A DNA stretch of 64,000 bases from Prosthecobacter debontii (lineage in GTDB: Bacteria; Verrucomicrobiota; Verrucomicrobiia; Verrucomicrobiales; Akkermansiaceae). Where the stretch lies: positions 1-64,000 of the forward strand of contig CAMBPB010000005.1 of the NCBI GenBank assembly GCA_945869465.1, given 5' to 3'. The translations under genes and the position numbers were made by a program. The notes under the pieces are model-generated. The model made no database searches, was not told the origin of the DNA, and was given only the letters and a program-made list of their open reading frames with translations. Shown piece after piece: positions 1-64,000 of the stretch. Positions within the stretch are counted from its first letter, which is position 1. Each line of letters opens with the position of its first letter.

Positions 1-1424
1 GTGCCTGCCTTGGCGACGAAGGCCCAGCCGCGTTCCATCACATGCCGAAAAATATATCTCCACTGCGGCAGGCGGTACGGCGGCAACTCCAACAGGAAAT
101 GATTCGTCCCGGTGTCCGCGCCGAGTTTTTTGCGCAGCAGGCGGGCGACGACGAAGGCGGTGAGCGTGCCGAGAATATAGATCCCGAACAGGATGAGTGC
201 TTGTTTCCATGATCCCTCGTTTTCGTGGAGCAGCAACGGGACGATCAGGAAATACACCGGCAGGCGCGCCGAGCAGCTCATCCACGGAGCGATGAAAATC
301 GTGACGAGACGTTCCTTCGCCGAGTCGATGGTGCGGGTGGCCATCACGCCCGGAATGGCGCAGGCATAGGAACTGAACAGTGGCAGGAACGCCTTGCCGC
401 TGAGGCCGGCCCTGGCCATCACGCCGTCCATCAGAAAGGCGGCGCGCGCCATGTAGCCGGAGCTTTCCAACAGACCGATGAAAAAAAACAGCAGCAGGAT
501 TTGCGGGAGGAAGACAATCACTCCACCCACCCCGCCGATCACGCCATCGACTAACAACGATCGGAGATCGCCCTCCGGCATCAGCGATGCCACCCAGCCC
601 GCCACGGCGCCCTGGCCGTTTTCAATCCAGCCCAGCGGGATCTTCGCAAATGAAAAGATCCCCCAGAACACCGCGAACATCGTGCCGAGAAAGGCCAGCC
701 AGCCCCACAACGGATGCATCAGCCACGAGTCGAGCCGGTCTGAAACCGTTAGCTGGTGGGCGTCCGGGCGGCGGGCGGCGAGTTCGCAGAGTTTCCGGAT
801 GAAATCGCGGCGGGCGGGTTCCGGGTCGTGCGCGTCGTGCGCGTCGTGCGCGTCGTGCGCGTCGTGCGGGCCGGTCGCCCACTTCGCTTCGGGCGCGGCG
901 GGAAACGGAAAACGCAGCGCCTGTTTCAGCTCGAGGATCCCCTTCCCCGCGCTGGCCTGCATCGGCACCACGGGGACGCCGAGTTGTTCGGAGAGTTTCG
1001 CCGGATCGAGGCGCAGGCCTGATTTTTCGGCCATGTCCACCATGTTCAGCGCGATCACCGTGGGGATCTGGAGTGCCATGACTTGCAACGCCAGTTGGAG
1101 GTGCCGTTCGAGATTCGAGGCATCCAGCACGCAAACCACGAGATCCGGTTTGGGGCAGCCGGTCAGCTCGCCTTTGAGCACGTCCACGGCCACTTTTTCA
1201 TCCGGCGAAGGCGCGCGCAGGGAATAACATCCGGGCAAATCGAGCACCCGGAGTTTCTTTCCGTGCGGGGTGAAAAATTCCCCGGATTTGAGTTCCACCG
1301 TGACCCCGGAGTAATTTCCGACTCGCTGGTTCGCCCCGGTCAGGGCGTTAAAAAGCGTGGTCTTGCCGGAATTCGGATTGCCGATCAGCGCGATGGTCGA
1401 GGGTGTTTCAGGGGCGGCTTGCAT
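1..1424 (-). CDS. feoB: Ferrous iron transport protein B, C-terminus cut by window edge
   Basis: GTP-gated inner-membrane Fe(II) importer. About 474 residues are visible, reading leftward from the ATG at 1422-1424 with no stop. The N-terminal G domain has the P-loop GNPNSGKTT at residues 15-23, a G3 motif DLPGCYSL and a G4 motif NMVD. A linker follows, then hydrophobic Gate-domain segments with the family-typical stretch MARAAFLMDGVMARAG. The linker between the G domain and the membrane domain carries a run of Ala-His-Asp triplets from a 9-bp DNA repeat. feoA lies directly upstream (15-bp gap), so the two are very likely one operon. Full FeoB proteins are usually 650-800 residues, so the C-terminal third is missing only because the window ends. 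Confidence 0.96.
   Translation of the reverse strand, partial: MQAAPETPSTIALIGNPNSGKTTLFNALTGANQRVGNYSGVTVELKSGEFFTPHGKKLRVLDLPGCYSLRAPSPDEKVAVDVLKGELTGCPKPDLVVCVLDASNLERHLQLALQVMALQIPTVIALNMVDMAEKSGLRLDPAKLSEQLGVPVVPMQASAGKGILELKQALRFPFPAAPEAKWATGPHDAHDAHDAHDAHDPEPARRDFIRKLCELAARRPDAHQLTVSDRLDSWLMHPLWGWLAFLGTMFAVFWGIFSFAKIPLGWIENGQGAVAGWVASLMPEGDLRSLLVDGVIGGVGGVIVFLPQILLLFFFIGLLESSGYMARAAFLMDGVMARAGLSGKAFLPLFSSYACAIPGVMATRTIDSAKERLVTIFIAPWMSCSARLPVYFLIVPLLLHENEGSWKQALILFGIYILGTLTAFVVARLLRKKLGADTGTNHFLLELPPYRLPQWRYIFRHVMERGWAFVAKAG
825..869. repeat. Five tandem 9-bp units inside feoB
   Basis: Unit GTCGTGCGC on the plus strand repeats four times, with a fifth unit differing in its last base. 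On the coding (minus) strand each unit reads Ala-His-Asp, so the array is in frame and makes a His/Asp-rich linker in FeoB. Copy number could change without shifting the frame. Confidence 0.95.
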
Positions 1425-1439
1425 GACCGATTCGGCGGA

Positions 1440-1652
1440 TCAACCCACCGGACCCACCAGCACTTGTTCGGCGAGTTCGCGGCTGATGGCCATCCGCGTG
1501 CCGCAGACCGAACAGATCAGATTCCGCCCGCCCGCGAGCTTGCGGACCTGCAATTGTTCGCAAAACCCGAGATCCCGCAGGCGATCGCAACCCGGACCGC
1601 TCAAAACACGAATTCTCACGTCACAGCCCACCCTGACCTGGTTTAAGGTCAT
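1440..1652 (-). CDS. feoA: Ferrous iron transport protein A
   Basis: Small cytosolic SH3-like partner of FeoB, 70 residues, the normal FeoA length. The frame TLNQVRVGCDVRI...LRDLGF...RMAISRELAEQVLV follows the FeoA pattern. The ATG at 1650-1652 was chosen because the family similarity begins there; an upstream in-frame ATG at 1694 would add 14 unconserved residues. It ends 15 bp before feoB, on the same strand. It holds five cysteines (positions 10, 22, 31, 47, 50), including a CSVC pair, which is unusual for FeoA. Confidence 0.9.
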   Translation of the reverse strand: MTLNQVRVGCDVRIRVLSGPGCDRLRDLGFCEQLQVRKLAGGRNLICSVCGTRMAISRELAEQVLVGPVG

Positions 1653-1766
1653 GGCGCTGTCGATTTTCAGATCGGCTCCAAGAGAAGGTGGCATCCGGGG
1701 AAGAAGATCTCCAATTGAGACTGGTTTGCAACAACAATTCCGGGCCACTGCCGAAAAACACCACCA

Positions 1767-2042
1767 ATGGACTGGAGCCGGTTGCGCGACACCAACCGGG
1801 ATTACACCACCGCGGTGACCTATCACCTCAAGCGGCAGCTCGACATCGGCGCAACCAACGGAGCGATCGCGCCGTGGCTGGTGCCGGGCTTGAGTGGCTT
1901 GGATTCGGTGGAGATCAACCCGCGCATCGTGGCATGGTCGGCGATGCGGCGGGTTCTGCCAGGCAATCCCGAGCGCTGCCGCCCCGCGGAGCATTTCCCG
2001 CTGCTACTGCGCCACATCCGCGTGCAGGCGGGCTCTCACTAG
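1767..2042 (+). CDS. Hypothetical 91-residue protein
   Basis: This is the only open frame with protein-like composition between feoA and kbl. It starts with ATG and its last codons overlap the end of kbl (2039) on the other strand. The middle part, roughly [21 protein letters not shown], faintly recalls the nucleotide-binding turn of class I methyltransferases or spermidine synthases, but the protein is far too short for either. It may be a remnant. No signal peptide or membrane segment is visible and no function is proposed. Confidence 0.4.
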
Positions 2043-3238
2043 CGAATCACCCCGAGTGCCCTGCCGGTTTTCACGAAGGCCTCGATGCCCTGATCGAGTT
2101 GTTCGCGGGTGTGGGCCGCACTGATCTGGGTGCGGATGCGGGCCTTGCCCCGCGCGACCACCGGATAGAAGAAACCGACGGCATACACCCCGTGATCGAG
2201 CAGGGTGTCGGCGAATTTCTGGGAGAGCGCGGCATCGCCTAACATAACCGGGGAGATGGGGTGGTCTCCGCCGGTGATGGTGAAACCGGTCCCGGCCATG
2301 GCGTTGCGGAAATAGCTGGCGTTGTCCTTCACGCGATCGGCGAGCTCGGTCGAAGCCTCGAGCATTTCGAAAACCTTGAGCGAGGCGGCGACGATCGGCG
2401 GGGCGATGCTATTGGAAAACAGATAGGGCCGGGAGCGCTGGCGGAGCAAGTCGATCACTTCCCTTTTGCCGGAAGTGTAGCCGCCGGACGCTCCGCCAAG
2501 CGCCTTGCCGAGGGTCCCGGTGGTGAGGTCGATTTGCCCGAACAACCCGCAATGTTCGTGGGTGCCGCGGCCGCGCGCGCCGAGGAAGCCGGTGGCGTGG
2601 CAATCGTCGAAGTGAACCATCGCGTCGTATTGGTTCGCAAGGGCGTGAATCCTGTCGAGCTGGGCGATGATGCCGTCCATCGAAAACACGCCGTCGGTGG
2701 TGATGAGCTTGAAACGCGCGCCCGCGGCATCGGCTTCCTGTAGTTTCGCCTCAAGCTCGACCATGTCGTTGTTGGCGTAACGGAAACGCATGGCTTTACA
2801 GAGTCGCACGCCGTCAATGATCGAGGCGTGGTTGAGCGAATCGGAAATCACGGCATCCGCCTCGTCCAGCAGCACCTCGAAGAGGCCGCCGTTGGCATCG
2901 AAGCACGACGGATAGAGAATGGTGTCTTCGGTACCGAGAAACGCCGAGATTTTCTCCTCCAGTTGTTTGTGGAGCGTCTGGGTGCCGCAAATGAAGCGCA
3001 CCGAGGCCATGCCGCAGCCCCAGCGGTCGAGCGCGGCCTTGGCGGCGGCGATAACCTCCGGGTGATCGGCGAGCCCGAGATAGTTGTTAGCGCACAGGTT
3101 GATCACCGTGCGGCCGTCCCGCAGGCGGACGGTGGCGTTCTGCGGGGAATCGATGAGTCGCTCGCGTTTGCGGAGTCCGCCCGCTTCGATTTCCGCAAGC
3201 GTGGATTGCAGGGAGACAAGCCGTTGTTCCGAAACCAT
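2039..3238 (-). CDS. kbl: 2-amino-3-ketobutyrate CoA ligase (glycine C-acetyltransferase)
   Basis: Cytosolic PLP enzyme of the alpha-oxoamine synthase family. It cleaves 2-amino-3-oxobutyrate with CoA to glycine and acetyl-CoA in threonine breakdown. The frame gives 399 residues from the ATG at 3236-3238, matching the usual length of about 398; a longer frame to 3307 adds a basic, unconserved leader. Visible motifs are [11 protein letters not shown] near the start, HFDDCHATG (PLP-ring Asp) and [11 protein letters not shown] with the PLP lysine near residue 245. The usual partner, threonine dehydrogenase (tdh), is not next to it, so its substrate supply cannot be judged here. No convincing Shine-Dalgarno is visible. 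Confidence 0.95.
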
Positions 3239-3489
3239 GACGCCGCGAACATGCACGGGCAGGCCCGATTTGGCACGGCGAAATTTCAAGGGCCACCGGC
3301 GGATCATCCGCCTCTTTTCTCGGCATCTTCCCTCGGCCTTTTGGCTGCTGCCGATTCAGAGCCTCCGGCAACCAAGGTCCAGCCACGCCTGCCATCCTGT
3401 CCTGCTCGCAGAACTTCCCGAATTCCTGATTTCAATGCGCTGTCTTAAACCCCCATGCCTCGCTTGGTTTCTTCCGCTGACAGGGCGTT

Positions 3490-3957
3490 TCATGCGCCGC
3501 CGAAGAGATCGCGGGAGTTCACGTCTTTTCCGGTCTCCACGATCAGCCATTGGCGATCGACATTGAGACGCACCGTTGCCAGATGTTTGTGGGGCCATTG
3601 ATCCGGAGAAATCATCGAAAGCGCACGCCGGCCGCGCATTTCATAGAGGTGATAGATGCCACCGACCACCGGCTCGAAACGGATCTCGGATTCGTACACG
3701 AGTTTGTTCCAGTTGAAATGGTCGATCGCCCGCAGGTAGCTCTCGCCAATTTCCGTCAGCTTCTGCTGCAAGTCCCTTTCCACCTCGGAAATGCCCCGGG
3801 ATTTGAAGGAAGTCAGATCGGTCGGAACGATCGGCGGGCTGAGGGTCGAAACCGGATAAGGCAGAAACGCCCTGGATGGCCGGGATTCAAGTTCGGGTTC
3901 AGGAATGGGATTCTGCCGCGCGGTGGCTTCGTTCATGAGCTTTTCGTCGCATTCCAT
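3490..3957 (-). CDS. DUF2452 family protein
   Basis: A protein of 155 residues whose core (LPYPVSTLSPPIVPTDL, GISEVERDLQQKLTEIGESY, FNWNKLVYESEIRFEPVVGGIYHLY) fits the DUF2452 family. It has no signal peptide or membrane segment, so it is probably cytosolic. Family members have no established function. It stands alone on the minus strand, divergent from the GlcD-type gene, with a 130-bp gap that should hold both promoters. Confidence 0.85.
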   Translation of the reverse strand: MECDEKLMNEATARQNPIPEPELESRPSRAFLPYPVSTLSPPIVPTDLTSFKSRGISEVERDLQQKLTEIGESYLRAIDHFNWNKLVYESEIRFEPVVGGIYHLYEMRGRRALSMISPDQWPHKHLATVRLNVDRQWLIVETGKDVNSRDLFGGA

Positions 3958-4089
3958 CGTCTATGATTCCAGATAAAAATCACCCTCGGCATGGATGTGC
4001 TGCGCTGCCAGCCTCCTCCTCATGGGTCTTGATCAAGGATTGACGCGCCACCGCCACCGGCCAAATCTCGAAGGAATTCGCGTTTTCAC

Positions 4090-5475
4090 ATGAGCAATCC
4101 ATCGTCACCCGCCTGGTTCGCCGCTTTGGTTTCCCTGCTAGGCGGGGGAAAAGTCACCGCCGCCGCGGACACCCTCATCAGCCATTCCGGTGACAAGTGG
4201 TCCGCCAGCCACCCGCCGGACGCGGTGGTGTTCGCGGAATCCACGGCCGATGTCGCCGCCGTGCTCGCCTTCGCGAACGCACGGAAAATCCCGGTCACCA
4301 CCCGCGGCGCCGGAGTCGGGTATGTCGGCGGCTGCGTTCCCGTCCACGGCGGCATCGCGCTCTCGGTCATGCGCATGAACCGGATTCTGGGAGTGCACCC
4401 GCAGGACGGCGTCGCCATCGTGCAGCCCGGCGTGATCACCCGCGAGTTGCAGCAGGCCGCGCGCGCCGTCGGCTGGGAATACCCTCCGGACCCGGCCTCG
4501 CTCAAGGAGTGCTCGATCGGAGGGAACATCGCCACCAACGCCGGCGGGCCGCGGTGTTTGAAATACGGCGTCACCCGCGGTTATGTGTTGGGACTCGAAG
4601 CCGTGCTCGCCGATGGCCGCGTGCTCCGCACCGGTGGCCGTCTTCACAAGAACAAGACCGGCTTCGATCTGATAGGAATCCTCACCGGCTCGGAAGGCAT
4701 GCTGGGAGTCATCACCGAAGCCACGCTGCGCCTCATTCCCAAACCCGCGGGCCGGGCAATGCTGGCCGCCATTTTCCCCGAGTTCGCGATGGCCGCCACC
4801 GCCGTGCAGGCCATCCTCAATGCCGGCCACCTGCCCTCCGCGCTGGAAATCACCGACGCGTTCACCCTGCAAGCCGCCCGCAACCGTTTGGGTGCCGAAG
4901 TGTTTCCCCCCGGCAACGCCCACCTCATCGTCGAGATCGACGGTCGTGCGGCCGCCGTCGCCTCGGAGTTGGAGGAACTCTATCATCTCATCGAGGCCCT
5001 CGGCGCGAGTTATATCCAACGCGCCCCGGACGAAGCCTCCTGCGAGCGCATCTGGCAGCTCCGCCGCGAGTTCTCCTACGCGCTGCGCGACACCGGCCTC
5101 ACGAAACTCAACGAGGACATCGTCGTCCCGCGTTCCAAACTCGTCGAACTCGTCGAGTTCGCGCAATGCCTGCAACAGGAAACCGGCATTCCCGTCGCCT
5201 GTTTCGGCCATGCCGGCGATGGCAACATCCACACCAATCTCATGGTCGGCGACTACGCCGATCCCGCAGTCCGCGAGCGCGCCGGGCGCGCGCTTGATCT
5301 GTTATTCAACTGGGTGCTCGCCCAAGGCGGCGCCATCACCGGCGAACACGGCGTCGGCCTCGCCAAAAAACCGTGGGTCCGCCAGGCCCTCGGCGGAGTT
5401 TCCTTCGATGTCCACCAAGCCCTCAAACAGGCGCTCGATCCTAACGGAATCCTCAATCCCGGAAAGTTTCTGTGA
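4090..5475 (+). CDS. glcD: FAD-linked oxidase, glycolate oxidase GlcD type
   Basis: FAD-dependent 2-hydroxyacid (glycolate or D-lactate) dehydrogenase, 461 residues. An FAD_binding_4 domain covers about residues 35-210 (TTRGAGVGYVGG, CSIGGNIATNAGG, LTGSEGMLGVITEATL). The C-terminal FAD-oxidase domain has the metal-site motifs CFGHAGDGNIHTNL and GAITGEHGVGLAKK, and ends in LDPNGILNPGKFL, typical of GlcD/LDHD. Partner subunits GlcE and GlcF are not adjacent, so it may act alone as D-lactate dehydrogenases do. The exact substrate is not decided by sequence. Confidence 0.92.
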   Translation: MSNPSSPAWFAALVSLLGGGKVTAAADTLISHSGDKWSASHPPDAVVFAESTADVAAVLAFANARKIPVTTRGAGVGYVGGCVPVHGGIALSVMRMNRILGVHPQDGVAIVQPGVITRELQQAARAVGWEYPPDPASLKECSIGGNIATNAGGPRCLKYGVTRGYVLGLEAVLADGRVLRTGGRLHKNKTGFDLIGILTGSEGMLGVITEATLRLIPKPAGRAMLAAIFPEFAMAATAVQAILNAGHLPSALEITDAFTLQAARNRLGAEVFPPGNAHLIVEIDGRAAAVASELEELYHLIEALGASYIQRAPDEASCERIWQLRREFSYALRDTGLTKLNEDIVVPRSKLVELVEFAQCLQQETGIPVACFGHAGDGNIHTNLMVGDYADPAVRERAGRALDLLFNWVLAQGGAITGEHGVGLAKKPWVRQALGGVSFDVHQALKQALDPNGILNPGKFL

Positions 5476-5554
5476 GAAATTGATCAATCTCACCGGCAGT
5501 GAACCGTCGCAAGCAGACGGATATTCCACTCGGTCGGACCGGGCAGGCGGCGAA

Positions 5555-6910
5555 TCAACGGGCGTCGGCTTTGAGGGTGGCGCAGCGGGTCCGCAGTTCG
5601 GCGAGGCGGGCGGCTTGGGCGGGATCGGCGGCAAGATCGTTTTCTTCGGCGGGGTCGGTGTGGAGATTGAAGAGTTGCTCCACGCCGAAGTCAGGCCAGA
5701 ACATGTATTTCCAGTCCTTGCGCACCAGGGCTTCCGAGGCAGGGATGAAGTTCTTGTGATTGATGATCGCGTGTTCGTAGAAGAACTCTGTCCGCCATGC
5801 GGGCCTGGAGGTGGCGAGATAGAGCGGGGAGAAATCGCGGCCCTGCATGCGCCCGGGAGCGGCGATTCCGGCGGCGGCAAGGACAGTCGGGGCGAGATCG
5901 ACATTGAGGGTGAAGTCGTCATGCGTTCGCCCGCGCATTTCCCGGGGCATGCGCGGATCGCGAACGATGAGCGGGACGCGGATGCTCTCCTGGTGCGGAT
6001 ACCACTTGTCCGCCAAGCCGTGTTCGCCATGGTAGTAGCCGTTGTCGGTGGTGAAGATGACGAGCGTGTGGTCGAGCACGCCTTGTTGTGCCAATTCGGC
6101 GAGAACCCTGCCGCAGGTGGCGTCCACTTCGCTGGCGAGGCGGTAATAGTTCTTCATGGATTCCTGATACTTCTCCGGCGTGTCGAAGCGCCAGTGCCAG
6201 CGGACGCGGCCCGCGTTTTTCTCGTTGGCGATGAAGGGCGGGAGTTTTTTGAAATGGGAGTCGGTGGCGGTTGCCGGCACCGGGACGGCCACGTCCTGAT
6301 AGAGCGACATGCTATCCGGCTGGGGCAGGAATTGTTTTGGATTGCCGTCCTCGGCGTGGGTGGCGAAAAAAGCCAGCGTGAGGCAGAAGGGCTTGTCCGC
6401 CGGACGGACGCGAAGGAACTCCAGCGCGTCGTTTTCGTTGCGTTTGGTGACATGAATGCGACCGCCACCGGGTTGTTTGAACCAATGGGTGCCGGCATAC
6501 GCGCGGCCGAAGTCGAACTTTTCCGCGGGGAATGTTCCGTTGTGCCACTTGCCGACATGGCCGACGAAATATCCGTTAGCCCGCAACAATCCGGGATAGG
6601 TTTCCGACCAAGGCGTCTTGAATTCCTGGAAGGCGGGGTTGCCATGCCGCGCCATCCATTGCCCGGTGAAGAGGCTGGCCCGGCTAACGCCGCAGATCGA
6701 CGTGGTGACGCAGTTGTGCGTAAAGCGCAACCCTTCCTGCGCGAGCCGGTCGAGATGCGGCGTTTTCACCACCGGATTACCGGCAACGCCGAGCGTGTCG
6801 TGGCGCCAGTCGTCGGCATAGAGTAGGACCACATTGAGCGGTTCTGCGGCCGCGAGAATCCGGCCGCAGAGCACGGCCAGCAGGGTGGCGAGTCGGACAA
6901 AATTTTTCAT
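5555..6910 (-). CDS. Secreted sulfatase (type I, formylglycine-dependent)
   Basis: Exported hydrolase of sulfate esters, 451 residues from the ATG at 6908-6910. The start was chosen because [21 protein letters not shown] is a clear signal peptide; a longer GTG-started frame adds 16 residues. The metal site YADDWRHDT (Asp 33-34) and the cysteine motif SICGVSRAS (Cys about 73) are present. The cysteine would be oxidised to formylglycine; the third position of the C-x-P/A/S-S-R motif is Val here, a deviation. The Gly-His-His-like [26 protein letters not shown] block is typical of iduronate-2-sulfatase-like enzymes. It converges with the GlcD-type gene. The polysaccharide substrate is unknown. 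Confidence 0.92.
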
Positions 6911-7038
6911 GGAGGTGCTTGCGGAGGCAGGGATGCGGAATTTGAGGAACGATGTCACGCTCGGGTTTCAGGTGCCACGACGCCGGGGCCGCAGGGCGGA
7001 AGGGTTTTCCTTGGATGAGCCGGTGGGCGTGATAAGAC

Positions 7039-7500
7039 ATGGCCATGAGCGACACCGCCACCCGCATCCCCGAGGACATCAAGACCGCGATGAAGGCCAG
7101 GGACACGATTGCCCTCAATGCCCTGCGCGCGCTCAAGAGCGCCTTGACGAACGCCGCGATCGAAAAAGGCAGCCTGAGCACCGTGCTGGAGGAGTCCGAA
7201 GTGCTCGCGGTGGTCAGGAAACAAATCAAACAGCGTCTCGATTCGTTCGAGCAATTCGAAAAGGCCGGGCGGGCGGAACTCGCGGCGACCGAGAAGGCGG
7301 AAATCGAAATTTTATCCCGTTATCTTCCGGCCGCGCTCGGTGAGCACGAACTCGCCGCGCTCATCGAACAAGCCGTGGCCGACACCGGGGCGAGCACCAA
7401 GGCCGACATGGGCAAGGTGATGAAGCGGGCCCAGGAACTGGCCGAAGGGCGTGCGGATGGCAGGTTGCTTTCCGCCGCGGTGATGCAGCGCCTCGGGTGA
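7039..7500 (+). CDS. GatB/YqeY domain protein
   Basis: Cytosolic protein of 153 residues, the usual size for the YqeY family, which resembles the C-terminal tRNA-binding part of amidotransferase subunit GatB. Visible family features are IKTAMKARDTIALNALRALKSAL at the start, VVRKQIKQRLDS, ILSRYLPAAL and the Gly-rich MGKVMKRAQELAEGRADGRLLSAAV near the end. ATG at 7039 or 7045 is possible. The role of YqeY proteins is not firmly known; a part in tRNA-dependent amidation is only inferred. Confidence 0.92.
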   Translation: MAMSDTATRIPEDIKTAMKARDTIALNALRALKSALTNAAIEKGSLSTVLEESEVLAVVRKQIKQRLDSFEQFEKAGRAELAATEKAEIEILSRYLPAALGEHELAALIEQAVADTGASTKADMGKVMKRAQELAEGRADGRLLSAAVMQRLG

Positions 7501-7503
7501 GTC

Positions 7504-8616
7504 TTAAGCCCAGGTGGTTAGAAACTCCTCCAGGTCGTCAAGGCTGGGACTTTGCGCGGTGCGGACATAGTGGCCGCTGGTGCAGACGCCAAGACCGAGG
7601 CAGGCTTCAGGCGCCAGGCCTAACATCTGGCCCTGAACAAAGCCCGCGTTGAAATGATCGCCGGCGCCGGTGGTGATGAGCGGCTTGTCGGTATAGGGGC
7701 CGGGCACCCAGGTTGTGCCTTCGGCGGTGGCGCAGGCGGCGGATTCGCGCGGGTGGACGACGACGCTTGCAAGCTTGAGATTCTGGCGGATATCGGCGGC
7801 GATCAGGCGCAGATCCTGCTCCGCTTCGCCGCGGGAGGAGAAACCGAGTTCGCCATGGACGCGCTGGGCCTCCTTGAGATTGAGCCCGAGAGTCACGGTG
7901 CCGAAAGCGCCGAAACGCGCCATGATTTGGAGCACCTCGATGAGGTCCTCGCGCGAGCGCTTTTCCGGATCCGCCAGATCGAAGAAGAAAATCCGGCCGT
8001 CACGCCGCGGCAAGCCGGGCAGCACATCCTCGACGAGCGAACGCAGGATGCCGGTCATGTTAGGAATCATCGTCCAGTTCACCAGCGAGATGAGGTCGGC
8101 AGCGGCCAGGGTGGCGCGGAATTTTTCGGCGCCCATGACCGCGTCGATGGTTTCTAGGGTGATCGTGTCGAGGCTGCGGAGCTGGCCCAGCATGAGTTTT
8201 CCATCGTTGAACTCGACGGCGATAGTGGTGGCGGGATCACACAACGAAACCACTTCCGAGCGGCTGGCGAAATCAAGGAACACCGCGTGCAGCGACGGCC
8301 GGCCGAGCGCGCCCACGTAAGTGACGCGGGTGCCGGTGGCTAACAGGGCGTTGGCCATGATCGGTCCGTTGCCACCGAGTTTTTCCATCAACGGATAGAA
8401 CTCGATGTTGGTGCTCTTGCCGGCCGCTCCGGCGATGCGATGGGCGAATTCCGGAATCGATTGGATGGGAGTGAAGGCGTCGCCTTGTGCGGTGCGCTGG
8501 GCGACCGGAGTGACGATGGTGTCCACGAATCCATCGAAGCCGACGAGAGCGGATTTGACGGGAGCCTGGGAGCGGGCGGAGCGGAGCGCGGCGAGGGTGC
8601 GGGTTTTGAAGTCCAT
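7504..8616 (-). CDS. PfkB family carbohydrate kinase
   Basis: Ribokinase-fold sugar kinase of 370 residues. N-terminal ALVGFDGFVDTIV and MEKLGGNGPIMANALLATG form the substrate half. The C-terminal signature PLITTGAGDHFNAGF carries the anion hole and catalytic Asp. It is larger than typical PfkB proteins (about 310 residues) and the substrate cannot be called. It converges with the YqeY gene, with only 3 bp between stops, and lies downstream of the POT transporter on the same strand. Confidence 0.9.
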   Translation of the reverse strand: MDFKTRTLAALRSARSQAPVKSALVGFDGFVDTIVTPVAQRTAQGDAFTPIQSIPEFAHRIAGAAGKSTNIEFYPLMEKLGGNGPIMANALLATGTRVTYVGALGRPSLHAVFLDFASRSEVVSLCDPATTIAVEFNDGKLMLGQLRSLDTITLETIDAVMGAEKFRATLAAADLISLVNWTMIPNMTGILRSLVEDVLPGLPRRDGRIFFFDLADPEKRSREDLIEVLQIMARFGAFGTVTLGLNLKEAQRVHGELGFSSRGEAEQDLRLIAADIRQNLKLASVVVHPRESAACATAEGTTWVPGPYTDKPLITTGAGDHFNAGFVQGQMLGLAPEACLGLGVCTSGHYVRTAQSPSLDDLEEFLTTWA

Positions 8617-8686
8617 AACGGGAAGAGTTGCGCGGGATTGTGTTTCCCGGCGCGGGGGTGGTCAAGGACGCAGGCAGGCCCCTGTT

Positions 8687-10573
8687 TCAGTCCTGCAAAT
8701 ACGTCTTCGGCCGATAGAGCAGCGCGTAAGGCACGAAGGCCACCGCGGTGGCGAGCATCAGCCAGGTGAAAAAGCGGAAGTAGGCCGCGCCGTGCAGGCG
8801 GGTTTGGCCGCCGGAAAACGCGGTGCGCTTGAACCCCGCGGCGGCGGGTTCGTCCGCTTTGTCCGGCTTGACACCGAGTTCGCGTTTGCGGCGCGCCAGC
8901 CATGGTTCCGGCGGGTGAAACCGGTCGGTCCACGACGGTGTTCCGGCCCCGGCCGCGTCCGGGAGATCGAGCATCAATCCGAGGTCCCAGCGGGTGCCGG
9001 ATTTGCGGTCCGGTCCGTCGCTGATCAGGCGCGCACGGAGGGAGTTGAGAATCTGATAGCGCAGCGGCGAGCCCCATGGATCGCGGAGTTTTTCCAGGGC
9101 GGTGGTCACGACGGCTTCATCGGGAAAACGGCCGCTGTTGGAATCCGTTAGCCGCTGGACGATCGCGGCGGCCTCGTCAAACACCGCCTGCCCAGGGATT
9201 TCAAGCGATGTCGGCACCCCGTCGGCGATTCGTTGCACGAGATCGTCGGCGGTGCCGGTGGTGCCGTCGTAACCGGGAAGCAGGACGTTCCGCGGATCCT
9301 TGCGCCAATCCCCCGGCAGGGTGGCGGTCTGCCCGGGGAGTTGCTCCGCCGCCGCATCCGGGATCTGGATGAAGTGGTTGACGCCCGCGACGAAGAAATT
9401 TCCGATCGCCACCGCGCCCAGATAGAAACACATCAGCAAGGATTTCATCGTCTTTGGCGCCTGGGTGTAGGCATATTCCAGGGCGACGATCGAGACCATC
9501 ACCTCCGCCACCGTGAGCAGGGCGAAGGCGAGGATCTGCCACGCGATGTTCGGTCTCGCGCCGCCATCGATCCACTGTTGGATGAGGGCGATCAGCGCGA
9601 ACGAGCCCGCCATGATGAACAAGCCGAGCCCGATCTTGCGCAGCGGCGTGAGTTTCCAAACCCGGTCCCCGAGCGGATAGACGGCGTAAGCGAAGATCGG
9701 GATGAAGGTGAGCACGAACACCGAGTTGAGCGCTTGGATCTGCGAGGGCAGCCACTCGAAGCCGAGGAAATGCCGGTCCATGTCCTGCGACTGGAAGATC
9801 CATGTCGAACCGGTCTGGTCGAACAGCGCCCAGAACATCGCGACAAACAGATAGAGCGGCAGCAGCTTGAGCATCGCCTTGAGTCCGTCTCCCTGGAACA
9901 CTTCGCGCACGAAATGCCTGCCGCTGGCGGGCACATGGATGAAGCGGTTTCTGCCTAACCAGAACACCAGCGTGGCAAGCGCCATCAGCACGCCCGGCAC
10001 GCCGAATGCCCAGTGCGGGCCATGCCATTCCAACAGCCAGGGCGTGAGCAACATCGAGACGAAGGCACCGATGTTGATTGCAAAGTAGAACCAATTGAAA
10101 ATCCGCGACAGCAGATGGGCGTTGCGCGCGCCGAACTGGTCGCCGACATGGGCTGAGACGCAAGGTTTGATGCCGCCGGAACCGCAAGCGATCAGACCGA
10201 GCCCCGCCATCAGCCACCACGGGGAGGCGCCGAACAGACCCATGCCGGCGAGCGCGGCGTGGCCGGCGCAATAGACGATTGAGAGTGCGATGATCGTCCG
10301 GTATTTGCCGACGAAAATATCCGCGAGGAGCGCGCCGAGGAAAGGTGTCAGATAGACCGCGCCATTGAACAGGTGGACGCTCGCGGTGGCTTCCGCCTCG
10401 TTCATCACGCCCGAACCCTTGCCATCCATGAGGTGCAGGTATTGCACCATGAACACGGCGAGCACGGCCTTCATCCCGTAGAACGAAAAACGCTCGGCAG
10501 CTTCGTTGCCGATGATGTGTGGGATGCCGGGCGGGAGGCCTTCAATCTCGGCGGGGGAGGTGCGGTAGGACAT
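8687..10573 (-). CDS. POT/PTR family proton-dependent oligopeptide transporter with extra domain
   Basis: Inner-membrane di/tripeptide:proton symporter, 628 residues from the ATG at 10571-10573; that start avoids overlap with the upstream glycosyltransferase. The POT signature GNEAAERFSFYGMKAVLAVFM is near residue 22, and multiple transmembrane segments follow. About 190 residues (roughly 402-596) are inserted before the last membrane helix (TWLMLATAVAFVPYALLY). Within the insert, residues about 498-536 (DPWGSPLRYQ...SDGPDRKSGTRWD) look like the C-terminal part of GspG-type pseudopilins. Ordinary bacterial POT proteins are 450-520 residues, so the insert explains the excess length. It is the last gene of the polysaccharide block, 8 bp from its neighbour. 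Confidence 0.92.
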   Translation of the reverse strand: MSYRTSPAEIEGLPPGIPHIIGNEAAERFSFYGMKAVLAVFMVQYLHLMDGKGSGVMNEAEATASVHLFNGAVYLTPFLGALLADIFVGKYRTIIALSIVYCAGHAALAGMGLFGASPWWLMAGLGLIACGSGGIKPCVSAHVGDQFGARNAHLLSRIFNWFYFAINIGAFVSMLLTPWLLEWHGPHWAFGVPGVLMALATLVFWLGRNRFIHVPASGRHFVREVFQGDGLKAMLKLLPLYLFVAMFWALFDQTGSTWIFQSQDMDRHFLGFEWLPSQIQALNSVFVLTFIPIFAYAVYPLGDRVWKLTPLRKIGLGLFIMAGSFALIALIQQWIDGGARPNIAWQILAFALLTVAEVMVSIVALEYAYTQAPKTMKSLLMCFYLGAVAIGNFFVAGVNHFIQIPDAAAEQLPGQTATLPGDWRKDPRNVLLPGYDGTTGTADDLVQRIADGVPTSLEIPGQAVFDEAAAIVQRLTDSNSGRFPDEAVVTTALEKLRDPWGSPLRYQILNSLRARLISDGPDRKSGTRWDLGLMLDLPDAAGAGTPSWTDRFHPPEPWLARRKRELGVKPDKADEPAAAGFKRTAFSGGQTRLHGAAYFRFFTWLMLATAVAFVPYALLYRPKTYLQD

Positions 10574-10580
10574 GGCGGGA

Positions 10581-11723
10581 TCAGTGGGCAAGCGCAACTT
10601 CCATCAGGATTCTTTCCAGTTCGCCGACCACCGAAGGCCAGCTCAGCGCCTCCGCCGTGCGGCGGGCCTCCTTGCCCAACCGTGCCCGCAGCGTGACGTC
10701 TGTTAGGGTTTCGGCGGCATCCAGAAACGCCGTTTCATCGGACTTTCCCACCTTGAGCACGTTCACCCTATCCACGCCATGCCAGCTCGCGGCGGCGTAG
10801 TCGTAGGCCAGCGCCGCCAGCCCGCTCGCCATGCCCTCGATCAGGACGTTGCCGAAGGTCTCGGTCTCGCTCGGAAATAACAGAATGTCCGCGGAAGCAT
10901 AACAAACCGCAAGTTTCTCGCCGACCAGATACCCCGCGAAGCGGACGCCGGGATGTTCGTGTTCGAGGCGCGCGCGCGTGGGGCCATCACCCACCACCAT
11001 ACAGATTAGATCCGGGCGGGAGAGGCGCATGCGTTCGAAGGCGCGGATGGCGAGCGTGATGTTTTTTTCCGAGGAAACGCGGCCGACCACCAGGGCGACC
11101 GGGGCATCGTCCCTGACGCCCCACTCGCGGCGCAGCGCGGCGCAGCGTTTGTCCGGATGATAGAGCGTGGTGTCCACGCCGCGGCCCAGCACGCTGACCT
11201 TGGAAAAGCCGGCTGCGACGAGTTTGGCGCAGGCCTCGGGCGAGGGTGCGAGCGTCCGGGCCAGCCGTTCGTGGAACCATTTCTGATAGCGCCAGACCTG
11301 ATCGCTGACCCATCCCGCGCCATACTTCCGGAGATATTCGCGGAAATTGGTATGGAAGCCGCCGACCACCGGGATGCCGAGCCGTCGTGCCGCGGCCACC
11401 GCGGAAAATCCCAGTGGTGTTTCGATGGCCACGTAGATGACGTCGGGCCGTTGCTTCTGCCAGCGCCGTCGCAGTTGGCCGGGCCATGGCGCGCCGACCC
11501 GGACTTCCCCGTAGCCGGGAAGCGGCCACCACGGTAGCCACAGTTCCTCGCCATCAGCGCGCCCGGAGCGGATCACCTCCACCCGGTGCCCGCGCTCCCG
11601 CAGGCCGGGACACAGTCGGCCTAACGACATGGCGACCCCGTTGATGTCCGGAACATAGGTGTCGGTCACGACCACGATCCGGAGTGGCTTTTCAAGGTTC
11701 ATGGCGGGGGCGGGTTTGATCAT
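10581..11723 (-). CDS. Glycosyltransferase family 4 protein
   Basis: GT-B fold retaining glycosyltransferase, 380 residues. The N-terminal Rossmann half begins IVVVTDTYVPDINGVAMSLGRL, as in MgtA/PimB-like mannosyl- or glucosyltransferases. The C-terminal nucleotide-sugar site is VVGRVSSEKNITLAIRAFE...LLFPSETETFGNVLIEGMASGLA, with the E-x7-E motif. The start at 11721-11723 overlaps the stop of the KpsC-like gene as ATGA, so translation is probably coupled; a second ATG at 11702 is possible. No membrane segment is visible, so it likely works at the inner face of the membrane. The sugar is not known. Confidence 0.93.
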   Translation of the reverse strand: MIKPAPAMNLEKPLRIVVVTDTYVPDINGVAMSLGRLCPGLRERGHRVEVIRSGRADGEELWLPWWPLPGYGEVRVGAPWPGQLRRRWQKQRPDVIYVAIETPLGFSAVAAARRLGIPVVGGFHTNFREYLRKYGAGWVSDQVWRYQKWFHERLARTLAPSPEACAKLVAAGFSKVSVLGRGVDTTLYHPDKRCAALRREWGVRDDAPVALVVGRVSSEKNITLAIRAFERMRLSRPDLICMVVGDGPTRARLEHEHPGVRFAGYLVGEKLAVCYASADILLFPSETETFGNVLIEGMASGLAALAYDYAAASWHGVDRVNVLKVGKSDETAFLDAAETLTDVTLRARLGKEARRTAEALSWPSVVGELERILMEVALAH

Positions 11724-13762
11724 CGGCGTGCCAGTTCGACCCACAGTTTCTTCAATTTCGAGACCGCTTTCAAGTGCCATGTCCGGCGGTCGCCGGCGAG
11801 CGAGTGGAGCGCTAGAATCCCGGCCGCTTTGAGAGCGGTGGTGAACTCGCCGGTTTCCGGATTCAGATACCGCGGGTAGCGCATCAGGGCTCCGCACACC
11901 AGTTCCTCCAGCGTGAGCCGGCGATTGCGGCGCGGGCAATCCAGGCGATCGGTCGTGAGTCCCCAGGCGGCGTAAAACGGCAGCCCGTAGGTCACGACGG
12001 GAACCCGCCGGATGAGAGCCTCGAAGCCCACCGTCGATGTCATGGTGTGAACCTCGTCGCATTCGTCGAGCCAATCGAGAACGTTGCCGGCCGTCACGAT
12101 GAGATCGGCGAGCTGGCGCACGTCGTCAGGCAGGACGCTGCCGTGGCGGGCTCCGGCCACCAGATCGGGATGGACCTTGTAGATGAGAAACGCGGCGGGC
12201 GCGGATTCTCTAACACGATTGAGCAATTCGCTGTTGGATCGCACGTCCGGGCTTCCGCAGGCGATCGAGGCATCCGCCTCGACTTGTCCCGGCACCAGGA
12301 TGACCTTGCGTCCCTTGGCTTCACGGCGGCTCCATGAGGCTTTTGCGCCGGACAGATTGTATTTGGTTAGGCGGCGCTCGCGCAGGAACGCCGCCAATTC
12401 CGCCGCTTCCGCCAGTTCGCTTGCACTGAAGTCGCCGGCCTGGAGGATGTGTTCCAAACGGCTGGGCGAGCGAGAATCGAAGTAGATGCCCACGTCGTCG
12501 AACACCCACGAGAGCGGCCGGTGGAACATCGCGCCAAGACCCGATGAGCGCAGGAATCCGTCCTCGACGCGGATCACCGGCGCGGTCGGGCGCGGATGCG
12601 CCGGGGCCGCCCCCCAGACCATCAGCTTGCCATCCGGTCCGGCTGCCGCCATCGCCACGGATTCCTCGAATGATCCGGCATGGCGGATCCGGCTGCCAGG
12701 GCCGTTGACGAAATCTTCCGCCAGGCCGCGCTTCCACGGTTTCCAGCCGACCGTGACGCGGGTGCCGGCATCCTGCGCCCAAATGGTTTGCTGGATTTCA
12801 AGGTGATCGAGAATCCGATCCAACCCGCACGGTTCCCCGTCATCCGGATCGAAATAGTGGGCATACTGGAGATATGCGGCTTCGAAGAGACGCTGCATAT
12901 CGATCTTCGTCTCCCGATTGGGTAAGGCTTCCGCACCACGGTCCTCGGTGAGGCCCCATCCGGCATAGAAGTTCCAGCCATAGGTTTTCACCGTGCGGCC
13001 ATGTATTAGTCCTTCCATGCCGACGGGCGAAGTGGGCACATAAATTTCCCGGCAGAATTCAAAACACGCCGCGGCTGATAGATCGGGCGGCAGTGGTTTC
13101 ACCCTCCGCTCGGTCATCACCCATTGAGGAAAACCCGCGGGAGCCGCAGCAGTCCTAACATAAACCGGTTCCTGCGGGTGCTCGTCGAGCGCATCCCTGA
13201 CCATCCGATCGAACACCCGCGTCCCATCGGGAGCCGGCGAGGCGCCGCTCTGCGCCTGATGCACGACCATCACGCCGGGCTCTTCAGGACGCGGAGCCTT
13301 GCGAAAATCCCCGGGATACCAATGCGAGGTCGAGGCCCGGATCCGGCGAAAACGCGCCATCAGGCGGGCCACCTCAAGCGGATCTCCGGGTCCGCAATTC
13401 ATCCATCCCGCGGGAGTTCCGCCATTCAGCGCGGCGAGCAGGTCGCTTGGACCCGACGGCTCCTGATAGAAACCCCGCGAATCCGCGACCAGGCCGTAAA
13501 CCCTTGCCTGCCCGGGTTTGAGCGATCTAACCATCGCGTCTTCAAGCAGCAACAACCGGCATCCCGTGGCAGCGGCGTCCTTCCGCGCGGCCAGGCCGCT
13601 TGGCCTGGCGCCCCAGCCCACCGCCACGGCATCACCATCCAGATCGAGGCGCTCGAGCATCGCACCGAGCAACGGATGATTCCGCAACTTGCGGAACGGC
13701 CACCCAATTCTGATTTCCCCGCGGCCAGCCATTGAGGGCAGGGTTTCCCGGCTCTGCGGCAT
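11720..13762 (-). CDS. kpsC: KpsC-like capsule/polysaccharide protein, double beta-Kdo transferase
   Basis: Protein of 680 residues with two tandem homologous halves, as in KpsC, which adds the beta-linked Kdo linker to a lipid acceptor for capsule export. The halves share VGMEGLIHGRTVKTYGWNFYAGWGL (N-terminal half) and VGFEALIRRVPVVTYGLPFYAAWGL (C-terminal half), each followed by T-x-D-R. The C-terminal half also has ILVPGQVEADASI and YKVHPDLVAG. Start is the ATG at 13760-13762; a TTG two codons upstream is less likely. It overlaps the next glycosyltransferase by 4 bp. Neither KpsS nor a KpsMT/ABC exporter is in the window, so the exported polymer is unknown. Confidence 0.9.
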   Translation of the reverse strand: MPQSRETLPSMAGRGEIRIGWPFRKLRNHPLLGAMLERLDLDGDAVAVGWGARPSGLAARKDAAATGCRLLLLEDAMVRSLKPGQARVYGLVADSRGFYQEPSGPSDLLAALNGGTPAGWMNCGPGDPLEVARLMARFRRIRASTSHWYPGDFRKAPRPEEPGVMVVHQAQSGASPAPDGTRVFDRMVRDALDEHPQEPVYVRTAAAPAGFPQWVMTERRVKPLPPDLSAAACFEFCREIYVPTSPVGMEGLIHGRTVKTYGWNFYAGWGLTEDRGAEALPNRETKIDMQRLFEAAYLQYAHYFDPDDGEPCGLDRILDHLEIQQTIWAQDAGTRVTVGWKPWKRGLAEDFVNGPGSRIRHAGSFEESVAMAAAGPDGKLMVWGAAPAHPRPTAPVIRVEDGFLRSSGLGAMFHRPLSWVFDDVGIYFDSRSPSRLEHILQAGDFSASELAEAAELAAFLRERRLTKYNLSGAKASWSRREAKGRKVILVPGQVEADASIACGSPDVRSNSELLNRVRESAPAAFLIYKVHPDLVAGARHGSVLPDDVRQLADLIVTAGNVLDWLDECDEVHTMTSTVGFEALIRRVPVVTYGLPFYAAWGLTTDRLDCPRRNRRLTLEELVCGALMRYPRYLNPETGEFTTALKAAGILALHSLAGDRRTWHLKAVSKLKKLWVELARR

Positions 13763-13780
13763 TGTCAATCTTCGCCCGGA

Positions 13781-15118
13781 TCAGACCCCCATTGCCTGAC
13801 TGCCGAGAAGCCCCGACACCTTTTCGAAATGCTGTTTCCAGGTTGGCGGGCGGAACCGCGTGAGCCGTTCCTCCTGCGCCGCCCTGCCGGGGGAGTCCGC
13901 CTGTGTGTAGTCGTGAATCCGCGCGGCCCAGCCGTTGCCATCGAGCGGTGAGAGCAACTCCGGGATGCCTTGGCCCGCTTCGCGGAATGGCGGAATATCG
14001 GATCCAATCACCGGCACGCCCAGAGTGAGGGCCTCGATCATCGGCATCCCCCAGCCCTCCACGAAGGATGGAAACAACATCGCCCGAGCTCCCCGCAGCA
14101 ACGGCCACAAGTCTTCGTCACGCACGCCGTTCATTTCACGGACGTGGCCGCGCAGGCATTCGCAGCGGTCCAACTGCCGGAAAACCGATTCGTTGTCCCA
14201 GCCCCGGCGTCCGACTAACACCAATTCCGGAATGCGATCGGCCGGCATGCTGTCCACGAAACTGCGCCACAAGTGAATCAATAGCGCGTGGTTCTTGCGC
14301 GGCTCGATGGTGCCCAAAACCATGAAATACGGCCGCGCCGGCGGGACCGGCGGGAGGTGGCTGCCGGCGTGCCGGATGACGCCTTCGTCCGCGCCGATTG
14401 GGATCACCTCCACGGGCACTTCGGGAGCGCCCAAATTCCGGCGCCAGTGTTCCAGGCGTCCGGCGGTGTATTCCGAATTGACGATCAGGTGGGTGGCATA
14501 GCGGAAGGCATTGCGCAGCCGCAGGAGATGTTTGGCGCCCTCGTGTTCCTTGCAATACTCAGGGTAATCGCAGGGAATGGTGTCGTGAATGAAAAACACG
14601 CGCTTGAGATCCGCATGGCGGGACAGCGCCGCCAGATAGGCGGTTCTCCCTAGCAGGGAATGGGAGATCCCGAAAAAACACCCGCGCCGGTCCTTGCCCC
14701 GCCAGCCCGCAACGACTCGATAGGAGCCCTCGCCGGCGGAAATATCCAACAAATCAAGCTGGTCGGTCTCGCGGCACAAGTCATGCAGCCGCTCCGCCGC
14801 GTGGATGGCCTCCAGACCCCTTCGGCGGGCGCGCCACTTGCCGGCCATCCGCAGCAGTTGCGCCGTGTCACGCACCGGGCGCAGGACCTTAGGGGCCAGA
14901 CCTTGTTTGTCGCCCCGCCAGATCGCCGCCAGTTTGTCCGCAAACACGTCGCCGAGCTGCCGGTCGATCACCGCGAAGCCGGCCATTCCGTTCACCAGGT
15001 ATTCCGCCGGACCGAGGGAGCGCAGCCATTGCAAATACGCTAGGTCCACGCGGTCAATTCCACTCGGTGACATGGAATTCGCCCGCTTGCACAATCTGGT
15101 GATGTCGATAAACCTCAT
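13781..15118 (-). CDS. Glycosyltransferase family 4 (group 1) protein
   Basis: Cytosolic-face GT-B glycosyltransferase, 445 residues. The C-terminal GT4 domain shows FMVLGTIEPRKNHALLIHLW, LVLVGRRGWDNESVF and the E-x7-E region PSFVEGWGMPMIEALTLGVPVIGSD. The N-terminal 200 residues are less typical and begin FIDITRLCKRANSMSPSGIDRVD, a start seen in mannosyltransferases that act on long surface glycans. It is the first gene of a minus-strand run with kpsC (18-bp gap) and the second GT4 gene, so all three probably build one polysaccharide. Confidence 0.92.
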   Translation of the reverse strand: MRFIDITRLCKRANSMSPSGIDRVDLAYLQWLRSLGPAEYLVNGMAGFAVIDRQLGDVFADKLAAIWRGDKQGLAPKVLRPVRDTAQLLRMAGKWRARRRGLEAIHAAERLHDLCRETDQLDLLDISAGEGSYRVVAGWRGKDRRGCFFGISHSLLGRTAYLAALSRHADLKRVFFIHDTIPCDYPEYCKEHEGAKHLLRLRNAFRYATHLIVNSEYTAGRLEHWRRNLGAPEVPVEVIPIGADEGVIRHAGSHLPPVPPARPYFMVLGTIEPRKNHALLIHLWRSFVDSMPADRIPELVLVGRRGWDNESVFRQLDRCECLRGHVREMNGVRDEDLWPLLRGARAMLFPSFVEGWGMPMIEALTLGVPVIGSDIPPFREAGQGIPELLSPLDGNGWAARIHDYTQADSPGRAAQEERLTRFRPPTWKQHFEKVSGLLGSQAMGV

Positions 15119-15157
15119 GTTCGTTCGGAGAGCCCTGATTTAAGGCCAAATCCCACG

Positions 15158-15463
15158 GTGATCCAAGCCCGATTCTCGCTCCGGCATGAGTTGGAGCGGA
15201 TCGGATCACGCCGGGAAAACATCCACCTGGATCACGGCGACTATCCCTATCCCGATCTGTTATGCATCGCCGATCTGGTGATTTCAGATGCGACGTCCCC
15301 CGCCGAGGAATCCCTTTACTACGATGCCGCGCAACTGTTCACGCGCGCCAACCCGGCGGAGTCGGTGCGCCGGGAATACTTTGCCAATGCTTCCGGTGAT
15401 GTTTCGAACGCCGAGATTGTCTCCAGGCGGCGGGACGCCGTGGCGCGAGTCACCGGGTCATGA
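15158..15463 (+). pseudogene. Fragment of a polysaccharide-type protein (putative)
   Basis: An open frame of about 100 residues starting at GTG, without a convincing ribosome site, whose open frame continues upstream (SPDLRPNPTVIQARFSLRHELERIG) past that GTG. The segment HGDYPYPDLLCIADLVISDATSPAEES resembles the end of CDP-glycerol glycerophosphotransferase-like or related glycan enzymes (L-x-ADVLISD-x-SS). It looks like the C-terminal piece of a larger gene truncated where the neighbouring glycosyltransferase now begins. It could instead be a small real gene; the assignment is weak. Confidence 0.4.
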
Positions 15464-15469
15464 GGACCC

Positions 15470-17368
15470 TCAGCCCTTGATTTCCAGCAGCATCTGCGGG
15501 TTATTCGGGAATTTCTTCAGGAAAAACAGCAGCCGTTCCATCGCCTCGACCGGACGGTGGCCTGACAGGCCGCGGCGGATGAGGTGGATCTTGTGGAGCA
15601 TGTGGTCCGGGATGAGCAGCTCCTCGCGGCGGGTGCCGGACTTGAAGATGTCCACGGCCGGATAGATATAGTTTTCCGCAATCTTGCGATCGAGCACTAG
15701 CTCCATGTTGCCGGTGCCCTTGAACTCCATGAAGATCGCCTCGTCGGCGCGCGAGTTGGTCTGGATGAGCGCGGTGGCTAGAATCGTCAGGGAGCCTCCG
15801 CCGCGGGTGTTGCGGGCGGCGGCGAAGAGCCGGCGCGGGACTTCGAGCGCGCCGATGGTGATGCCGCCGGAGCCGGTGCCCCGGCCGCGGTTGTTCATGG
15901 TGTTGTTATAGGCGCGGGCGAGGCGGGTGATCGAATCCATCAGCAGGAACACGTCCTGGCCGGCCTCGACAAGGCGCTTGGCGCGCTCGATGGCGAGCTC
16001 GGCGATGCGGCAGTGGTTGCGCGGCAGTTCGTCGTTAGAGCTGGCGTAGATCTCGGCGCCGGGAAGGGCGCGGCGGAATTCGGTGACTTCCTCCGGGCGC
16101 TCATCGACTAACAAGACCATCAGGTGGATGGCCTCGTCGTATTTCTCGCGAATCGCCTCCGCCATGTGCAGCAGTATAGTGGTTTTTCCCGAGCGGGGAG
16201 GTGAGACGATGAGTCCGCGCTGACCGCGGCCGACCGGTGCCATGATGTCCACCACGCGGGTGGTGAAACGCTCGGGTGTGGTTTCGAAGCTGATGCGCCT
16301 GGTGGGATTGATCGCCTTGAGTTCGTCGAAGTGCGGGAGCTTGGCGGCTTCAGCGGGCGTCATGCCGTTGACCGAGGTGATCTCAACGAGCTGCGGGCCG
16401 CGCGGGCCTTCCTGATAGAAGCCGTGGATCCACTGGCCGAGGCGCAGATTGTATTTGCGGATACTTTCGGGAGTGACAAAAACGTCGTCGCGGGCCTGCT
16501 CGAAGTTTTTTCCCGGGAGGCGCAGAAATCCGAAGCCCTTGGGAGCGAGTTCGAGCATGCCATCGGCAGCGATTTTCGGACCGGTGACCTGGGCGGAGCG
16601 GCGTTCGTTGGGGCCGCCGCCCTGAAAATCTCCGCTTTCGCCGCGGGTCTGGTCAGGGTGCTTGGGATGGGGTTGGCGTTGCTCACCCTGAGGCTGGCGT
16701 TGTTCGCCCTGAGGCTGGCGTTGTTCGCCCTGGGGTTGGCGTTCGTTGCGGTTTTTGCGTTTCTCGCGGCGGCGTTTGCTGCGGCTTTCGCGCGGTTGGC
16801 CGTCGCGGTTTTGGCCGTCACGGTTTTGGCCGTCACGGTTTTGGAAATTCCGCGCTTGGCTGGGTTGCGGTTGTTGGCCGGGTTGGGGCGGGGGAATGCG
16901 CGCCGGAGGAACGGGCGGGGGAGCGGGCTCGGCGGGAGCCGGGGCTTCGATTGGCGGGCGCGGGGCGGGAGGTGGAGTTTCGCGGGAGGCGACCGGGCCG
17001 CCGCCGGGAACCCGACCGAAACGCCTTTGTTCTTCGCGCAGCGCGGGTTCCTGGTAGGAAGGCTCGCTGGGTGCAGGTTCGGCGGCTGAGGCCGGCATTT
17101 CTGCGGATTTTTTCACGCGTCCGGCGGTCTTTTTGGCCTGGGCTATAGGGACCGGGGCTTGGATCACTGGCGGGTCGGGAGCAAGCGAGGCTTTGGCGGG
17201 GGATTTCCTCGCCGCTTTTTTGGCGGCGACCTTTTTGGCGGCGACCTTTTTGACCGCGGTTTTTTTGGCGGCGGCCTTTTTCGCCACCCGCTTGCGTGCG
17301 GGTGCGGGGGTGCCTTGCGTGTCCGCCGGAATTTTCGGCAGGGTTTCCTCTTTGGTGTCGTTGCTCAT
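15470..17368 (-). CDS. rho: Transcription termination factor Rho with long disordered N-terminus
   Basis: Hexameric RNA-dependent ATPase that ends transcription. The protein has 632 residues against about 420 for E. coli Rho. Residues from about 262 are canonical: RNA-binding domain GMLELAPKGFGFLRLPG, Q-loop/P-loop region GLIVSPPRSGKTT near 387-397, LLVDERPEEVTEF, DSITRLARAYN and TGSGGITIGALEVPRRLF. Residues 1-260 are low complexity: a Lys/Ala block (about 26-58) like histone H1 tails, a Pro/Ala block (about 122-170), NRDGQ repeats (177-191), a Lys/Arg block, and QPQGEQR repeats (211-231). ATG at 17366-17368. It stands next to yebC with a 43-bp gap. Confidence 0.97.
   Translation of the reverse strand: MSNDTKEETLPKIPADTQGTPAPARKRVAKKAAAKKTAVKKVAAKKVAAKKAARKSPAKASLAPDPPVIQAPVPIAQAKKTAGRVKKSAEMPASAAEPAPSEPSYQEPALREEQRRFGRVPGGGPVASRETPPPAPRPPIEAPAPAEPAPPPVPPARIPPPQPGQQPQPSQARNFQNRDGQNRDGQNRDGQPRESRSKRRREKRKNRNERQPQGEQRQPQGEQRQPQGEQRQPHPKHPDQTRGESGDFQGGGPNERRSAQVTGPKIAADGMLELAPKGFGFLRLPGKNFEQARDDVFVTPESIRKYNLRLGQWIHGFYQEGPRGPQLVEITSVNGMTPAEAAKLPHFDELKAINPTRRISFETTPERFTTRVVDIMAPVGRGQRGLIVSPPRSGKTTILLHMAEAIREKYDEAIHLMVLLVDERPEEVTEFRRALPGAEIYASSNDELPRNHCRIAELAIERAKRLVEAGQDVFLLMDSITRLARAYNNTMNNRGRGTGSGGITIGALEVPRRLFAAARNTRGGGSLTILATALIQTNSRADEAIFMEFKGTGNMELVLDRKIAENYIYPAVDIFKSGTRREELLIPDHMLHKIHLIRRGLSGHRPVEAMERLLFFLKKFPNNPQMLLEIKG
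16681..16846. repeat. Short in-frame tandem repeats inside rho
   Basis: Two arrays lie within the rho 5' region. One, around 16681-16745, is a 21-bp unit containing CCCTGAGGCTGGCG, coding for QPQGEQR. The other, around 16797-16846, is a 15-bp unit containing TTGGCCGTCACGG, coding for NRDGQ. Both units are multiples of three, so copy changes keep the reading frame. Confidence 0.9.
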
Positions 17369-17411
17369 CCGGAATCAGTGGAAAAGGTGGGTGCGTGAAG
17401 CGGGAAGTGGG

Positions 17412-18164
17412 TTAGGAAGCGAGTTGGTCGAGAATGTCGTCAGCCACCTCGAAGTTGGTGAACACGTTCACGGTATCGGGGTAGTCGTCGAGTTGGTCGT
17501 GGAGTTTCAAAATCTGGCGGGCGATGGCGGGATCGGTGACCACGCTCGGGTTCTGGGAAATCGCGACGAGTTTTTCAGAAGTCGGTTGCAGGCCGGCGCT
17601 ACGCAGGGCGTTGGCGACGGTGCCGAGCTCGTTGGGGGCGGTGTGGATGACATGTTCCTCGTCATCGCTGTGCACGTCGTTGGCTCCGGCCTCGATGGCG
17701 GTTTCCATGAGGCGGTCCTCGGCGATGGTGTGTGCGGGGATGCGGATTTCGCCCTTGCGTTCGAATTGGTAGGAAACGCTGCCCTGGGTGGCGACGCTGC
17801 CGGCGTTTTTGGTGAAAATCGAGCGGATATCGGCGGCGGAGCGGTTGAGGTTGTCGGTGGCCATTTCCACGATGAAAGCGATGCCGGCGGGACCGTAGCC
17901 TTCGTAGGCGACCTCCTGAATGGCGTCGCCGCCGAGTTCGCCGGTGCCCTTTTTGATGGCGCGGTCAATGTTGTCCTTGGGCATGGAAACGGCTTTGGCG
18001 TTGTCGATGGCACTGCGGAGTCGCGCGTTGGTGGAAGGGTCGCCACCACCGGCGCGGGCGGCGAGTGCGATTTCATGGGCGCACTTGCTGAAGACCCTGC
18101 CTTTGATGGCATCGACTCTGGCTTTGATGTGTTTGACCTTGGACCACTTGTTGTGACCGGCCAT
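17412..18164 (-). CDS. yebC: YebC/PmpR/TACO1 family protein
   Basis: Cytosolic protein of 250 residues starting with the family hallmark MAGHNKWSKVKHIK at 18162-18164; a longer frame to 18275 would add 37 unconserved residues. Further hallmarks are KDNIDRAIKKGTGE, YEGYGPAGIAFIVEMATDN and ALRSAGLQPTSEKL. YebC proteins have been described as transcriptional regulators and more recently as helpers of ribosomes at difficult motifs such as polyproline; this copy cannot be assigned to one role from sequence. It is followed by rho on the same strand. Confidence 0.95.
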   Translation of the reverse strand: MAGHNKWSKVKHIKARVDAIKGRVFSKCAHEIALAARAGGGDPSTNARLRSAIDNAKAVSMPKDNIDRAIKKGTGELGGDAIQEVAYEGYGPAGIAFIVEMATDNLNRSAADIRSIFTKNAGSVATQGSVSYQFERKGEIRIPAHTIAEDRLMETAIEAGANDVHSDDEEHVIHTAPNELGTVANALRSAGLQPTSEKLVAISQNPSVVTDPAIARQILKLHDQLDDYPDTVNVFTNFEVADDILDQLAS

Positions 18165-18512
18165 GGGGAAATGGTGAGATGGAGGTTTGGGTGAGGCGGG
18201 CGGAGAGGCCATAGGAACGGGCAATCGCTCGCATGGCCGCGGAAAGGGATGGGAAGGTGCGATCCTGCGTTTCAACCGGTTCGTTTAGCCATGGATGGCA
18301 AACCAGGCCCGGTGGGGCAGGAAGACGGCAACCCGAGTGGCGATTCGGAAAATTCAATGCGAACCACCGCTCAGTCGTCCCAACGCGCAAACACTGGAAC
18401 AGGCGGGAACGCTTGGCAACCTCAAATTTTCGGGAGTCAGAGACCGGACGGATGATGGCCTGGGGCGGTTTTGCCGGTTGCCGAACGCGTCGAGCGGTGC
18501 CAATCTTCCGGC
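18165..18512. other. Intergenic region, 348 bp, divergent
   Basis: This gap separates yebC (minus) from the secreted protein gene (plus), so it should contain both promoters. No convincing promoter, hairpin, RNA gene or coding frame could be read in it. Confidence 0.6.
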
Positions 18513-19361
18513 ATGAGCTTCCGTCCGGCATGTGTGTTAGGGATCATTTGCGTGTTCGCGCTTCCATCGCTGGTGGCGGAGGATGCCAAGCCCGAGGGGA
18601 AGGCTGCGGAGAACGGAATCCCCGCCGATCTGCTCGACGACCCGCATGTGCGCGAGGAACTGGCGGTCAATGAATTTACCGCGCCGTCCATTTCGAAGAT
18701 GTTCGACACGCTTCAATTCCTGATGCCGCTGCCAGTGGTGGAGACCGAGCGCAAGATGCCGGCACGCATGCCGATGGATCGTGCGGACCTGGCCGTTGAG
18801 TTGGGTTTCCTGATCGCCGACGGCTTCCTGGTGGTGCAGGCCGAGCAGTTGGAAAAAGTCGAGGACCTGGCCAAGGACCTGACGCGCTACGGCAAGGCGC
18901 TCGGTGCCGGCGACCGGGTGAACCGCCACTCGGCGAGTTTGTTAGACGCGGCGAAGAAAAAAGACGTGGGGCAATTGAAGAAGGAGCTTGCGGCGACGCA
19001 GCGGGATGTGGAGGCGGAGCTGGTCACCTTGCGTGATGCGGATCTGGCACATTTGATTTCGCTGGGCGGATGGATTCGGGCGCTGGAGGTATCAACAGTG
19101 GCGGTGGACAAGCAGTTTGGCGTGGAGCGAGCGCGCAAGGTGATGCGCGAGGACATTGCCGACTATTATACCGAATCGGTGGCGGGTCTGGAGCCACGGA
19201 TTTCGGAGCGGCCGAATTATTTGGCAATGCGCGACGTGCTGGCCGGCCTGCGCACCGAAATGGTGCTCAAGGAGGGTGACGAGCCAACGGTGGAAATGAT
19301 GAGGGAGATCCGCAAACAGGCGGCGAAACTGGTGGAACTCGCACTGCAACGGAAACAATGA
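18513..19361 (+). CDS. Secreted alpha-helical protein of unknown function
   Basis: Protein of 282 residues with a signal peptide MSFRPACVLGIICVFALPSLVAED, which fixes the start at 18513. The mature part is mostly charged helix, with stretches such as LAKDLTRYGKALGAG and DAAKKKDVGQLKKELAATQRDVEAEL suggesting a helical bundle. No known domain was recognised. It is probably periplasmic. Its stop overlaps the ATG of the downstream dehydrogenase by 4 bp (ATGA), so the genes are co-translated with the next one or two genes. Confidence 0.85.
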   Translation: MSFRPACVLGIICVFALPSLVAEDAKPEGKAAENGIPADLLDDPHVREELAVNEFTAPSISKMFDTLQFLMPLPVVETERKMPARMPMDRADLAVELGFLIADGFLVVQAEQLEKVEDLAKDLTRYGKALGAGDRVNRHSASLLDAAKKKDVGQLKKELAATQRDVEAELVTLRDADLAHLISLGGWIRALEVSTVAVDKQFGVERARKVMREDIADYYTESVAGLEPRISERPNYLAMRDVLAGLRTEMVLKEGDEPTVEMMREIRKQAAKLVELALQRKQ

Positions 19362-20215
19362 GCGGCCCCGGCTTGTCTGAAAAAGTCGCGGTGCTCGGGC
19401 TTGGCATCATCGGATCGCGCGCCTGTTCACGGCTTGTCGATGCGGGTTGGCGGGTGGCCTGTTGGAACCGTACGCCAAAAGGCGTGGCCGGTGAAACCGC
19501 CACCCCGGAGGAGGCCGTCGACGGGGCCGCGATGATCTCGATCTATCTGAAGGACGCGCCGGCATTGCGCGAAATCGCCGGGCGGATCGCAGCCGTTCTG
19601 ACGCCGGGCCAGATCGTTCTGAATCATTCGACCGTGGATTTGGAAACGACGCGGTGGCTGGAGCGGATCTGCCTGTCGCGCGCCTGCCGGTTTCTAGACG
19701 CGCCATTCACCGGCAGCAAGCTCGCCTCGGGCAGTGGTCAATTGGTCTATTATATTGGCGGCGATCCAGCTTTGGCGGACGAGCTTGAGGCGTATCTATC
19801 AGTTACTAGCAAGTCACGCCTCTACTGTGGCCTGCACGGCGCGGCGACGGTGATCAAGCTGGCGACGAATCTAATCTCCGCCTGCACCGTGCAGGCAATG
19901 GCCGAGGCGCTGGCAATCGCCACCCGCCACGGAGTGCCGGCGGAGTGTCTGATCAGCGCGGTGGCGCAAAACGTCAGCGGCTCGATGCTGACCGCGATGA
20001 AGTTTCCAACCATGGCGGATGGGAACTTCGAGACGCATTTTTCCTTGTCCAACATGGGCAAGGACAGCCGTTACATGCTCGCGCTGGCGGAAGCCGCCGG
20101 GCTGGAAACCCCAGCGATCGAGGCGGTGTCCCGCCGGATGGCCGAGTTGTGCGCGGCGGGGCTGGGCGAGATGGATTATTCGGTGGTGGCGAAACCTTAT
20201 CTCGAACCCTCGTGA
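19358..20215 (+). CDS. 3-hydroxyisobutyrate dehydrogenase-like NAD(P) oxidoreductase
   Basis: Beta-hydroxyacid dehydrogenase family, 285 residues. The Rossmann motif VAVLGLGIIGSRACSRL is at the N-terminus. The substrate-binding motif FLDAPFTGSKLASGSGQLVYYIGG corresponds to the DAPVSGG consensus, and the catalytic-lysine region is GAATVIKLATNL. It lies between a secreted protein gene and a ygfZ-like gene with 4-bp stop/start overlaps on both sides, so it belongs to a tight three-gene unit. The substrate (3-hydroxyisobutyrate, tartronate semialdehyde, succinic semialdehyde or other) is not determined. Confidence 0.92.
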   Translation: MSGPGLSEKVAVLGLGIIGSRACSRLVDAGWRVACWNRTPKGVAGETATPEEAVDGAAMISIYLKDAPALREIAGRIAAVLTPGQIVLNHSTVDLETTRWLERICLSRACRFLDAPFTGSKLASGSGQLVYYIGGDPALADELEAYLSVTSKSRLYCGLHGAATVIKLATNLISACTVQAMAEALAIATRHGVPAECLISAVAQNVSGSMLTAMKFPTMADGNFETHFSLSNMGKDSRYMLALAEAAGLETPAIEAVSRRMAELCAAGLGEMDYSVVAKPYLEPS

Positions 20216-21078
20216 ACGGATTGTGGCGGATCGATCTCGGAATGCCCGCGCTGGTCGAATTTCGCGGGCCGGATGCAGTTAGATATCTCAACGGCCAGCT
20301 CACCCAAGACGTTAGACGCGTGGCGGGAGCAAACATCGCCCTGCCGTCCTGCGTGACGGACGCCAAGGGCTGCCTGCAGTTTCGCGTCTGGCTCACTGAG
20401 GCGGATGGAGGGGCGCTGTGGGTCGAAGGTCCGGCCCAACGCGCCGCAGAACTGGAGGCGCGGCTGACCCGTTATCTCATCGCCGACGACGTGGAGACCG
20501 TCGATCTAACAGGAAAGTGGTCGCTGGCGCATTTCACCGGAGTGCCGCCGCAGGCTCCCGCGGGCGTGCGAGTCCGTCAGAATGTCAGGTTCGGCGTGGC
20601 CGGGACCGACTGGTGGATTCCAGCCGGCATCGAGTCCGGCTTTCCGGCGGATGTTCCGTTGCTGAAAGGGGACGGCCTCGAAGCGTTTCGCATCACCCGC
20701 GGGGCGCCTGCCTGGGGCCGCGAGTTGAGCCAGGGAATGCTGCCGCCCGAGGCCGGGCTCGACGCGACCGACATCTCCTATCACAAGGGTTGTTATATCG
20801 GACAGGAAGTCATTTCCCGGATCAAATACGCGGGCAAGGTGAACAAACGCCTGGTGTGCATGATTTTCGATGCCGGCGTGCCGCCGGAGGGTGGCGAACT
20901 GGTCGATGCCGCCGGCAAATCCGCCGGCAGTTTGACGAGCGTTTCACCGGCTCTGGAGCAGGGCATGCGGAACGCGATGGGTTATGTGAAACGCGGAGTG
21001 AACGAAGTGTTTCTGGTGACTCCGGATGGAATCCGTCATCCCGCAAAGCTGCGGCTCGGTGGATCATATCCCGGCTGA
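20212..21078 (+). CDS. ygfZ: YgfZ/GcvT-like folate-binding protein
   Basis: Protein of 288 residues related to the glycine-cleavage T-protein; YgfZ/IBA57 proteins bind folate and help build certain Fe-S clusters. The signature KGCYIGQEVISRIKYAGKVNKRL is complete with its cysteine. N-terminal motifs RYLNGQLTQDVR and CVTDAKGCLQFRVWL also fit. The start is GTG at 20212, overlapping the upstream stop as GTGA, which decides it over upstream in-frame candidates. It is the last gene of the three-gene unit and is followed by the 125-bp repeat array. Confidence 0.9.
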   Translation: MNGLWRIDLGMPALVEFRGPDAVRYLNGQLTQDVRRVAGANIALPSCVTDAKGCLQFRVWLTEADGGALWVEGPAQRAAELEARLTRYLIADDVETVDLTGKWSLAHFTGVPPQAPAGVRVRQNVRFGVAGTDWWIPAGIESGFPADVPLLKGDGLEAFRITRGAPAWGRELSQGMLPPEAGLDATDISYHKGCYIGQEVISRIKYAGKVNKRLVCMIFDAGVPPEGGELVDAAGKSAGSLTSVSPALEQGMRNAMGYVKRGVNEVFLVTPDGIRHPAKLRLGGSYPG

Positions 21079-21156
21079 CTCGGCATTTCGCGGCGCAGCA
21101 GGAACACCGCGCCGCGACCGGAAAATTCCGGGTTGGGTTTGGTAATGATCAAATCC

Positions 21157-21715
21157 GGCGGTTCATTGCCCTGGGACCGCGAGTCGGTGACTCGCCTGAC
21201 CCTGATCTGAGAAAGAAGCCGCCATGCGGGCCTTCCCTTTCACATCTCATGGGCGTGCGGGTTTGGAAACCCGCGCTCCCGGCGGTTCATTGCACCGGGA
21301 CCGCGAGTCTGTGACTCGCCTGACCCTGATCTGAGAAAGAAGCCGCCATGCGCGGCCTTCCCTTTCACATCTCATGGGCGGGCGGGTTTGGAAACCCGCG
21401 CTCCCGGCGGTTCATGGCACCGGGACCGCGAGTCTGTGACTCGCCTGACCCTGATCTGAGAAAGAAGCCGCCATGCGCTGCCTTCGCTTTCACGTCTCAT
21501 GGGCGGGCGGGTTTGGAAACCCGCGCTCCCGGCGGTTCATTGCACCGGGACCGCAAGTCGGTGACTCACCTGACCATGATCTGAGAAAGAATCCGCCATG
21601 CGCGGCCTTCCCTTTCACATCTCATGGGCATGCGGGTTTGGAAACCCGCGCTCCCGGCGGTTCATTGCACCGGGACCGCGAGTCGGTGACTCGCCTGACC
21701 CTGATCTGAGAAAGC
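21157..21715. repeat. 125-bp tandem repeat, about 4.5 copies, with internal hairpins
   Basis: Units begin at about 21157, 21281, 21406, 21531 and 21656 (marker GGCGGTTCAT); the last is a half copy. Each full unit contains two palindromes: CGAGTC-GGT-GACTCG (a few copies have point changes) and CGGGTTT-GG-AAACCCG. The first unit is 124 bp through one deleted base; other copies differ by point changes. Since 125 is not a multiple of three, open frames running through the array shift phase and are not taken as genes. Confidence 0.93.
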
Positions 21716-21731
21716 GTGTCATTACGAGCAC

Positions 21732-21775
21732 CCAGCCCGTTGGGCCGGGCTGGTATCATGCCGGGCCTTTGGCCC
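21732..21775. repeat. Two adjacent hairpins after the tandem array
   Basis: CCAGCCCG (21732-21739) pairs with CGGGCTGG (21746-21753) across a 6-nt loop. GGGCC-TTT-GGCCC follows at 21763-21775. They sit between the converging ygfZ gene and the minus-strand membrane-protein gene and lack a T-run, so they are not classic intrinsic terminators. Confidence 0.75.
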
Positions 21776-21874
21776 TCAGGAGTGCCATCGCATTTTCCGT
21801 CACACCGATGCAATTCCTAGCTCCGGAATCTTCCAACCGAGATAGCTATCATGAATTTTTTGAGGCGACGGGAG

Positions 21875-22441
21875 TCAGCGGTGGAGACAGCGCAGGATGG
21901 GGGGCAGGGCGAGATCCCAGGCGTGGGCGACGGCGCAGCGGATGACAGCGGCCGCCTCCTCGCTGTTAGGGAAATTCCGATCTTCCCGGACTTTGCGGGC
22001 CATTCGGGCAATCGCGCTGAGTTCGGGAGGCAGCGTGAGCAAGCCCAACGCGGCGGACAACGCGGTGGCACCGAGCAGAATGGCGATGGCTCCCACCACC
22101 GGGATTTTGTAAACCAGCACGGCAAACACGGCGACGACTCCGCTTAAAGGCGGCACGGCCAGGCCGAAGCGCCGGGTGTTTTCGCGGGATGCAGCGGCTT
22201 TTGGCTCGCGTTCCTGCCACTCGGCAAGCGCCTTGAGCCGGAGCTGTCGGCCGAACTCTGCGGCGGATTCTTCTGCCCGGTGGATGATCGCGGCATCATC
22301 CAGCGAGGGCAGCCAGCGGGTGAGATCGCAACGGCACGGACGATTGCCGTCCCGAGCCAGGATGCGCATGCCGAACCACCAGCGGGCGACCAGCGAAATG
22401 GCGATCGGAAACAGCGAAAGGAACAGGATCAGGCGGAACAT
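21875..22441 (-). CDS. Hypothetical membrane protein
   Basis: Protein of 188 residues with an N-terminal hydrophobic segment (LILFLSLFPIAISLVARWWFG) and a second hydrophobic hairpin in the middle (GVVAVFAVLVYKIPVVGAIAILLGATALSAALGLL). The soluble parts are charged and helical. No family was recognised. Its start lies 14 bp after the FtsB/DivIC-like gene, on the same strand, so the two are probably expressed together with trpD upstream. Confidence 0.75.
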   Translation of the reverse strand: MFRLILFLSLFPIAISLVARWWFGMRILARDGNRPCRCDLTRWLPSLDDAAIIHRAEESAAEFGRQLRLKALAEWQEREPKAAASRENTRRFGLAVPPLSGVVAVFAVLVYKIPVVGAIAILLGATALSAALGLLTLPPELSAIARMARKVREDRNFPNSEEAAAVIRCAVAHAWDLALPPILRCLHR

Positions 22442-22455
22442 GCGGGCCTCAGGAT

Positions 22456-22797
22456 TTACCGGTCGCGCCGAAACCTCAAGACCCGTTCGCCTTCGCGGCA
22501 GTAGTCGAGACGATCCCGGGCATGGATTTCCAGATACGCGGGGTCCTCACGCAAGGCACGGAGTTCGATACGGCGGTGATCCCGCTCCGCCACGACCATG
22601 CGCTCGCGTTCCTGGGCGAGCTTTCGCTTGGATTCGAGCTTCTCAAGCGTCCGCCGCTGGGGGAAAGCCGTCGCCACCACCACGAATCCCAGCGACACAC
22701 AGCAGGCCATGAGGGCAAGTTTGCTGGCGCCCTGAATCACCCGCGTGCGGGCCTCCAGACGCGTCAACATCGCGGACTCCAACCGTTTCCTTGCCAT
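22456..22797 (-). CDS. Septum formation initiator family protein (FtsB/DivIC-like)
   Basis: Bitopic membrane protein of 113 residues. A short basic N-terminus is followed by one membrane helix (LALMACCVSLGFVVVATAF), a coiled coil (RRTLEKLESKRKLAQERERMV and onward), and the C-terminal signature EDPAYLEIHARDRLDYCREGE typical of FtsB/DivIC (D-P-x-Y-x-E-x2-AR-x2-L). Such proteins link FtsL and FtsQ/DivIB in the divisome. The start at 22797 was chosen to give a normal short cytoplasmic tail. Its location beside trpD is not the classic eno-ftsB context. Confidence 0.82.
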   Translation of the reverse strand: MARKRLESAMLTRLEARTRVIQGASKLALMACCVSLGFVVVATAFPQRRTLEKLESKRKLAQERERMVVAERDHRRIELRALREDPAYLEIHARDRLDYCREGERVLRFRRDR

Positions 22798-22886
22798 TCT
22801 CAGCCCCCAAAAACCATGACATGCCCCGAATGTCAAGCGATCCGAAGGAGGCGCATCGCGCGAGTGAGTTGATAGGAAGAAAGGAC

Positions 22887-23933
22887 TCACCCGGTCGCGG
22901 CCTTGCGCAGCAGGCGGAGGCGTTCCAGCGCGGCACCGCTTTGGATCATCTCGCGTGAAATCTCGATGCCGTCGCCCAGGTTGTCGGCGAGGCCCGCACA
23001 GGCGAGCGCGGCCCCGGAGTTCATCAGGACCATGTCGCGTTTCGGGCCGGTATCGTTGCCGGAGAGGATCGCTTCGAGAATGGCGGCGTTGGTTTGCGCG
23101 TCACCGCCGCGCAGGGATTCGACCTCGGCGTGTTTGAAGCCGAAATCACGCGGGCGGATTTCCTCGTCCTCGAGGTCCTGATAGGCGCCGGATTTGCAAA
23201 TGCGGGTGGAACCCATCAGGCTGACCTCGTCCACCGAGCGGCCATCGCCGGTGGTTCCGTGCACGACCCACGCGCTGTCGCGGCCGAGGCGCTGGAGGAT
23301 TTCGGCGAAGGCCGGGCACAGATCGCGCGAAAACACCCCGACCAGCTGGCATTGCGGCCTGGCGGGATTGAGCAGCGGGCCGATCAGGTTGAAAATGGTC
23401 CGGATACCCTTGGCCGCCAGTGCTTTCCGGACGCCCGCGACCGCCCTGAAGGCCGGGTGATAGTTTGGCGCGAACATGAAGCCGATGCCGGCTTTCTCAA
23501 GACAGCGGCGGAAGTCGTCCACCGGCAGATCGATGCGGATGCCGAGCGCTTCGAGCACGTCGGCGCCGCCGCTTTTTGAAGTGATGCCGCGGTTGCCGTG
23601 TTTGACCACCACGGCCCCGGCGGCGGCGGCGATGAACATCGCGGTGGTGGAAACATTGAACAGATCCAACTGATCGCCACCCGTGCCGCAGACATCGAGT
23701 GTGGGGCCGTCCAGATCGAGCAGGCCGAGGTGCGGATCCACCGCGTGACCGAGGAAAACCTCGACAAAACCGGCGATTTCCCCGGGGGTTTCGCCCTTGT
23801 TGGCCAAGGCTTCGAGCAGGCGGCCTTTTTTTTCATCCGTGATGGCGGGATTGAGCAAAAGTTCCGCCGCCACCTCCACTTCGCGGGGCGAGAGTTCCTG
23901 CTTTTGTTCGAGGTGGTGAATCAAGGCGTCCAT
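22887..23933 (-). CDS. trpD: Anthranilate phosphoribosyltransferase
   Basis: Second step of tryptophan synthesis: transfers phosphoribose from PRPP to anthranilate. The protein is 348 residues, normal for TrpD. The PRPP/Mg site CGTGGDQLDLFNVST, the KHGNRGITSKSGGADVLEALG block and the anthranilate region FNLIGPLLNPARP are complete. No other trp gene is in the window. An FtsB-like gene and a membrane-protein gene follow on the same strand. Confidence 0.97.
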   Translation of the reverse strand: MDALIHHLEQKQELSPREVEVAAELLLNPAITDEKKGRLLEALANKGETPGEIAGFVEVFLGHAVDPHLGLLDLDGPTLDVCGTGGDQLDLFNVSTTAMFIAAAAGAVVVKHGNRGITSKSGGADVLEALGIRIDLPVDDFRRCLEKAGIGFMFAPNYHPAFRAVAGVRKALAAKGIRTIFNLIGPLLNPARPQCQLVGVFSRDLCPAFAEILQRLGRDSAWVVHGTTGDGRSVDEVSLMGSTRICKSGAYQDLEDEEIRPRDFGFKHAEVESLRGGDAQTNAAILEAILSGNDTGPKRDMVLMNSGAALACAGLADNLGDGIEISREMIQSGAALERLRLLRKAATG

Positions 23934-24028
23934 GCCGGAACCTTACCACGATCCCGAATCAGGGCCAGAACGAACCGACCAAAGACCATGGGCTGGTTTG
24001 ACGGAGAGACGACGATGACAGAATCATT

Positions 24029-24053
24029 TTGTGACAGAATCATTCTGTCACAA
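24029..24053. repeat. 25-bp near-perfect palindrome
   Basis: TTGTGACAGAAT and ATTCTGTCACAA (12-bp arms) face each other across one base. A further direct copy of the half-site (TGACAGAATCATT) stands just before it. It lies 15 bp beyond the MFS gene's stop and about 95 bp before trpD, both minus strand. It could be a protein-binding site, a transcript-end hairpin or a dispersed small repeat; no T-run follows on either strand. Confidence 0.85.
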
Positions 24054-24068
24054 TCCCCCGGCTCCAGC

Positions 24069-25907
24069 TCACGCTTTCGGTTTTTTGCCTTCGAAGTGCT
24101 CCTCGATTTCCTCCAGCGTCTTGCCCTTGGTTTCCGGCAGGAAAAAGGCGGCGGTGATGAAGTAGATCACGGTGCAGGCGGCGAAGGCGAAGAACATCGT
24201 GCCGTAGCCGTATTTGCCGACCGTGGGCAGGAAGATCGCGGCGATGGTGGTGGAAACCGCCTGATTGACCAGCAGGGCGATGCTCATGCCGTTGGAACGG
24301 ATGCGGGTGGGCATCAGTTCCGATAGAGCGAGCCACACGCAGACCCCCGGCCCGATGGCGAAGAAGCCGATGAAGACAAAGATGCACACCGCAATGGTCC
24401 AACCGTTGGCGGTGCTGGGCACCGGCGTGATGAGCGCGTTTTCGATCTTGATGTCGGCATTCTTGGACTTCTCCAAATCGGCAAACGGGTTCTTGAAAAA
24501 TGCATCCACACTGTTGCTAGGCAGGCTGGCGTTGCGGCTGATTTTGAGTTTCGCCGCCTTGTCGTCGGAGCGCACCACATTGGTGGCCGCGGTGAAATCC
24601 CCGCATGAATAGATGATCGACAGCGTTGTGGGTCTTCCGGCGATCGCCTTGCCGGCCTCCCCGGCGGTGGTTAGAAAGCCGGCGGCCTTGGCATCGTCGT
24701 ATTTGATTTCCACCAGCTGATCTTTCACCGCCTGTCTGGTGCCGTCGGCCAAGACTTTTTCGGCGTCCACCTCGGTGACCAGCGCCTGCACGGCGTCCTT
24801 GCAATCGACGCGAAGTTTCTCGGTGTTGCGGAAGAGGAACCCGACGGCTATCAGGGAAACGATGATGCCCGCGGTGCCGATCGAGAGCAGGAATTTGCGG
24901 CCTTTTCTATCCACCAGCGCCACCGCCCCCATGGTCATGACGAAATTGACGAGGGTGAGAATCACATAACCCATGTGCGCCTGGGCATCGTTCAAACCGG
25001 CTTGAATGAGGATGGTGGCGTTGTATCCGATGATCGAGTTGATACCGGTGGCCTGATTGCAGGCGAGGATAACGCAGGCCAGAACGAAGGGGATCACATA
25101 TTTCCGGGACCGCAGCGAACCGCCGCTCGTCCCGGTGGCCTTCGCGGATGCCTCGGCGCTGGCCGTGTCGCGCATTTCGTCGATTTCACGTTCCGCCTGG
25201 TCCGGCACGCGCGAACGCAGCAACGCGCTGCGGGTGGCCTCCACCTTGCCACGCTTGAACAACCAGCGCGGCGACTCCGTGACCATGAACGCGCCGATGA
25301 CGAACACCACGCCGGGCAGCATGGAAACCCAGAAAATCCAGCGCCAAGCATGTTCCTTGGCGGCGAAGAGTTCCTCGAGGGTGCCGTCCTTTTCAATGCC
25401 CCCGATCCAGATGCTGAAGCCGTAGCCGATCAACGCCGCGGCGACGATGCCGAGCGTGAGCAGCCATTGAAACACGCCGGTGCCTTTGCCGCGATTGGCG
25501 GCGCTGAGGCATTCGGCGAGATAAAGCGGGATGACCACTCCGATCAATCCGGCACTCACCCCTTGCAGCAGACGTCCCATCACCAGCGGGCCGAATCCCT
25601 CGGCCAGGGCGATCATCGGGATGCTCGCCACAAACACCAGGCCACTGACAATCATCATCGGCTTGCGGCCGACCAGATCGGACAGCATCCCTGCAAACAG
25701 CGTGGAAATGACACTTCCTAACAATACCGCCGCCACGATGATGGACAATTCCCCGGCGTTCAGCCCGGATGTGGCTTCCATATACGGCAGCGCGCCGGCG
25801 ATGATGCCGACATCAATCCCGTAAAGCAGACCGCCCAAGCCAGCGACGATGAGAAGGAAGCGATTGTAGCGCTGGATGCTGGTCGGCGGGGTGGATGGAG
25901 TGCTCAT
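24069..25907 (-). CDS. MFS sugar porter with a large extracytoplasmic insert
   Basis: Inner-membrane sugar:proton symporter family, 612 residues from the ATG at 25905-25907. Family marks include GGLLYGIDVGIIAGALPY, DLVGRKPMM, VPLYLAECLSAANRGKG-like VIPLYLAECLSA, ESPRWLFKRGK, NQATGINSIIGYNATI, DRKGRKFLL and PETKGKTLEEIEEHF. About 140 residues (360-501) are inserted between predicted helices 9 and 10 on the outer side; they hold two cysteines (about 369 and 435). Normal sugar porters are 450-500 residues. The sugar is unknown. It stands alone on its strand with a divergent antitoxin gene upstream. Confidence 0.92.
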   Translation of the reverse strand: MSTPSTPPTSIQRYNRFLLIVAGLGGLLYGIDVGIIAGALPYMEATSGLNAGELSIIVAAVLLGSVISTLFAGMLSDLVGRKPMMIVSGLVFVASIPMIALAEGFGPLVMGRLLQGVSAGLIGVVIPLYLAECLSAANRGKGTGVFQWLLTLGIVAAALIGYGFSIWIGGIEKDGTLEELFAAKEHAWRWIFWVSMLPGVVFVIGAFMVTESPRWLFKRGKVEATRSALLRSRVPDQAEREIDEMRDTASAEASAKATGTSGGSLRSRKYVIPFVLACVILACNQATGINSIIGYNATILIQAGLNDAQAHMGYVILTLVNFVMTMGAVALVDRKGRKFLLSIGTAGIIVSLIAVGFLFRNTEKLRVDCKDAVQALVTEVDAEKVLADGTRQAVKDQLVEIKYDDAKAAGFLTTAGEAGKAIAGRPTTLSIIYSCGDFTAATNVVRSDDKAAKLKISRNASLPSNSVDAFFKNPFADLEKSKNADIKIENALITPVPSTANGWTIAVCIFVFIGFFAIGPGVCVWLALSELMPTRIRSNGMSIALLVNQAVSTTIAAIFLPTVGKYGYGTMFFAFAACTVIYFITAAFFLPETKGKTLEEIEEHFEGKKPKA

Positions 25908-26204
25908 GATTTCAAACGGAACGGCGGGATGATAGGAATTGAGCCAGTGCCGACAATGCGGAAATTCACGGGACGGGAAACCGCGCAGGAACGGGAATCG
26001 ACCTCGCAAGCGAAATCGCCGAGGCGTCAGATGAAACCTCCCGTCAGGCCTTTCCCATCACTCCCGCATGCAGCGCCCAGCTCTTGGAGTGGGTTGGCAA
26101 CGACGGGTCCCCATCAGCGTGTTGTGGTTCAAAAGGCGGGTGTTTTGGCAAATGCGGGGGACAAATGGATTGCACTTGTCCGCAAACGGCTTAAACTTCT
26201 CCCC
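25908..26204. other. Divergent intergenic region with one half of a direct repeat
   Basis: Nearly 300 bp between the MFS gene and the antitoxin gene. It contains the left copy (26054-26078) of a 24-25-bp repeat whose right copy covers the rapA start. No clear promoter was identified. Confidence 0.6.
26054..26078 (+). repeat. Left copy of a direct repeat flanking the antitoxin gene
   Basis: CCCATCACTC-CCGCATGCAG-CGCCC; the right copy at 26635-26658 is identical except for one missing C. Copies are in the same orientation and about 580 bp apart, with the antitoxin gene between them. Confidence 0.9.
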
Positions 26205-26534
26205 ATGAGTGGCGATGGGGTGAAATTACAAGTGCGGATGGATCGCCGCCTGAAAGAAGAGGCCGAGGGAATTTTCGCGGAGATGGGCTTGGACACCACC
26301 ACGGCCGTGCGGATCTTCTTCACCAAGGTGGCGAGGACCCGCAGCATCCCATTCCGGCTCAGCGCGGAGCCGGAGTTCTCGCCCGAGCCGGAAGCTCGCA
26401 TCTTGGAAGCGTGGCAGGAATCGAAAGACCCGGCGAATCTATCCGGACCCTATCCGGATGTCGCCGGGATGTTCCGGGACATCCATCGGCAAAGCGCCGA
26501 AGAAGAAGCCGCCACCGCACCGACCACCCCGTGA
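26205..26534 (+). CDS. RelB/DinJ-type antitoxin, apparently orphan
   Basis: Ribbon-helix-helix type antitoxin of 109 residues. The core KLQVRMDRRLKEEAEGIFAEM followed by GLDTTTAVRIFFTKVARTRSIPF matches the RelB/DinJ pattern for DNA binding and dimerisation. The ATG at 26205 starts just before this core. The C-terminus is acidic and likely disordered until bound to a toxin. No RelE/YafQ-like toxin follows: the next gene is rapA, 113 bp on. The region is bracketed by a 24-25-bp direct repeat. It may be a solitary regulator or the remains of a toxin-antitoxin pair. Confidence 0.85.
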   Translation: MSGDGVKLQVRMDRRLKEEAEGIFAEMGLDTTTAVRIFFTKVARTRSIPFRLSAEPEFSPEPEARILEAWQESKDPANLSGPYPDVAGMFRDIHRQSAEEEAATAPTTP

Positions 26535-26634
26535 CCTGCGTCCAAACCAGTCCATTTCGCCAAGCGTTTGCCAGGCTGGGCCTGCGCGAACAGACTGCCC
26601 TTGAGCCGGGAACCCACACTCAGGTGTATTGATC

Positions 26635-26658
26635 CCCATCACTCCGCATGCAGCGCCC
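26635..26658 (+). repeat. Right copy of the direct repeat, overlapping the rapA start
   Basis: CCCATCACTC-CGCATGCAG-CGCCC includes the rapA ATG at 26648. It matches the copy at 26054-26078 except for a single-base gap. Confidence 0.9.
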
Positions 26659-29353
26659 TTTTCCCGGACAACGGTGGATCTCCACCTCCGAGCCTTCCCT
26701 CGGGCTTGGCGTGGTGCGTTCCTTCGATGGCCGCAAGGTGGTGATGCGCTACCCCGCCGCCGAGGAAACCCGCGCCTACGCCTTTGAGTCGGCGCCGCTT
26801 GTTAGGGTCTGCTTCAGCCCGGGCGATGACATCGCGGACCGCGCCGGCAGCCCGCTCACCGTCGAGGCCGTCACCACTCGCGACGGACTCCTGATCTATC
26901 ACTGCGGCGGACGGGAACTCGCCGAGACGGAGTTGCTGGACTCGCTCGGTTTCATCCATCCCGAAAAACGCCTGCTTGCCGGACTGGCCGGCCACCCGCG
27001 GGACTTCGACCAGCGCCTGCAGGCACTCGAGTGGAACACCCACATCCGCCAATCGCCAGCCCGCGGCTTCGTCGGCGCACGCATCGACCTCATTCCCCAT
27101 CAGTTGGCAATCGTCGCCGAAACCGCCGGCCGACTGCATCCGCGGGTCCTGCTCGCCGATGAAGTGGGCCTCGGCAAAACCATCGAGGCCTGCCTCATCC
27201 TTCACCGTCTCCATCTCACCGGGCGCGCCAACCGTATCCTCATCCTCGTCCCCGAGCCGCTGGTCCACCAGTGGTTCGTCGAGGTCCTCCGCCGCTTCAA
27301 CCTGCTGTTTGCCATCTACGATGAACCTCGTTGCCAATCGATCGAGGCTCATGACGCGCAAACAAATCCCTTTCTCGATTCCCAGCTCATTCTTGCCGCC
27401 ACCGATTTTCTAACGAACAACCCGGCCCGGGCCGCCCAGGCCCGGGCCGCCGGATTCGATCTCCTTATCGTGGACGAGGCCCACCACCTCGAATGGTCGC
27501 CGGAGCATCCTTCCGACGCCTATGCCATGGTCGAGGCGCTGGGGCGGGAAATTCCGTCGCTGCTGCTGCTCACCGCCACGCCCCAACAGCTTGGCCCCGC
27601 CGGTCACTTCGCCCGGCTGCGCCTGTTGGATCCCGGGCGTTATGCCGGGCTCGATGCGTTTCTCGCCGAAACCCGCGCATACGCCCCGCTCGCCGAGGCG
27701 GTCGAGGCGCTGAAAATCGGCAGGCTTCCCGCAAACCCCGCCGCTTTCACCGCCCGCTCGCCCCGTGCCGCCGCCCATCTGGCAGAGTTGCACGCCGGCG
27801 ACGAATCCGCCCGCGCCCCGCTGATTGCCGCGCTGATCGATTGTTTTGGCACCGGCCGCGTGCTCTTCCGCAACACCCGCGACCGGCTCACCGGCTTTCC
27901 CGAACGCCAGTCGCATCTCTATCCGCTATCCGGCGGTCAGTCCCCCTACGCCTGGCTCGCCGGGCTGCTGCGCTGGCTGCCGGAGAATGAAAAGGTGCTG
28001 CTCATCACCGGATCGCCCGCGGCGGCCAGCGCCGTGCTGGAGAAACTCCTCGCGCAAATCCATGTCGAGTCCGCGCTCTTTCACGAGGATCTATCACTTC
28101 TTCAGCGCGATCGCAACGCCGCGTGGTTCGCCGACCCGGAGGGCGCGCGCCTCCTCATCTGCTCGGAAATCGGCAGCGAGGGCCGCAACTTCCAGTTTGC
28201 CCGCCACCTTGTGCTCTTCGGTCTGCCGCGCGATCCGGAGTTGCTCGAGCAACGCATCGGCCGCCTGGACCGCATCGGCCAGACCGGCACCATTCACATT
28301 CACGTGCCCTACGGCGTGGATAGTCAATCCGAGCTTCACGCCCGCTGGCTCCACGAGGGGCTCGACGCCTTCACCCGTCCGCTCAAGGGTGCCACCGCCG
28401 TGGCCGCCGCGCTGCTTCCCGAACTCGACGCGCTTCAGGAATCGTGCAACCCGGAAAAATTCGCGTCATTGCTGCAACGCAGCCGCGAGCTGAAACACCA
28501 AGTCGCCCGCGAACTCGCCACCGGCCATGACCGGCTCCTGGAACTCGGCGCTCCCGCTCCGGAGAAAATCAGCGGTTTGTTAGCATCCATTCGTTCCGCC
28601 GATGCCGACACCCGCTTCGAACAGTTTGTCGTCCGGCTTTTCGACCATCTCGGACTCGATGTCTCCGATCTCTCCCGCCGGACCTATCACTTCCACCGCG
28701 GCCAGCGCCACAGCGAGACCTTCGCCGATCTGCCGGAAGAGGGGCTTTCAGGCACCTTCGATCGGGAGACCGCGCTGGCCCGCGAGGACCTCGTGTTTCT
28801 AACACCCGATCATCCCGTGCTGCTCGGAGCGTTGGAACATTACCTCGACAGCGAGTCGGGCAACGCCTCCTTCGCCCAGTGGAAAACAGGGGACGGGAAG
28901 GCGATTCTGCTGGAATGCGCGTTCGTGTTGGAAGCGATCGCTCCCACCCGCCTGCACCTCGACCGCTTCCTGCCGCCCACGGCCTTCCGCATCGTCGTCG
29001 ATCACCACGGCAGGGTCTTCAGCGGTTCCCTGCCATCCGCCGTGCTGACTCCCGGAGACTCCCGCAGCCTGATCCATCAGGAAAGCTTCCGCCGCGATTT
29101 ATTTCCCAAGATGCTCTCCGCCGCCCAGGCGCTCGCCACCGCCGCCGCGCAAACTCCCGCCATCAGCGCCCGCCAACTCGCGTCTATCACCTTGGGGGCG
29201 GAGCTCGCCCGGCTCGAAGATCTCGCCACACGCAACACCCGGGTCTCCGAGGCCGAACTCACCGCCCTTCGCTCCGTCCGCGATGAGACTCTAACCTTCA
29301 TCGCCGCGCCCCGCCTTCGCCTGGACGCCCTCCGGCTCGTCTGGAGAAGTTAG
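26648..29353 (+). CDS. rapA: RNA polymerase-associated Swi2/Snf2 ATPase RapA
   Basis: Protein of 901 residues (E. coli RapA 968) that recycles RNA polymerase. The N-terminal Tudor-like part begins PGQRWISTSEPSLGLGVV, as in RapA. Helicase motif I is LLADEVGLGKTIEACLI near residue 175, motif II VDEAHHLEW near 275, motif III LLTATPQQLG, motif V/VI ICSEIGSEGRNFQFARHLV and EQRIGRLDRIGQ. The C-terminal RapA-specific domain follows. The ATG at 26648 lies inside the right copy of the direct repeat. Confidence 0.95.
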   Translation: MQRPFPGQRWISTSEPSLGLGVVRSFDGRKVVMRYPAAEETRAYAFESAPLVRVCFSPGDDIADRAGSPLTVEAVTTRDGLLIYHCGGRELAETELLDSLGFIHPEKRLLAGLAGHPRDFDQRLQALEWNTHIRQSPARGFVGARIDLIPHQLAIVAETAGRLHPRVLLADEVGLGKTIEACLILHRLHLTGRANRILILVPEPLVHQWFVEVLRRFNLLFAIYDEPRCQSIEAHDAQTNPFLDSQLILAATDFLTNNPARAAQARAAGFDLLIVDEAHHLEWSPEHPSDAYAMVEALGREIPSLLLLTATPQQLGPAGHFARLRLLDPGRYAGLDAFLAETRAYAPLAEAVEALKIGRLPANPAAFTARSPRAAAHLAELHAGDESARAPLIAALIDCFGTGRVLFRNTRDRLTGFPERQSHLYPLSGGQSPYAWLAGLLRWLPENEKVLLITGSPAAASAVLEKLLAQIHVESALFHEDLSLLQRDRNAAWFADPEGARLLICSEIGSEGRNFQFARHLVLFGLPRDPELLEQRIGRLDRIGQTGTIHIHVPYGVDSQSELHARWLHEGLDAFTRPLKGATAVAAALLPELDALQESCNPEKFASLLQRSRELKHQVARELATGHDRLLELGAPAPEKISGLLASIRSADADTRFEQFVVRLFDHLGLDVSDLSRRTYHFHRGQRHSETFADLPEEGLSGTFDRETALAREDLVFLTPDHPVLLGALEHYLDSESGNASFAQWKTGDGKAILLECAFVLEAIAPTRLHLDRFLPPTAFRIVVDHHGRVFSGSLPSAVLTPGDSRSLIHQESFRRDLFPKMLSAAQALATAAAQTPAISARQLASITLGAELARLEDLATRNTRVSEAELTALRSVRDETLTFIAAPRLRLDALRLVWRS

Positions 29354-29445
29354 ATCCAGGGTGAAGCGACGATTCCGCGCGACGATTCCGCGCGAGGTGG
29401 CGGCGCACGTGCTGCAATTGGGCGATGGTAAACCCAAGATTTTGC

Positions 29446-29653
29446 ATGAAACTTCTTGCCACTCTCCTCTGCCTGAGCGCCCTCTCGCTGCCGGCGCTTG
29501 CACACCTTGCAGGAGCACCACAAGTGGCGGCCCAAGGTAAACCTGCCACCCGCGCCCGGCAGCGCCCACCGCATCCTGCGCTACGACGCCTCCACCGGGG
29601 TGGTGAATTGGGAGGGCAGGAATATCGGCGGCAACGACCCGATCCCGGATTGA
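29446..29653 (+). pseudogene. Small secreted protein gene with apparent frameshift
   Basis: ATG at 29446 opens a clean signal peptide (MKLLATLLCLSALSLPALA). In that frame the rest turns into Arg/Pro-rich nonsense. One frame over, the sequence reads HTLQEHHKWRPKVNLPPAP, then GSAHRILRYDASTGVVNWEG and a short tail to TGA at 29651-29653, a normal-looking mature protein. A one-base shift near 29500 would join the two parts. It may be a decayed gene or a sequencing error. No family was recognised. Confidence 0.5.
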
Positions 29654-29771
29654 GGCATGGCGGGTGATGGCGGCGGGCGGGACGCCAGCGCCAGTGCGAG
29701 GGCACATCCATCAATGGAGTGTCCGGCCTCCTCAAGTCTCGATCACGCCGAAAAATTTCCAACAGACTTCG

Positions 29772-30842
29772 CTACGGTGCCCGGTCGGCCTCGCACTTGC
29801 CGCCGCTCACTTTGAAGCGGCCGATTTCCCCGAGTTGCGGAGTCTCCTGCAACCAATCGAGATGGGTGGTGGTCATCCACTTTTGCGCGTGCGGCGGGAG
29901 GTGGTTCATCAGCGCGTTGCGGCGGCCGGGGTCGAGCTCGCCGAAGATGTCATCCATCAGATAGATCGGGGCCTTGCCGCCGCGCGACTCCAACAGCTTT
30001 CCCTGGGCGAGCTTGAGGGCGAGGGCGATGGTGCGTTGCTGGCCCTCGCTGGCGAAGTCCGCGGCGGGCATGCCGCGGAGGCGCAGCGCGAGGTCGTCGC
30101 GGTGCGGGCCGACGACCGCCTGGCGCAGCCGGGTTTCGCGTTCGCGGGCCTGGAGCATCGACTCGCGCAGGTCCGGTCCGCTGGCGGGCAGATAATGCAG
30201 GGTGAGGGCTTCGTCCGTGCCGCTGACGCCGCGCTGGGCTGCGGCGGCAAGCGGCGCGAGCTCATCGATCAGACGAGCGCGGGTTTCCATCAGGACGGTG
30301 CCATGCTCCACCAGGATTTCCTCGTAGGAGAGGATTTCGGCGTCACGCGGGCGGCCTTCCTTGAGCAGCAGGTTTTTCGCCTGAAGGGCGCGGCGGTAGC
30401 GGGACCAGGAACGGCGGTAGGCGGCGTCGATTTGCGCGCCGATGAAATCCAGATAACGCCGCCGTCCCTCGCCCGGGCCGCGGATCAGCTCGAGGTCCTC
30501 GTTTCCCATCCACACGACGAGCCCGCCATCGGCCAGATAGGCGCTCTTGCTGGCGCGGGGTTCATCGTCGGCTTTGAGCAACAAACCCTCGCGCGAGTGG
30601 CGGACCTGGCGTTCGCAGCCCCACGGAGCGCCGGCGAGGCCGAAGCCGCCGCTGCCGATGCGGGCGAGCGTGCCCATGCGGTGGGTGCGCGGCGAGTGCA
30701 GGCGGATCAGCACGCAGATGGCCTCTAACACCGAGGTCTTGCCCTGGGCGTTGTCGCCCACCAGAATCGCGCCGGCAGGCGGCACATCCAGGTCGAGCGA
30801 CCCGAAACAGCGGAAATCCATCAATCGCAGCGAACGCAACAC
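29772..30842 (-). CDS. recF: DNA replication and repair protein RecF
   Basis: ABC-type ATPase that loads RecA at single-strand gaps. The protein is 356 residues, typical for RecF. N-terminal LRLMDFRCFGSLDLDV and Walker A GDNAQGKTSVLEAI; central WSRYRRALQAKNLLLKEGR; C-terminal signature DFASEGQQRTIALALKLAQ and Walker B PIYLMDDIFGELD. The start is GTG at 30840-30842, matching the normal RecF N-terminus. It is not next to dnaA, dnaN or gyrB here. Confidence 0.95.
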   Translation of the reverse strand: MLRSLRLMDFRCFGSLDLDVPPAGAILVGDNAQGKTSVLEAICVLIRLHSPRTHRMGTLARIGSGGFGLAGAPWGCERQVRHSREGLLLKADDEPRASKSAYLADGGLVVWMGNEDLELIRGPGEGRRRYLDFIGAQIDAAYRRSWSRYRRALQAKNLLLKEGRPRDAEILSYEEILVEHGTVLMETRARLIDELAPLAAAAQRGVSGTDEALTLHYLPASGPDLRESMLQARERETRLRQAVVGPHRDDLALRLRGMPAADFASEGQQRTIALALKLAQGKLLESRGGKAPIYLMDDIFGELDPGRRNALMNHLPPHAQKWMTTTHLDWLQETPQLGEIGRFKVSGGKCEADRAP

Positions 30843-30968
30843 GGCGCAGAGGTAGCCGGGAAAACGCGGCGTGTGAAGCCCCGATCATCCGCGGGCGGCA
30901 GGATCAAGGAAGGATATGCGCTCATCCATGACCATGAGAGGGGACGCGGCAAAGAGCATCGCCGTCAC

Positions 30969-31233
30969 TCATTGGCTTTTCATGGGCCTCGGCGGATCGG
31001 AGACGGATTGATCGATCTGTCCGCGCACGACAACCTTCCAGCCACTCGCGGGGCCGGCCGGATCCGCGTCCGGAAGTTTCTGAGAGTCCTCCTGATACCC
31101 ATCGCGGCACCATTCGAACACATTGCCATGGATATCCTTGAATCCCTAGGGATTCGCTTCCCGGGTGCCGACGGGATGGGTTTCCCGATTGCGGTTTGTG
31201 AAGCGGGCGACGGTTTTCCCGATCCGATCAATG
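30969..31233 (-). pseudogene. Remnant of a formylglycine-generating enzyme (SUMF1/FGE-sulfatase domain)
   Basis: The minus strand reads VARFTNRNRETHPVGTREANP, then a TAG stop, then GFKDIHGNVFEWCRDGYQED and an imperfect PAGPASGWKVVVRG before a TGA at 30969-30971. This follows the C-terminal part of FGE domains (HPVG-x-NPxGLYDMHGNVWEWC...GGSWRVLRG). The in-frame stop, the missing N-terminus and a decayed end mark it as dead. Its upstream edge runs into the 3' end of the aspartate aminotransferase gene. FGE enzymes mature sulfatases or act as standalone domains in this phylum. Confidence 0.8.
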
Positions 31234-32394
31234 CTCGCGGCAGAACTGCTCGAAGCGACTGAGGCCTTCGTTGAGCACGTCGAGCGTGGTGCAGTAGCTG
31301 AGGCGGATGCCCTCGTCGTAGCCGAAGGCGACGCCCGGCACGGCGGCCACTTTGTAGCGGGAGAGCAATTTGTCGCAGAGGTTGAGGGATTTCAGGCCGG
31401 TATTGCCGGTGTAAACGAAGAAATAGAACGCGCCCTGCGGCTCCACCACGCGGATATTCTGGATCGCCTTGAGGCGGGCGAACATGAACTGGCGTTTCAC
31501 ATCGTATTCGCCGCGGAGGTCTTCGATGAACGACTGGTCGCCCTGCAAGGCGGCGAGCGCGCCGTATTGCGAGAAAGTGTTGGCGTTGGAGATGGTGTGG
31601 TTCTGGATCTTGTCGATCGCATCGGCCAGCGGCTTGGGTGCGGCAGTGTAGCCGAGACGCCAGCCGGTCATCGAATAGGCTTTGGAGAAGCCGTTGACGG
31701 TGACGGTGAGGTTGTAGAGTTCATCGCTGAGCGAGGCGATCGAGACATGCTTGGCTTCGCCGTAAACGAGCTTTTCGTAGATTTCGTCCGAGAGGATGAC
31801 GATGTCTTCTTCGAGCGCGATGTCACCGAGGGCGCGGAGTTCGTCGGCGGTATAGACGGCGCCGGTCGGATTTCCGGGCGAGTTGATGATGACCATCTTG
31901 GTGGCCGGGGTCATGGCTTCCTCGAATTGCTCGGGAGTCATTTTCCAGCCGGTGGATTCCTTGGTTTCCACGATCACCGGAACACCGCCGGCGAGACGGA
32001 CCATTTCCGGATAGGAAACCCAGAACGGCGAAGGGATGATCACCTCGTCGCCTTCTTCGATCACCGCGAGGATGGCGTTGAAACAGGCCATTTTCGCGCC
32101 GCCGGTCACGCAGATTTGGTTGGCGGCGTATTTGAGTTGGTTGTCGGTGATGAACTTGGCGGAGAGCGCCTCGCGGAGTTCTGGGATGCCGCCGGAGGGG
32201 GTGTATTTCGTCCGTCCGTCGCGAAGGGCCTGGATGGCGGCCTCCTTGATGAAGTCCGGGGTGTCCACTTCCGGTTCGCCGCCGGCGAGGGCGTAAACCT
32301 CTTCGCCCTTGGCGATCATGGCTTTGGCCTGCGCGGTGACGGCCAGAGTGAGGGATGGGGAAACCTTGGCAATACGGGATGAGATGCTGTCCAT
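31228..32394 (-). CDS. aspC: Aspartate aminotransferase, class I fold
   Basis: PLP-dependent aminotransferase of 388 residues, ATG at 32392-32394; an upstream extension to 32502 is unconserved. The start MDSISSRIAKVSPSLTLAVTAQAKAM and ALAGGEPEVDTPDFIKEAA are typical of aspartate/prephenate aminotransferases of the AAT-1b type. The motifs NSPGNPTGAVYTADELRAL, DEIYEKLVYG, the PLP lysine in NGFSKAYSMTGWRLGY, and a C-terminal Arg region IRLSYCTTLDVLNEGL are present. It links aspartate/glutamate metabolism with oxaloacetate. A prephenate-specific role cannot be excluded. Confidence 0.93.
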   Translation of the reverse strand: MDSISSRIAKVSPSLTLAVTAQAKAMIAKGEEVYALAGGEPEVDTPDFIKEAAIQALRDGRTKYTPSGGIPELREALSAKFITDNQLKYAANQICVTGGAKMACFNAILAVIEEGDEVIIPSPFWVSYPEMVRLAGGVPVIVETKESTGWKMTPEQFEEAMTPATKMVIINSPGNPTGAVYTADELRALGDIALEEDIVILSDEIYEKLVYGEAKHVSIASLSDELYNLTVTVNGFSKAYSMTGWRLGYTAAPKPLADAIDKIQNHTISNANTFSQYGALAALQGDQSFIEDLRGEYDVKRQFMFARLKAIQNIRVVEPQGAFYFFVYTGNTGLKSLNLCDKLLSRYKVAAVPGVAFGYDEGIRLSYCTTLDVLNEGLSRFEQFCREH

Positions 32395-32429
32395 TTGAGC
32401 TCGCGAATGAGGATTGTGCCGCCCAAACG

Positions 32430-32447
32430 GAGGACGTGGCGGACACC
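32430..32447. repeat. Small hairpin upstream of the aminotransferase gene
   Basis: GGCGG-ACA-CCGCC sits in the divergent gap between the aminotransferase gene and the small lipoprotein gene. It is one of several short GC-rich hairpins in intergenic DNA of this window. It is short enough to be coincidental. Confidence 0.4.
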
Positions 32448-32672
32448 GCCCGCCTCCCGGATAAGCGGGTGCTTGTGTGGGGCCTGCCCTATACGGTGGC
32501 AAGCGAAATGGTTTGCCAATTCCGCCACCCTTCCGGGTGGACCTTCACCGGCTGCCGGATTCCACCCAGAAATCGCCGGCAGCGACTTCCCTCTGACGAC
32601 CCGCGCTGAAAGAGATTGCTGGAGTTTTCCGGCCGGAGTTGATCCGAGAGATCCCCCCCTCGAACAAACCTT

Positions 32673-32825
32673 ATGAAAATCCTGCGGTTGATCCCTGTTC
32701 TTGGAGTGGCCCTATTGGCAAGCTCCTGCCGCACCACGACTCCCGTCGATCCAATCACCATGGAGCCATCGGCGAGATGCCTGCCCAAAAATGTCAGGCC
32801 CGGCCCGGTTTACGGGACCAAGTGA
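32673..32825 (+). CDS. Small lipoprotein, 50 residues
   Basis: ATG at 32673 opens MKILRLIPVLGVALLASSC, a lipoprotein signal peptide with lipobox LASSC, followed by about 30 residues (start RTTTPVDPITMEPSARC) and TGA at 32823-32825. The mature part is polar and Pro-rich. It resembles the many tiny lipoproteins of unknown role in Gram-negative bacteria. It converges with the methyltransferase gene 11 bp away. Confidence 0.7.
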   Translation: MKILRLIPVLGVALLASSCRTTTPVDPITMEPSARCLPKNVRPGPVYGTK

Positions 32826-32836
32826 GCGGCCGCCAT

Positions 32837-34195
32837 TCAGGCGAACATGCCGCGTCCGGCGAGATGGCGGAGCCAGGGCTCGAACGCGAGTTCCGGGCAA
32901 TGGCACTGTGAAAACGCGGCCAGCCCGGCCTGATCGAGCGTCCCATCCATGGCCGCGAGCACCTCAAAGTGCCGCTTGGGAAACGAACACGGCTGGTGCC
33001 AAATGTCCACCAAGGGGAGACCCCGCCGGGCGCACTCTCGCCGGAAGGCGCTGAGCTCGGGACGCGCCGGGGGTTCGAGTTCGAACCGCACGGGCTCCGT
33101 CCGCGGCAACACCCAGCCACGATGGATTCCTTCGTAAACCCGCCGCGCCACCACCTGCCAGTGGGTTCCCGGCATCGCTTCGACAACCTCGGACATCGGC
33201 AAACAGGCCGGTTTGTGGGAATCGAGCACCCGGAACAACTTCAAATCGTCGGGATCCATCGGCCGCGCTCCGCTTCGCACCGACCACTCCAGCACCCGCC
33301 CCAAGGACATCCGATCCTCCAGCGCAGCGTCATCCCGACAAACCACGCACGAGCGGAAAGTCCGCCCGGCGGCGGCATCCGCCGCGAATTGGAAGGCAAG
33401 CGGGTCTTTGGCCTCGAGCCGCAGTTTCTCCAAGGTCGCCTCATCGAGATTCTGTGAGAGGTTTTGCCCGGGATCGGACTCACCCAGGAAACGCAGGCCC
33501 GCCGCAGCGGAGGCCTCAACGAAACGTTGCAGCGACCATGGATCGTTGACCGGGCCGAAGTCATCGAACGCGAGGATCGCCGGGCCCTTGGCCAGCATGT
33601 CGTCGAGGATCGCCAGTTCCGGCGAATCCGCCTCGGTGACCGACCGCAGAATCGTGAGCGCGGCCATTTCATCCCCGGCCCCGGCCTGTTGGATCGCCCG
33701 GACTTTTTGGACCACCGTAAATCGGGGCAGCCAGCCGCATTCGAGATTGAAGCTGATCGTCGCGATGCCCTCGGGCAGCAGATTCCGACGGCAAAAGGCG
33801 AACAACCGGGCTTTCACCTCATCCGGCACCCACGAGAGAAACCCGTGGGCAATGATGAAATCGAAGCCTGCCCCGGCCGGATCAAAGTCGCGCAAGTCCG
33901 CCACGTGGAAATCGATGTTCGTCAGGCCGGCCACCGCCGCAAGCTCCCGGGCCTGCCGGATCGCGGGCGCGGCCAGATCGATCCCGACAAACCGGCTGCC
34001 CGGCCAGCGCAAGGCGAGCGGGATCAGATTCAGCCCCGAACCGCAGCCAATCTCAAGTATCCGCGACTCCGCCGGGTTGAAAACGCACAGCCCGCCCATC
34101 ATCGCCGCCACCGCGCTGACCGCCGGGTCCGAGAGCGGATGACTCATCGCCGGATACACCCGGGTTTCGTAAAGCTCCTGAATGGTATCGGACAT
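32837..34195 (-). CDS. SAM-dependent methyltransferase with methyltransferase regulatory domain
   Basis: Class I methyltransferase of 452 residues, ATG at 34193-34195. Motif I is RILEIGCGSGLNLIPLA near residue 46, followed by FVGIDLAAPAIRQA and the post-I region. Residues from about 180 form a second, non-catalytic section (Pro/Arg-rich, with LPMSEVVEAMPGTHW and LPLVDIWHQPCSFPKRHFE) consistent with the methyltransferase regulatory domain and a C-terminal tail found together in bacterial proteins of this type. Substrate unknown. It stands alone, with small or broken genes on both sides. Confidence 0.85.
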   Translation of the reverse strand: MSDTIQELYETRVYPAMSHPLSDPAVSAVAAMMGGLCVFNPAESRILEIGCGSGLNLIPLALRWPGSRFVGIDLAAPAIRQARELAAVAGLTNIDFHVADLRDFDPAGAGFDFIIAHGFLSWVPDEVKARLFAFCRRNLLPEGIATISFNLECGWLPRFTVVQKVRAIQQAGAGDEMAALTILRSVTEADSPELAILDDMLAKGPAILAFDDFGPVNDPWSLQRFVEASAAAGLRFLGESDPGQNLSQNLDEATLEKLRLEAKDPLAFQFAADAAAGRTFRSCVVCRDDAALEDRMSLGRVLEWSVRSGARPMDPDDLKLFRVLDSHKPACLPMSEVVEAMPGTHWQVVARRVYEGIHRGWVLPRTEPVRFELEPPARPELSAFRRECARRGLPLVDIWHQPCSFPKRHFEVLAAMDGTLDQAGLAAFSQCHCPELAFEPWLRHLAGRGMFA

Positions 34196-34212
34196 GAGTG
34201 GAATCTCAGTGG

Positions 34213-34794
34213 TTAGAAAAGAAGTTTCAGGGCCCTTGCACAATGACGAAGGCAGGAAAAGAAACAGGTCGTAGAGGACCTCTGCGCCCGATCTGCTTTC
34301 TCTTGCCGGGGGGGCGTGTTTTTCCGGAGCCACACCAGCCCCGCCCAGGCGAGACACAGTCCGAGCGATGCATCATGGGTGGGGCGGGCATCCGCCCAGC
34401 GCAGCACCGGGGCCTGGGTTCTGGCAGGCGCGAAGTAGAGGTCGCCGGGGGCGATGCCATAGGTGTTGGAGGCGGCGGAGCAGCCAATGCCCAGGCTCGG
34501 TTTGCTTCGCGGTCGCGTGATCTCGGCGAGCCGGGGGAACACCTCGTTGCCGGACTCCGAGAGCTGCGGTCGGGACGGCGTGGGAACCAGAAAGCCGAAG
34601 TCGTCGCCTTCTGCCTTGAAACTTGCCTTGCGGATGAGATGCTCGGTTTTGGTTCTGGGATCCCAAATCAGCAGCACCGTCTGGTCCGCATTCACCACGG
34701 GTTCTCCCGCGCGACCAAGTGCGCAGCAGGCCAGCGTGGATTGGATGCCTGCTGCGCAGAGTGTGACGGTCACAAGGAGGGCGTGCAGTTTCAT
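34213..34794 (-). pseudogene. Shortened DUF2330 protein gene
   Basis: An open frame of 193 residues with a signal peptide (MKLHALLVTVTLCAAGIQSTLACC) and a DUF2330-like start: GEPVVNADQTVLLIWDPRTKTEHLIRKASFKAEGDDFGFLVPTPSRPQLSES. DUF2330 proteins are usually above 300 residues. After about residue 115 the conserved part breaks off and a hydrophobic stretch (LGLCLAWAGLVWL) and a Cys/Arg-rich tail follow, suggesting an internal deletion or frameshift. It may still be expressed as a short exported protein. Confidence 0.6.
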
Positions 34795-34854
34795 GGGGCG
34801 GAGGTCTCGATGATTCGTAACCAGCCGCGCGACCCGCAACAAGGAATTTGCGGG

Positions 34855-34940
34855 CCAAAGGAAGGACTCGCAACTCGACCAGTCCTCGGCGTAGCAAACC
34901 CCCACTGCCTCGCCCTTGTCATTGATATCCACCGGGGAAA
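34855..34940 (-). pseudogene. Fragment of a HAF-repeat extracellular protein (putative)
   Basis: Just upstream of the DUF2330 frame the minus strand reads GFSPVDINDKGEAVGVCYAED and then SCESFLW. This matches the HAF repeat pattern (A-x-DINDxGQVVGxx...AFLW) seen in large extracellular proteins. Only about one repeat remains. The assignment rests on a short match. Confidence 0.35.
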
Positions 34941-35034
34941 ACCCGCCGTGCGCCAAGGCGACTGGAAGCTGAGCTGGAAAACCGTGCTGCCCTCGAAAGT
35001 CGAGCGGTTCAATCTGGCCGCCGATCCGAACGAG
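34930..35034 (+). pseudogene. C-terminal fragment of a sulfatase (putative)
   Basis: The plus strand reads GKPAVRQGDWKLSWKTVLPS and then KVERFNLAADPNE. This is the usual closing block of secreted arylsulfatases (AVRxGDWKL...ELYNLxxDPxE). Nothing of the catalytic domain is left. It abuts the HAF fragment, which runs the other way. Confidence 0.6.
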
Positions 35035-35172
35035 CAGGTCTGGCGAATGAAAAGCCAATGCCAAGCCTGCGGGATCGCCCATTCACGAATCCATTCTCAT
35101 CTCATGCGCCGGACCGTTGCCAAGAGCGGTTGAAGCCTTCCTGCCAACAACGGTGCTAAGGAAACCGTATTG

Positions 35173-35215
35173 GGGCAAGATGCCCGGGCTACCGTGGCGT
35201 GGGCGACTCGCCCAC
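35173..35215. repeat. Pair of hairpins covering the 3' end of tlyA
   Basis: GGGCA-AGA-TGCCC (35173-35185) and GTGGGC-GACTC-GCCCAC (35199-35215). The first hairpin and its flank (CGGGC-ACC) recur in opposite orientation at 57001-57022. The second hairpin lies inside the last codons of tlyA. Confidence 0.85.
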
Positions 35216-35944
35216 ATGGCCGATCCAGGCGAGAAACTCCTGGTTGCCATCCATGCCGGTGATGGGGGACGGGATCAGGCCGCGCCATTCGCAACCGTGT
35301 TCGCCGGTGACGAAGCAGCGGATTTTATCGATGGCCTGTTGGTGGAGGGACGGATCGCGAACGATGCCGCCTTTCGAGATGTCCTCACGCCGGAGTTCGA
35401 ACTGCGGCTTGATCAGGCAGACGATGCCGCCGTCCTCCGCCAGAACGGAAAAGACCGCGGGCAGCACCTTGGTTAGCGAGATGAAGGAGAGATCCATCAC
35501 CGCGAGGCGGGCGACTTCGCCGATGTCCTCCGGGACCATGTGGCGGGCGTTGAATTGCTCCTTCACCACGACGCGCGGATCATTGCGCAGTTTCCACACG
35601 AGCTGGTTGGTGCCTACATCCACGGCGTGAACGCGCAACGCGCCGCGCTGGAGCAGGCAATCGGTGAAACCGCCGGTGGAGGCCCCGACATCGATGCAGA
35701 CCCAGCCGGTGGGATCGATGTGGAAGGCCTCGAGCGCGGCTTCGAGTTTCAGCCCGCCGCGCCCGACGAAGCGGGGTTTTTCCTTGATTTCAAGGGGGGC
35801 GTCGAGAAGCACCTTGGCGCTGGGTTTGTCGATCATGCGGTCACCGGAGCGGACCTCGCCGGCGAGGATCAGGCGCTTCGCCTGCTCGCGGGAGTCGCAC
35901 AGGCCGCGGGCGAGCAATAGGGCATCAGCGCGTTCGGATTTCAT
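35189..35944 (-). CDS. tlyA: TlyA family rRNA 2'-O-methyltransferase
   Basis: Protein of 251 residues, start ATG 35942-35944. An N-terminal S4 RNA-binding domain (ERADALLLARGLCDSREQAKRLILAGEV) precedes an FtsJ-type methyltransferase with motif CIDVGASTGGFTDCLLQRGA and the K-D-K-E elements. TlyA methylates cytidine 2'-OH in rRNA and has also been annotated as hemolysin. It stands alone. The last residues (VGESPTPR) and the stop codon are supplied by the hairpin repeat at 35173-35215, so the tail is not conserved. Confidence 0.92.
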   Translation of the reverse strand: MKSERADALLLARGLCDSREQAKRLILAGEVRSGDRMIDKPSAKVLLDAPLEIKEKPRFVGRGGLKLEAALEAFHIDPTGWVCIDVGASTGGFTDCLLQRGALRVHAVDVGTNQLVWKLRNDPRVVVKEQFNARHMVPEDIGEVARLAVMDLSFISLTKVLPAVFSVLAEDGGIVCLIKPQFELRREDISKGGIVRDPSLHQQAIDKIRCFVTGEHGCEWRGLIPSPITGMDGNQEFLAWIGHVGESPTPR

Positions 35945-36640
35945 CGGGTGCGGGGAAAACTCAGGCAAGCAGGGTGGCGGCCACTCGGCAAGGACGGGTT
36001 CCGCGGGCCAGGACCTCGACTCGTAGAATCCCATTGACATCGATCCCCTGACTTTCTTTTTTCAGAAGGATTTTTTCGCAAGCGAACGACTTGAAAACCG
36101 GGTTGAGCTTGGACGAGACCATCGCCCGGTTTCTCGACGAGGATCGGGATTTTACCGAGCACCGCCTGTTTGCCTTGCGCCTCGCCCGCATCGAAAGCAC
36201 CGCGAGCCCACAGATCGCCAGCGCCGCACGCAACGGCCTCCACCCGACCCACCCCTCACCACCCCATCCCACCTGAACCCTCTCTCCCGCCTCACCACCA
36301 CCCTGGCCTCGCTGCGGTGCCTGCCATTCCTTGCCACTTGCGCTTTTGCCGACGGTGCGGACACCTTGCGCCCAACTCCGAGCAATCACCAAAAGCCGCA
36401 ATGTCAGGAAGGTGCGGCCATCTTGACCGCCGCTTCTCCGGTCCGATCCTCCCCGGGTCTTGACAGCCCCCTCGGCGGAAAGCAGATTCCCGCCCGTTTC
36501 GTTCGTTGGCTTTCGCTTTTTCCCGATTTAAGAAGGGTGGTGGCATCGCTGCTGCTGACTTCTCCGCACTTTTGACCTGACTCCGCCGCACTTCGCTTTC
36601 CGCAAGATCGTTTCCATTCTCACTTCACACTTCAGATTCC
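35945..36640. other. Intergenic region upstream of gltB, about 700 bp
   Basis: Divergent gap between tlyA and gltB. A plus-strand open frame around 36052-36276 (DLKTGLSLDETIARFLDEDRDF) could be a gene fragment, but it has no ATG start and no recognised family. No RNA motif or clear promoter was identified; the stretch 36290-36640 shows nothing recognisable. Confidence 0.55.
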
Positions 36641-41311
<4,671 letters not shown>

Positions 41312-41333
41312 AAAGAGACAAGACTTCAAGACC

Positions 41334-41406
41334 CAAGATGCAAGAGAAGAACTCATGGTCCGCGCTGCCGCTTCTCGTTGCTTGAATCTTCAAGTCTTGC
41401 ATCTTG
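41334..41406. repeat. Inverted repeat between gltB and gltD
   Basis: CAAGATGCAAG (41334-41344) faces CTTGCATCTTG (41396-41406), with further imperfect pairing around them (repeated ACTTCAAG/TCTTCAAG words). It lies in the 140-bp spacer. It could fold in the gltBD transcript and influence its stability or gltD translation, or be an old repeat insertion. Confidence 0.75.
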
Positions 41407-41451
41407 TGTCTCATTCCATTTCTGAATACTCTAAAATAACCAACTTATCAT

Positions 41452-42948
41452 ATGGGCAAGCCAACAGGATTCATGGAAATCGCTCGCCAGACCGATTCCG
41501 AAATCGCGCCAATCGAACGCCTCAAGGACTGGAGGGAATTCAAAATCCACGGCGATGACAAGGAACGCCGTGCCCAGGGCGCGCGCTGCATGGATTGCGG
41601 CACTCCATTCTGCCACACCGGCCACATCGTGTCAGGCATGGCGAGCGGCTGCCCGGTCAACAACCTGATTCCGGAATGGAACGATCTGATCTTCCGCGGC
41701 CGTTGGAAGGAGGCGCTTGAGCGCCTGCACAAGACCAACAATTTCCCGGAATTCACCGGCCGCGTCTGCCCCGCTCCCTGCGAGGGGTCCTGCGTGCTGG
41801 CCGTGATCCAGCCTGCCGTCACGATCAAGAACAACGAGTGCGCCATCATCGACAAGGGCTGGGAGGAAGGCTGGGTGATTCCAAAAATCCCCGCCACGCG
41901 CACCGGCAAAAAGGTCGCCATCGTCGGCTCCGGTCCCGCCGGCCTCGCCTGCGCGGACCAACTCAACCAGGCCGGCCACAGCGTCACCGTTTTCGAACGC
42001 GAGGACCGCATCGGCGGCCTGCTGATGTATGGCATTCCTAACATGAAGCTCGACAAGGAGGAAGTGGTGCAGCGCCGCGTCAACCTGATGACCGAGGAAG
42101 GCGTCGTTTTCAAAACCGGCGTCACCATTGGCAATGACCCGGTCTGGAGCGCCGAAAAACTCCGCACGGACTTCGACGCCGTGGTGCTCTGCTGCGGAGC
42201 CACGCTCGGCCGCGACCTGCCGATCGAAAACCGCGACGCCGCGGGCGTCCATCTTGCGATGGAGTTCCTCACCACCAACACGCGCTATCAGCTGGACCGC
42301 GGCTTCGATGGCACCAATCCCGCGCTGAACGCCACCGGCAAAGACGTGGTCGTGATCGGCGGCGGCGACACCGGCACCGACTGCGTGGGCACCAGCCTGC
42401 GCCACCTTTGCAAGAGCGTCACCCAGCTTGAAATCATGCCGCAGCCGCCGCTGGAGCGAGCCGCCGACAACCCGTGGCCCGAATGGCCCAAGGTTTACAA
42501 GATGGACTATGGCCAGCAAGAGGCGGCCGCCCTCCAGGGCAGCGACCCGCGCCACTATCTGGTGCAGACGAAACGTTTCATCAAGGACCAGGCCGGCGAT
42601 TTATCCGGCCTCGAAATCTGTGAGATCGAATGGACCAAGGACGGGCAGGGCCGTTTCATGCCGGTGGAAAAACCCGGCACCACCCGCATCATTCCGGCAC
42701 AACTCGCGCTGCTGGCCATGGGTTTCCTCGGCCCCGAGCATGAGATCGTGAAACAATTCGCGCTCGAAACCGACGCCCGCTCCAACGTGAAGGCCGAACA
42801 CGGGAAATACACCACCAATCTCGCCGGCGTTTTCGCCGCCGGTGACATGCGCCGTGGCCAATCCCTCGTGGTCTGGGCCATCAACGAAGGCCGCGGCGCC
42901 GCCCGCGAGTGCGACCGCTTCCTGATGGGCGTCACCCACTTGCCGTGA
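41452..42948 (+). CDS. gltD: Glutamate synthase (NADPH), small subunit
   Basis: FAD/4Fe-4S subunit that takes electrons from NADPH to GltB. 498 residues. Fe-S cysteines in [15 protein letters not shown] and [21 protein letters not shown] motif [22 protein letters not shown] motif [14 protein letters not shown]; closing [27 protein letters not shown]. Its spacing from gltB suggests one operon. It converges with the superoxide dismutase gene, with 6 bp between stops. Confidence 0.98.
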
Positions 42949-42954
42949 CGGGTA

Positions 42955-43734
42955 TCAAAGCGCGCCGAAACGTTTGGAAACCTCCGGCCAGTTGATGACG
43001 TTCCACCATGCGGCGATGTAATCGGGCCGGCGGTTCTGATAGTGGAGGTAATAGGCGTGTTCCCAGACATCGAGACCGAGAATGGGCGTCCCGAGATCGG
43101 CATCGGCCGTGATGCCCTTCATCAACGGATTGTCCTGGTTCGGAGTGCTGGTGATTTTCAGTTTGCCGTCCTGCACGATAAGCCACGCCCAGCCGGAGCC
43201 AAAGCGTTTGGCGGCCGCCTCGCCGAAGGCTTTTTTGAACCCGTCCATGGAAGCAAACGTGGCGGTAATCGCCACGGCGAGTTCTTCCGAGGGTTCGCCG
43301 GACTTGGCGGCGGGGGCGAGTGTCTGCCAGAAAAACGAATGGTTCCAATGGCCGCCGCCGTGGTTGCGGAGCGGGGCGCGCAGCGTTTCATCCGCCACTT
43401 CCGGAAGCCCGGCTAACAATTTTTCGAGCGCTTGGGCGGCGAGTTCCGGCGCTTTGGCGAGTGCCGCGGCGAGGCCGGCAATGTAGGCCGCATGGTGTTT
43501 CCCATGATGGATTTCCATCGTCTTCGCATCGATATGCGGCTCCAGCGCGGCGAACGCATAGGGCAGTAGTGGCAGCGCCGGCGCGGGAGGAGCCGGCGCG
43601 GGAGGAGCCGGCGCGGGAGGAAGCGTTTTCGCGGCTTCCGCAGCAGGTCCTTGGCCGGGAAGCAGGGCCGCGCCCGCGGCGAGCGTGCTGAGTTGAACGA
43701 AATGGCGGCGCTTGAGGCTCGAGGGAGGAGTCAT
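42955..43734 (-). CDS. sod: Exported Fe/Mn superoxide dismutase
   Basis: Converts superoxide to peroxide and oxygen. 259 residues, longer than the usual 190-210 because of an N-terminal leader: [21 protein letters not shown] looks like a Tat signal (twin Arg), followed by a Pro/Ala linker of repeated APAPP units. The catalytic domain has metal ligands in [20 protein letters not shown] and the [11 protein letters not shown] signature. Start ATG 43732-43734; a GTG three codons upstream is less likely. Fe or Mn preference cannot be settled. It is probably periplasmic or envelope-bound. Confidence 0.92.
43576..43620. repeat. Three 15-bp tandem units inside the sod linker
   Basis: Unit GGAGGAGCCGGCGCG repeats three times on the plus strand, coding for Pro-Ala-Pro-Pro-like units of the linker on the minus strand. 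The frame is preserved. Confidence 0.8.
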
Positions 43735-43775
43735 GGTGGACACTCTCTATCCCGGATCAGCCGAAAATCAACCGC

Positions 43776-44519
43776 TTAATCGCACGGAAAAACCCTCGCG
43801 GCCACCTGCCGCAGGCCGTCCAGGGTGAGGTCGGGATCCACCGCGTCGATTTCCGGAACGCCCCGGGCGATGAGCGCCGCATCGCCGCCGGTGGCGATGA
43901 TTTTCGGCCGCCCGGGAAGTTCGCCACGGATCCGGGCGATGATTTCCTTGACCAGTCCGCGATACCCGAAGACCGCCCCGACCTGCATGGCGTGCACCGT
44001 GGATTTGCCGATCGCCGAAGTTGGCTCTATCAGCTCGATGGCGGGCAGCAGCGCGGTTTTTTGCGGCAAATACCCCGACATCGCGCCGAGTCCCGGCGCA
44101 ATCACCCCGCCGCAATACGCGGGTTGAGCGGAAATCACATCGAAGGTCACCGCCGTGCCGAAATCGATGACGATGGCGGGCACGCCATGGCGGGTCAGCA
44201 CGCCGACGGCGTTGGCGAGCCGGTCCGCGCCGACCTGATCGGGCAGCGGGTAATCGATGTCCATTCCTAACGGGCTTTCATGACTGAGGAAATGGAGCGG
44301 ACAACGTGTTTCAAAGAAGTTTTTCAGGATGACTGCCTTGGCGGGAACCACCGAGCAGACCATGACTGCGGAGAAATCCACCGCCGCGGTGATGTCCGCT
44401 AGGGATGCGGGCGTGACGACCGCGGTGGCCAGGGTGCGCCGCCAATCCGTCAGACTCCCGGCGTCCGCGAGGGCGAATTTGGTGCGGGTGTTGGAGTTGT
44501 CGATGAGCAGCCAGGCCAT
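43776..44519 (-). CDS. coaX: Type III pantothenate kinase
   Basis: First step of coenzyme A synthesis: ATP-dependent phosphorylation of pantothenate. 247 residues, typical for CoaX. The phosphate loop LLIDNSNTRTKFALAD is at the N-terminus; GADRLANAVGVLTRHGVPAIVIDFGTAVTFDVI and a C-terminal IIATGGDAALIA ATP motif follow. Start ATG 44517-44519, 3 bp from the upstream gene's stop (same strand), so they are likely co-transcribed. Confidence 0.95.
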   Translation of the reverse strand: MAWLLIDNSNTRTKFALADAGSLTDWRRTLATAVVTPASLADITAAVDFSAVMVCSVVPAKAVILKNFFETRCPLHFLSHESPLGMDIDYPLPDQVGADRLANAVGVLTRHGVPAIVIDFGTAVTFDVISAQPAYCGGVIAPGLGAMSGYLPQKTALLPAIELIEPTSAIGKSTVHAMQVGAVFGYRGLVKEIIARIRGELPGRPKIIATGGDAALIARGVPEIDAVDPDLTLDGLRQVAARVFPCD

Positions 44520-44522
44520 GGG

Positions 44523-44990
44523 TCACCAGCGGTTGGTTAGAAAATACTCCTGATTTGAGCGGCCCAACTCCGGAATCCCGGTGTTCGCCTTGACGAGCAA
44601 TCTGCCCTCGTTGATTCCCAAAGTGAGCGGTCCTTCCATGTCTCCCGTCTCCAGCCAGAACTTGAACCACAAGTCGGTGGTGCCGCCCTCCTTATCGCCG
44701 GCCAGGGTGGTGTCCGCCGGTTCCAAATTCCGGCCGGCAGCGTTGCCGAGACGAACGGGTTGCAGCAAGTCGTGGGTCTGGCCGGGAGTCATCTTTAAAT
44801 GCACCTCCACCCAAAAATTCGACCGGTCCCTGGTGACCTGAGTGCCGACGACTTTGCAGCGGGCCGCCGGATCCACCGTCCAGGCATAGGGGCGGAACCA
44901 GCTCCACACGGCGAAAACCGAGGAAACCAGCAAAGCCACTATTAGAAATCCACGCAGGGTGCGACGCGTCACCCGCACAGGGGAACCCAC
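44523..44990 (-). CDS. Membrane-anchored protein of unknown function
   Basis: Protein of 155 residues, start GTG 44988-44990. One N-terminal membrane anchor (GFLIVALLVSSVFAVWSWF) is followed by a soluble beta-rich part including TRDRSNFWVEVHLKMTPGQTHDL and an LWFKFWLETGDMEGPLTLGIN region, resembling small immunoglobulin-like or DUF folds. No family was recognised. It lies directly upstream of coaX on the same strand and behind amtB's terminator. Confidence 0.7.
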   Translation of the reverse strand: MGSPVRVTRRTLRGFLIVALLVSSVFAVWSWFRPYAWTVDPAARCKVVGTQVTRDRSNFWVEVHLKMTPGQTHDLLQPVRLGNAAGRNLEPADTTLAGDKEGGTTDLWFKFWLETGDMEGPLTLGINEGRLLVKANTGIPELGRSNQEYFLTNRW

Positions 44991-45007
44991 CCAAGCCGGT
45001 GCTGCAA

Positions 45008-45040
45008 ACCAAAACGGGCGGACCGTTGCCGGCCCGCCCG
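45008..45040 (-). terminator. Rho-independent terminator after amtB
   Basis: On the minus strand a stem CGGGCGG / CCGCCCG (45034-45040 with 45015-45021) is followed by TTTTGGTTT. It sits just past the amtB stop at 45063. Confidence 0.75.
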
Positions 45041-45062
45041 AGTGAGGAGGAGATCAACCCGA

Positions 45063-46610
45063 TCAGTGTTCGTAGCCTTCTTCGCCGTGTTCCGCGATAT
45101 CGAGGCCGGCGGTTTCGGTTTCGGCATCCGGACGGAGACCCAGGGCGAATTTGACAATGTAAGCGATGACGGCGGTGGCAACCACACTCCAGACGATCGT
45201 CAGGCCGATTGCCTTGAATTGTTCGACGATTAAGCCGTCTTTGAGCGGGCCCACCACGGAATTGACTTTTTCATCGGCAAAGACACCGGTGAGGATCGCA
45301 CCCAGAGTGCCACCCACCCCGTGAACTCCAAAGGTGTCAAGCGCGTCATCATAACCGAGCATCTTCTTGAGGTAAGCAACCGCAAGGAAGGGAATCACAC
45401 CTGCCAAAACTCCAATCAGGATCGAAGATGAAGCCGTGACGAAGCCCGCACCCGGGGTGATGACCACAAGACCAGCAACGATTCCCGAGCAGAAACCCAA
45501 GACACTGGGCTTGCCTTTGAAGAGCCATTCGGCGGCGGCCCAGGCAAGGCCGGCAGTGGCGGCCGCAAGGGTGGTCGTTGTGAAGGCATTCGCAGCGATG
45601 GCGTCGGCACCAAGTGCGGAACCGGCATTAAAGCCATACCATCCGACCCACAGCAGGCCGGTGCCCACCATACACAACACCATGCTGTGCGGTGACATCT
45701 TCTCCTTGCCGAAGTTGAGCCGCTTACCTAGGATGATGCACAGCACCAGCGCGCTCCAACCGGAGGTCATGTGAACCACCGTGCCGCCGGCGAAGTCAAT
45801 CGCCTTGATGGCTGCGTTCGGGTTGAGGGGACCGCACATCAAACCGGTGGTGGACCACACCATGTGAGCGAAGGGGAAATAAACGGCGAACATCCACAGC
45901 ACCACAAAGGCCATGATTGCGGCGAATTTCATCCGCTCGGCAATGGCACCGATGATCAAAGCAGGCGTGATGATTGCAAAGGTCAATTGGAACATGGCCC
46001 ACATGCTGTCTGAAATCCAGTAGTAGCCGGCTCCGACATTGCCGGGTTCAATACCCTTGAACATCATGTTGCTCAGATCCCCGATGAAAGGACTCTTGGC
46101 GTCCACTCCGAAGGAAAGGCTGTAACCGCACAACCACCATAGCGGAGTGACGATACAGGCAATGCCCAAACATTGCGCGAGAACCGAAAGAACGTTCTTG
46201 CGACGCACCAAACCGCCATAAAACAAGGCCAAGCCTGGAAGAGTCATGAACAGCACCAGCGCCGTGCTAACCATTTGCCACGCGTTAGCACCCGGTCCGG
46301 GACCTGCCACAAGTGAAGTCGCCCCACTTGCTTTCTCCGGGCGAGCGACATTGTTGACATACGCCTCAATGTCCGCGAGGCGCTCCTCGACAGTTGGAAT
46401 GGCGGTTACCGCGGCAGGTTCGGCCGCCGGCGCCGCCGCCGCAGCTGCGGTGGGTTCGGCCGCCGGCACAGTCGCCGCAACTGCGGTGGGTTCGGAAGGC
46501 GGCGGGAGCGCGGCATCTTGCCCGTAAACGGGAAGTGCCAGGGGGATTGCTGCAAACGCGATGGCCGCAGCCGTGAGGGCTCGCACTTTCATTAGGTATC
46601 GACTGGTCAT
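45063..46610 (-). CDS. amtB: Ammonium transporter with Ala/Pro-rich N-terminal extension
   Basis: Inner-membrane ammonium channel/transporter, 515 residues (E. coli AmtB 428). A signal peptide (about residues 7-31) precedes an Ala/Pro/Glu-rich segment of roughly 70 residues and then eleven membrane helices. Hallmarks: LALFYGGLVRRKNVLSVLAQC, WAMFQLTFAIITPALIIGAIAERMKF, VVHMTSGWSALVLCIILGKR (first channel His) and TFGVHGVGGTLGAILTGVF (second His). Start ATG 46608-46610; an ATG six codons downstream is also possible. No glnK/PII gene is adjacent. Divergent torF-like porin gene upstream. Confidence 0.96.
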   Translation of the reverse strand: MTSRYLMKVRALTAAAIAFAAIPLALPVYGQDAALPPPSEPTAVAATVPAAEPTAAAAAAPAAEPAAVTAIPTVEERLADIEAYVNNVARPEKASGATSLVAGPGPGANAWQMVSTALVLFMTLPGLALFYGGLVRRKNVLSVLAQCLGIACIVTPLWWLCGYSLSFGVDAKSPFIGDLSNMMFKGIEPGNVGAGYYWISDSMWAMFQLTFAIITPALIIGAIAERMKFAAIMAFVVLWMFAVYFPFAHMVWSTTGLMCGPLNPNAAIKAIDFAGGTVVHMTSGWSALVLCIILGKRLNFGKEKMSPHSMVLCMVGTGLLWVGWYGFNAGSALGADAIAANAFTTTTLAAATAGLAWAAAEWLFKGKPSVLGFCSGIVAGLVVITPGAGFVTASSSILIGVLAGVIPFLAVAYLKKMLGYDDALDTFGVHGVGGTLGAILTGVFADEKVNSVVGPLKDGLIVEQFKAIGLTIVWSVVATAVIAYIVKFALGLRPDAETETAGLDIAEHGEEGYEH

Positions 46611-46998
46611 GGTGGTCAGGGTTGATCGGTTGGTTGGTTGCTTCGGCCCGACGATTCCAAATCCCCGAGGGCAGCAATCGGCTGGAAAGCAAACGCTGTG
46701 CCAAAATTCCAATTGCCCGAATTCCGTCACTTTGGCGGGGCTTCGGCCACGCCGAAGCCCGAAAAAATCAGATTCTCGCTTGCCAAGGCCCGATCGGTAT
46801 CCATCCTCTTGGCGTATCGGAGGTGAATCTGATGCCAAATAAATGCTGGACAATTCCCTAGGAAAGGTGAAATATCTGCCCAACGGAAAGACCTCGGCGG
46901 CCTTTGGCACTCGGGATTCATATTCCGGCAAGTTCCCGACCGCTCTTCTATCAGCGCGATCGGGGACGCAATCAGCAACTGAAAACCAACACAACAAG
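46611..46998. other. Divergent regulatory gap between amtB and the TorF-like porin gene
   Basis: About 390 bp that should carry both promoters. It contains a strong hairpin GGCTTCGG-CCACG-CCGAAGCC near 46740-46762, which would lie in the amtB leader on the minus strand. Nothing else could be read with confidence; no sigma-54 site was found by eye. Confidence 0.55.
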
Positions 46999-47727
46999 AT
47001 GCAAAACTACTGCAAAACCATTGGCGCTCTGGCCGCTGCCTCCGCCCTTGTGGCCGGCAACGCTAACGCGGAAGTCGAATACGAAATCCACACCGGTTAC
47101 TCCAGCGAGTATCTGTTCCGTGGCCTTGACCTTGGCGACGACCTCATTGAGGTCGGTGCCGATGTCGCTACCGAATGGAACGGCCTCGGCCTGAGCGCCG
47201 GTGCTTGGTATGGCAGCTTCGACGAATCCACCTTTGCCACCGACAGCGACGAACTCGACCTCTACGCCGAAGTCTCCAAGGATCTCGGATTCCTCAAGGC
47301 ATCCGTCGGCTTCATCGCCTACATTTACAATCAAGGCGCTCTGAACAAATCTTTGGTGAATCTTAAAGAGACACAAGAAGTTTACTTCTCCGTGGCTCGC
47401 GACCTCGGCTTCGCTGAAGCATCCCTTACCTACTTCTGGGGTGTCCAAGGTGCCAACGACGGCTACTCCGAACTCGCCCTGAGCCGTAGCTTCGAACTCA
47501 GCCCATGCCTTGCCCTCAACCTCGGCACCAACGTCGGCTACTTGGTCGAACAAGGCCAAGCAACCGCATGGACCACCAAGGTCGCCCTTGACTGGGGCTT
47601 TGCCGAACACGCCAAGCTCTCGCCGTTCGTGGCTGTGTCCGTCGCCCTCAGCGATGACACTGACACCAGCTACGCAGGCTCCGACAACGAATTCGTTGCA
47701 GGTTCGATGCTCAGCGTCAGCTTCTAA
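46999..47727 (+). CDS. TorF family putative porin (Gcw_chp)
   Basis: Outer-membrane beta-barrel protein, 242 residues, with signal peptide MQNYCKTIGALAAASALVAGNANA which fixes the start at 46999. The mature start EVEYEIHTGYSSEYLFRGLDLGDD and alternating amphipathic strands (GLGLSAGAWYGSFDES, LGFLKASVGFIAYIYN) match the TorF/Gcw_chp family; it ends in a terminal Phe (SMLSVSF), as outer-membrane barrels do. It is divergent from amtB and may supply small nitrogen compounds to the periplasm; that role is an inference from context. Confidence 0.88.
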   Translation: MQNYCKTIGALAAASALVAGNANAEVEYEIHTGYSSEYLFRGLDLGDDLIEVGADVATEWNGLGLSAGAWYGSFDESTFATDSDELDLYAEVSKDLGFLKASVGFIAYIYNQGALNKSLVNLKETQEVYFSVARDLGFAEASLTYFWGVQGANDGYSELALSRSFELSPCLALNLGTNVGYLVEQGQATAWTTKVALDWGFAEHAKLSPFVAVSVALSDDTDTSYAGSDNEFVAGSMLSVSF

Positions 47728-47761
47728 GCTGAACCGAGTCATCTGACTTGAACTACCTCTG

Positions 47762-47790
47762 GGGCGGTCGCGCAAGCGACCGCCCTTTTT
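47762..47790 (+). terminator. Rho-independent terminator after the porin gene
   Basis: GGGCGGTCGC-GCAA-GCGACCGCCC followed by TTTTT: a perfect 10-bp stem with tetraloop and T-run, 35 bp past the porin stop. Confidence 0.93.
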
Positions 47791-47873
47791 CATGTCCGCT
47801 CCGCCCGGAAGAACGCCGGAAACCAATCACATTCCGGCTTGGATATCCGGCGATCCTGGGAAAAACTCCGCGC

Positions 47874-49424
47874 ATGTTCCTCGGTCTTGATTCCTCCACC
47901 CAGTCGCTCACCGCCGTCCTGATCGATCCGGACTCCGGTGAGATCGCCTGCCAGTTCTCCGTGAATTTCGGCAACGATCTGCCGCAGTATGAGGCTTCCA
48001 ACGGATTTATCCCGGGCGGCGCAAATGGCGAGGTGCATTCCAACCCGGCCATGTGGCTGGAAGCGCTCGATCTGTTGTTCAGCCGTCTGGCCGCCGCCAC
48101 GGATCTTTCCCAAGTAAAAATGATCGCCGGTTCGGGGCAACAGCACGGATCGGTTTATCTCGACTCATCGTTCGACACCCGTCTGGCCGCTTTGGATTCG
48201 GGGCAAAACCTGGTGCACCAACTCGCTCCGGCCTTCACCCGCCAGACCTCGCCCATCTGGATGGACACTTCGACTGGCGAGGAGTGCGCGGAAATCACCA
48301 ACACCCTCGGCGGCTCGGCGGAAGTCTGCCGCAGGAGCGGATCCATCGCCATCGAACGCTTCACCGGCCCACAAATCCGCCGTTTTTTCAAGACCGATCC
48401 CGACGCCTACGCTCGCACCGGCCGCATCCATCTGGTCAGTTCGTTCATCGCCTCGGTGATCGCCGGCAAATCGGTGTCGATCGATTATGGCGACGGCGCC
48501 GGCATGAACCTGCTCAATCTCGCCACCCTCGCCTGGGATCGGGATTTGCTGGACGCCACCGCTCCGGGACTGTTGGAAAAACTCCCCTCGCCGGCGGCGG
48601 CCACCACCGTGCAGGGGGCAGTGTCGGGCTATTTTGTCGGGAAATACGGCCTTGCCAGCGCTTGCCGGTGCGCGCTCTTCACCGGCGACAATCCCGCCTC
48701 GCTGGTTGGCATGGGCGCAACCCGTCCGGGCAACATCGTGATTTCCCTCGGCACCAGCGATACCTTTTTTGCCGCGATGCCGGGGCCGAAAACCGATCCC
48801 AATGGCTTCGGCCACGTGTTTGGCAATCCAGCCGGCGGTTTCATGTCGCTGATCTGCTTCCGCAACGGCTCGCTGGCGCGTGAGGCCTTGCGGGATCGCT
48901 TGGGTCTCGATTGGTCGGCGTTTGAGCGCGCCGCACTTGCCGGCACCCGTGAAGCCGCCGGAACCAATCTGATGTTGCCGTTCTTCGGGCCTGAAATCAC
49001 CCCGCGCCGCGATTTCACCGGACCGGTCTTGCAGGGCTCGCCCGCTTTCGAATCCGCGGCGCAACCCGCGCTGCAAGTCCGCGCATTGTTGGAAGGCCAG
49101 TTTCTCAACATGCGCCTCCATTCCCAATGGATGGAGGTGAAAACCGAACGCATCCGCCTCACTGGCGGGGCCTCAAAAAACGACGGCATCGCCCAACTCG
49201 TGGCCGATGTTTTCCAAGCCCCCGTCGAACGCCTCGAAGTGTCCAACTCCGCCGCCCTGGGCGCCGCCTTGATCGCGGCTGCCGCTGGCGGCCATGACCT
49301 GGACGCCCTTCAGCAAACGTTCTGCCAATCCTCGCCGGATTCCGCGCTGCAACCGGACTCCTCGCTGGCTCCCGCCTATCAGGACGCCATGCGGCGCTTC
49401 GCCGCGCTGCTGGATGCGGTGTAG
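47874..49424 (+). CDS. xylB: FGGY family sugar kinase, xylulokinase-like
   Basis: Two-domain ASKHA-fold kinase, 516 residues. The phosphate loop MFLGLDSSTQSLTAVLID fixes the start at 47874. GSGQQHGSVYLD and the ATP region VISLGTSDTFFA plus RIRLTGGASKNDGIAQLVADVFQAPV are family marks. Xylulokinase is the best fit because of the GSGQQHG motif and the overall length, but related FGGY kinases cannot be excluded. No xylose isomerase or transporter stands next to it. Confidence 0.85.
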   Translation: MFLGLDSSTQSLTAVLIDPDSGEIACQFSVNFGNDLPQYEASNGFIPGGANGEVHSNPAMWLEALDLLFSRLAAATDLSQVKMIAGSGQQHGSVYLDSSFDTRLAALDSGQNLVHQLAPAFTRQTSPIWMDTSTGEECAEITNTLGGSAEVCRRSGSIAIERFTGPQIRRFFKTDPDAYARTGRIHLVSSFIASVIAGKSVSIDYGDGAGMNLLNLATLAWDRDLLDATAPGLLEKLPSPAAATTVQGAVSGYFVGKYGLASACRCALFTGDNPASLVGMGATRPGNIVISLGTSDTFFAAMPGPKTDPNGFGHVFGNPAGGFMSLICFRNGSLAREALRDRLGLDWSAFERAALAGTREAAGTNLMLPFFGPEITPRRDFTGPVLQGSPAFESAAQPALQVRALLEGQFLNMRLHSQWMEVKTERIRLTGGASKNDGIAQLVADVFQAPVERLEVSNSAALGAALIAAAAGGHDLDALQQTFCQSSPDSALQPDSSLAPAYQDAMRRFAALLDAV

Positions 49425-49469
49425 CGAGAACAGGCTAGACAGGCCAGAATTTGGATGGTAGTTTCCGCC

Positions 49470-49730
49470 ATGATCACGAAAAGCTGGCAGCTTCAGGAGG
49501 CCAAGAACCATTTTAGCGAGGTCGTGGAGCGGGCCATCAAGGACGGCGCGCAAACCGTCACCAAACACGGGAAGCCGGCGGTTCTGATCATCTCGGTTGA
49601 GGATTACCAGAAGTCGGTCGCGCCCCGCAAATCGTTGATCCAACTGTTGCACGAATGCCCCGAGGATCTCGCGGAAATCATCGGACCCCGTTCCAAGGAA
49701 CCCGCACGGACCCTTCATTTTGATCTATAA
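49470..49730 (+). CDS. Phd/YefM family antitoxin
   Basis: Antitoxin of 86 residues. The N-terminal fold WQLQEAKNHFSEVVERAIKDGAQTVTKHGKPAVLIISVEDYQ is the standard Phd/YefM DNA-binding and dimerisation domain. The C-terminus, which would bind the toxin, is short and basic/acidic mixed. ATG at 49470 fits the family start; an earlier ATG at 49455 adds five residues. The PIN-domain toxin gene begins 3 bp after its stop, so the pair is one operon, normally self-repressed. Confidence 0.92.
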   Translation: MITKSWQLQEAKNHFSEVVERAIKDGAQTVTKHGKPAVLIISVEDYQKSVAPRKSLIQLLHECPEDLAEIIGPRSKEPARTLHFDL

Positions 49731-49732
49731 AG

Positions 49733-50146
49733 ATGGCCTATCTTCTCGATACGAACGTGGTCTCAGAAGCGGCTTCCCGAAATCCTGAGCCAAAGGTCGT
49801 CGAATGGTGCGAAGCCCATTCCCATGATAGCCATCTCTCGTGCATCACGCTTGGTGAAATCTGGAAAGGAATCCACCTGATGCCCGAGGGGAAACGGAAA
49901 ATCTCACTCGGCGCTTGGGCGACCCGCCTGGAAACCGAGTCGTCAAATCCGGCTCTCCCGCTTGACGCGGAGACATTCAAAATCTGGGGCAAGCTTTATG
50001 CCAAACCCGAATCAGAAGGTTTCAATTTGGGCATGCTCGAGAGCCTTCTCGCCGCGACCGCTCTCAGGCACGGCCTCATCGTGGTCACTCGAAATACGGC
50101 CGACTTCCCGCCGGATGTCGCCACGATCAATCCGTGGCTTGGCTGA
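49733..50146 (+). CDS. VapC-like PIN domain toxin
   Basis: Ribonuclease toxin of 137 residues. PIN domain acidic residues lie in LLDTNVVSEAAS (Asp), LGEIWKGI (Glu) and GMLESLLAATALRHGLIVVTRNTADF (second Asp/Asn region). It is directly downstream of the Phd/YefM antitoxin, the usual order, although a Phd antitoxin with a VapC toxin is a mixed pair. Its RNA target is not known. Confidence 0.92.
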   Translation: MAYLLDTNVVSEAASRNPEPKVVEWCEAHSHDSHLSCITLGEIWKGIHLMPEGKRKISLGAWATRLETESSNPALPLDAETFKIWGKLYAKPESEGFNLGMLESLLAATALRHGLIVVTRNTADFPPDVATINPWLG

Positions 50147-50229
50147 GCTTAATAACTGCCGCATCGGTGTCGCGCTTTCCACCTTGGCGTTTGACCGCCC
50201 GGGGTCGGGTGGATACGTTCCCGGCCGAC

Positions 50230-51339
50230 ATGACGATTGACCGATATGCGAACCGCTTTGTGTGCGATCTGGTGGCCTACGAGCCCGGAAAGCCGATTGA
50301 TGAAACCGCCCGCGAACTTGGCCTCGATCCCTCGCAGATTGTCAAGGTGGCCTCGAACGAAAATCCGCTCGGCCCCTCGCCCAAGGCCAAAATCGCCATG
50401 CGCGCCGCCCTTGACGAGGCGCACATCTATCCGGATGGCGGGGGTTACCGGCTGCGTTCCGCCATTGCGCAATCCGTGGGGCTGGACCTCAACCACGTCG
50501 TGCTTGGCAACGGTTCCAACGAAATCATCGAACTGCTTTGCCACACGTTCCTGAACCGCGATACGGAACTCATCGCCGCCACGCATGCCTTCGTGGTTTA
50601 CAAACTCATGGCCACGCTCTTCGGCGCGAAATACGTGGAAGTGCCCGATCCGGACTTCATCCACGATCTCGATGCGATGGCGGATGCCATCACCGAAAAC
50701 ACCCGCCTCGTTTTTATCGCGAATCCTAACAATCCCACCGGAACCATGGTGGACCAGGCGGCCATCGACCGCTTCATGGACCGCCTTCCGGAACAAGTGA
50801 TCGCCGTGTTCGACGAAGCCTACATCGAGTTTCCCGCCGCGCCGCCGGATACGCTGCGTTATGTGCGCGAGGGCCGCAACGTTTGCGTGCTCCGGACCTT
50901 TTCCAAAATCCACGGGCTGGCAGGTCTCCGCGTCGGCTATGGGCTGGCTCCCGCGCCTCTGGCCGCGCTGCTGCAAAAAGCCCGCCAGCCCTTTAATGTG
51001 AATGCCATCGCCCAGGCTGGCGCGCTGGCCGCTCTCACCGATACGGAACACACGGGCCAAACCCTGAAGCTAAACCGCGAGGGAATGGCGTTCTACGAAA
51101 TGGCGTTCCACCAACGCGGCCTTGAGTATGTGCCAAGCCACGCGAATTTCCTGCTCGTCAAAACGGGCGGCGGAGACCGCATCTTCCGCGACATGCTCAA
51201 ACAAGGGGTCATCGTCCGCGCCATGAGTAGTTACAAACTGCCCGAGTGGGTCCGCATCTCCATCGGCACCCCTGCACAAAACCTCCGTTGTCTCGAAGTG
51301 CTGGATTCCGTGCTCGCCGCCGCGGCAGTCCCGGTTTGA
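50230..51339 (+). CDS. hisC: Histidinol-phosphate aminotransferase
   Basis: PLP enzyme of histidine synthesis, 369 residues, ATG at 50230. The marks are VKVASNENPLGPSPKAKIAM, HIYPDGGGYRLRSAIAQ, GNGSNEIIELLCHTFL, VFIANPNNPTGTMV, VFDEAYIEF and the PLP lysine in RTFSKIHGLAGLRVGYG. No other his genes are nearby. An aromatic aminotransferase role is a less likely alternative given the HisC-type start. Confidence 0.95.
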   Translation: MTIDRYANRFVCDLVAYEPGKPIDETARELGLDPSQIVKVASNENPLGPSPKAKIAMRAALDEAHIYPDGGGYRLRSAIAQSVGLDLNHVVLGNGSNEIIELLCHTFLNRDTELIAATHAFVVYKLMATLFGAKYVEVPDPDFIHDLDAMADAITENTRLVFIANPNNPTGTMVDQAAIDRFMDRLPEQVIAVFDEAYIEFPAAPPDTLRYVREGRNVCVLRTFSKIHGLAGLRVGYGLAPAPLAALLQKARQPFNVNAIAQAGALAALTDTEHTGQTLKLNREGMAFYEMAFHQRGLEYVPSHANFLLVKTGGGDRIFRDMLKQGVIVRAMSSYKLPEWVRISIGTPAQNLRCLEVLDSVLAAAAVPV

Positions 51340-51388
51340 CAGAACAATTTCGAGAGTCAAACTTCCGCCCCTTAGAGGAAGTCAACCC

Positions 51389-51766
51389 ATGGCAAACTTA
51401 GAAATCCCGAGCGCTCAAAGGGAATTCCGCTGCGTTCATTGCAACGGTAAAATCCTGATTCCCCGGGATCTTTCACCCACCACCGGGCCCTACCCCCATT
51501 GCACCGGAGTCATCACCTCGCCGGCGATCGCGGTCGCCGCGCGGCTCAACGTCAGGGTGGATTCCGCGACCGGGCGCACCCTCTCCATCATCAATTGGCG
51601 CGGCGTCAAGGATGCCCTCCCGATCACCCGCACCGCCACGGTGGAACTCAAATGGACCGGCGAACCGAGTGCGCCGGAGTTGGAAATCAGCCGCTTCATC
51701 TGCTGGGAGTTCCTGGGAACTGGGCGGCCAGGATGCGACTCCGACCGCTTCGACCAAGTGATCTAA
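51389..51766 (+). CDS. Small zinc-ribbon-like protein of unknown function
   Basis: Protein of 125 residues. It begins LEIPSAQREFRCVHCNGKILIP and continues to PHCTGVITSP: an N-terminal C-x-x-C pair and a later P-H-C look like a zinc ribbon that has kept only three of four cysteines. The C-terminal part (IINWRGVKDALPIT) is unrecognised. An AGAGGAAG ribosome site lies 9 bases before the ATG. It sits 4 bp upstream of mnmE on the same strand and is probably co-transcribed with it. Confidence 0.75.
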   Translation: MANLEIPSAQREFRCVHCNGKILIPRDLSPTTGPYPHCTGVITSPAIAVAARLNVRVDSATGRTLSIINWRGVKDALPITRTATVELKWTGEPSAPELEISRFICWEFLGTGRPGCDSDRFDQVI

Positions 51767-51770
51767 CCGG

Positions 51771-53129
51771 ATGAACGCCCTACCGGACCCGCACCGCACC
51801 ACGATCACCGCGGTCGCCACACCTCCCGGCATCGCCGCCGTCTCGATGGTGAGAATTTCCGGACCCGGGGCAATCCAGGTGGCGGACCGCGCCACCGATG
51901 GCAAGGTGTCCGCCCAAGCACCGCGAAGCAGCCGCCATTGCCGCGTCAGGGATGCCGAAGGCAGGACCATCGACGACGGCCTGATCACGGTTTTCCCGGG
52001 CCCTCACAGCTACACCGGCGAGGACAGCGTCGAATTCACCGGTCACGGCGGCATCCTGGCGACCCAAGAGGTGTTAGGATGTTTCCTGGCCTGCGGTGCC
52101 GTGCCTGCGGGACCGGGCGAATTCACCCGCCGCGCCTTCCTCAACGGCAAACTCGACCTGACCCAGGCCGAGGGCGTGATGGATCTCATTTCCGCCCAGA
52201 CCCGCCTGTCCCTGCGCGCCGCACGCAGCCAACTCGATGGTGTGCTCGGCCGGCGGACGACGGCAGCCCGCGACCAATTGCTCGAAACCCTGGCTCATCT
52301 CGAAGCCTGGATCGATTTCCCGGAAGAAGACATCGACCCGCAAACCGGCGCCTTGCTGCGTTCCAGTATCCAGGCGGTGCTCGACACCGTCGATTCCCTG
52401 TTAGCCACCGCGGACCAAGGGCGGGTCCTGCGCGAAGGCGTGCGGACCGTGATTTTCGGCGAACCCAACGTCGGCAAATCCAGCCTGCTCAATCGTTTGT
52501 TAGGCTTCGAACGCGCCATCGTCAGCGATACCGCCGGCACCACCCGCGACACCATCGAGGAAACCATCAACCTGCACGGCATCCCGCTGCGCCTGGTCGA
52601 TACCGCGGGCGTTCGCGCGGCGCTTGACCGCATCGAGGCGGAAGGCATCCAGCGCACGGTACGGCAGATCGAGGCCGCCGATATTTTGTTAGAGCTGGCG
52701 GATGCCAACAAGCCGAAGCCCGCCGACGCGGTGTTTCCTACATCGGCCGCGAAGCGCCTGCTCGTGCTCAACAAGCTCGATCTCGGCGAACACCCGTCAT
52801 GGGCGGGCGTCGATGCGGTGCGCCTCTCCTGCAACACCGGCGAAGGCTTCGACATTCTTTCCAACACCATCCGCGACAGCCTGCATTTCAGCGAAGTCGA
52901 TTGGGGGGAACACGCCGTGGCGATCAATGCGCGGCATCAGGCGAGTCTCATGCTTGCCCGCGTGGGATTGATCGCCGCGCTGGAGCTGCTGGAAAATCCG
53001 GCGAGCGACACCGAACTCGCCGCCATCGATCTGCGCGAGGCGCTCGACGCCCTCGGCGAAATCCCCGGCCGGGTGGATACCGAGGACCTCTTGGGAGTCA
53101 TTTTCAGCCGTTTCTGCATCGGCAAGTAG
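51771..53129 (+). CDS. mnmE: tRNA modification GTPase MnmE (TrmE)
   Basis: GTPase that with MnmG installs the 5-carboxymethylaminomethyl group on wobble uridine. 452 residues. N-terminal formyl-tetrahydrofolate-binding domain (TAVATPPGIAAVSMVRISG, GEFTRRAFLNGKLDLTQAEGVMDLI), G domain with VIFGEPNVGKSSLLNRLLG near residue 223, DTAGTTRDTIEE and DTAGVR, and the C-terminal FCIGK motif with the catalytic Cys. The G4 motif is LNKLD. No mnmG in the window. Confidence 0.97.
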   Translation: MNALPDPHRTTITAVATPPGIAAVSMVRISGPGAIQVADRATDGKVSAQAPRSSRHCRVRDAEGRTIDDGLITVFPGPHSYTGEDSVEFTGHGGILATQEVLGCFLACGAVPAGPGEFTRRAFLNGKLDLTQAEGVMDLISAQTRLSLRAARSQLDGVLGRRTTAARDQLLETLAHLEAWIDFPEEDIDPQTGALLRSSIQAVLDTVDSLLATADQGRVLREGVRTVIFGEPNVGKSSLLNRLLGFERAIVSDTAGTTRDTIEETINLHGIPLRLVDTAGVRAALDRIEAEGIQRTVRQIEAADILLELADANKPKPADAVFPTSAAKRLLVLNKLDLGEHPSWAGVDAVRLSCNTGEGFDILSNTIRDSLHFSEVDWGEHAVAINARHQASLMLARVGLIAALELLENPASDTELAAIDLREALDALGEIPGRVDTEDLLGVIFSRFCIGK

Positions 53130-53218
53130 GTGGCCGCCGCGATGGAAAAAACCGTCGATTGTGCAATTCACGCGTCATTTCCTCGGTAAAGTCCGGTCCC
53201 GGCGACGCTTTGTATCGA

Positions 53219-55597
53219 ATGGTTCCCGACAAAAATCTCCGCTGCCGCCTGCGGCCTTGGTTTGGCCAAGCCGCCGCCGGCGGGATGCTGGGGTGGTGTT
53301 TGATCGGTTCCGCCGCGTCCGCCGATCCGGCAGCATCCTACAAAAAGGAGATCCTGCCGTTGTTGGAAAACCATTGTTTCGATTGTCATGGGGAAGGCCG
53401 CGCGAAGGGGAAATTCTCGATGGACAAGTTCAAGGACTTGCCCGCCCACCTCAATGACCGCAAACACTGGCTTGCCATCTGGCACAACGTCCGCAGCCAG
53501 ATCATGCCGCCATCCGACAAGGACCAGCTCGCCACCGCCGCGAAACAACAATTGCTCGCCTGGATCGAGAAGGACGTGTTCAAACTCGACCCCAAAAACC
53601 CGGACCCCGGCCGGGTGACCATCCGCCGCCTGAACCGCACGGAATATCAGAACGCTGTGTTTGACCTGCTAGGTGTGGAGTGCGACACCCGCGAGGTTTT
53701 CCCGGCCGACGACACTGGCTACGGCTTCGACAACATCGGCGACGTGTTGTCGATCTCTCCGCTGTTAGTGGAGAAATACCTCACGGTGGCCGAGGAGGTG
53801 GTGGCGCAGGCCCTGCCCGAGGGCGCGGCGGCGCAGTTGCCGCGTGTGGTCATCCACGGCGGCGACTTCAAGGCGGCGGCCGATCCGAAAACCACCGGAA
53901 GCTGGCTGCCATTCGCCACGCCGCAACAACTCCGGGTGGAACGGGAGATCGGCTGGGACGGTGACTATCAGGTAGAGGTCGAGTATGCCATCCGCGGCGC
54001 GTCCGAGGCGACGACCGATGAGGCGAAGTTCCTGATTACCGCCGGCGGGGCCAAGGTGGGCGAAGTCACACTCGGCTGGGACCAGCGGCGGGTGATCGAA
54101 CTCACCGGCAAGGTGCCGTTGAAAAAAGGCCGCCAGACTTTTGAAATCAATCTATCTCCCGCAAAAAGGCCGCTGCCGGCCGAGGAGGAGCTTTTCCTAA
54201 CCGTCCAGCGGGTGGTCGTGCAAGGCCCGCTCGGCGGCGAACAGCGGGAATACGCCAAGGGTTACCGCATGATTTTCGTGGACGGTCCCGCGCCCGACGA
54301 CAAGGAGGGCAAGGAACGCTACGCCCGCAAGATCCTGCGCGGTTTCGTGAGCCGCGCCTTCCGCAAGCCGGTGGACGAGCCGACCATCAACCGCCTGGTC
54401 GCGATCGTGAATGAAGTCTCGCGGAAACCCGGGAAAAATTTCCAGGACGGCATCAAACAAGCCATCGCCACCTGCCTTGCCTCGCCGCGCTTTCTGTTCC
54501 GCGTGGAAATCCAGCCGGAGCCTAACAATCCCGCGAAAGTCGTTCCGCTCGACGAATATTCGCTCGCCTCGCGGCTGTCGTTTTTCATTTGGGGCTCGGT
54601 CCCGGATGACGAATTGCTGAGCCTCGCCTTCAACAACCAGTTGCGCGCCAATCTCCGGCGGCAGGTGGACCGGATGCTCAAGGACCCGCGCTCGCAACGC
54701 TTGGTGCGCAACTTCGTCGGCCAGTGGCTCCAGGTCCGCGACGTCGAAACGGTGCCCATCAGCGCGAAACATATTCTCGGGCTCGACACCAACCGCGAGG
54801 CGGCGCGCAAGTTTGATCCGCGCCTTAGATCCGACATGCAGCGCGAGACGGAAATGTTATTCGATTTCATCCTGCGCGAGAACCGGCCTGCGGAAGAATT
54901 AATCTCCGCGCGTTACAGTTTCCTGAACGAGCGGCTGGCCGGGTTCTACGGCATCCGCGGCGTCACCGGAGAGCCTTTCCGCCTGGTGGATCTCACCGAG
55001 CATCCCGAGCGCGGCGGCTTGCTCACGCAGGGCTCCTTCCTGATGGTCTCTTCCAACCCGACCCGCACCTCGCCAGTGAAACGCGGGTTGTTCGTGCTCG
55101 ATAACCTGCTGGGGGCCCCCCCCCCGCCGCCGCCGCCGGACGTGCCGAAACTCGAAGACTCCGCCAGCGGAGGAAATGCGAGCCCGACGATGCGCGAGAT
55201 GATGGAAATCCACCGCCAAAAGCCCGAATGCCGCAACTGCCACGCGCGGATGGACCCGATCGGATTGGGCCTCGAAAATTTCGACGCGCTCGGGCGATTC
55301 CGCACTCGGGAACACGGCCAGGCCATCGATGCGTCCGGCAAACTGCTGACTGGTGAAACATTCGCCGATGTCGCGTCCCTCAAGGAAATCCTCGCGGTAA
55401 AGCGCAAACCGGATTTTTACCGCTGCCTTGCGGAGAAACTTCTCACCTATGCCATCGGCCGCGGCGTCGAATATTACGATTCCACCACCATCGACCAACT
55501 CACCGGCCGGATGGAAAAAAACCATGGCAAAATGCGCGAACTTGTCCAAGGTATCGTCGAAAGCGCGCCCTTCCAGAAACGCCGGGGCGACGAATGA
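53219..55597 (+). CDS. Planctomycete-type cytochrome-like protein (DUF1587/1592/1588/1585)
   Basis: Exported protein of 792 residues typical of Planctomycetes and Verrucomicrobiota. Signal peptide region to about residue 36, then a c-type heme motif CFDCH (residues 53-57), DUF1587 from about 132 (VTIRRLNRTEYQNAVFDLLGV), DUF1595, DUF1592 (SLASRLSFFIWGSVPDDELL), DUF1588 and DUF1585 with a second CRNCH near the C-terminus. ATG at 53219 was chosen for the signal peptide. The DUF1552 gene starts 26 bp after its stop. Function of this pair is not established; electron transfer to a secreted oxidase is guessed in the field. Confidence 0.93.
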   Translation: MVPDKNLRCRLRPWFGQAAAGGMLGWCLIGSAASADPAASYKKEILPLLENHCFDCHGEGRAKGKFSMDKFKDLPAHLNDRKHWLAIWHNVRSQIMPPSDKDQLATAAKQQLLAWIEKDVFKLDPKNPDPGRVTIRRLNRTEYQNAVFDLLGVECDTREVFPADDTGYGFDNIGDVLSISPLLVEKYLTVAEEVVAQALPEGAAAQLPRVVIHGGDFKAAADPKTTGSWLPFATPQQLRVEREIGWDGDYQVEVEYAIRGASEATTDEAKFLITAGGAKVGEVTLGWDQRRVIELTGKVPLKKGRQTFEINLSPAKRPLPAEEELFLTVQRVVVQGPLGGEQREYAKGYRMIFVDGPAPDDKEGKERYARKILRGFVSRAFRKPVDEPTINRLVAIVNEVSRKPGKNFQDGIKQAIATCLASPRFLFRVEIQPEPNNPAKVVPLDEYSLASRLSFFIWGSVPDDELLSLAFNNQLRANLRRQVDRMLKDPRSQRLVRNFVGQWLQVRDVETVPISAKHILGLDTNREAARKFDPRLRSDMQRETEMLFDFILRENRPAEELISARYSFLNERLAGFYGIRGVTGEPFRLVDLTEHPERGGLLTQGSFLMVSSNPTRTSPVKRGLFVLDNLLGAPPPPPPPDVPKLEDSASGGNASPTMREMMEIHRQKPECRNCHARMDPIGLGLENFDALGRFRTREHGQAIDASGKLLTGETFADVASLKEILAVKRKPDFYRCLAEKLLTYAIGRGVEYYDSTTIDQLTGRMEKNHGKMRELVQGIVESAPFQKRRGDE
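55116..55125. repeat. Run of ten cytosines after five guanines
   Basis: G5-C10 within the DUF1588 stretch coding for LLGAPPPPPPPDVP. Such runs are prone to slipped-strand errors. In the given sequence the frame is intact. Confidence 0.9.
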
Positions 55598-55623
55598 GAA
55601 CTCCCTCACCCCAATCTAACATC

Positions 55624-56988
55624 ATGAGCTCTCGCCTCACCGGCACGAACCGACGCGGCTTCCTCCGCGGATTTGGCGCGGCACTTGCCCTGCCGGCGTT
55701 GGAATCCTTCCGCCCGCTGCTAGCCGCCGGAGCGCAGCGCGCCATCGGCACCACCGCCAGCGGCGCGCCATTGCGGATGGCCTGGCTCTATATTCCCAAC
55801 GGAGTGAACATGGAACTGTGGCGGCCCAAGGGCAGCTCCTCCAAATACCAGGCGGGGGAGACCTTCAAGCCGATGGCAGCCCTCCGCGACGACTTCCAGA
55901 TTTTCACCGGTTTCGAGCAAAAAAACGCCATGGCCGGCGGCGACGGTCCCGGCGACCACGCCCGCGGGGTGGCCACCTTCCTCACCTCCGCGCGAGCCCG
56001 CAAGACCGCCGGCTCGGATATCAGCCTCGGGATTTCCGCCGACCAAGTCGCCGCGCAGGCCGCGCAAACCCTGACCCGCCTGCCTTCGCTGGAACTCTCC
56101 GCCGATGGCGTGCGCAAGGCTGGCAACTGCGATTCCGGCTATTCGTGCGCCTATCAGTTCAACCTGTCCTGGCGCTCGGAAACCCAGCCGATGACGCCCG
56201 AGTCCAACCCGCGCGCGGTGTTCGAGCGGCTCTTTGGCGCGGGCGGATCCAAGGAGCGCGCCGACAGCCTTGGCCAGCGTTACGCGTCGAAGAAGTCGGT
56301 GCTCGATTTCGTGCAACAGGATGCCAAGGCCCTTCACAAACACCTGGGTCGTGCCGATCGTCACAAGCTCGATGAATACCTAACCGGCGTGCGCGAGATC
56401 GAGCGCCAGATTGAAAAAGCGGAAGCCCTGGGACTCCCGCGCGATCCGGGCGTTCCCGCACCCGACGACAAGCCCGGAACCTATCAGGAACAACTCCGGC
56501 TGATGATGTACATGATGGTGCTGGCTTTCAAAACCGACTCCACCCGCATATCCACCTTCCTCATGGCGCATGACGGCAGCAACCGCAGCTTCCCGGAAAT
56601 CGGCGTCTCGGAAGGACATCACAACATTTCCCATCACCAGGGGAAAGCCGGCAACCTTGAGAAAATCGCCAAGATCGATTACTTCTACATGGAGCAACTC
56701 GCCTATTTCCTCGACAAGTTGAAGCACACGCCGGACGTCGATGGCAAGTCACTGCTGCACAACTCGATGATTGTTTACGGCGGCTGTATTTCCGATGGGA
56801 ACCGTCACAACCACGACGACCTGCCGATTCTCGTCGCGGGCCATGCCGGTGGCGCCTTCAGTCCCGGCGGTCACGTGGAACTCGGTGACAACGTCCCCTT
56901 GTCCAACCTCCACCTTAGAATGTTAGATGAGTTCGGGGTGAAAACCCCGCGCTTCGGCGACTCAAGCGGCTCGCTGCGCAAAGTGTGA
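55624..56988 (+). CDS. DUF1552 family Tat-exported protein
   Basis: Protein of 454 residues with a twin-arginine leader (NRRGFLRGFGAALALPALE), start ATG 55624. The DUF1552 pattern is clear: MAWLYIPNGVNMELWRPKG, SFARKKS-like GQRYASKKSVLDFV, FLMAHDGSNRSFPEIG and NHDDLPILVAGHAGG, near the end. It follows the DUF1592 protein gene by 26 bp; the two are almost always paired in this phylum, suggesting a shared extracytoplasmic complex. The enzymatic function is unknown. Confidence 0.92.
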   Translation: MSSRLTGTNRRGFLRGFGAALALPALESFRPLLAAGAQRAIGTTASGAPLRMAWLYIPNGVNMELWRPKGSSSKYQAGETFKPMAALRDDFQIFTGFEQKNAMAGGDGPGDHARGVATFLTSARARKTAGSDISLGISADQVAAQAAQTLTRLPSLELSADGVRKAGNCDSGYSCAYQFNLSWRSETQPMTPESNPRAVFERLFGAGGSKERADSLGQRYASKKSVLDFVQQDAKALHKHLGRADRHKLDEYLTGVREIERQIEKAEALGLPRDPGVPAPDDKPGTYQEQLRLMMYMMVLAFKTDSTRISTFLMAHDGSNRSFPEIGVSEGHHNISHHQGKAGNLEKIAKIDYFYMEQLAYFLDKLKHTPDVDGKSLLHNSMIVYGGCISDGNRHNHDDLPILVAGHAGGAFSPGGHVELGDNVPLSNLHLRMLDEFGVKTPRFGDSSGSLRKV

Positions 56989-57000
56989 GACAGTCCCGCG

Positions 57001-57083
57001 GGTGGCCCGGGCATCTTGCCCGAAGGCTTCTTTATGCGCCAAACAAGCGGTGAAACGACGAGTGTTGGTGAGACGCCAACACT
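57001..57083. repeat. Two hairpins at a convergent gene end
   Basis: GGGCA-TCT-TGCCC (57009-57021) with its GGCCC-like flank is a near-identical reverse copy of the hairpin at 35173-35193. AGTGTTGG-TGAGACG-CCAACACT (57061-57083) follows. They fill the gap between the converging DUF1552 and DUF4340 genes. No T-run follows either stem. Confidence 0.85.
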
Positions 57084-57091
57084 TCATGTTT

Positions 57092-58429
57092 TCACGGTTC
57101 CTCGGTCTGCTCCTCATTTGCGGGCGGCACGGCGAGGGGTGGAGTCACCGCTTCGATGGGTGGAATGGTCGCCTGGCCGGGCGGTCTGGCAATGAGCCCG
57201 CCGGGAAGTTGTTGAACGGAACCGGCATCGGCGGCCGGAGGCGGAGTGGCTTTGGCGATGAGTTGCTCGCGCTCTTTCAACAGTGCATCCACGGTGCTCT
57301 TGCCCACTTCGAACGTGCGCCCGGCAAAGGCCTTTTCCTTGGCGATTTTTTCAGTGAGGGCTTTGAGTCGATCGGTGAAGGCGGTGTCCTTGGTCTTGGC
57401 GTCTTCGGGTTTTTCACCATCCTCCTTCTTGCGCTCCTTCGGCAGCTCTGCGGTGACGGAAACGGTGAGCCGCAGATTGTCGCCGGCGGGAGGCTGCGGA
57501 TTTGCCGGATCCACAACCGGTGGCGGACCACTTGGCTTGACGGGCGTGATGGTTAGAACATAGGTGAATCCTTCGAAGGTCTCGATCACGGCATTGCGCC
57601 TGCCAGTGGGATCGGCGCGATCGGCGATTTTATCGGCGGCAACCACATCCTCGAAACGGGCGTAGGCGAACAGGCTCTTGAGCGGGGCCGCCACGGTGGC
57701 GTCGAGCACTTCGTTGCCGAGGGCACCTTCGAGCTTGAACTCGGCCTCCTCGGTCTCGCGGGTCAGCTTCCAGGCGGGCTCGTCCTTGGCCTTTTGGCTG
57801 AGGGTGATGGATTTGATTTTTTCCGGGCTGATGAAGTCCGTGGCGAGCCAGCGGGGCACTTCCGCGCTGACCGACGGGAACATCTCGCCCACCGCATAGA
57901 ATCCGGAGGTGTCGGCATGGTTGCGGATGTAGCGGCCGACGGCATTGGGTCCGCCCATGGGCGAGGGTTCGGCGGCGGTTTCGATGTTCTTGCCGAGGGA
58001 AACCTTGGCGAGTTGCTTGCCCGCGGCGTCCGTGAAGGTGGCTGTTAGGCCGCGCTCGCCGGCTTTGGTGGCGGCTTCGTCCATGCCGAAACGCGGCGCG
58101 AACGAGGGGCCGGCTTCCATGCCGCGGGTCACCTTGAGTTCGCCGAGCGTGCGAATCAAGTCATTGACATAAGTGCCGTTGGCCGGATAGCCGTCGCGCT
58201 GGGCGACGGTCCACTTGCCTTCTTTTTTGGCAAGCGTGACCGCACCGTCGGCACCTTGGATCTCGACGGCCGAAACCTCATTGCCGGGGAACGACTCAAA
58301 CAGTTTTTGCCCCGGCTCGCGCGAGGTGGCGCTCTGGGTCGTGTCTTTTTGCGTGAGCTTGATGGCAGTCACTGCCCCGCCAAGGGCGATGGCGATGACC
58401 CAGAGGATGATGACCTGACGTTTGTTCAT
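57092..58429 (-). CDS. DUF4340 domain protein, Gld-type transport operon
   Basis: Protein of 445 residues with one N-terminal membrane anchor (VIILWVIAIALGGAVTAI) and a long extracytoplasmic part. DUF4340-type repeats are visible: VSAVEIQGADGAVTLAKKEGKWTVAQR and IKSITLSQKAKDEPAWKLTRE. The C-terminal 60 residues are Pro/Ala-rich. It is the last gene of a four-gene run with an ATPase, a permease and a GldG-like protein, the standard partners of DUF4340. Its role in that transporter is not established. Confidence 0.88.
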   Translation of the reverse strand: MNKRQVIILWVIAIALGGAVTAIKLTQKDTTQSATSREPGQKLFESFPGNEVSAVEIQGADGAVTLAKKEGKWTVAQRDGYPANGTYVNDLIRTLGELKVTRGMEAGPSFAPRFGMDEAATKAGERGLTATFTDAAGKQLAKVSLGKNIETAAEPSPMGGPNAVGRYIRNHADTSGFYAVGEMFPSVSAEVPRWLATDFISPEKIKSITLSQKAKDEPAWKLTRETEEAEFKLEGALGNEVLDATVAAPLKSLFAYARFEDVVAADKIADRADPTGRRNAVIETFEGFTYVLTITPVKPSGPPPVVDPANPQPPAGDNLRLTVSVTAELPKERKKEDGEKPEDAKTKDTAFTDRLKALTEKIAKEKAFAGRTFEVGKSTVDALLKEREQLIAKATPPPAADAGSVQQLPGGLIARPPGQATIPPIEAVTPPLAVPPANEEQTEEP

Positions 58430-58468
58430 GTTAGGAAGGATTTAAAAGTTGAGATCTGGAATTTGAGA
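58430..58468. repeat. AT-rich spacer, similar to the next one in the operon
   Basis: A 39-bp spacer between the DUF4340 and GldG-like genes contains TTTAAAAGTTGAGATCTGG. It resembles the equally long spacer at 60380-60418 (TTTAAAATTGGATATTTG). Both are far more AT-rich than the surrounding genes. Confidence 0.65.
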
Positions 58469-60379
58469 TTATCGCGCGCGGGTGGAGCGGCGGCGCTGGA
58501 TGAAAAGCACGAGACCGAAGAGGATCACGATCAGCGGCATGGCGGCGACGTTGATCAGGGTGATTTTCCCGGCGAGTTTGTCCTTCTGGCGGCGAAGGTC
58601 TTTTTCCTGCTCGCGGATGAGCTTCGAGTATTCAACCTGTTCTTTGCGCAGTTTGCTGATTTCCGTTTCCTGTTCGGGCGAGAGATAGAGTTCGGAGCCG
58701 CTCGACTTCTTGGCCTGGAGTTCGCTGAGTTTCTGTTGGGCGGCCTTTTGCTTTTGCTGGAACTCTTCGATCTTCGATCCGACTTCCTTGTTGAAGTCCG
58801 CCTCCAATTTCTGGACCACGGTGAAGGGACGGCGGATCGCCGAGCGGGAACGCGAACCGATGAGGTGCTTGGAGCCGACGGCCTGATCGAGCAGGTTGAA
58901 GAGCAACGAGGCGTTGCCGTTGACGGGCGTCGCCATCTGGGTGCCGCCGAAGTTCTGCACGTTGTAGGCGACGCCGTTGTAAAAGGCGTCCACGTCGGCG
59001 ATGAGAAACACATTGCCGGGGCTGGCGGCTTCTTGCAACCAAGTGGGTTTGGCCTCGTCTTTTTTCCCGTCTGTCGCCTCGTCTTTTTTCTCATCGGCCG
59101 CTTCCCCCTCAGCCTTGGGCTTGCCTTCGGGGAAGGCGGTCTTGAAGGTGCCTTTGAGGTGAGTGACCAGATCGTAGGCGGTGCCGGACGAGCGGAAGGC
59201 GGTAGCGAGCGCGGGATCAAAACGCGAAGCCCGCATCGAATCAACAAACCCCGCGCCGGTGGTGGACTTGATCAGCGTGTTTGCCGACACGCCGCCGCCG
59301 CCGGTGGTGGTGAAGGCTCCGGGCAGGTAGAAGGTGACCGAGCCCAGATCCTTGGTGACGACGTTGTCTTGTTGCGGCATCAGGTTCTTGGGCAAGGTCA
59401 GCACGGCGATGCTGGTCTGGTCACGGGCGATGGGGGTCGCAAGCGACGGATCTCCCAGAACCTTGCTGGAATCAAACGATACCCCCCAGGCGGGAAGCAG
59501 GGTGGGCAGGGTGGATGTGGGTGGAGTGCCTTGCCCGCCCATCATCGGGTTGCCGCCGCCGCTGAGCTCGGCGGCCTTCGAATAGGCATCGAGGCAGGCC
59601 ACCACGGTTCCTCCGTTGAGCAAATACTGATCGATGGAAAACTCGACCGCCGGGGTGATGCCCGCGGGATGGAAGAGGAGCAGCACCTTGATTTCCTTCG
59701 GGTCGATGGTGGCAGCCTCCATCGAAAGGTCCACGAGGTCGAAGGACTGTTTGAGTTGCTGATAGATCACCCACGGTTGAGTGGGCCGCTGGCCCTGCAT
59801 CATCGCGGGGCCGCCCTTGAGATCCAGGGCGGACATGATGCCGATCTTGGGTTTGACGGGCGTGCTCACCTCGGCGATGGCCTTGGACAGGTGGAATTCC
59901 AGCATCGTTTCGTCCCGCGGGTCGATGAAGGGAATGACGCTGGTCTTGTCGAGGCAGGAGATTGCAAGGCCGAAGAAGAGGTTCTGGTCATCCATGCGCT
60001 GGCCGTTGATGCCATCCAGGTTGGCGGAGTCCTCGGCATCGGTATCGGGCTCGGGATCGAGGTTTTCGATCCGGAGCTTTCCTTTTGAAAGCGAGCCATA
60101 CTCCTTGATCAGGTCATCGACGCGGCGCATGTGGAGTTTGAGATCCTCCGGCATGTAGTCGGTGTTGCGCGAGGCGTAATAGCGGATGACGACGGGAGTA
60201 TCCAACTCGCCGAGGATGGCGCGGGTGCCATCCGAGAGCGTGTGGATTTTCTTCTCGGTGAAGTCCGCGCCGCGGTTGCCCAGCGGGGTGAGCGAGACAA
60301 GCCAGTTCGCGGAAATGGCGATGATGACGAGTGCGGCGACTCCGAACGCCGCGCGGGTGACGGGGTGGGTGATTTTCAT
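58469..60379 (-). CDS. gldG: GldG-like ABC transporter auxiliary protein
   Basis: Protein of 636 residues of the ABC-type_uncharacterised / GldG group: one membrane helix near the N-terminus (FGVAALVIIAISANWLV), a large periplasmic part (YYASRNTDYMPEDLKLHMRRVDDLIKEYGS, AVEFSIDQYLLNGGTVVACLD) and a C-terminal helix (INVAAMPLIVILFGLVLFI). A Lys/Asp/Glu-rich stretch (EAADEKKDEATDGKKDEAK) interrupts the middle, and a coiled coil of about 70 residues precedes the last helix. It works with the permease and ATPase upstream; the cargo is unknown. Confidence 0.9.
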   Translation of the reverse strand: MKITHPVTRAAFGVAALVIIAISANWLVSLTPLGNRGADFTEKKIHTLSDGTRAILGELDTPVVIRYYASRNTDYMPEDLKLHMRRVDDLIKEYGSLSKGKLRIENLDPEPDTDAEDSANLDGINGQRMDDQNLFFGLAISCLDKTSVIPFIDPRDETMLEFHLSKAIAEVSTPVKPKIGIMSALDLKGGPAMMQGQRPTQPWVIYQQLKQSFDLVDLSMEAATIDPKEIKVLLLFHPAGITPAVEFSIDQYLLNGGTVVACLDAYSKAAELSGGGNPMMGGQGTPPTSTLPTLLPAWGVSFDSSKVLGDPSLATPIARDQTSIAVLTLPKNLMPQQDNVVTKDLGSVTFYLPGAFTTTGGGGVSANTLIKSTTGAGFVDSMRASRFDPALATAFRSSGTAYDLVTHLKGTFKTAFPEGKPKAEGEAADEKKDEATDGKKDEAKPTWLQEAASPGNVFLIADVDAFYNGVAYNVQNFGGTQMATPVNGNASLLFNLLDQAVGSKHLIGSRSRSAIRRPFTVVQKLEADFNKEVGSKIEEFQQKQKAAQQKLSELQAKKSSGSELYLSPEQETEISKLRKEQVEYSKLIREQEKDLRRQKDKLAGKITLINVAAMPLIVILFGLVLFIQRRRSTRAR

Positions 60380-60418
60380 GTGACTTTAAAATTGGATATT
60401 TGAATTTTGAAATCCGCT
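60380..60418. repeat. AT-rich spacer before the GldG-like gene
   Basis: A 39-bp spacer with TTTAAAATTGGATATTTG, similar in length and sequence to the spacer at 58430-58468, suggesting a repeated intergenic element within the operon. Confidence 0.65.
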
Positions 60419-61150
60419 TCAGGAGCGTTTGGCGGAGAGGATGGCGCTGGTGCCTAGCAGGCAGACGAACATGAACGATCCGAACCAGACCAGGTCCTGG
60501 AGGCGGAACAGGCCGCGATTGAGCGAGCGGAAGTGTTCCCAGACGCCGATGGAAGTGACGGCTTCCACCACTGCTGGCGAGGCGGCCTTGCCGAGCTCGC
60601 GGGTGAAGTCATCGTAACCGCAGAGCACCATGGTCACGCAGACCGCGACCGAAACAATCAGGCAGACCACCTGGTCGCGGGTGCAGGCGGAGACGAGCAT
60701 GGTGATGGCCAGGAAGGTGGAGCAGACGAGGAAACTGCCGATGTATCCCGAGAAGATCGCGCCGTTGTCCGGATCTCCCAGGTAATTGACGGTTAGAATG
60801 ATCGGGAAGGTGAGCGCGAGGGCGACGAGCCAGACGGTGGCTGCGGCAAGAAACTTGCCGATGATGGCGCTCCAGGTGGAGAGCGGAAACGTACCTAGCA
60901 ACTCGATGGTTCCGGTGCGTTGTTCATCCGCCCAGAGTTTCATGCCGACCGCGGGTGCGAGCAGCATGAAGATCCACGGATGCCAGAAGAAGAACGTCCA
61001 TTCCAGCGAGGCGTCGCCGACCCGCATGAAGTTGCCGAAGCTGAACGTCAGTCCCAGCGAGAGGGCGAGGAAGATGACGATGATCGCATAAGCCGTAGGC
61101 TGGGCGAAGTAGCTGGTGAGCTCGCGTTTGTAGATGGTTAGAGAGGTCAT
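60419..61150 (-). CDS. gldF: ABC transporter permease, GldF/ABC-2 type
   Basis: Six-helix inner-membrane subunit, 243 residues. The N-terminus ITIYKRELTSYFAQPTAYAIIVIFLALSLGLTFSFGNFM and the loop KLWADEQRTGTIELLGTFPLSTWSAIIGKFLAA are hallmarks of GldF-like ABC-2 permeases. It pairs with the ATPase encoded just upstream and the GldG-like protein downstream. In Bacteroidota the same set supports gliding, but related sets are common in non-gliding bacteria. Confidence 0.92.
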   Translation of the reverse strand: MTSLTIYKRELTSYFAQPTAYAIIVIFLALSLGLTFSFGNFMRVGDASLEWTFFFWHPWIFMLLAPAVGMKLWADEQRTGTIELLGTFPLSTWSAIIGKFLAAATVWLVALALTFPIILTVNYLGDPDNGAIFSGYIGSFLVCSTFLAITMLVSACTRDQVVCLIVSVAVCVTMVLCGYDDFTRELGKAASPAVVEAVTSIGVWEHFRSLNRGLFRLQDLVWFGSFMFVCLLGTSAILSAKRS

Positions 61151-61224
61151 GGAAAGATGGTGGATTGCAGAGTGTGAATCGAAGATTGCAGAAGAGCAGG
61201 TCTTCTCTTGTGTCTGGGGTGTTC

Positions 61225-61956
61225 TTAAGCGGCTTCTTCCGTATCGCGGGTGGTCAATCGCCGGAACAGGTCGGTGAGCGAGCCATTACCGGATTGTTCG
61301 AGAAGCTGGGCGGGCGTGCCGTCAGCAACGATTTTGCCGCGGTCCACGATCACCGCGCGGGTGCAGGAGGCCTCGACTTCCTCAAGGATGTGGGTGGAGA
61401 AGAGGATGGCCTTGCTTTCCCCGAGGCGTTTGATGAGCTGCCGGACCTCGTGTTTCTGGTTGGGGTCGAGACCGTCGGTGGGTTCGTCGAGAATGAGCAC
61501 CTCGGGGTCGTGGAGCAGGGCTTGGGCGAGGCATGTGCGGTGACGGTAGCCTTTGGAAAGCGTGTCGATTGATTGCCGGGCGACGCTGCCGAGGAAGCAG
61601 GTTTCGATGGCGCGTTCGACCGCGTCGTTTTTCGCGGAACCCTTGAGGCCGCGGATGCTGGCGCAGAATTTCAGGAATCCGATCACGGTCATGTCGTGGT
61701 AGAGCGGCGCGGACTCCGGCAGGTAACCGACTTTGGTTTTGGCTTCCTTCGGATTGTCGATCACCGAAATGCCGCAAACCCTGGCGTCTCCCGAGGTCGG
61801 GGGAAGAAAACCGGTGATCATGCGCATGGTGGTCGATTTGCCGGCGCCATTGGGCCCGAGGAAACCGAGGACTTCACCTTTTTTGACTGTGAAGGTGAGG
61901 TGGTCCACGGCACGCTTGGATCCGAACTGTTTGGTGAGACTTTCGACTTCGATCAT
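61225..61956 (-). CDS. gldA: ABC transporter ATP-binding protein, GldA type
   Basis: Cytosolic ATPase of 243 residues. Walker A GFLGPNGAGKSTTMRMITGFLPP, Q-loop GYLPESAPLYHDMTV, signature motif TLSKGYRHRTCLAQALLHDPEVLILDEPTDGLDPNQ (LSKGY variant of LSGGQ, common in this subfamily), and H-loop FSTHILEEVEASC. It is the first gene of the four-gene run with permease, GldG-like and DUF4340 genes. Confidence 0.95.
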   Translation of the reverse strand: MIEVESLTKQFGSKRAVDHLTFTVKKGEVLGFLGPNGAGKSTTMRMITGFLPPTSGDARVCGISVIDNPKEAKTKVGYLPESAPLYHDMTVIGFLKFCASIRGLKGSAKNDAVERAIETCFLGSVARQSIDTLSKGYRHRTCLAQALLHDPEVLILDEPTDGLDPNQKHEVRQLIKRLGESKAILFSTHILEEVEASCTRAVIVDRGKIVADGTPAQLLEQSGNGSLTDLFRRLTTRDTEEAA

Positions 61957-62320
61957 GGGTGGGGATTCAGTTTGTCGGTGGGGCTTGCGGGCGGAAAGCG
62001 CCGCCGCAGCGGTTTCTAGTTTGAAAATGAGTCAAAGAAAAATGCAAGCGATTTATTGTCAGTGATGAGACCCGAGGAGAGGCGATTTGCCACAGGATCT
62101 GTCCGCTACGCTGCGATTCCCGAATCGCCGAGCTCATGCCGGGACAATGAGAAGGCCTGGCGCGCTCGTTCATTGGCGTTCCATGAGCCGTGCGGTTTGG
62201 AGACCGCAGCTCCTTGAAGCGAGTATCCGGCCCACACCTTCATGCACTGTTGGTTTCCACAAAACGTCATGCGCGGCACGATAAGGCCCCACGCGCGCGC
62301 TCCCAAGCACTGACAACTCC
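61957..62320. other. Intergenic region with a short hairpin
   Basis: About 360 bp between the end of ispE and the start of the ATPase gene (both minus). It holds TGCGGT-TTGGAG-ACCGCA at 62191-62208, similar in layout (followed by GCTCC) to the second hairpin of the 125-bp array. The rest shows nothing recognisable. Confidence 0.6.
62191..62208. repeat. Hairpin related to the tandem-array hairpin
   Basis: TGCGGT-TTGGAG-ACCGCA followed by GCTCC. In the 125-bp array the matching part is GCGGGTTTGGAAACCCGC followed by GCTCC, each preceded by an ATG-G/AGC-x-GTGC context. Confidence 0.65.
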
Positions 62321-63160
62321 TCACGATCCGATGGTGCCGCTCCAGTGCCAGAGTCCTGGCTCGAGTTCGTCGCGGGCGGACTTGGCGAGAGCCCCGGCAT
62401 CCGCATCGGCGTGCAACACCGCAAAGACGGTGGCGCCGGAGCCGCACAGGAGAGCGGCGGTGATTTCCCGACGATCCAGCAACCATTGTTTGAGTTCGGC
62501 GAGGAACCGGTGTTTGCCGAAGACCGGCCGTTCAAGGTCGTTGATCAGGGAAACACCGGCGATTTCCTGCGCGGCATAGAGGATTCCAGGAAGTTCCCGC
62601 GAGTGGCTCCAGCGGTGGTAGGCATCGGGCGTATGCACGCTGAACCAGGGTTTCAGCAGCAACACCCGCAGCGTCGGCGGGGACGAGAGAGGTTCGATCA
62701 TTTCCCCGCGTCCGGTGCAACGGGCGGCTCCGGGGGTGAGGAAAAACGGGATATCCGAACCGAGTGCCGCCGCGAGTGCGTGCAAGCGGGCCGCACCGAG
62801 TTTGCCGCCGTGGAGTTGGTCCAGTCCGATCAAGGTGGTCGCCGCGTCGCTGCTGCCGCCTCCAAGGCCCGCGCCGTGTGGGATGGATTTTTTCAGCGTG
62901 ATCGCGAATTTGCAGGGGGTTTCCGCAGCGGCTTCGTAGGCCCGCACGGCTTTCACGACGAGATTCTGTTCATCAGCCGGCAGCTTGGCATCATCGCAGT
63001 GGAATGAAAATTCGGCGTTTTCGCGGAATTCGAGTTGGTCCGACAAACCCGTCAATTTCACCATTAAGGAGTCGATCTCGTGGAATCCATCGTCGCGTTG
63101 GCCCAGCACGCGCAGCGAGAGATTGAGCTTGGCGGGGGCATGGAGTGTCAAAGTGCTCAT
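62321..63160 (-). CDS. ispE: 4-diphosphocytidyl-2-C-methyl-D-erythritol kinase
   Basis: GHMP kinase of the MEP isoprenoid pathway, 279 residues. LHAPAKLNLSLRVLGQRDDGFHEIDSLM at the N-terminus and the GHMP signature IPHGAGLGGGSSDAATTLIGL (ATP site) near residue 94. The C-terminal AALLCGSGATVFAVL is the substrate loop. Start ATG 63158-63160 overlaps the upstream pgeF stop (ATGA), so the pair is coupled. Confidence 0.96.
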   Translation of the reverse strand: MSTLTLHAPAKLNLSLRVLGQRDDGFHEIDSLMVKLTGLSDQLEFRENAEFSFHCDDAKLPADEQNLVVKAVRAYEAAAETPCKFAITLKKSIPHGAGLGGGSSDAATTLIGLDQLHGGKLGAARLHALAAALGSDIPFFLTPGAARCTGRGEMIEPLSSPPTLRVLLLKPWFSVHTPDAYHRWSHSRELPGILYAAQEIAGVSLINDLERPVFGKHRFLAELKQWLLDRREITAALLCGSGATVFAVLHADADAGALAKSARDELEPGLWHWSGTIGS

Positions 63161-63873
63161 AACGGAAAATCGCGAACCATCAGGGCCATCATGCGGCCGG
63201 TTTTTCCCAGCTCCTTCCGGTAACTGTAGAATCGAGCGGGATCAAACGCCGTATTGAGGCCGCAGTCGATGAAATTTCCCACTCCCGCGAGGCTTGCCTG
63301 ATGGCCGATCTCCGCGGCGAAATCAATTTCATAATCGGGCGGCCGGATGCAGGGACCGAGCACCGCCGTCACGTCCTCAGCACGGGTGCCGAAATGTGCC
63401 GCCATTCGCTCCAGTGCGGTGGCGAATATATTCGATGCGGTGCCTTTTTTGCCGGAGTGCAGCAAGCCGATCGCTCCGGTTCTGCGGTCCGCAAGCCAGA
63501 TTGCCCCACAATCGGCGACATAAATGGCAAGCACCATGCCGGGTTCCCGGGTGATTAGGCCGTCCACTCCGGGTACCAGCGGCAACCCATCCGGAGCGAT
63601 CATTTGCGGACTGCCCGGCACGAGGGCCACGGCGTTGCCATGCACCTGTTCGGCTCGCCACCAGGTGGCGGCGGGACCGCCGAATTCCCAAACCGCTGCT
63701 TCATGGACGGGCCGCAGTTGGCCCATCGCCTCATCCCGGTCGCCAGTGAGGCGAAGCTCCGACACGCGGCCAATCCAGCCGGCGCGGACGCCTGGGATGG
63801 CATTCACGGGAGCCAGAAAGGGGAACGCCTCCGTCACCCGGGGACGGTAACGGAGGCGCTGAGGATTCGCCAA
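63157..63873 (-). CDS. pgeF: YfiH/PgeF family purine nucleoside or peptidoglycan-editing protein
   Basis: Copper-free 'laccase-domain' protein of 238 residues. EQVHGNAVALV, VADCGAIWLADRRTGAIGLLHSGKKGTASNI and LGPCIRPPDYEIDFA give the Zn/His-Cys pattern of YfiH (H, C, H). Such proteins act on purine nucleosides or help correct peptidoglycan precursors. The start is uncertain: a TTG at 63871-63873 gives the longest frame, and a GTG at 63837 is equally plausible. It overlaps ispE by 4 bp. Confidence 0.88.
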   Translation of the reverse strand: MANPQRLRYRPRVTEAFPFLAPVNAIPGVRAGWIGRVSELRLTGDRDEAMGQLRPVHEAAVWEFGGPAATWWRAEQVHGNAVALVPGSPQMIAPDGLPLVPGVDGLITREPGMVLAIYVADCGAIWLADRRTGAIGLLHSGKKGTASNIFATALERMAAHFGTRAEDVTAVLGPCIRPPDYEIDFAAEIGHQASLAGVGNFIDCGLNTAFDPARFYSYRKELGKTGRMMALMVRDFPL

Positions 63874-63906
63874 GCTGGTTTTTGAATCAGGTGGTGATTC
63901 CTTCGC

Positions 63907-64000
63907 TCACACTAGGACGCGGCCTTGAATGGCGCGCTTGGTGTGTTCGACGGCTTCGGCCTGGTCTTCATCCATACCTGCCAGAATTCCAGCCAGATCG
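63907..64000 (-). CDS. C-terminal end of a gene cut by the window edge
   Basis: The minus strand reads DLAGILAGMDEDQAEAVEHT and then KRAIQGRVLV before a TGA at 63907-63909. Thirty residues are visible with good codon composition and no start, so this is the tail of a gene that begins beyond the window. The family cannot be named. Confidence 0.6.
   Translation of the reverse strand, partial: DLAGILAGMDEDQAEAVEHTKRAIQGRVLV

Follow-up and report, generated by a model that had tools for sequence, protein, structure and literature searches.

A Bacterial POT Peptide Symporter with a Probable Pseudopilin-Related Domain in Its Predicted Outer TM11–TM12 Loop

The window, by which we mean the whole stretch of 64,000 nucleotides analyzed here, encodes a POT-type peptide symporter with a 193-residue insert between TM11 and TM12, and the comparisons described below support a relation between the core of this insert and the globular half of the T2SSG (GspG) pseudopilins. 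We put the probability that the anatomy of the insert and its relatedness to T2SSG are jointly right at roughly 0.93. The features of the gene, with coordinates in the window and the evidence used, are as follows.

8687–10573 (−), POT (PTR2) peptide symporter gene, 628 residues and a stop (PF00854, 284.6 bits)
9371–10525 (−), transport core TM1–TM11, residues 17–401 (AlphaFold2 model)
8792–9370 (−), predicted periplasmic insert between TM11 and TM12, residues 402–594, 193 residues (AlphaFold2 model and loop lengths)
9242–9274 (−), Motif 1, GYDGTTGTADD, residues 434–444, in the N-terminal hairpin of the insert (pattern match)
8966–9190 (−), T2SSG (GspG)-like core, residues 462–536, with a helix, DPWG and three strands (hhalign, Pfam on relatives, insert model)
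8984–9022 (−), Motif 2, SDGPDRKSGTRWD, residues 518–530, calcium-type loop with Trp529 (alignment to GspG)
8879–8932 (−), conserved tail with WLxRRKxELG, residues 548–565 (conservation; short helices in the AlphaFold2 model)
8717–8791 (−), TM12, residues 595–619 (AlphaFold2 model)

Results and Discussion

Gene and transport core

In the Pfam scan the window POT passes the curated cut-off of PF00854, which is 27 bits, and the match reaches only to about residue 403. Translation probably begins with the ATG at 10573 (MSYRTS...), since many close relatives start at the same place. The AlphaFold2 model of the whole protein, calculated with 47 sequences (mean pLDDT 86.8, pTM 0.87), has twelve long helices, i.e., a predicted 12-TM MFS fold, and is matched best by POT structures in Foldseek (6ei3, E 2.6e-23). 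At the sequence level, the best PDB match is PepTSo (2xut, E 3.5e-88), and the mammalian PepT 7nqk is also matched (E 2.5e-70). The named top matches in a viral structure library were MFS-type proteins, which have no bearing on the insert.

The entire transport core is common to the window POT, PepTSo and the PepTXc-type bacterial POTs of PF00854. The residues aligned with E24, E27, R28, K136, D252, and E366 of PepTSo are kept, including the ExxER of TM1, while Lys35 is found at a position where PepTSo has an arginine. These are coupling residues of PepTSo. Since they are retained, with one Arg exchanged for Lys, ordinary proton-coupled peptide uptake is the likely activity of the protein. No other POT above the Pfam cut-off is present in the window's genome, where a third match falls below the cut-off.

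Position and sidedness of the insert

The AlphaFold2 model places the end of TM11 at residue 401 and the start of TM12 at residue 595. Measured with its anchors, the TM11–TM12 loop has 198 residues in the window POT versus 9–19 in the complete POTs without an insert that were compared, and about 180 residues are therefore extra between the same anchors. The same lengths led us to reject the idea that the insert is a loop common to all POTs. The count of Lys and Arg, with three flanking residues included, is 17 in the cytoplasmic loops and ends and 3 in the other periplasmic loops, and on the basis of this positive-inside pattern the insert is predicted to lie on the periplasmic side.

An earlier note, made from the sequence alone, had described about 190 extra residues before the last membrane helix and had placed them outside the membrane. 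Both statements agree with the present model and charge counts, and the coordinates given there are correct to within a few bases; the motif quoted in it corresponds to residues 498–536 (window 8966–9082).

The insert is present at 45 of the 51 loci found by a search with the window protein, a query which itself favors copies carrying the insert. The six remaining loci are three planctomycete genes, which lack the insert, and three cut or frameshifted genes (L028, L042, and L053).

Anatomy of the insert

The insert consists of an N-terminal hairpin, a core and a conserved tail. The core is composed of a helix (462–478), Pro484, the DPWG stretch (498–501), two strands, the loop 518–530, and a third strand. 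Pro484 is invariant in the first set of inserts and is aligned to the YP of GspG. The helix, the proline, DPWG, the hairpin, the GPD loop and the strand are all shared with GspG (PF08334; 3g20, 2kep, and 4lw9). GspG has, however, a prepilin motif and a hydrophobic assembly helix, while the insert has neither, carries Trp in place of Asp in most members, and is embedded in a transporter. No insert of either set has the prepilin motif (0 of 46 in the first, 0 of 45 in the second), and the best 19-residue hydropathy is at most 0.99 and 1.54 in the two sets, respectively, compared with 2.39–3.01 in 27 GspG sequences. By these measures the hydrophobic assembly helix of pilins is missing from the insert, a feature to be added to the earlier description.

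The exchange concerns Trp529, at the position of the first Asp in GspG's DD pair. Tryptophan stands there in 46/46 inserts of the first set and in 42/45 of the second, the exceptions being two Asp and one Asn. With Trp at this position, the aspartates of the calcium site of GspG, which we take to be those that bind the metal, appear not to be fully kept. The earlier note had likened this region to the C-terminal calcium-site region of GspG; the relation of the core stands at the level of sequence, while the calcium site itself is altered by the tryptophan. According to a review, changes of the calcium aspartates impair type II secretion.

A second motif, to be added to the earlier description, is located in the N-terminal hairpin, at residues 434–444. 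A pattern search detected this canonical-looking Motif 1 (GxDGxxGTxDD) in 48 of 57 inserts; it is degenerate in one sub-clade, and the hairpin that carries it is missing from L103, L204, and L205, where most of the core is kept. The idea that the hairpin duplicates the core's own loop received an hhalign probability of 4.3%, and the comparison of the hairpin with GspG gave 61.7% over 19 columns. In the tail, Trp558 is invariant in 46 inserts and Leu559 is conserved at 90% or more. The shortest inserts seen, at L204:1563-1937 and L205:595-969, lack the N-terminal hairpin; their loop reads ...GPDGELKTEDDF, with a DD pair where most other inserts have WD.

Relation to the GspG pseudopilins

The insert of the window POT, searched alone, matches no Pfam or NCBIfam family at E≤10, and the question could therefore not be settled without relatives. 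When the window insert and 45 relatives were searched together, T2SSG (PF08334) was matched at E≤10 in 15 of the 46, with a best value of 0.0037. Among ten further inserts, four passed the curated T2SSG cut-off of 21 bits (L087 27.7, L088 23.1, L098 21.2, and L089 21.1 bits; best E 3e-6). In the second set, T2SSG was matched at E≤1 in 28 of 45 inserts; this set overlaps the ten-insert scan, five inserts being identical and further genes appearing under other locus numbers. The HMM check proposed in the earlier note thus gives no match for the window insert and a positive answer for its family. In NCBIfam, GspG (TIGR01710) was matched in 8 of the 46 inserts (best E 0.022), while two unrelated families reached lower E values (0.0057 and 0.014), each in one or two inserts. 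A PHROGs search of the inserts returned scattered matches only (best E 0.074).

Profile comparisons point in the same direction. The 27 GspG reference sequences used here come from related genomes, were chosen by their prepilin motif, and had the N-terminal helix removed. Against this reference, hhalign gives 95.6% and a score of 54.5 for the first insert set and 97.4% and a score of 70.0 for the second, where 100 column shuffles reach at most 22.7 and 19.4, respectively. The controls scored 16.4 (reversed profile) and 10.6 (POT core). In a profile search of the PDB, GspG is top-ranked for the first set, but with an E value of 0.15; for the 45 inserts of the second set it occupies ranks 1–6, with a best E value of 0.022, an unrelated protein being next.

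A search of 288 genomes of the phylum with the insert profile gave matches in 44. Ten are strong (E≤1e-29) and correspond to POT-type frames or, in one genome, to half of a split POT gene. The matches in the other 34 genomes are weak (E 9e-7 or worse) and fall mostly around profile positions 91–128; among 20 such loci examined, the prepilin motif is present in 12 and absent in 8. The frames L107, L108, L111, L112, and L119 lack the prepilin motif and have a T2SSG-like DxWG...GPD...DD stretch. From these sequences it seems that the T2SSG-type module occurs outside pilins elsewhere in the phylum.

The predicted fold was considered next to the sequence evidence. The AlphaFold2 model of the insert has a mean pLDDT of 84.5, with block means of 90–96 over insert residues 21–130. 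In VIA, ranks 1–6 are pilins (EpsG, GspG, TTHA1222, PilE, and the K122-4 pilin) with Z values from 6.7 to 6.1; an unrelated entry ties with them at 6.1, and a Z value under 8 may reflect a common arrangement only. The VIA matches listed are pilins and others, and an immunoglobulin-like fold may lie beyond the listed ones. Foldseek gives no PDB match at E≤0.001, and one pilin (5g2f) appears at rank 48 among the matches listed. Since the Foldseek result is not significant and the VIA values are modest, the relatedness rests on sequence and the fold only agrees with it. A structure prediction unlike T2SSG had been named beforehand as something that could overturn the proposal; the predicted fold is compatible with T2SSG, albeit weakly.

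These modest structural scores, and the fact that the aligned part covers only about 55 columns, would also fit a domain with no pilin relation, in which short DPWG and GPD motifs resemble those of GspG by chance or convergence. We consider this very improbable: four inserts exceed the curated T2SSG cut-off, the profile scores exceed the highest of 100 shuffles by a factor of two or more, and the weak matches of the insert profile include pseudopilins, as indicated by their prepilin motifs. The resemblance to GspG that had been seen by eye is thus upheld by Pfam on the relatives, by hhalign against shuffles, and by the PDB profile ranks.

Distribution and origin

A match at E≤1e-40 is found in 135 of 189 genomes of the order, and it runs through the insert in 65 of these, 24 belonging to the window's family and 39 and 2 to two other families. 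Copies from a further family, together with some from the second, end at about residue 400–412, and those examined lack the insert. The genus group g13 of the window's family (probably Akkermansia) carries POTs from a different branch, and the ones examined are likewise without it. Over the phylum, a POT was found in 69 of 288 genomes.

Two trees were computed from alignments stripped of the insert columns. In each, a single branch separates the insert-bearing proteins from the rest; they make up 55 of 90 rows with an SH-aLRT value of 98 in the first and 29 of 50 rows with support of 100/97 in the second. The first tree excludes 17 distant POTs and seven genes that are duplicates, fragments or frameshifted (L028, L042, L043, L095, L099, L101, and L171); the second, with its 50 proteins picked by hand, shares members with the first and is no independent sample. 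The insert was probably acquired a single time, by an ancestral POT of the order. The survey agrees with the earlier statement that ordinary POTs lack such a domain, the insert being confined in our samples to one clade of the order's POTs, which it marks, rather than recurring as a loop among unrelated POTs. Within the clade, no complete gene examined had lost the domain as a whole.

In ten pairs, dN/dS is 0.04–0.10 for the TM part, 0.07–0.44 for the insert core, and 0.12–0.62 for the insert tail. These values are rough: in one pair the TM part and the tail have reached saturation, and in several pairs dS is near or above 1. For the insert, they are below 1 in 10/10 pairs and higher than for the TM core, which indicates that the domain is retained under weaker constraint than the core.

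Two genes deserve separate mention. At L171 (genome G277) the POT gene is split into two frames of 395 and 243 residues, by a sequencing error or because the gene is broken, and at L206 (genome G433) an insert-bearing POT has a TM6–TM7 cytoplasmic loop of 108 residues versus 26.

Comparison with known transporters

Other bacterial POTs, of the PepTSo and PepTXc type, have a short TM11–TM12 loop and no large outer domain, whereas the window POT has its 193-residue insert there. The mammalian PepT1 and PepT2 (SLC15A1/2) belong to the same superfamily branch and bear a folded outer domain that sits on the C-terminal bundle, an arrangement predicted for the window POT as well. According to PMC4597091 and PMC8565842, that domain consists of two immunoglobulin-like folds and lies between TM9 and TM10, while the domain of the window POT has a predicted pilin-type core and lies between TM11 and TM12. 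The TM9–TM10 loop of the window POT, counted with anchors, has 11 residues, and a placement of the PepT1/2 type is thus not present. Added elements in the same TM11–TM12 loop of the MFS fold are described for Rv1410 and QacA; these are of another MFS subfamily, and the homologues of Rv1410 have a helix extension of 31–38 residues rather than a folded domain.

A probable pilin-type domain in a clade of bacterial POTs contrasts with two papers, in which a large extracellular domain is limited to the mammalian homologues (Beale et al. 2015, PMC4597091) and bacterial POT structures are described as being without a soluble domain (2021 cryo-EM paper, PMC8565842). We found no account of a pilin-type outer domain on a bacterial POT in the open-access literature, to which the search was confined.

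Possible role of the domain

In the explanation that we prefer, the window POT would belong to the PepTSo/PepT kind of proton-coupled di/tripeptide symporters and its transport core would function like that of other POTs, and the TM11–TM12 loop would hold the pseudopilin-related domain resting on the C-terminal bundle. With the assembly helix missing, the domain would be unable to enter a filament or to polymerize. Given this anatomy, it might act as a platform for interactions at the importer's entrance, holding a periplasmic or envelope partner such as a peptidase, a peptide-delivering protein or a scaffold. The proposal draws on the analogy with the outer domain of PepT1/2; according to PMC4597091, this domain binds trypsin, and transport is not appreciably reduced when it is removed. 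We rank the docking platform first because an invariable framework under a rapidly evolving surface is in keeping with a module that tracks its partner, but we regard the platform as somewhat less than an even bet. The faster evolution of the insert relative to the core would fit a dispensable appendage as well, which speaks against a platform, and neither a partner nor a conserved operon was found around the insert-bearing POTs. A putatively FabH-like and a putatively TatD-like neighbor, so named from their sequences, recur in 19 and 17 loci, respectively.

Three other roles were weighed and are ranked, in our inference, behind the platform. About one chance in four is given to a gating or regulatory lid, in which the domain touches the periplasmic helix ends and tunes opening, substrate choice or stability, perhaps with a metal in the GxDGxxGTxDD hairpin. 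The wide occurrence of Motif 1 and the strong conservation of Trp529 and of the WL of the tail would suit such a lid, as would the essential role in transport of the TM11–TM12 elements of Rv1410 and QacA (PMC10576003); the sub-clade with a degenerate motif, the inserts that lack the hairpin, and the dispensability of the PepT1/2 outer domain do not. A slightly less probable reading is that of a passenger, gained once, tolerated in an outer loop, and folded, with little or no role. The variable length and sequence of the insert, its dN/dS above that of the core, and the missing hairpin of some members are in line with this, but whole-domain loss is not seen among complete genes of the clade and dN/dS stays below 1 in every pair. 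A link to a type II secretion or type IV pilus machine, whereby the domain recognizes pseudopilins or the machine's platform and places the importer beside it, would be suggested by the kinship with GspG, yet we find it unlikely, since prepilin motif and assembly helix are absent and no secretion gene is prominent among the recurrent neighbors (3 kb flanks, annotated non-exhaustively). T2SSG is matched in the window's genome and in 39/39 genomes of the relatives search, and such presence therefore cannot discriminate.

The insert would show the globular module of T2SSG in service outside filaments, and what outer domains contribute to peptide uptake becomes testable by deletion in bacterial proteins. 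A broader and rather improbable extension is that bacteria independently invented the principle of PepT1/2, a grafted outer domain holding proteases or a type II secretion outlet at the importer's mouth, and that planctomycete relatives did likewise with another domain in the mammalian loop; if true, this would couple digestion and uptake.

Other outer inserts

The three planctomycete POTs group beside the insert-bearing clade, with support of 88 in the first tree and 94/93 in the second. They have no TM11–TM12 insert, and their TM9–TM10 loops, counted with anchors, comprise 55, 109, and 116 residues versus 11 in the window POT. The inserts themselves, L048:4033-4332, L050:4021-4347, and L052:4024-4164, are 100, 109, and 47 residues long, respectively, and show no Pfam match above the cut-off (best E 0.0081). 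As read from the alignments, they differ from the window insert and occupy the loop that carries the outer domain in PepT1/2.

A second MFS protein with an outer insert is encoded in the window itself, namely, a sugar porter at 24072–25907 (−) with a PF00083 score of 293.6 bits. It has about 133 extra residues (359–492) where residues 324 and 325 of GlcP are contiguous, a position that we take to be the TM9–TM10 outer loop. The corresponding stretch, 24405–24794, has no Pfam match above the cut-off. Judged by frame lengths only, relatives of this porter with long frames of 615–734 aa are present in 13 other genomes.
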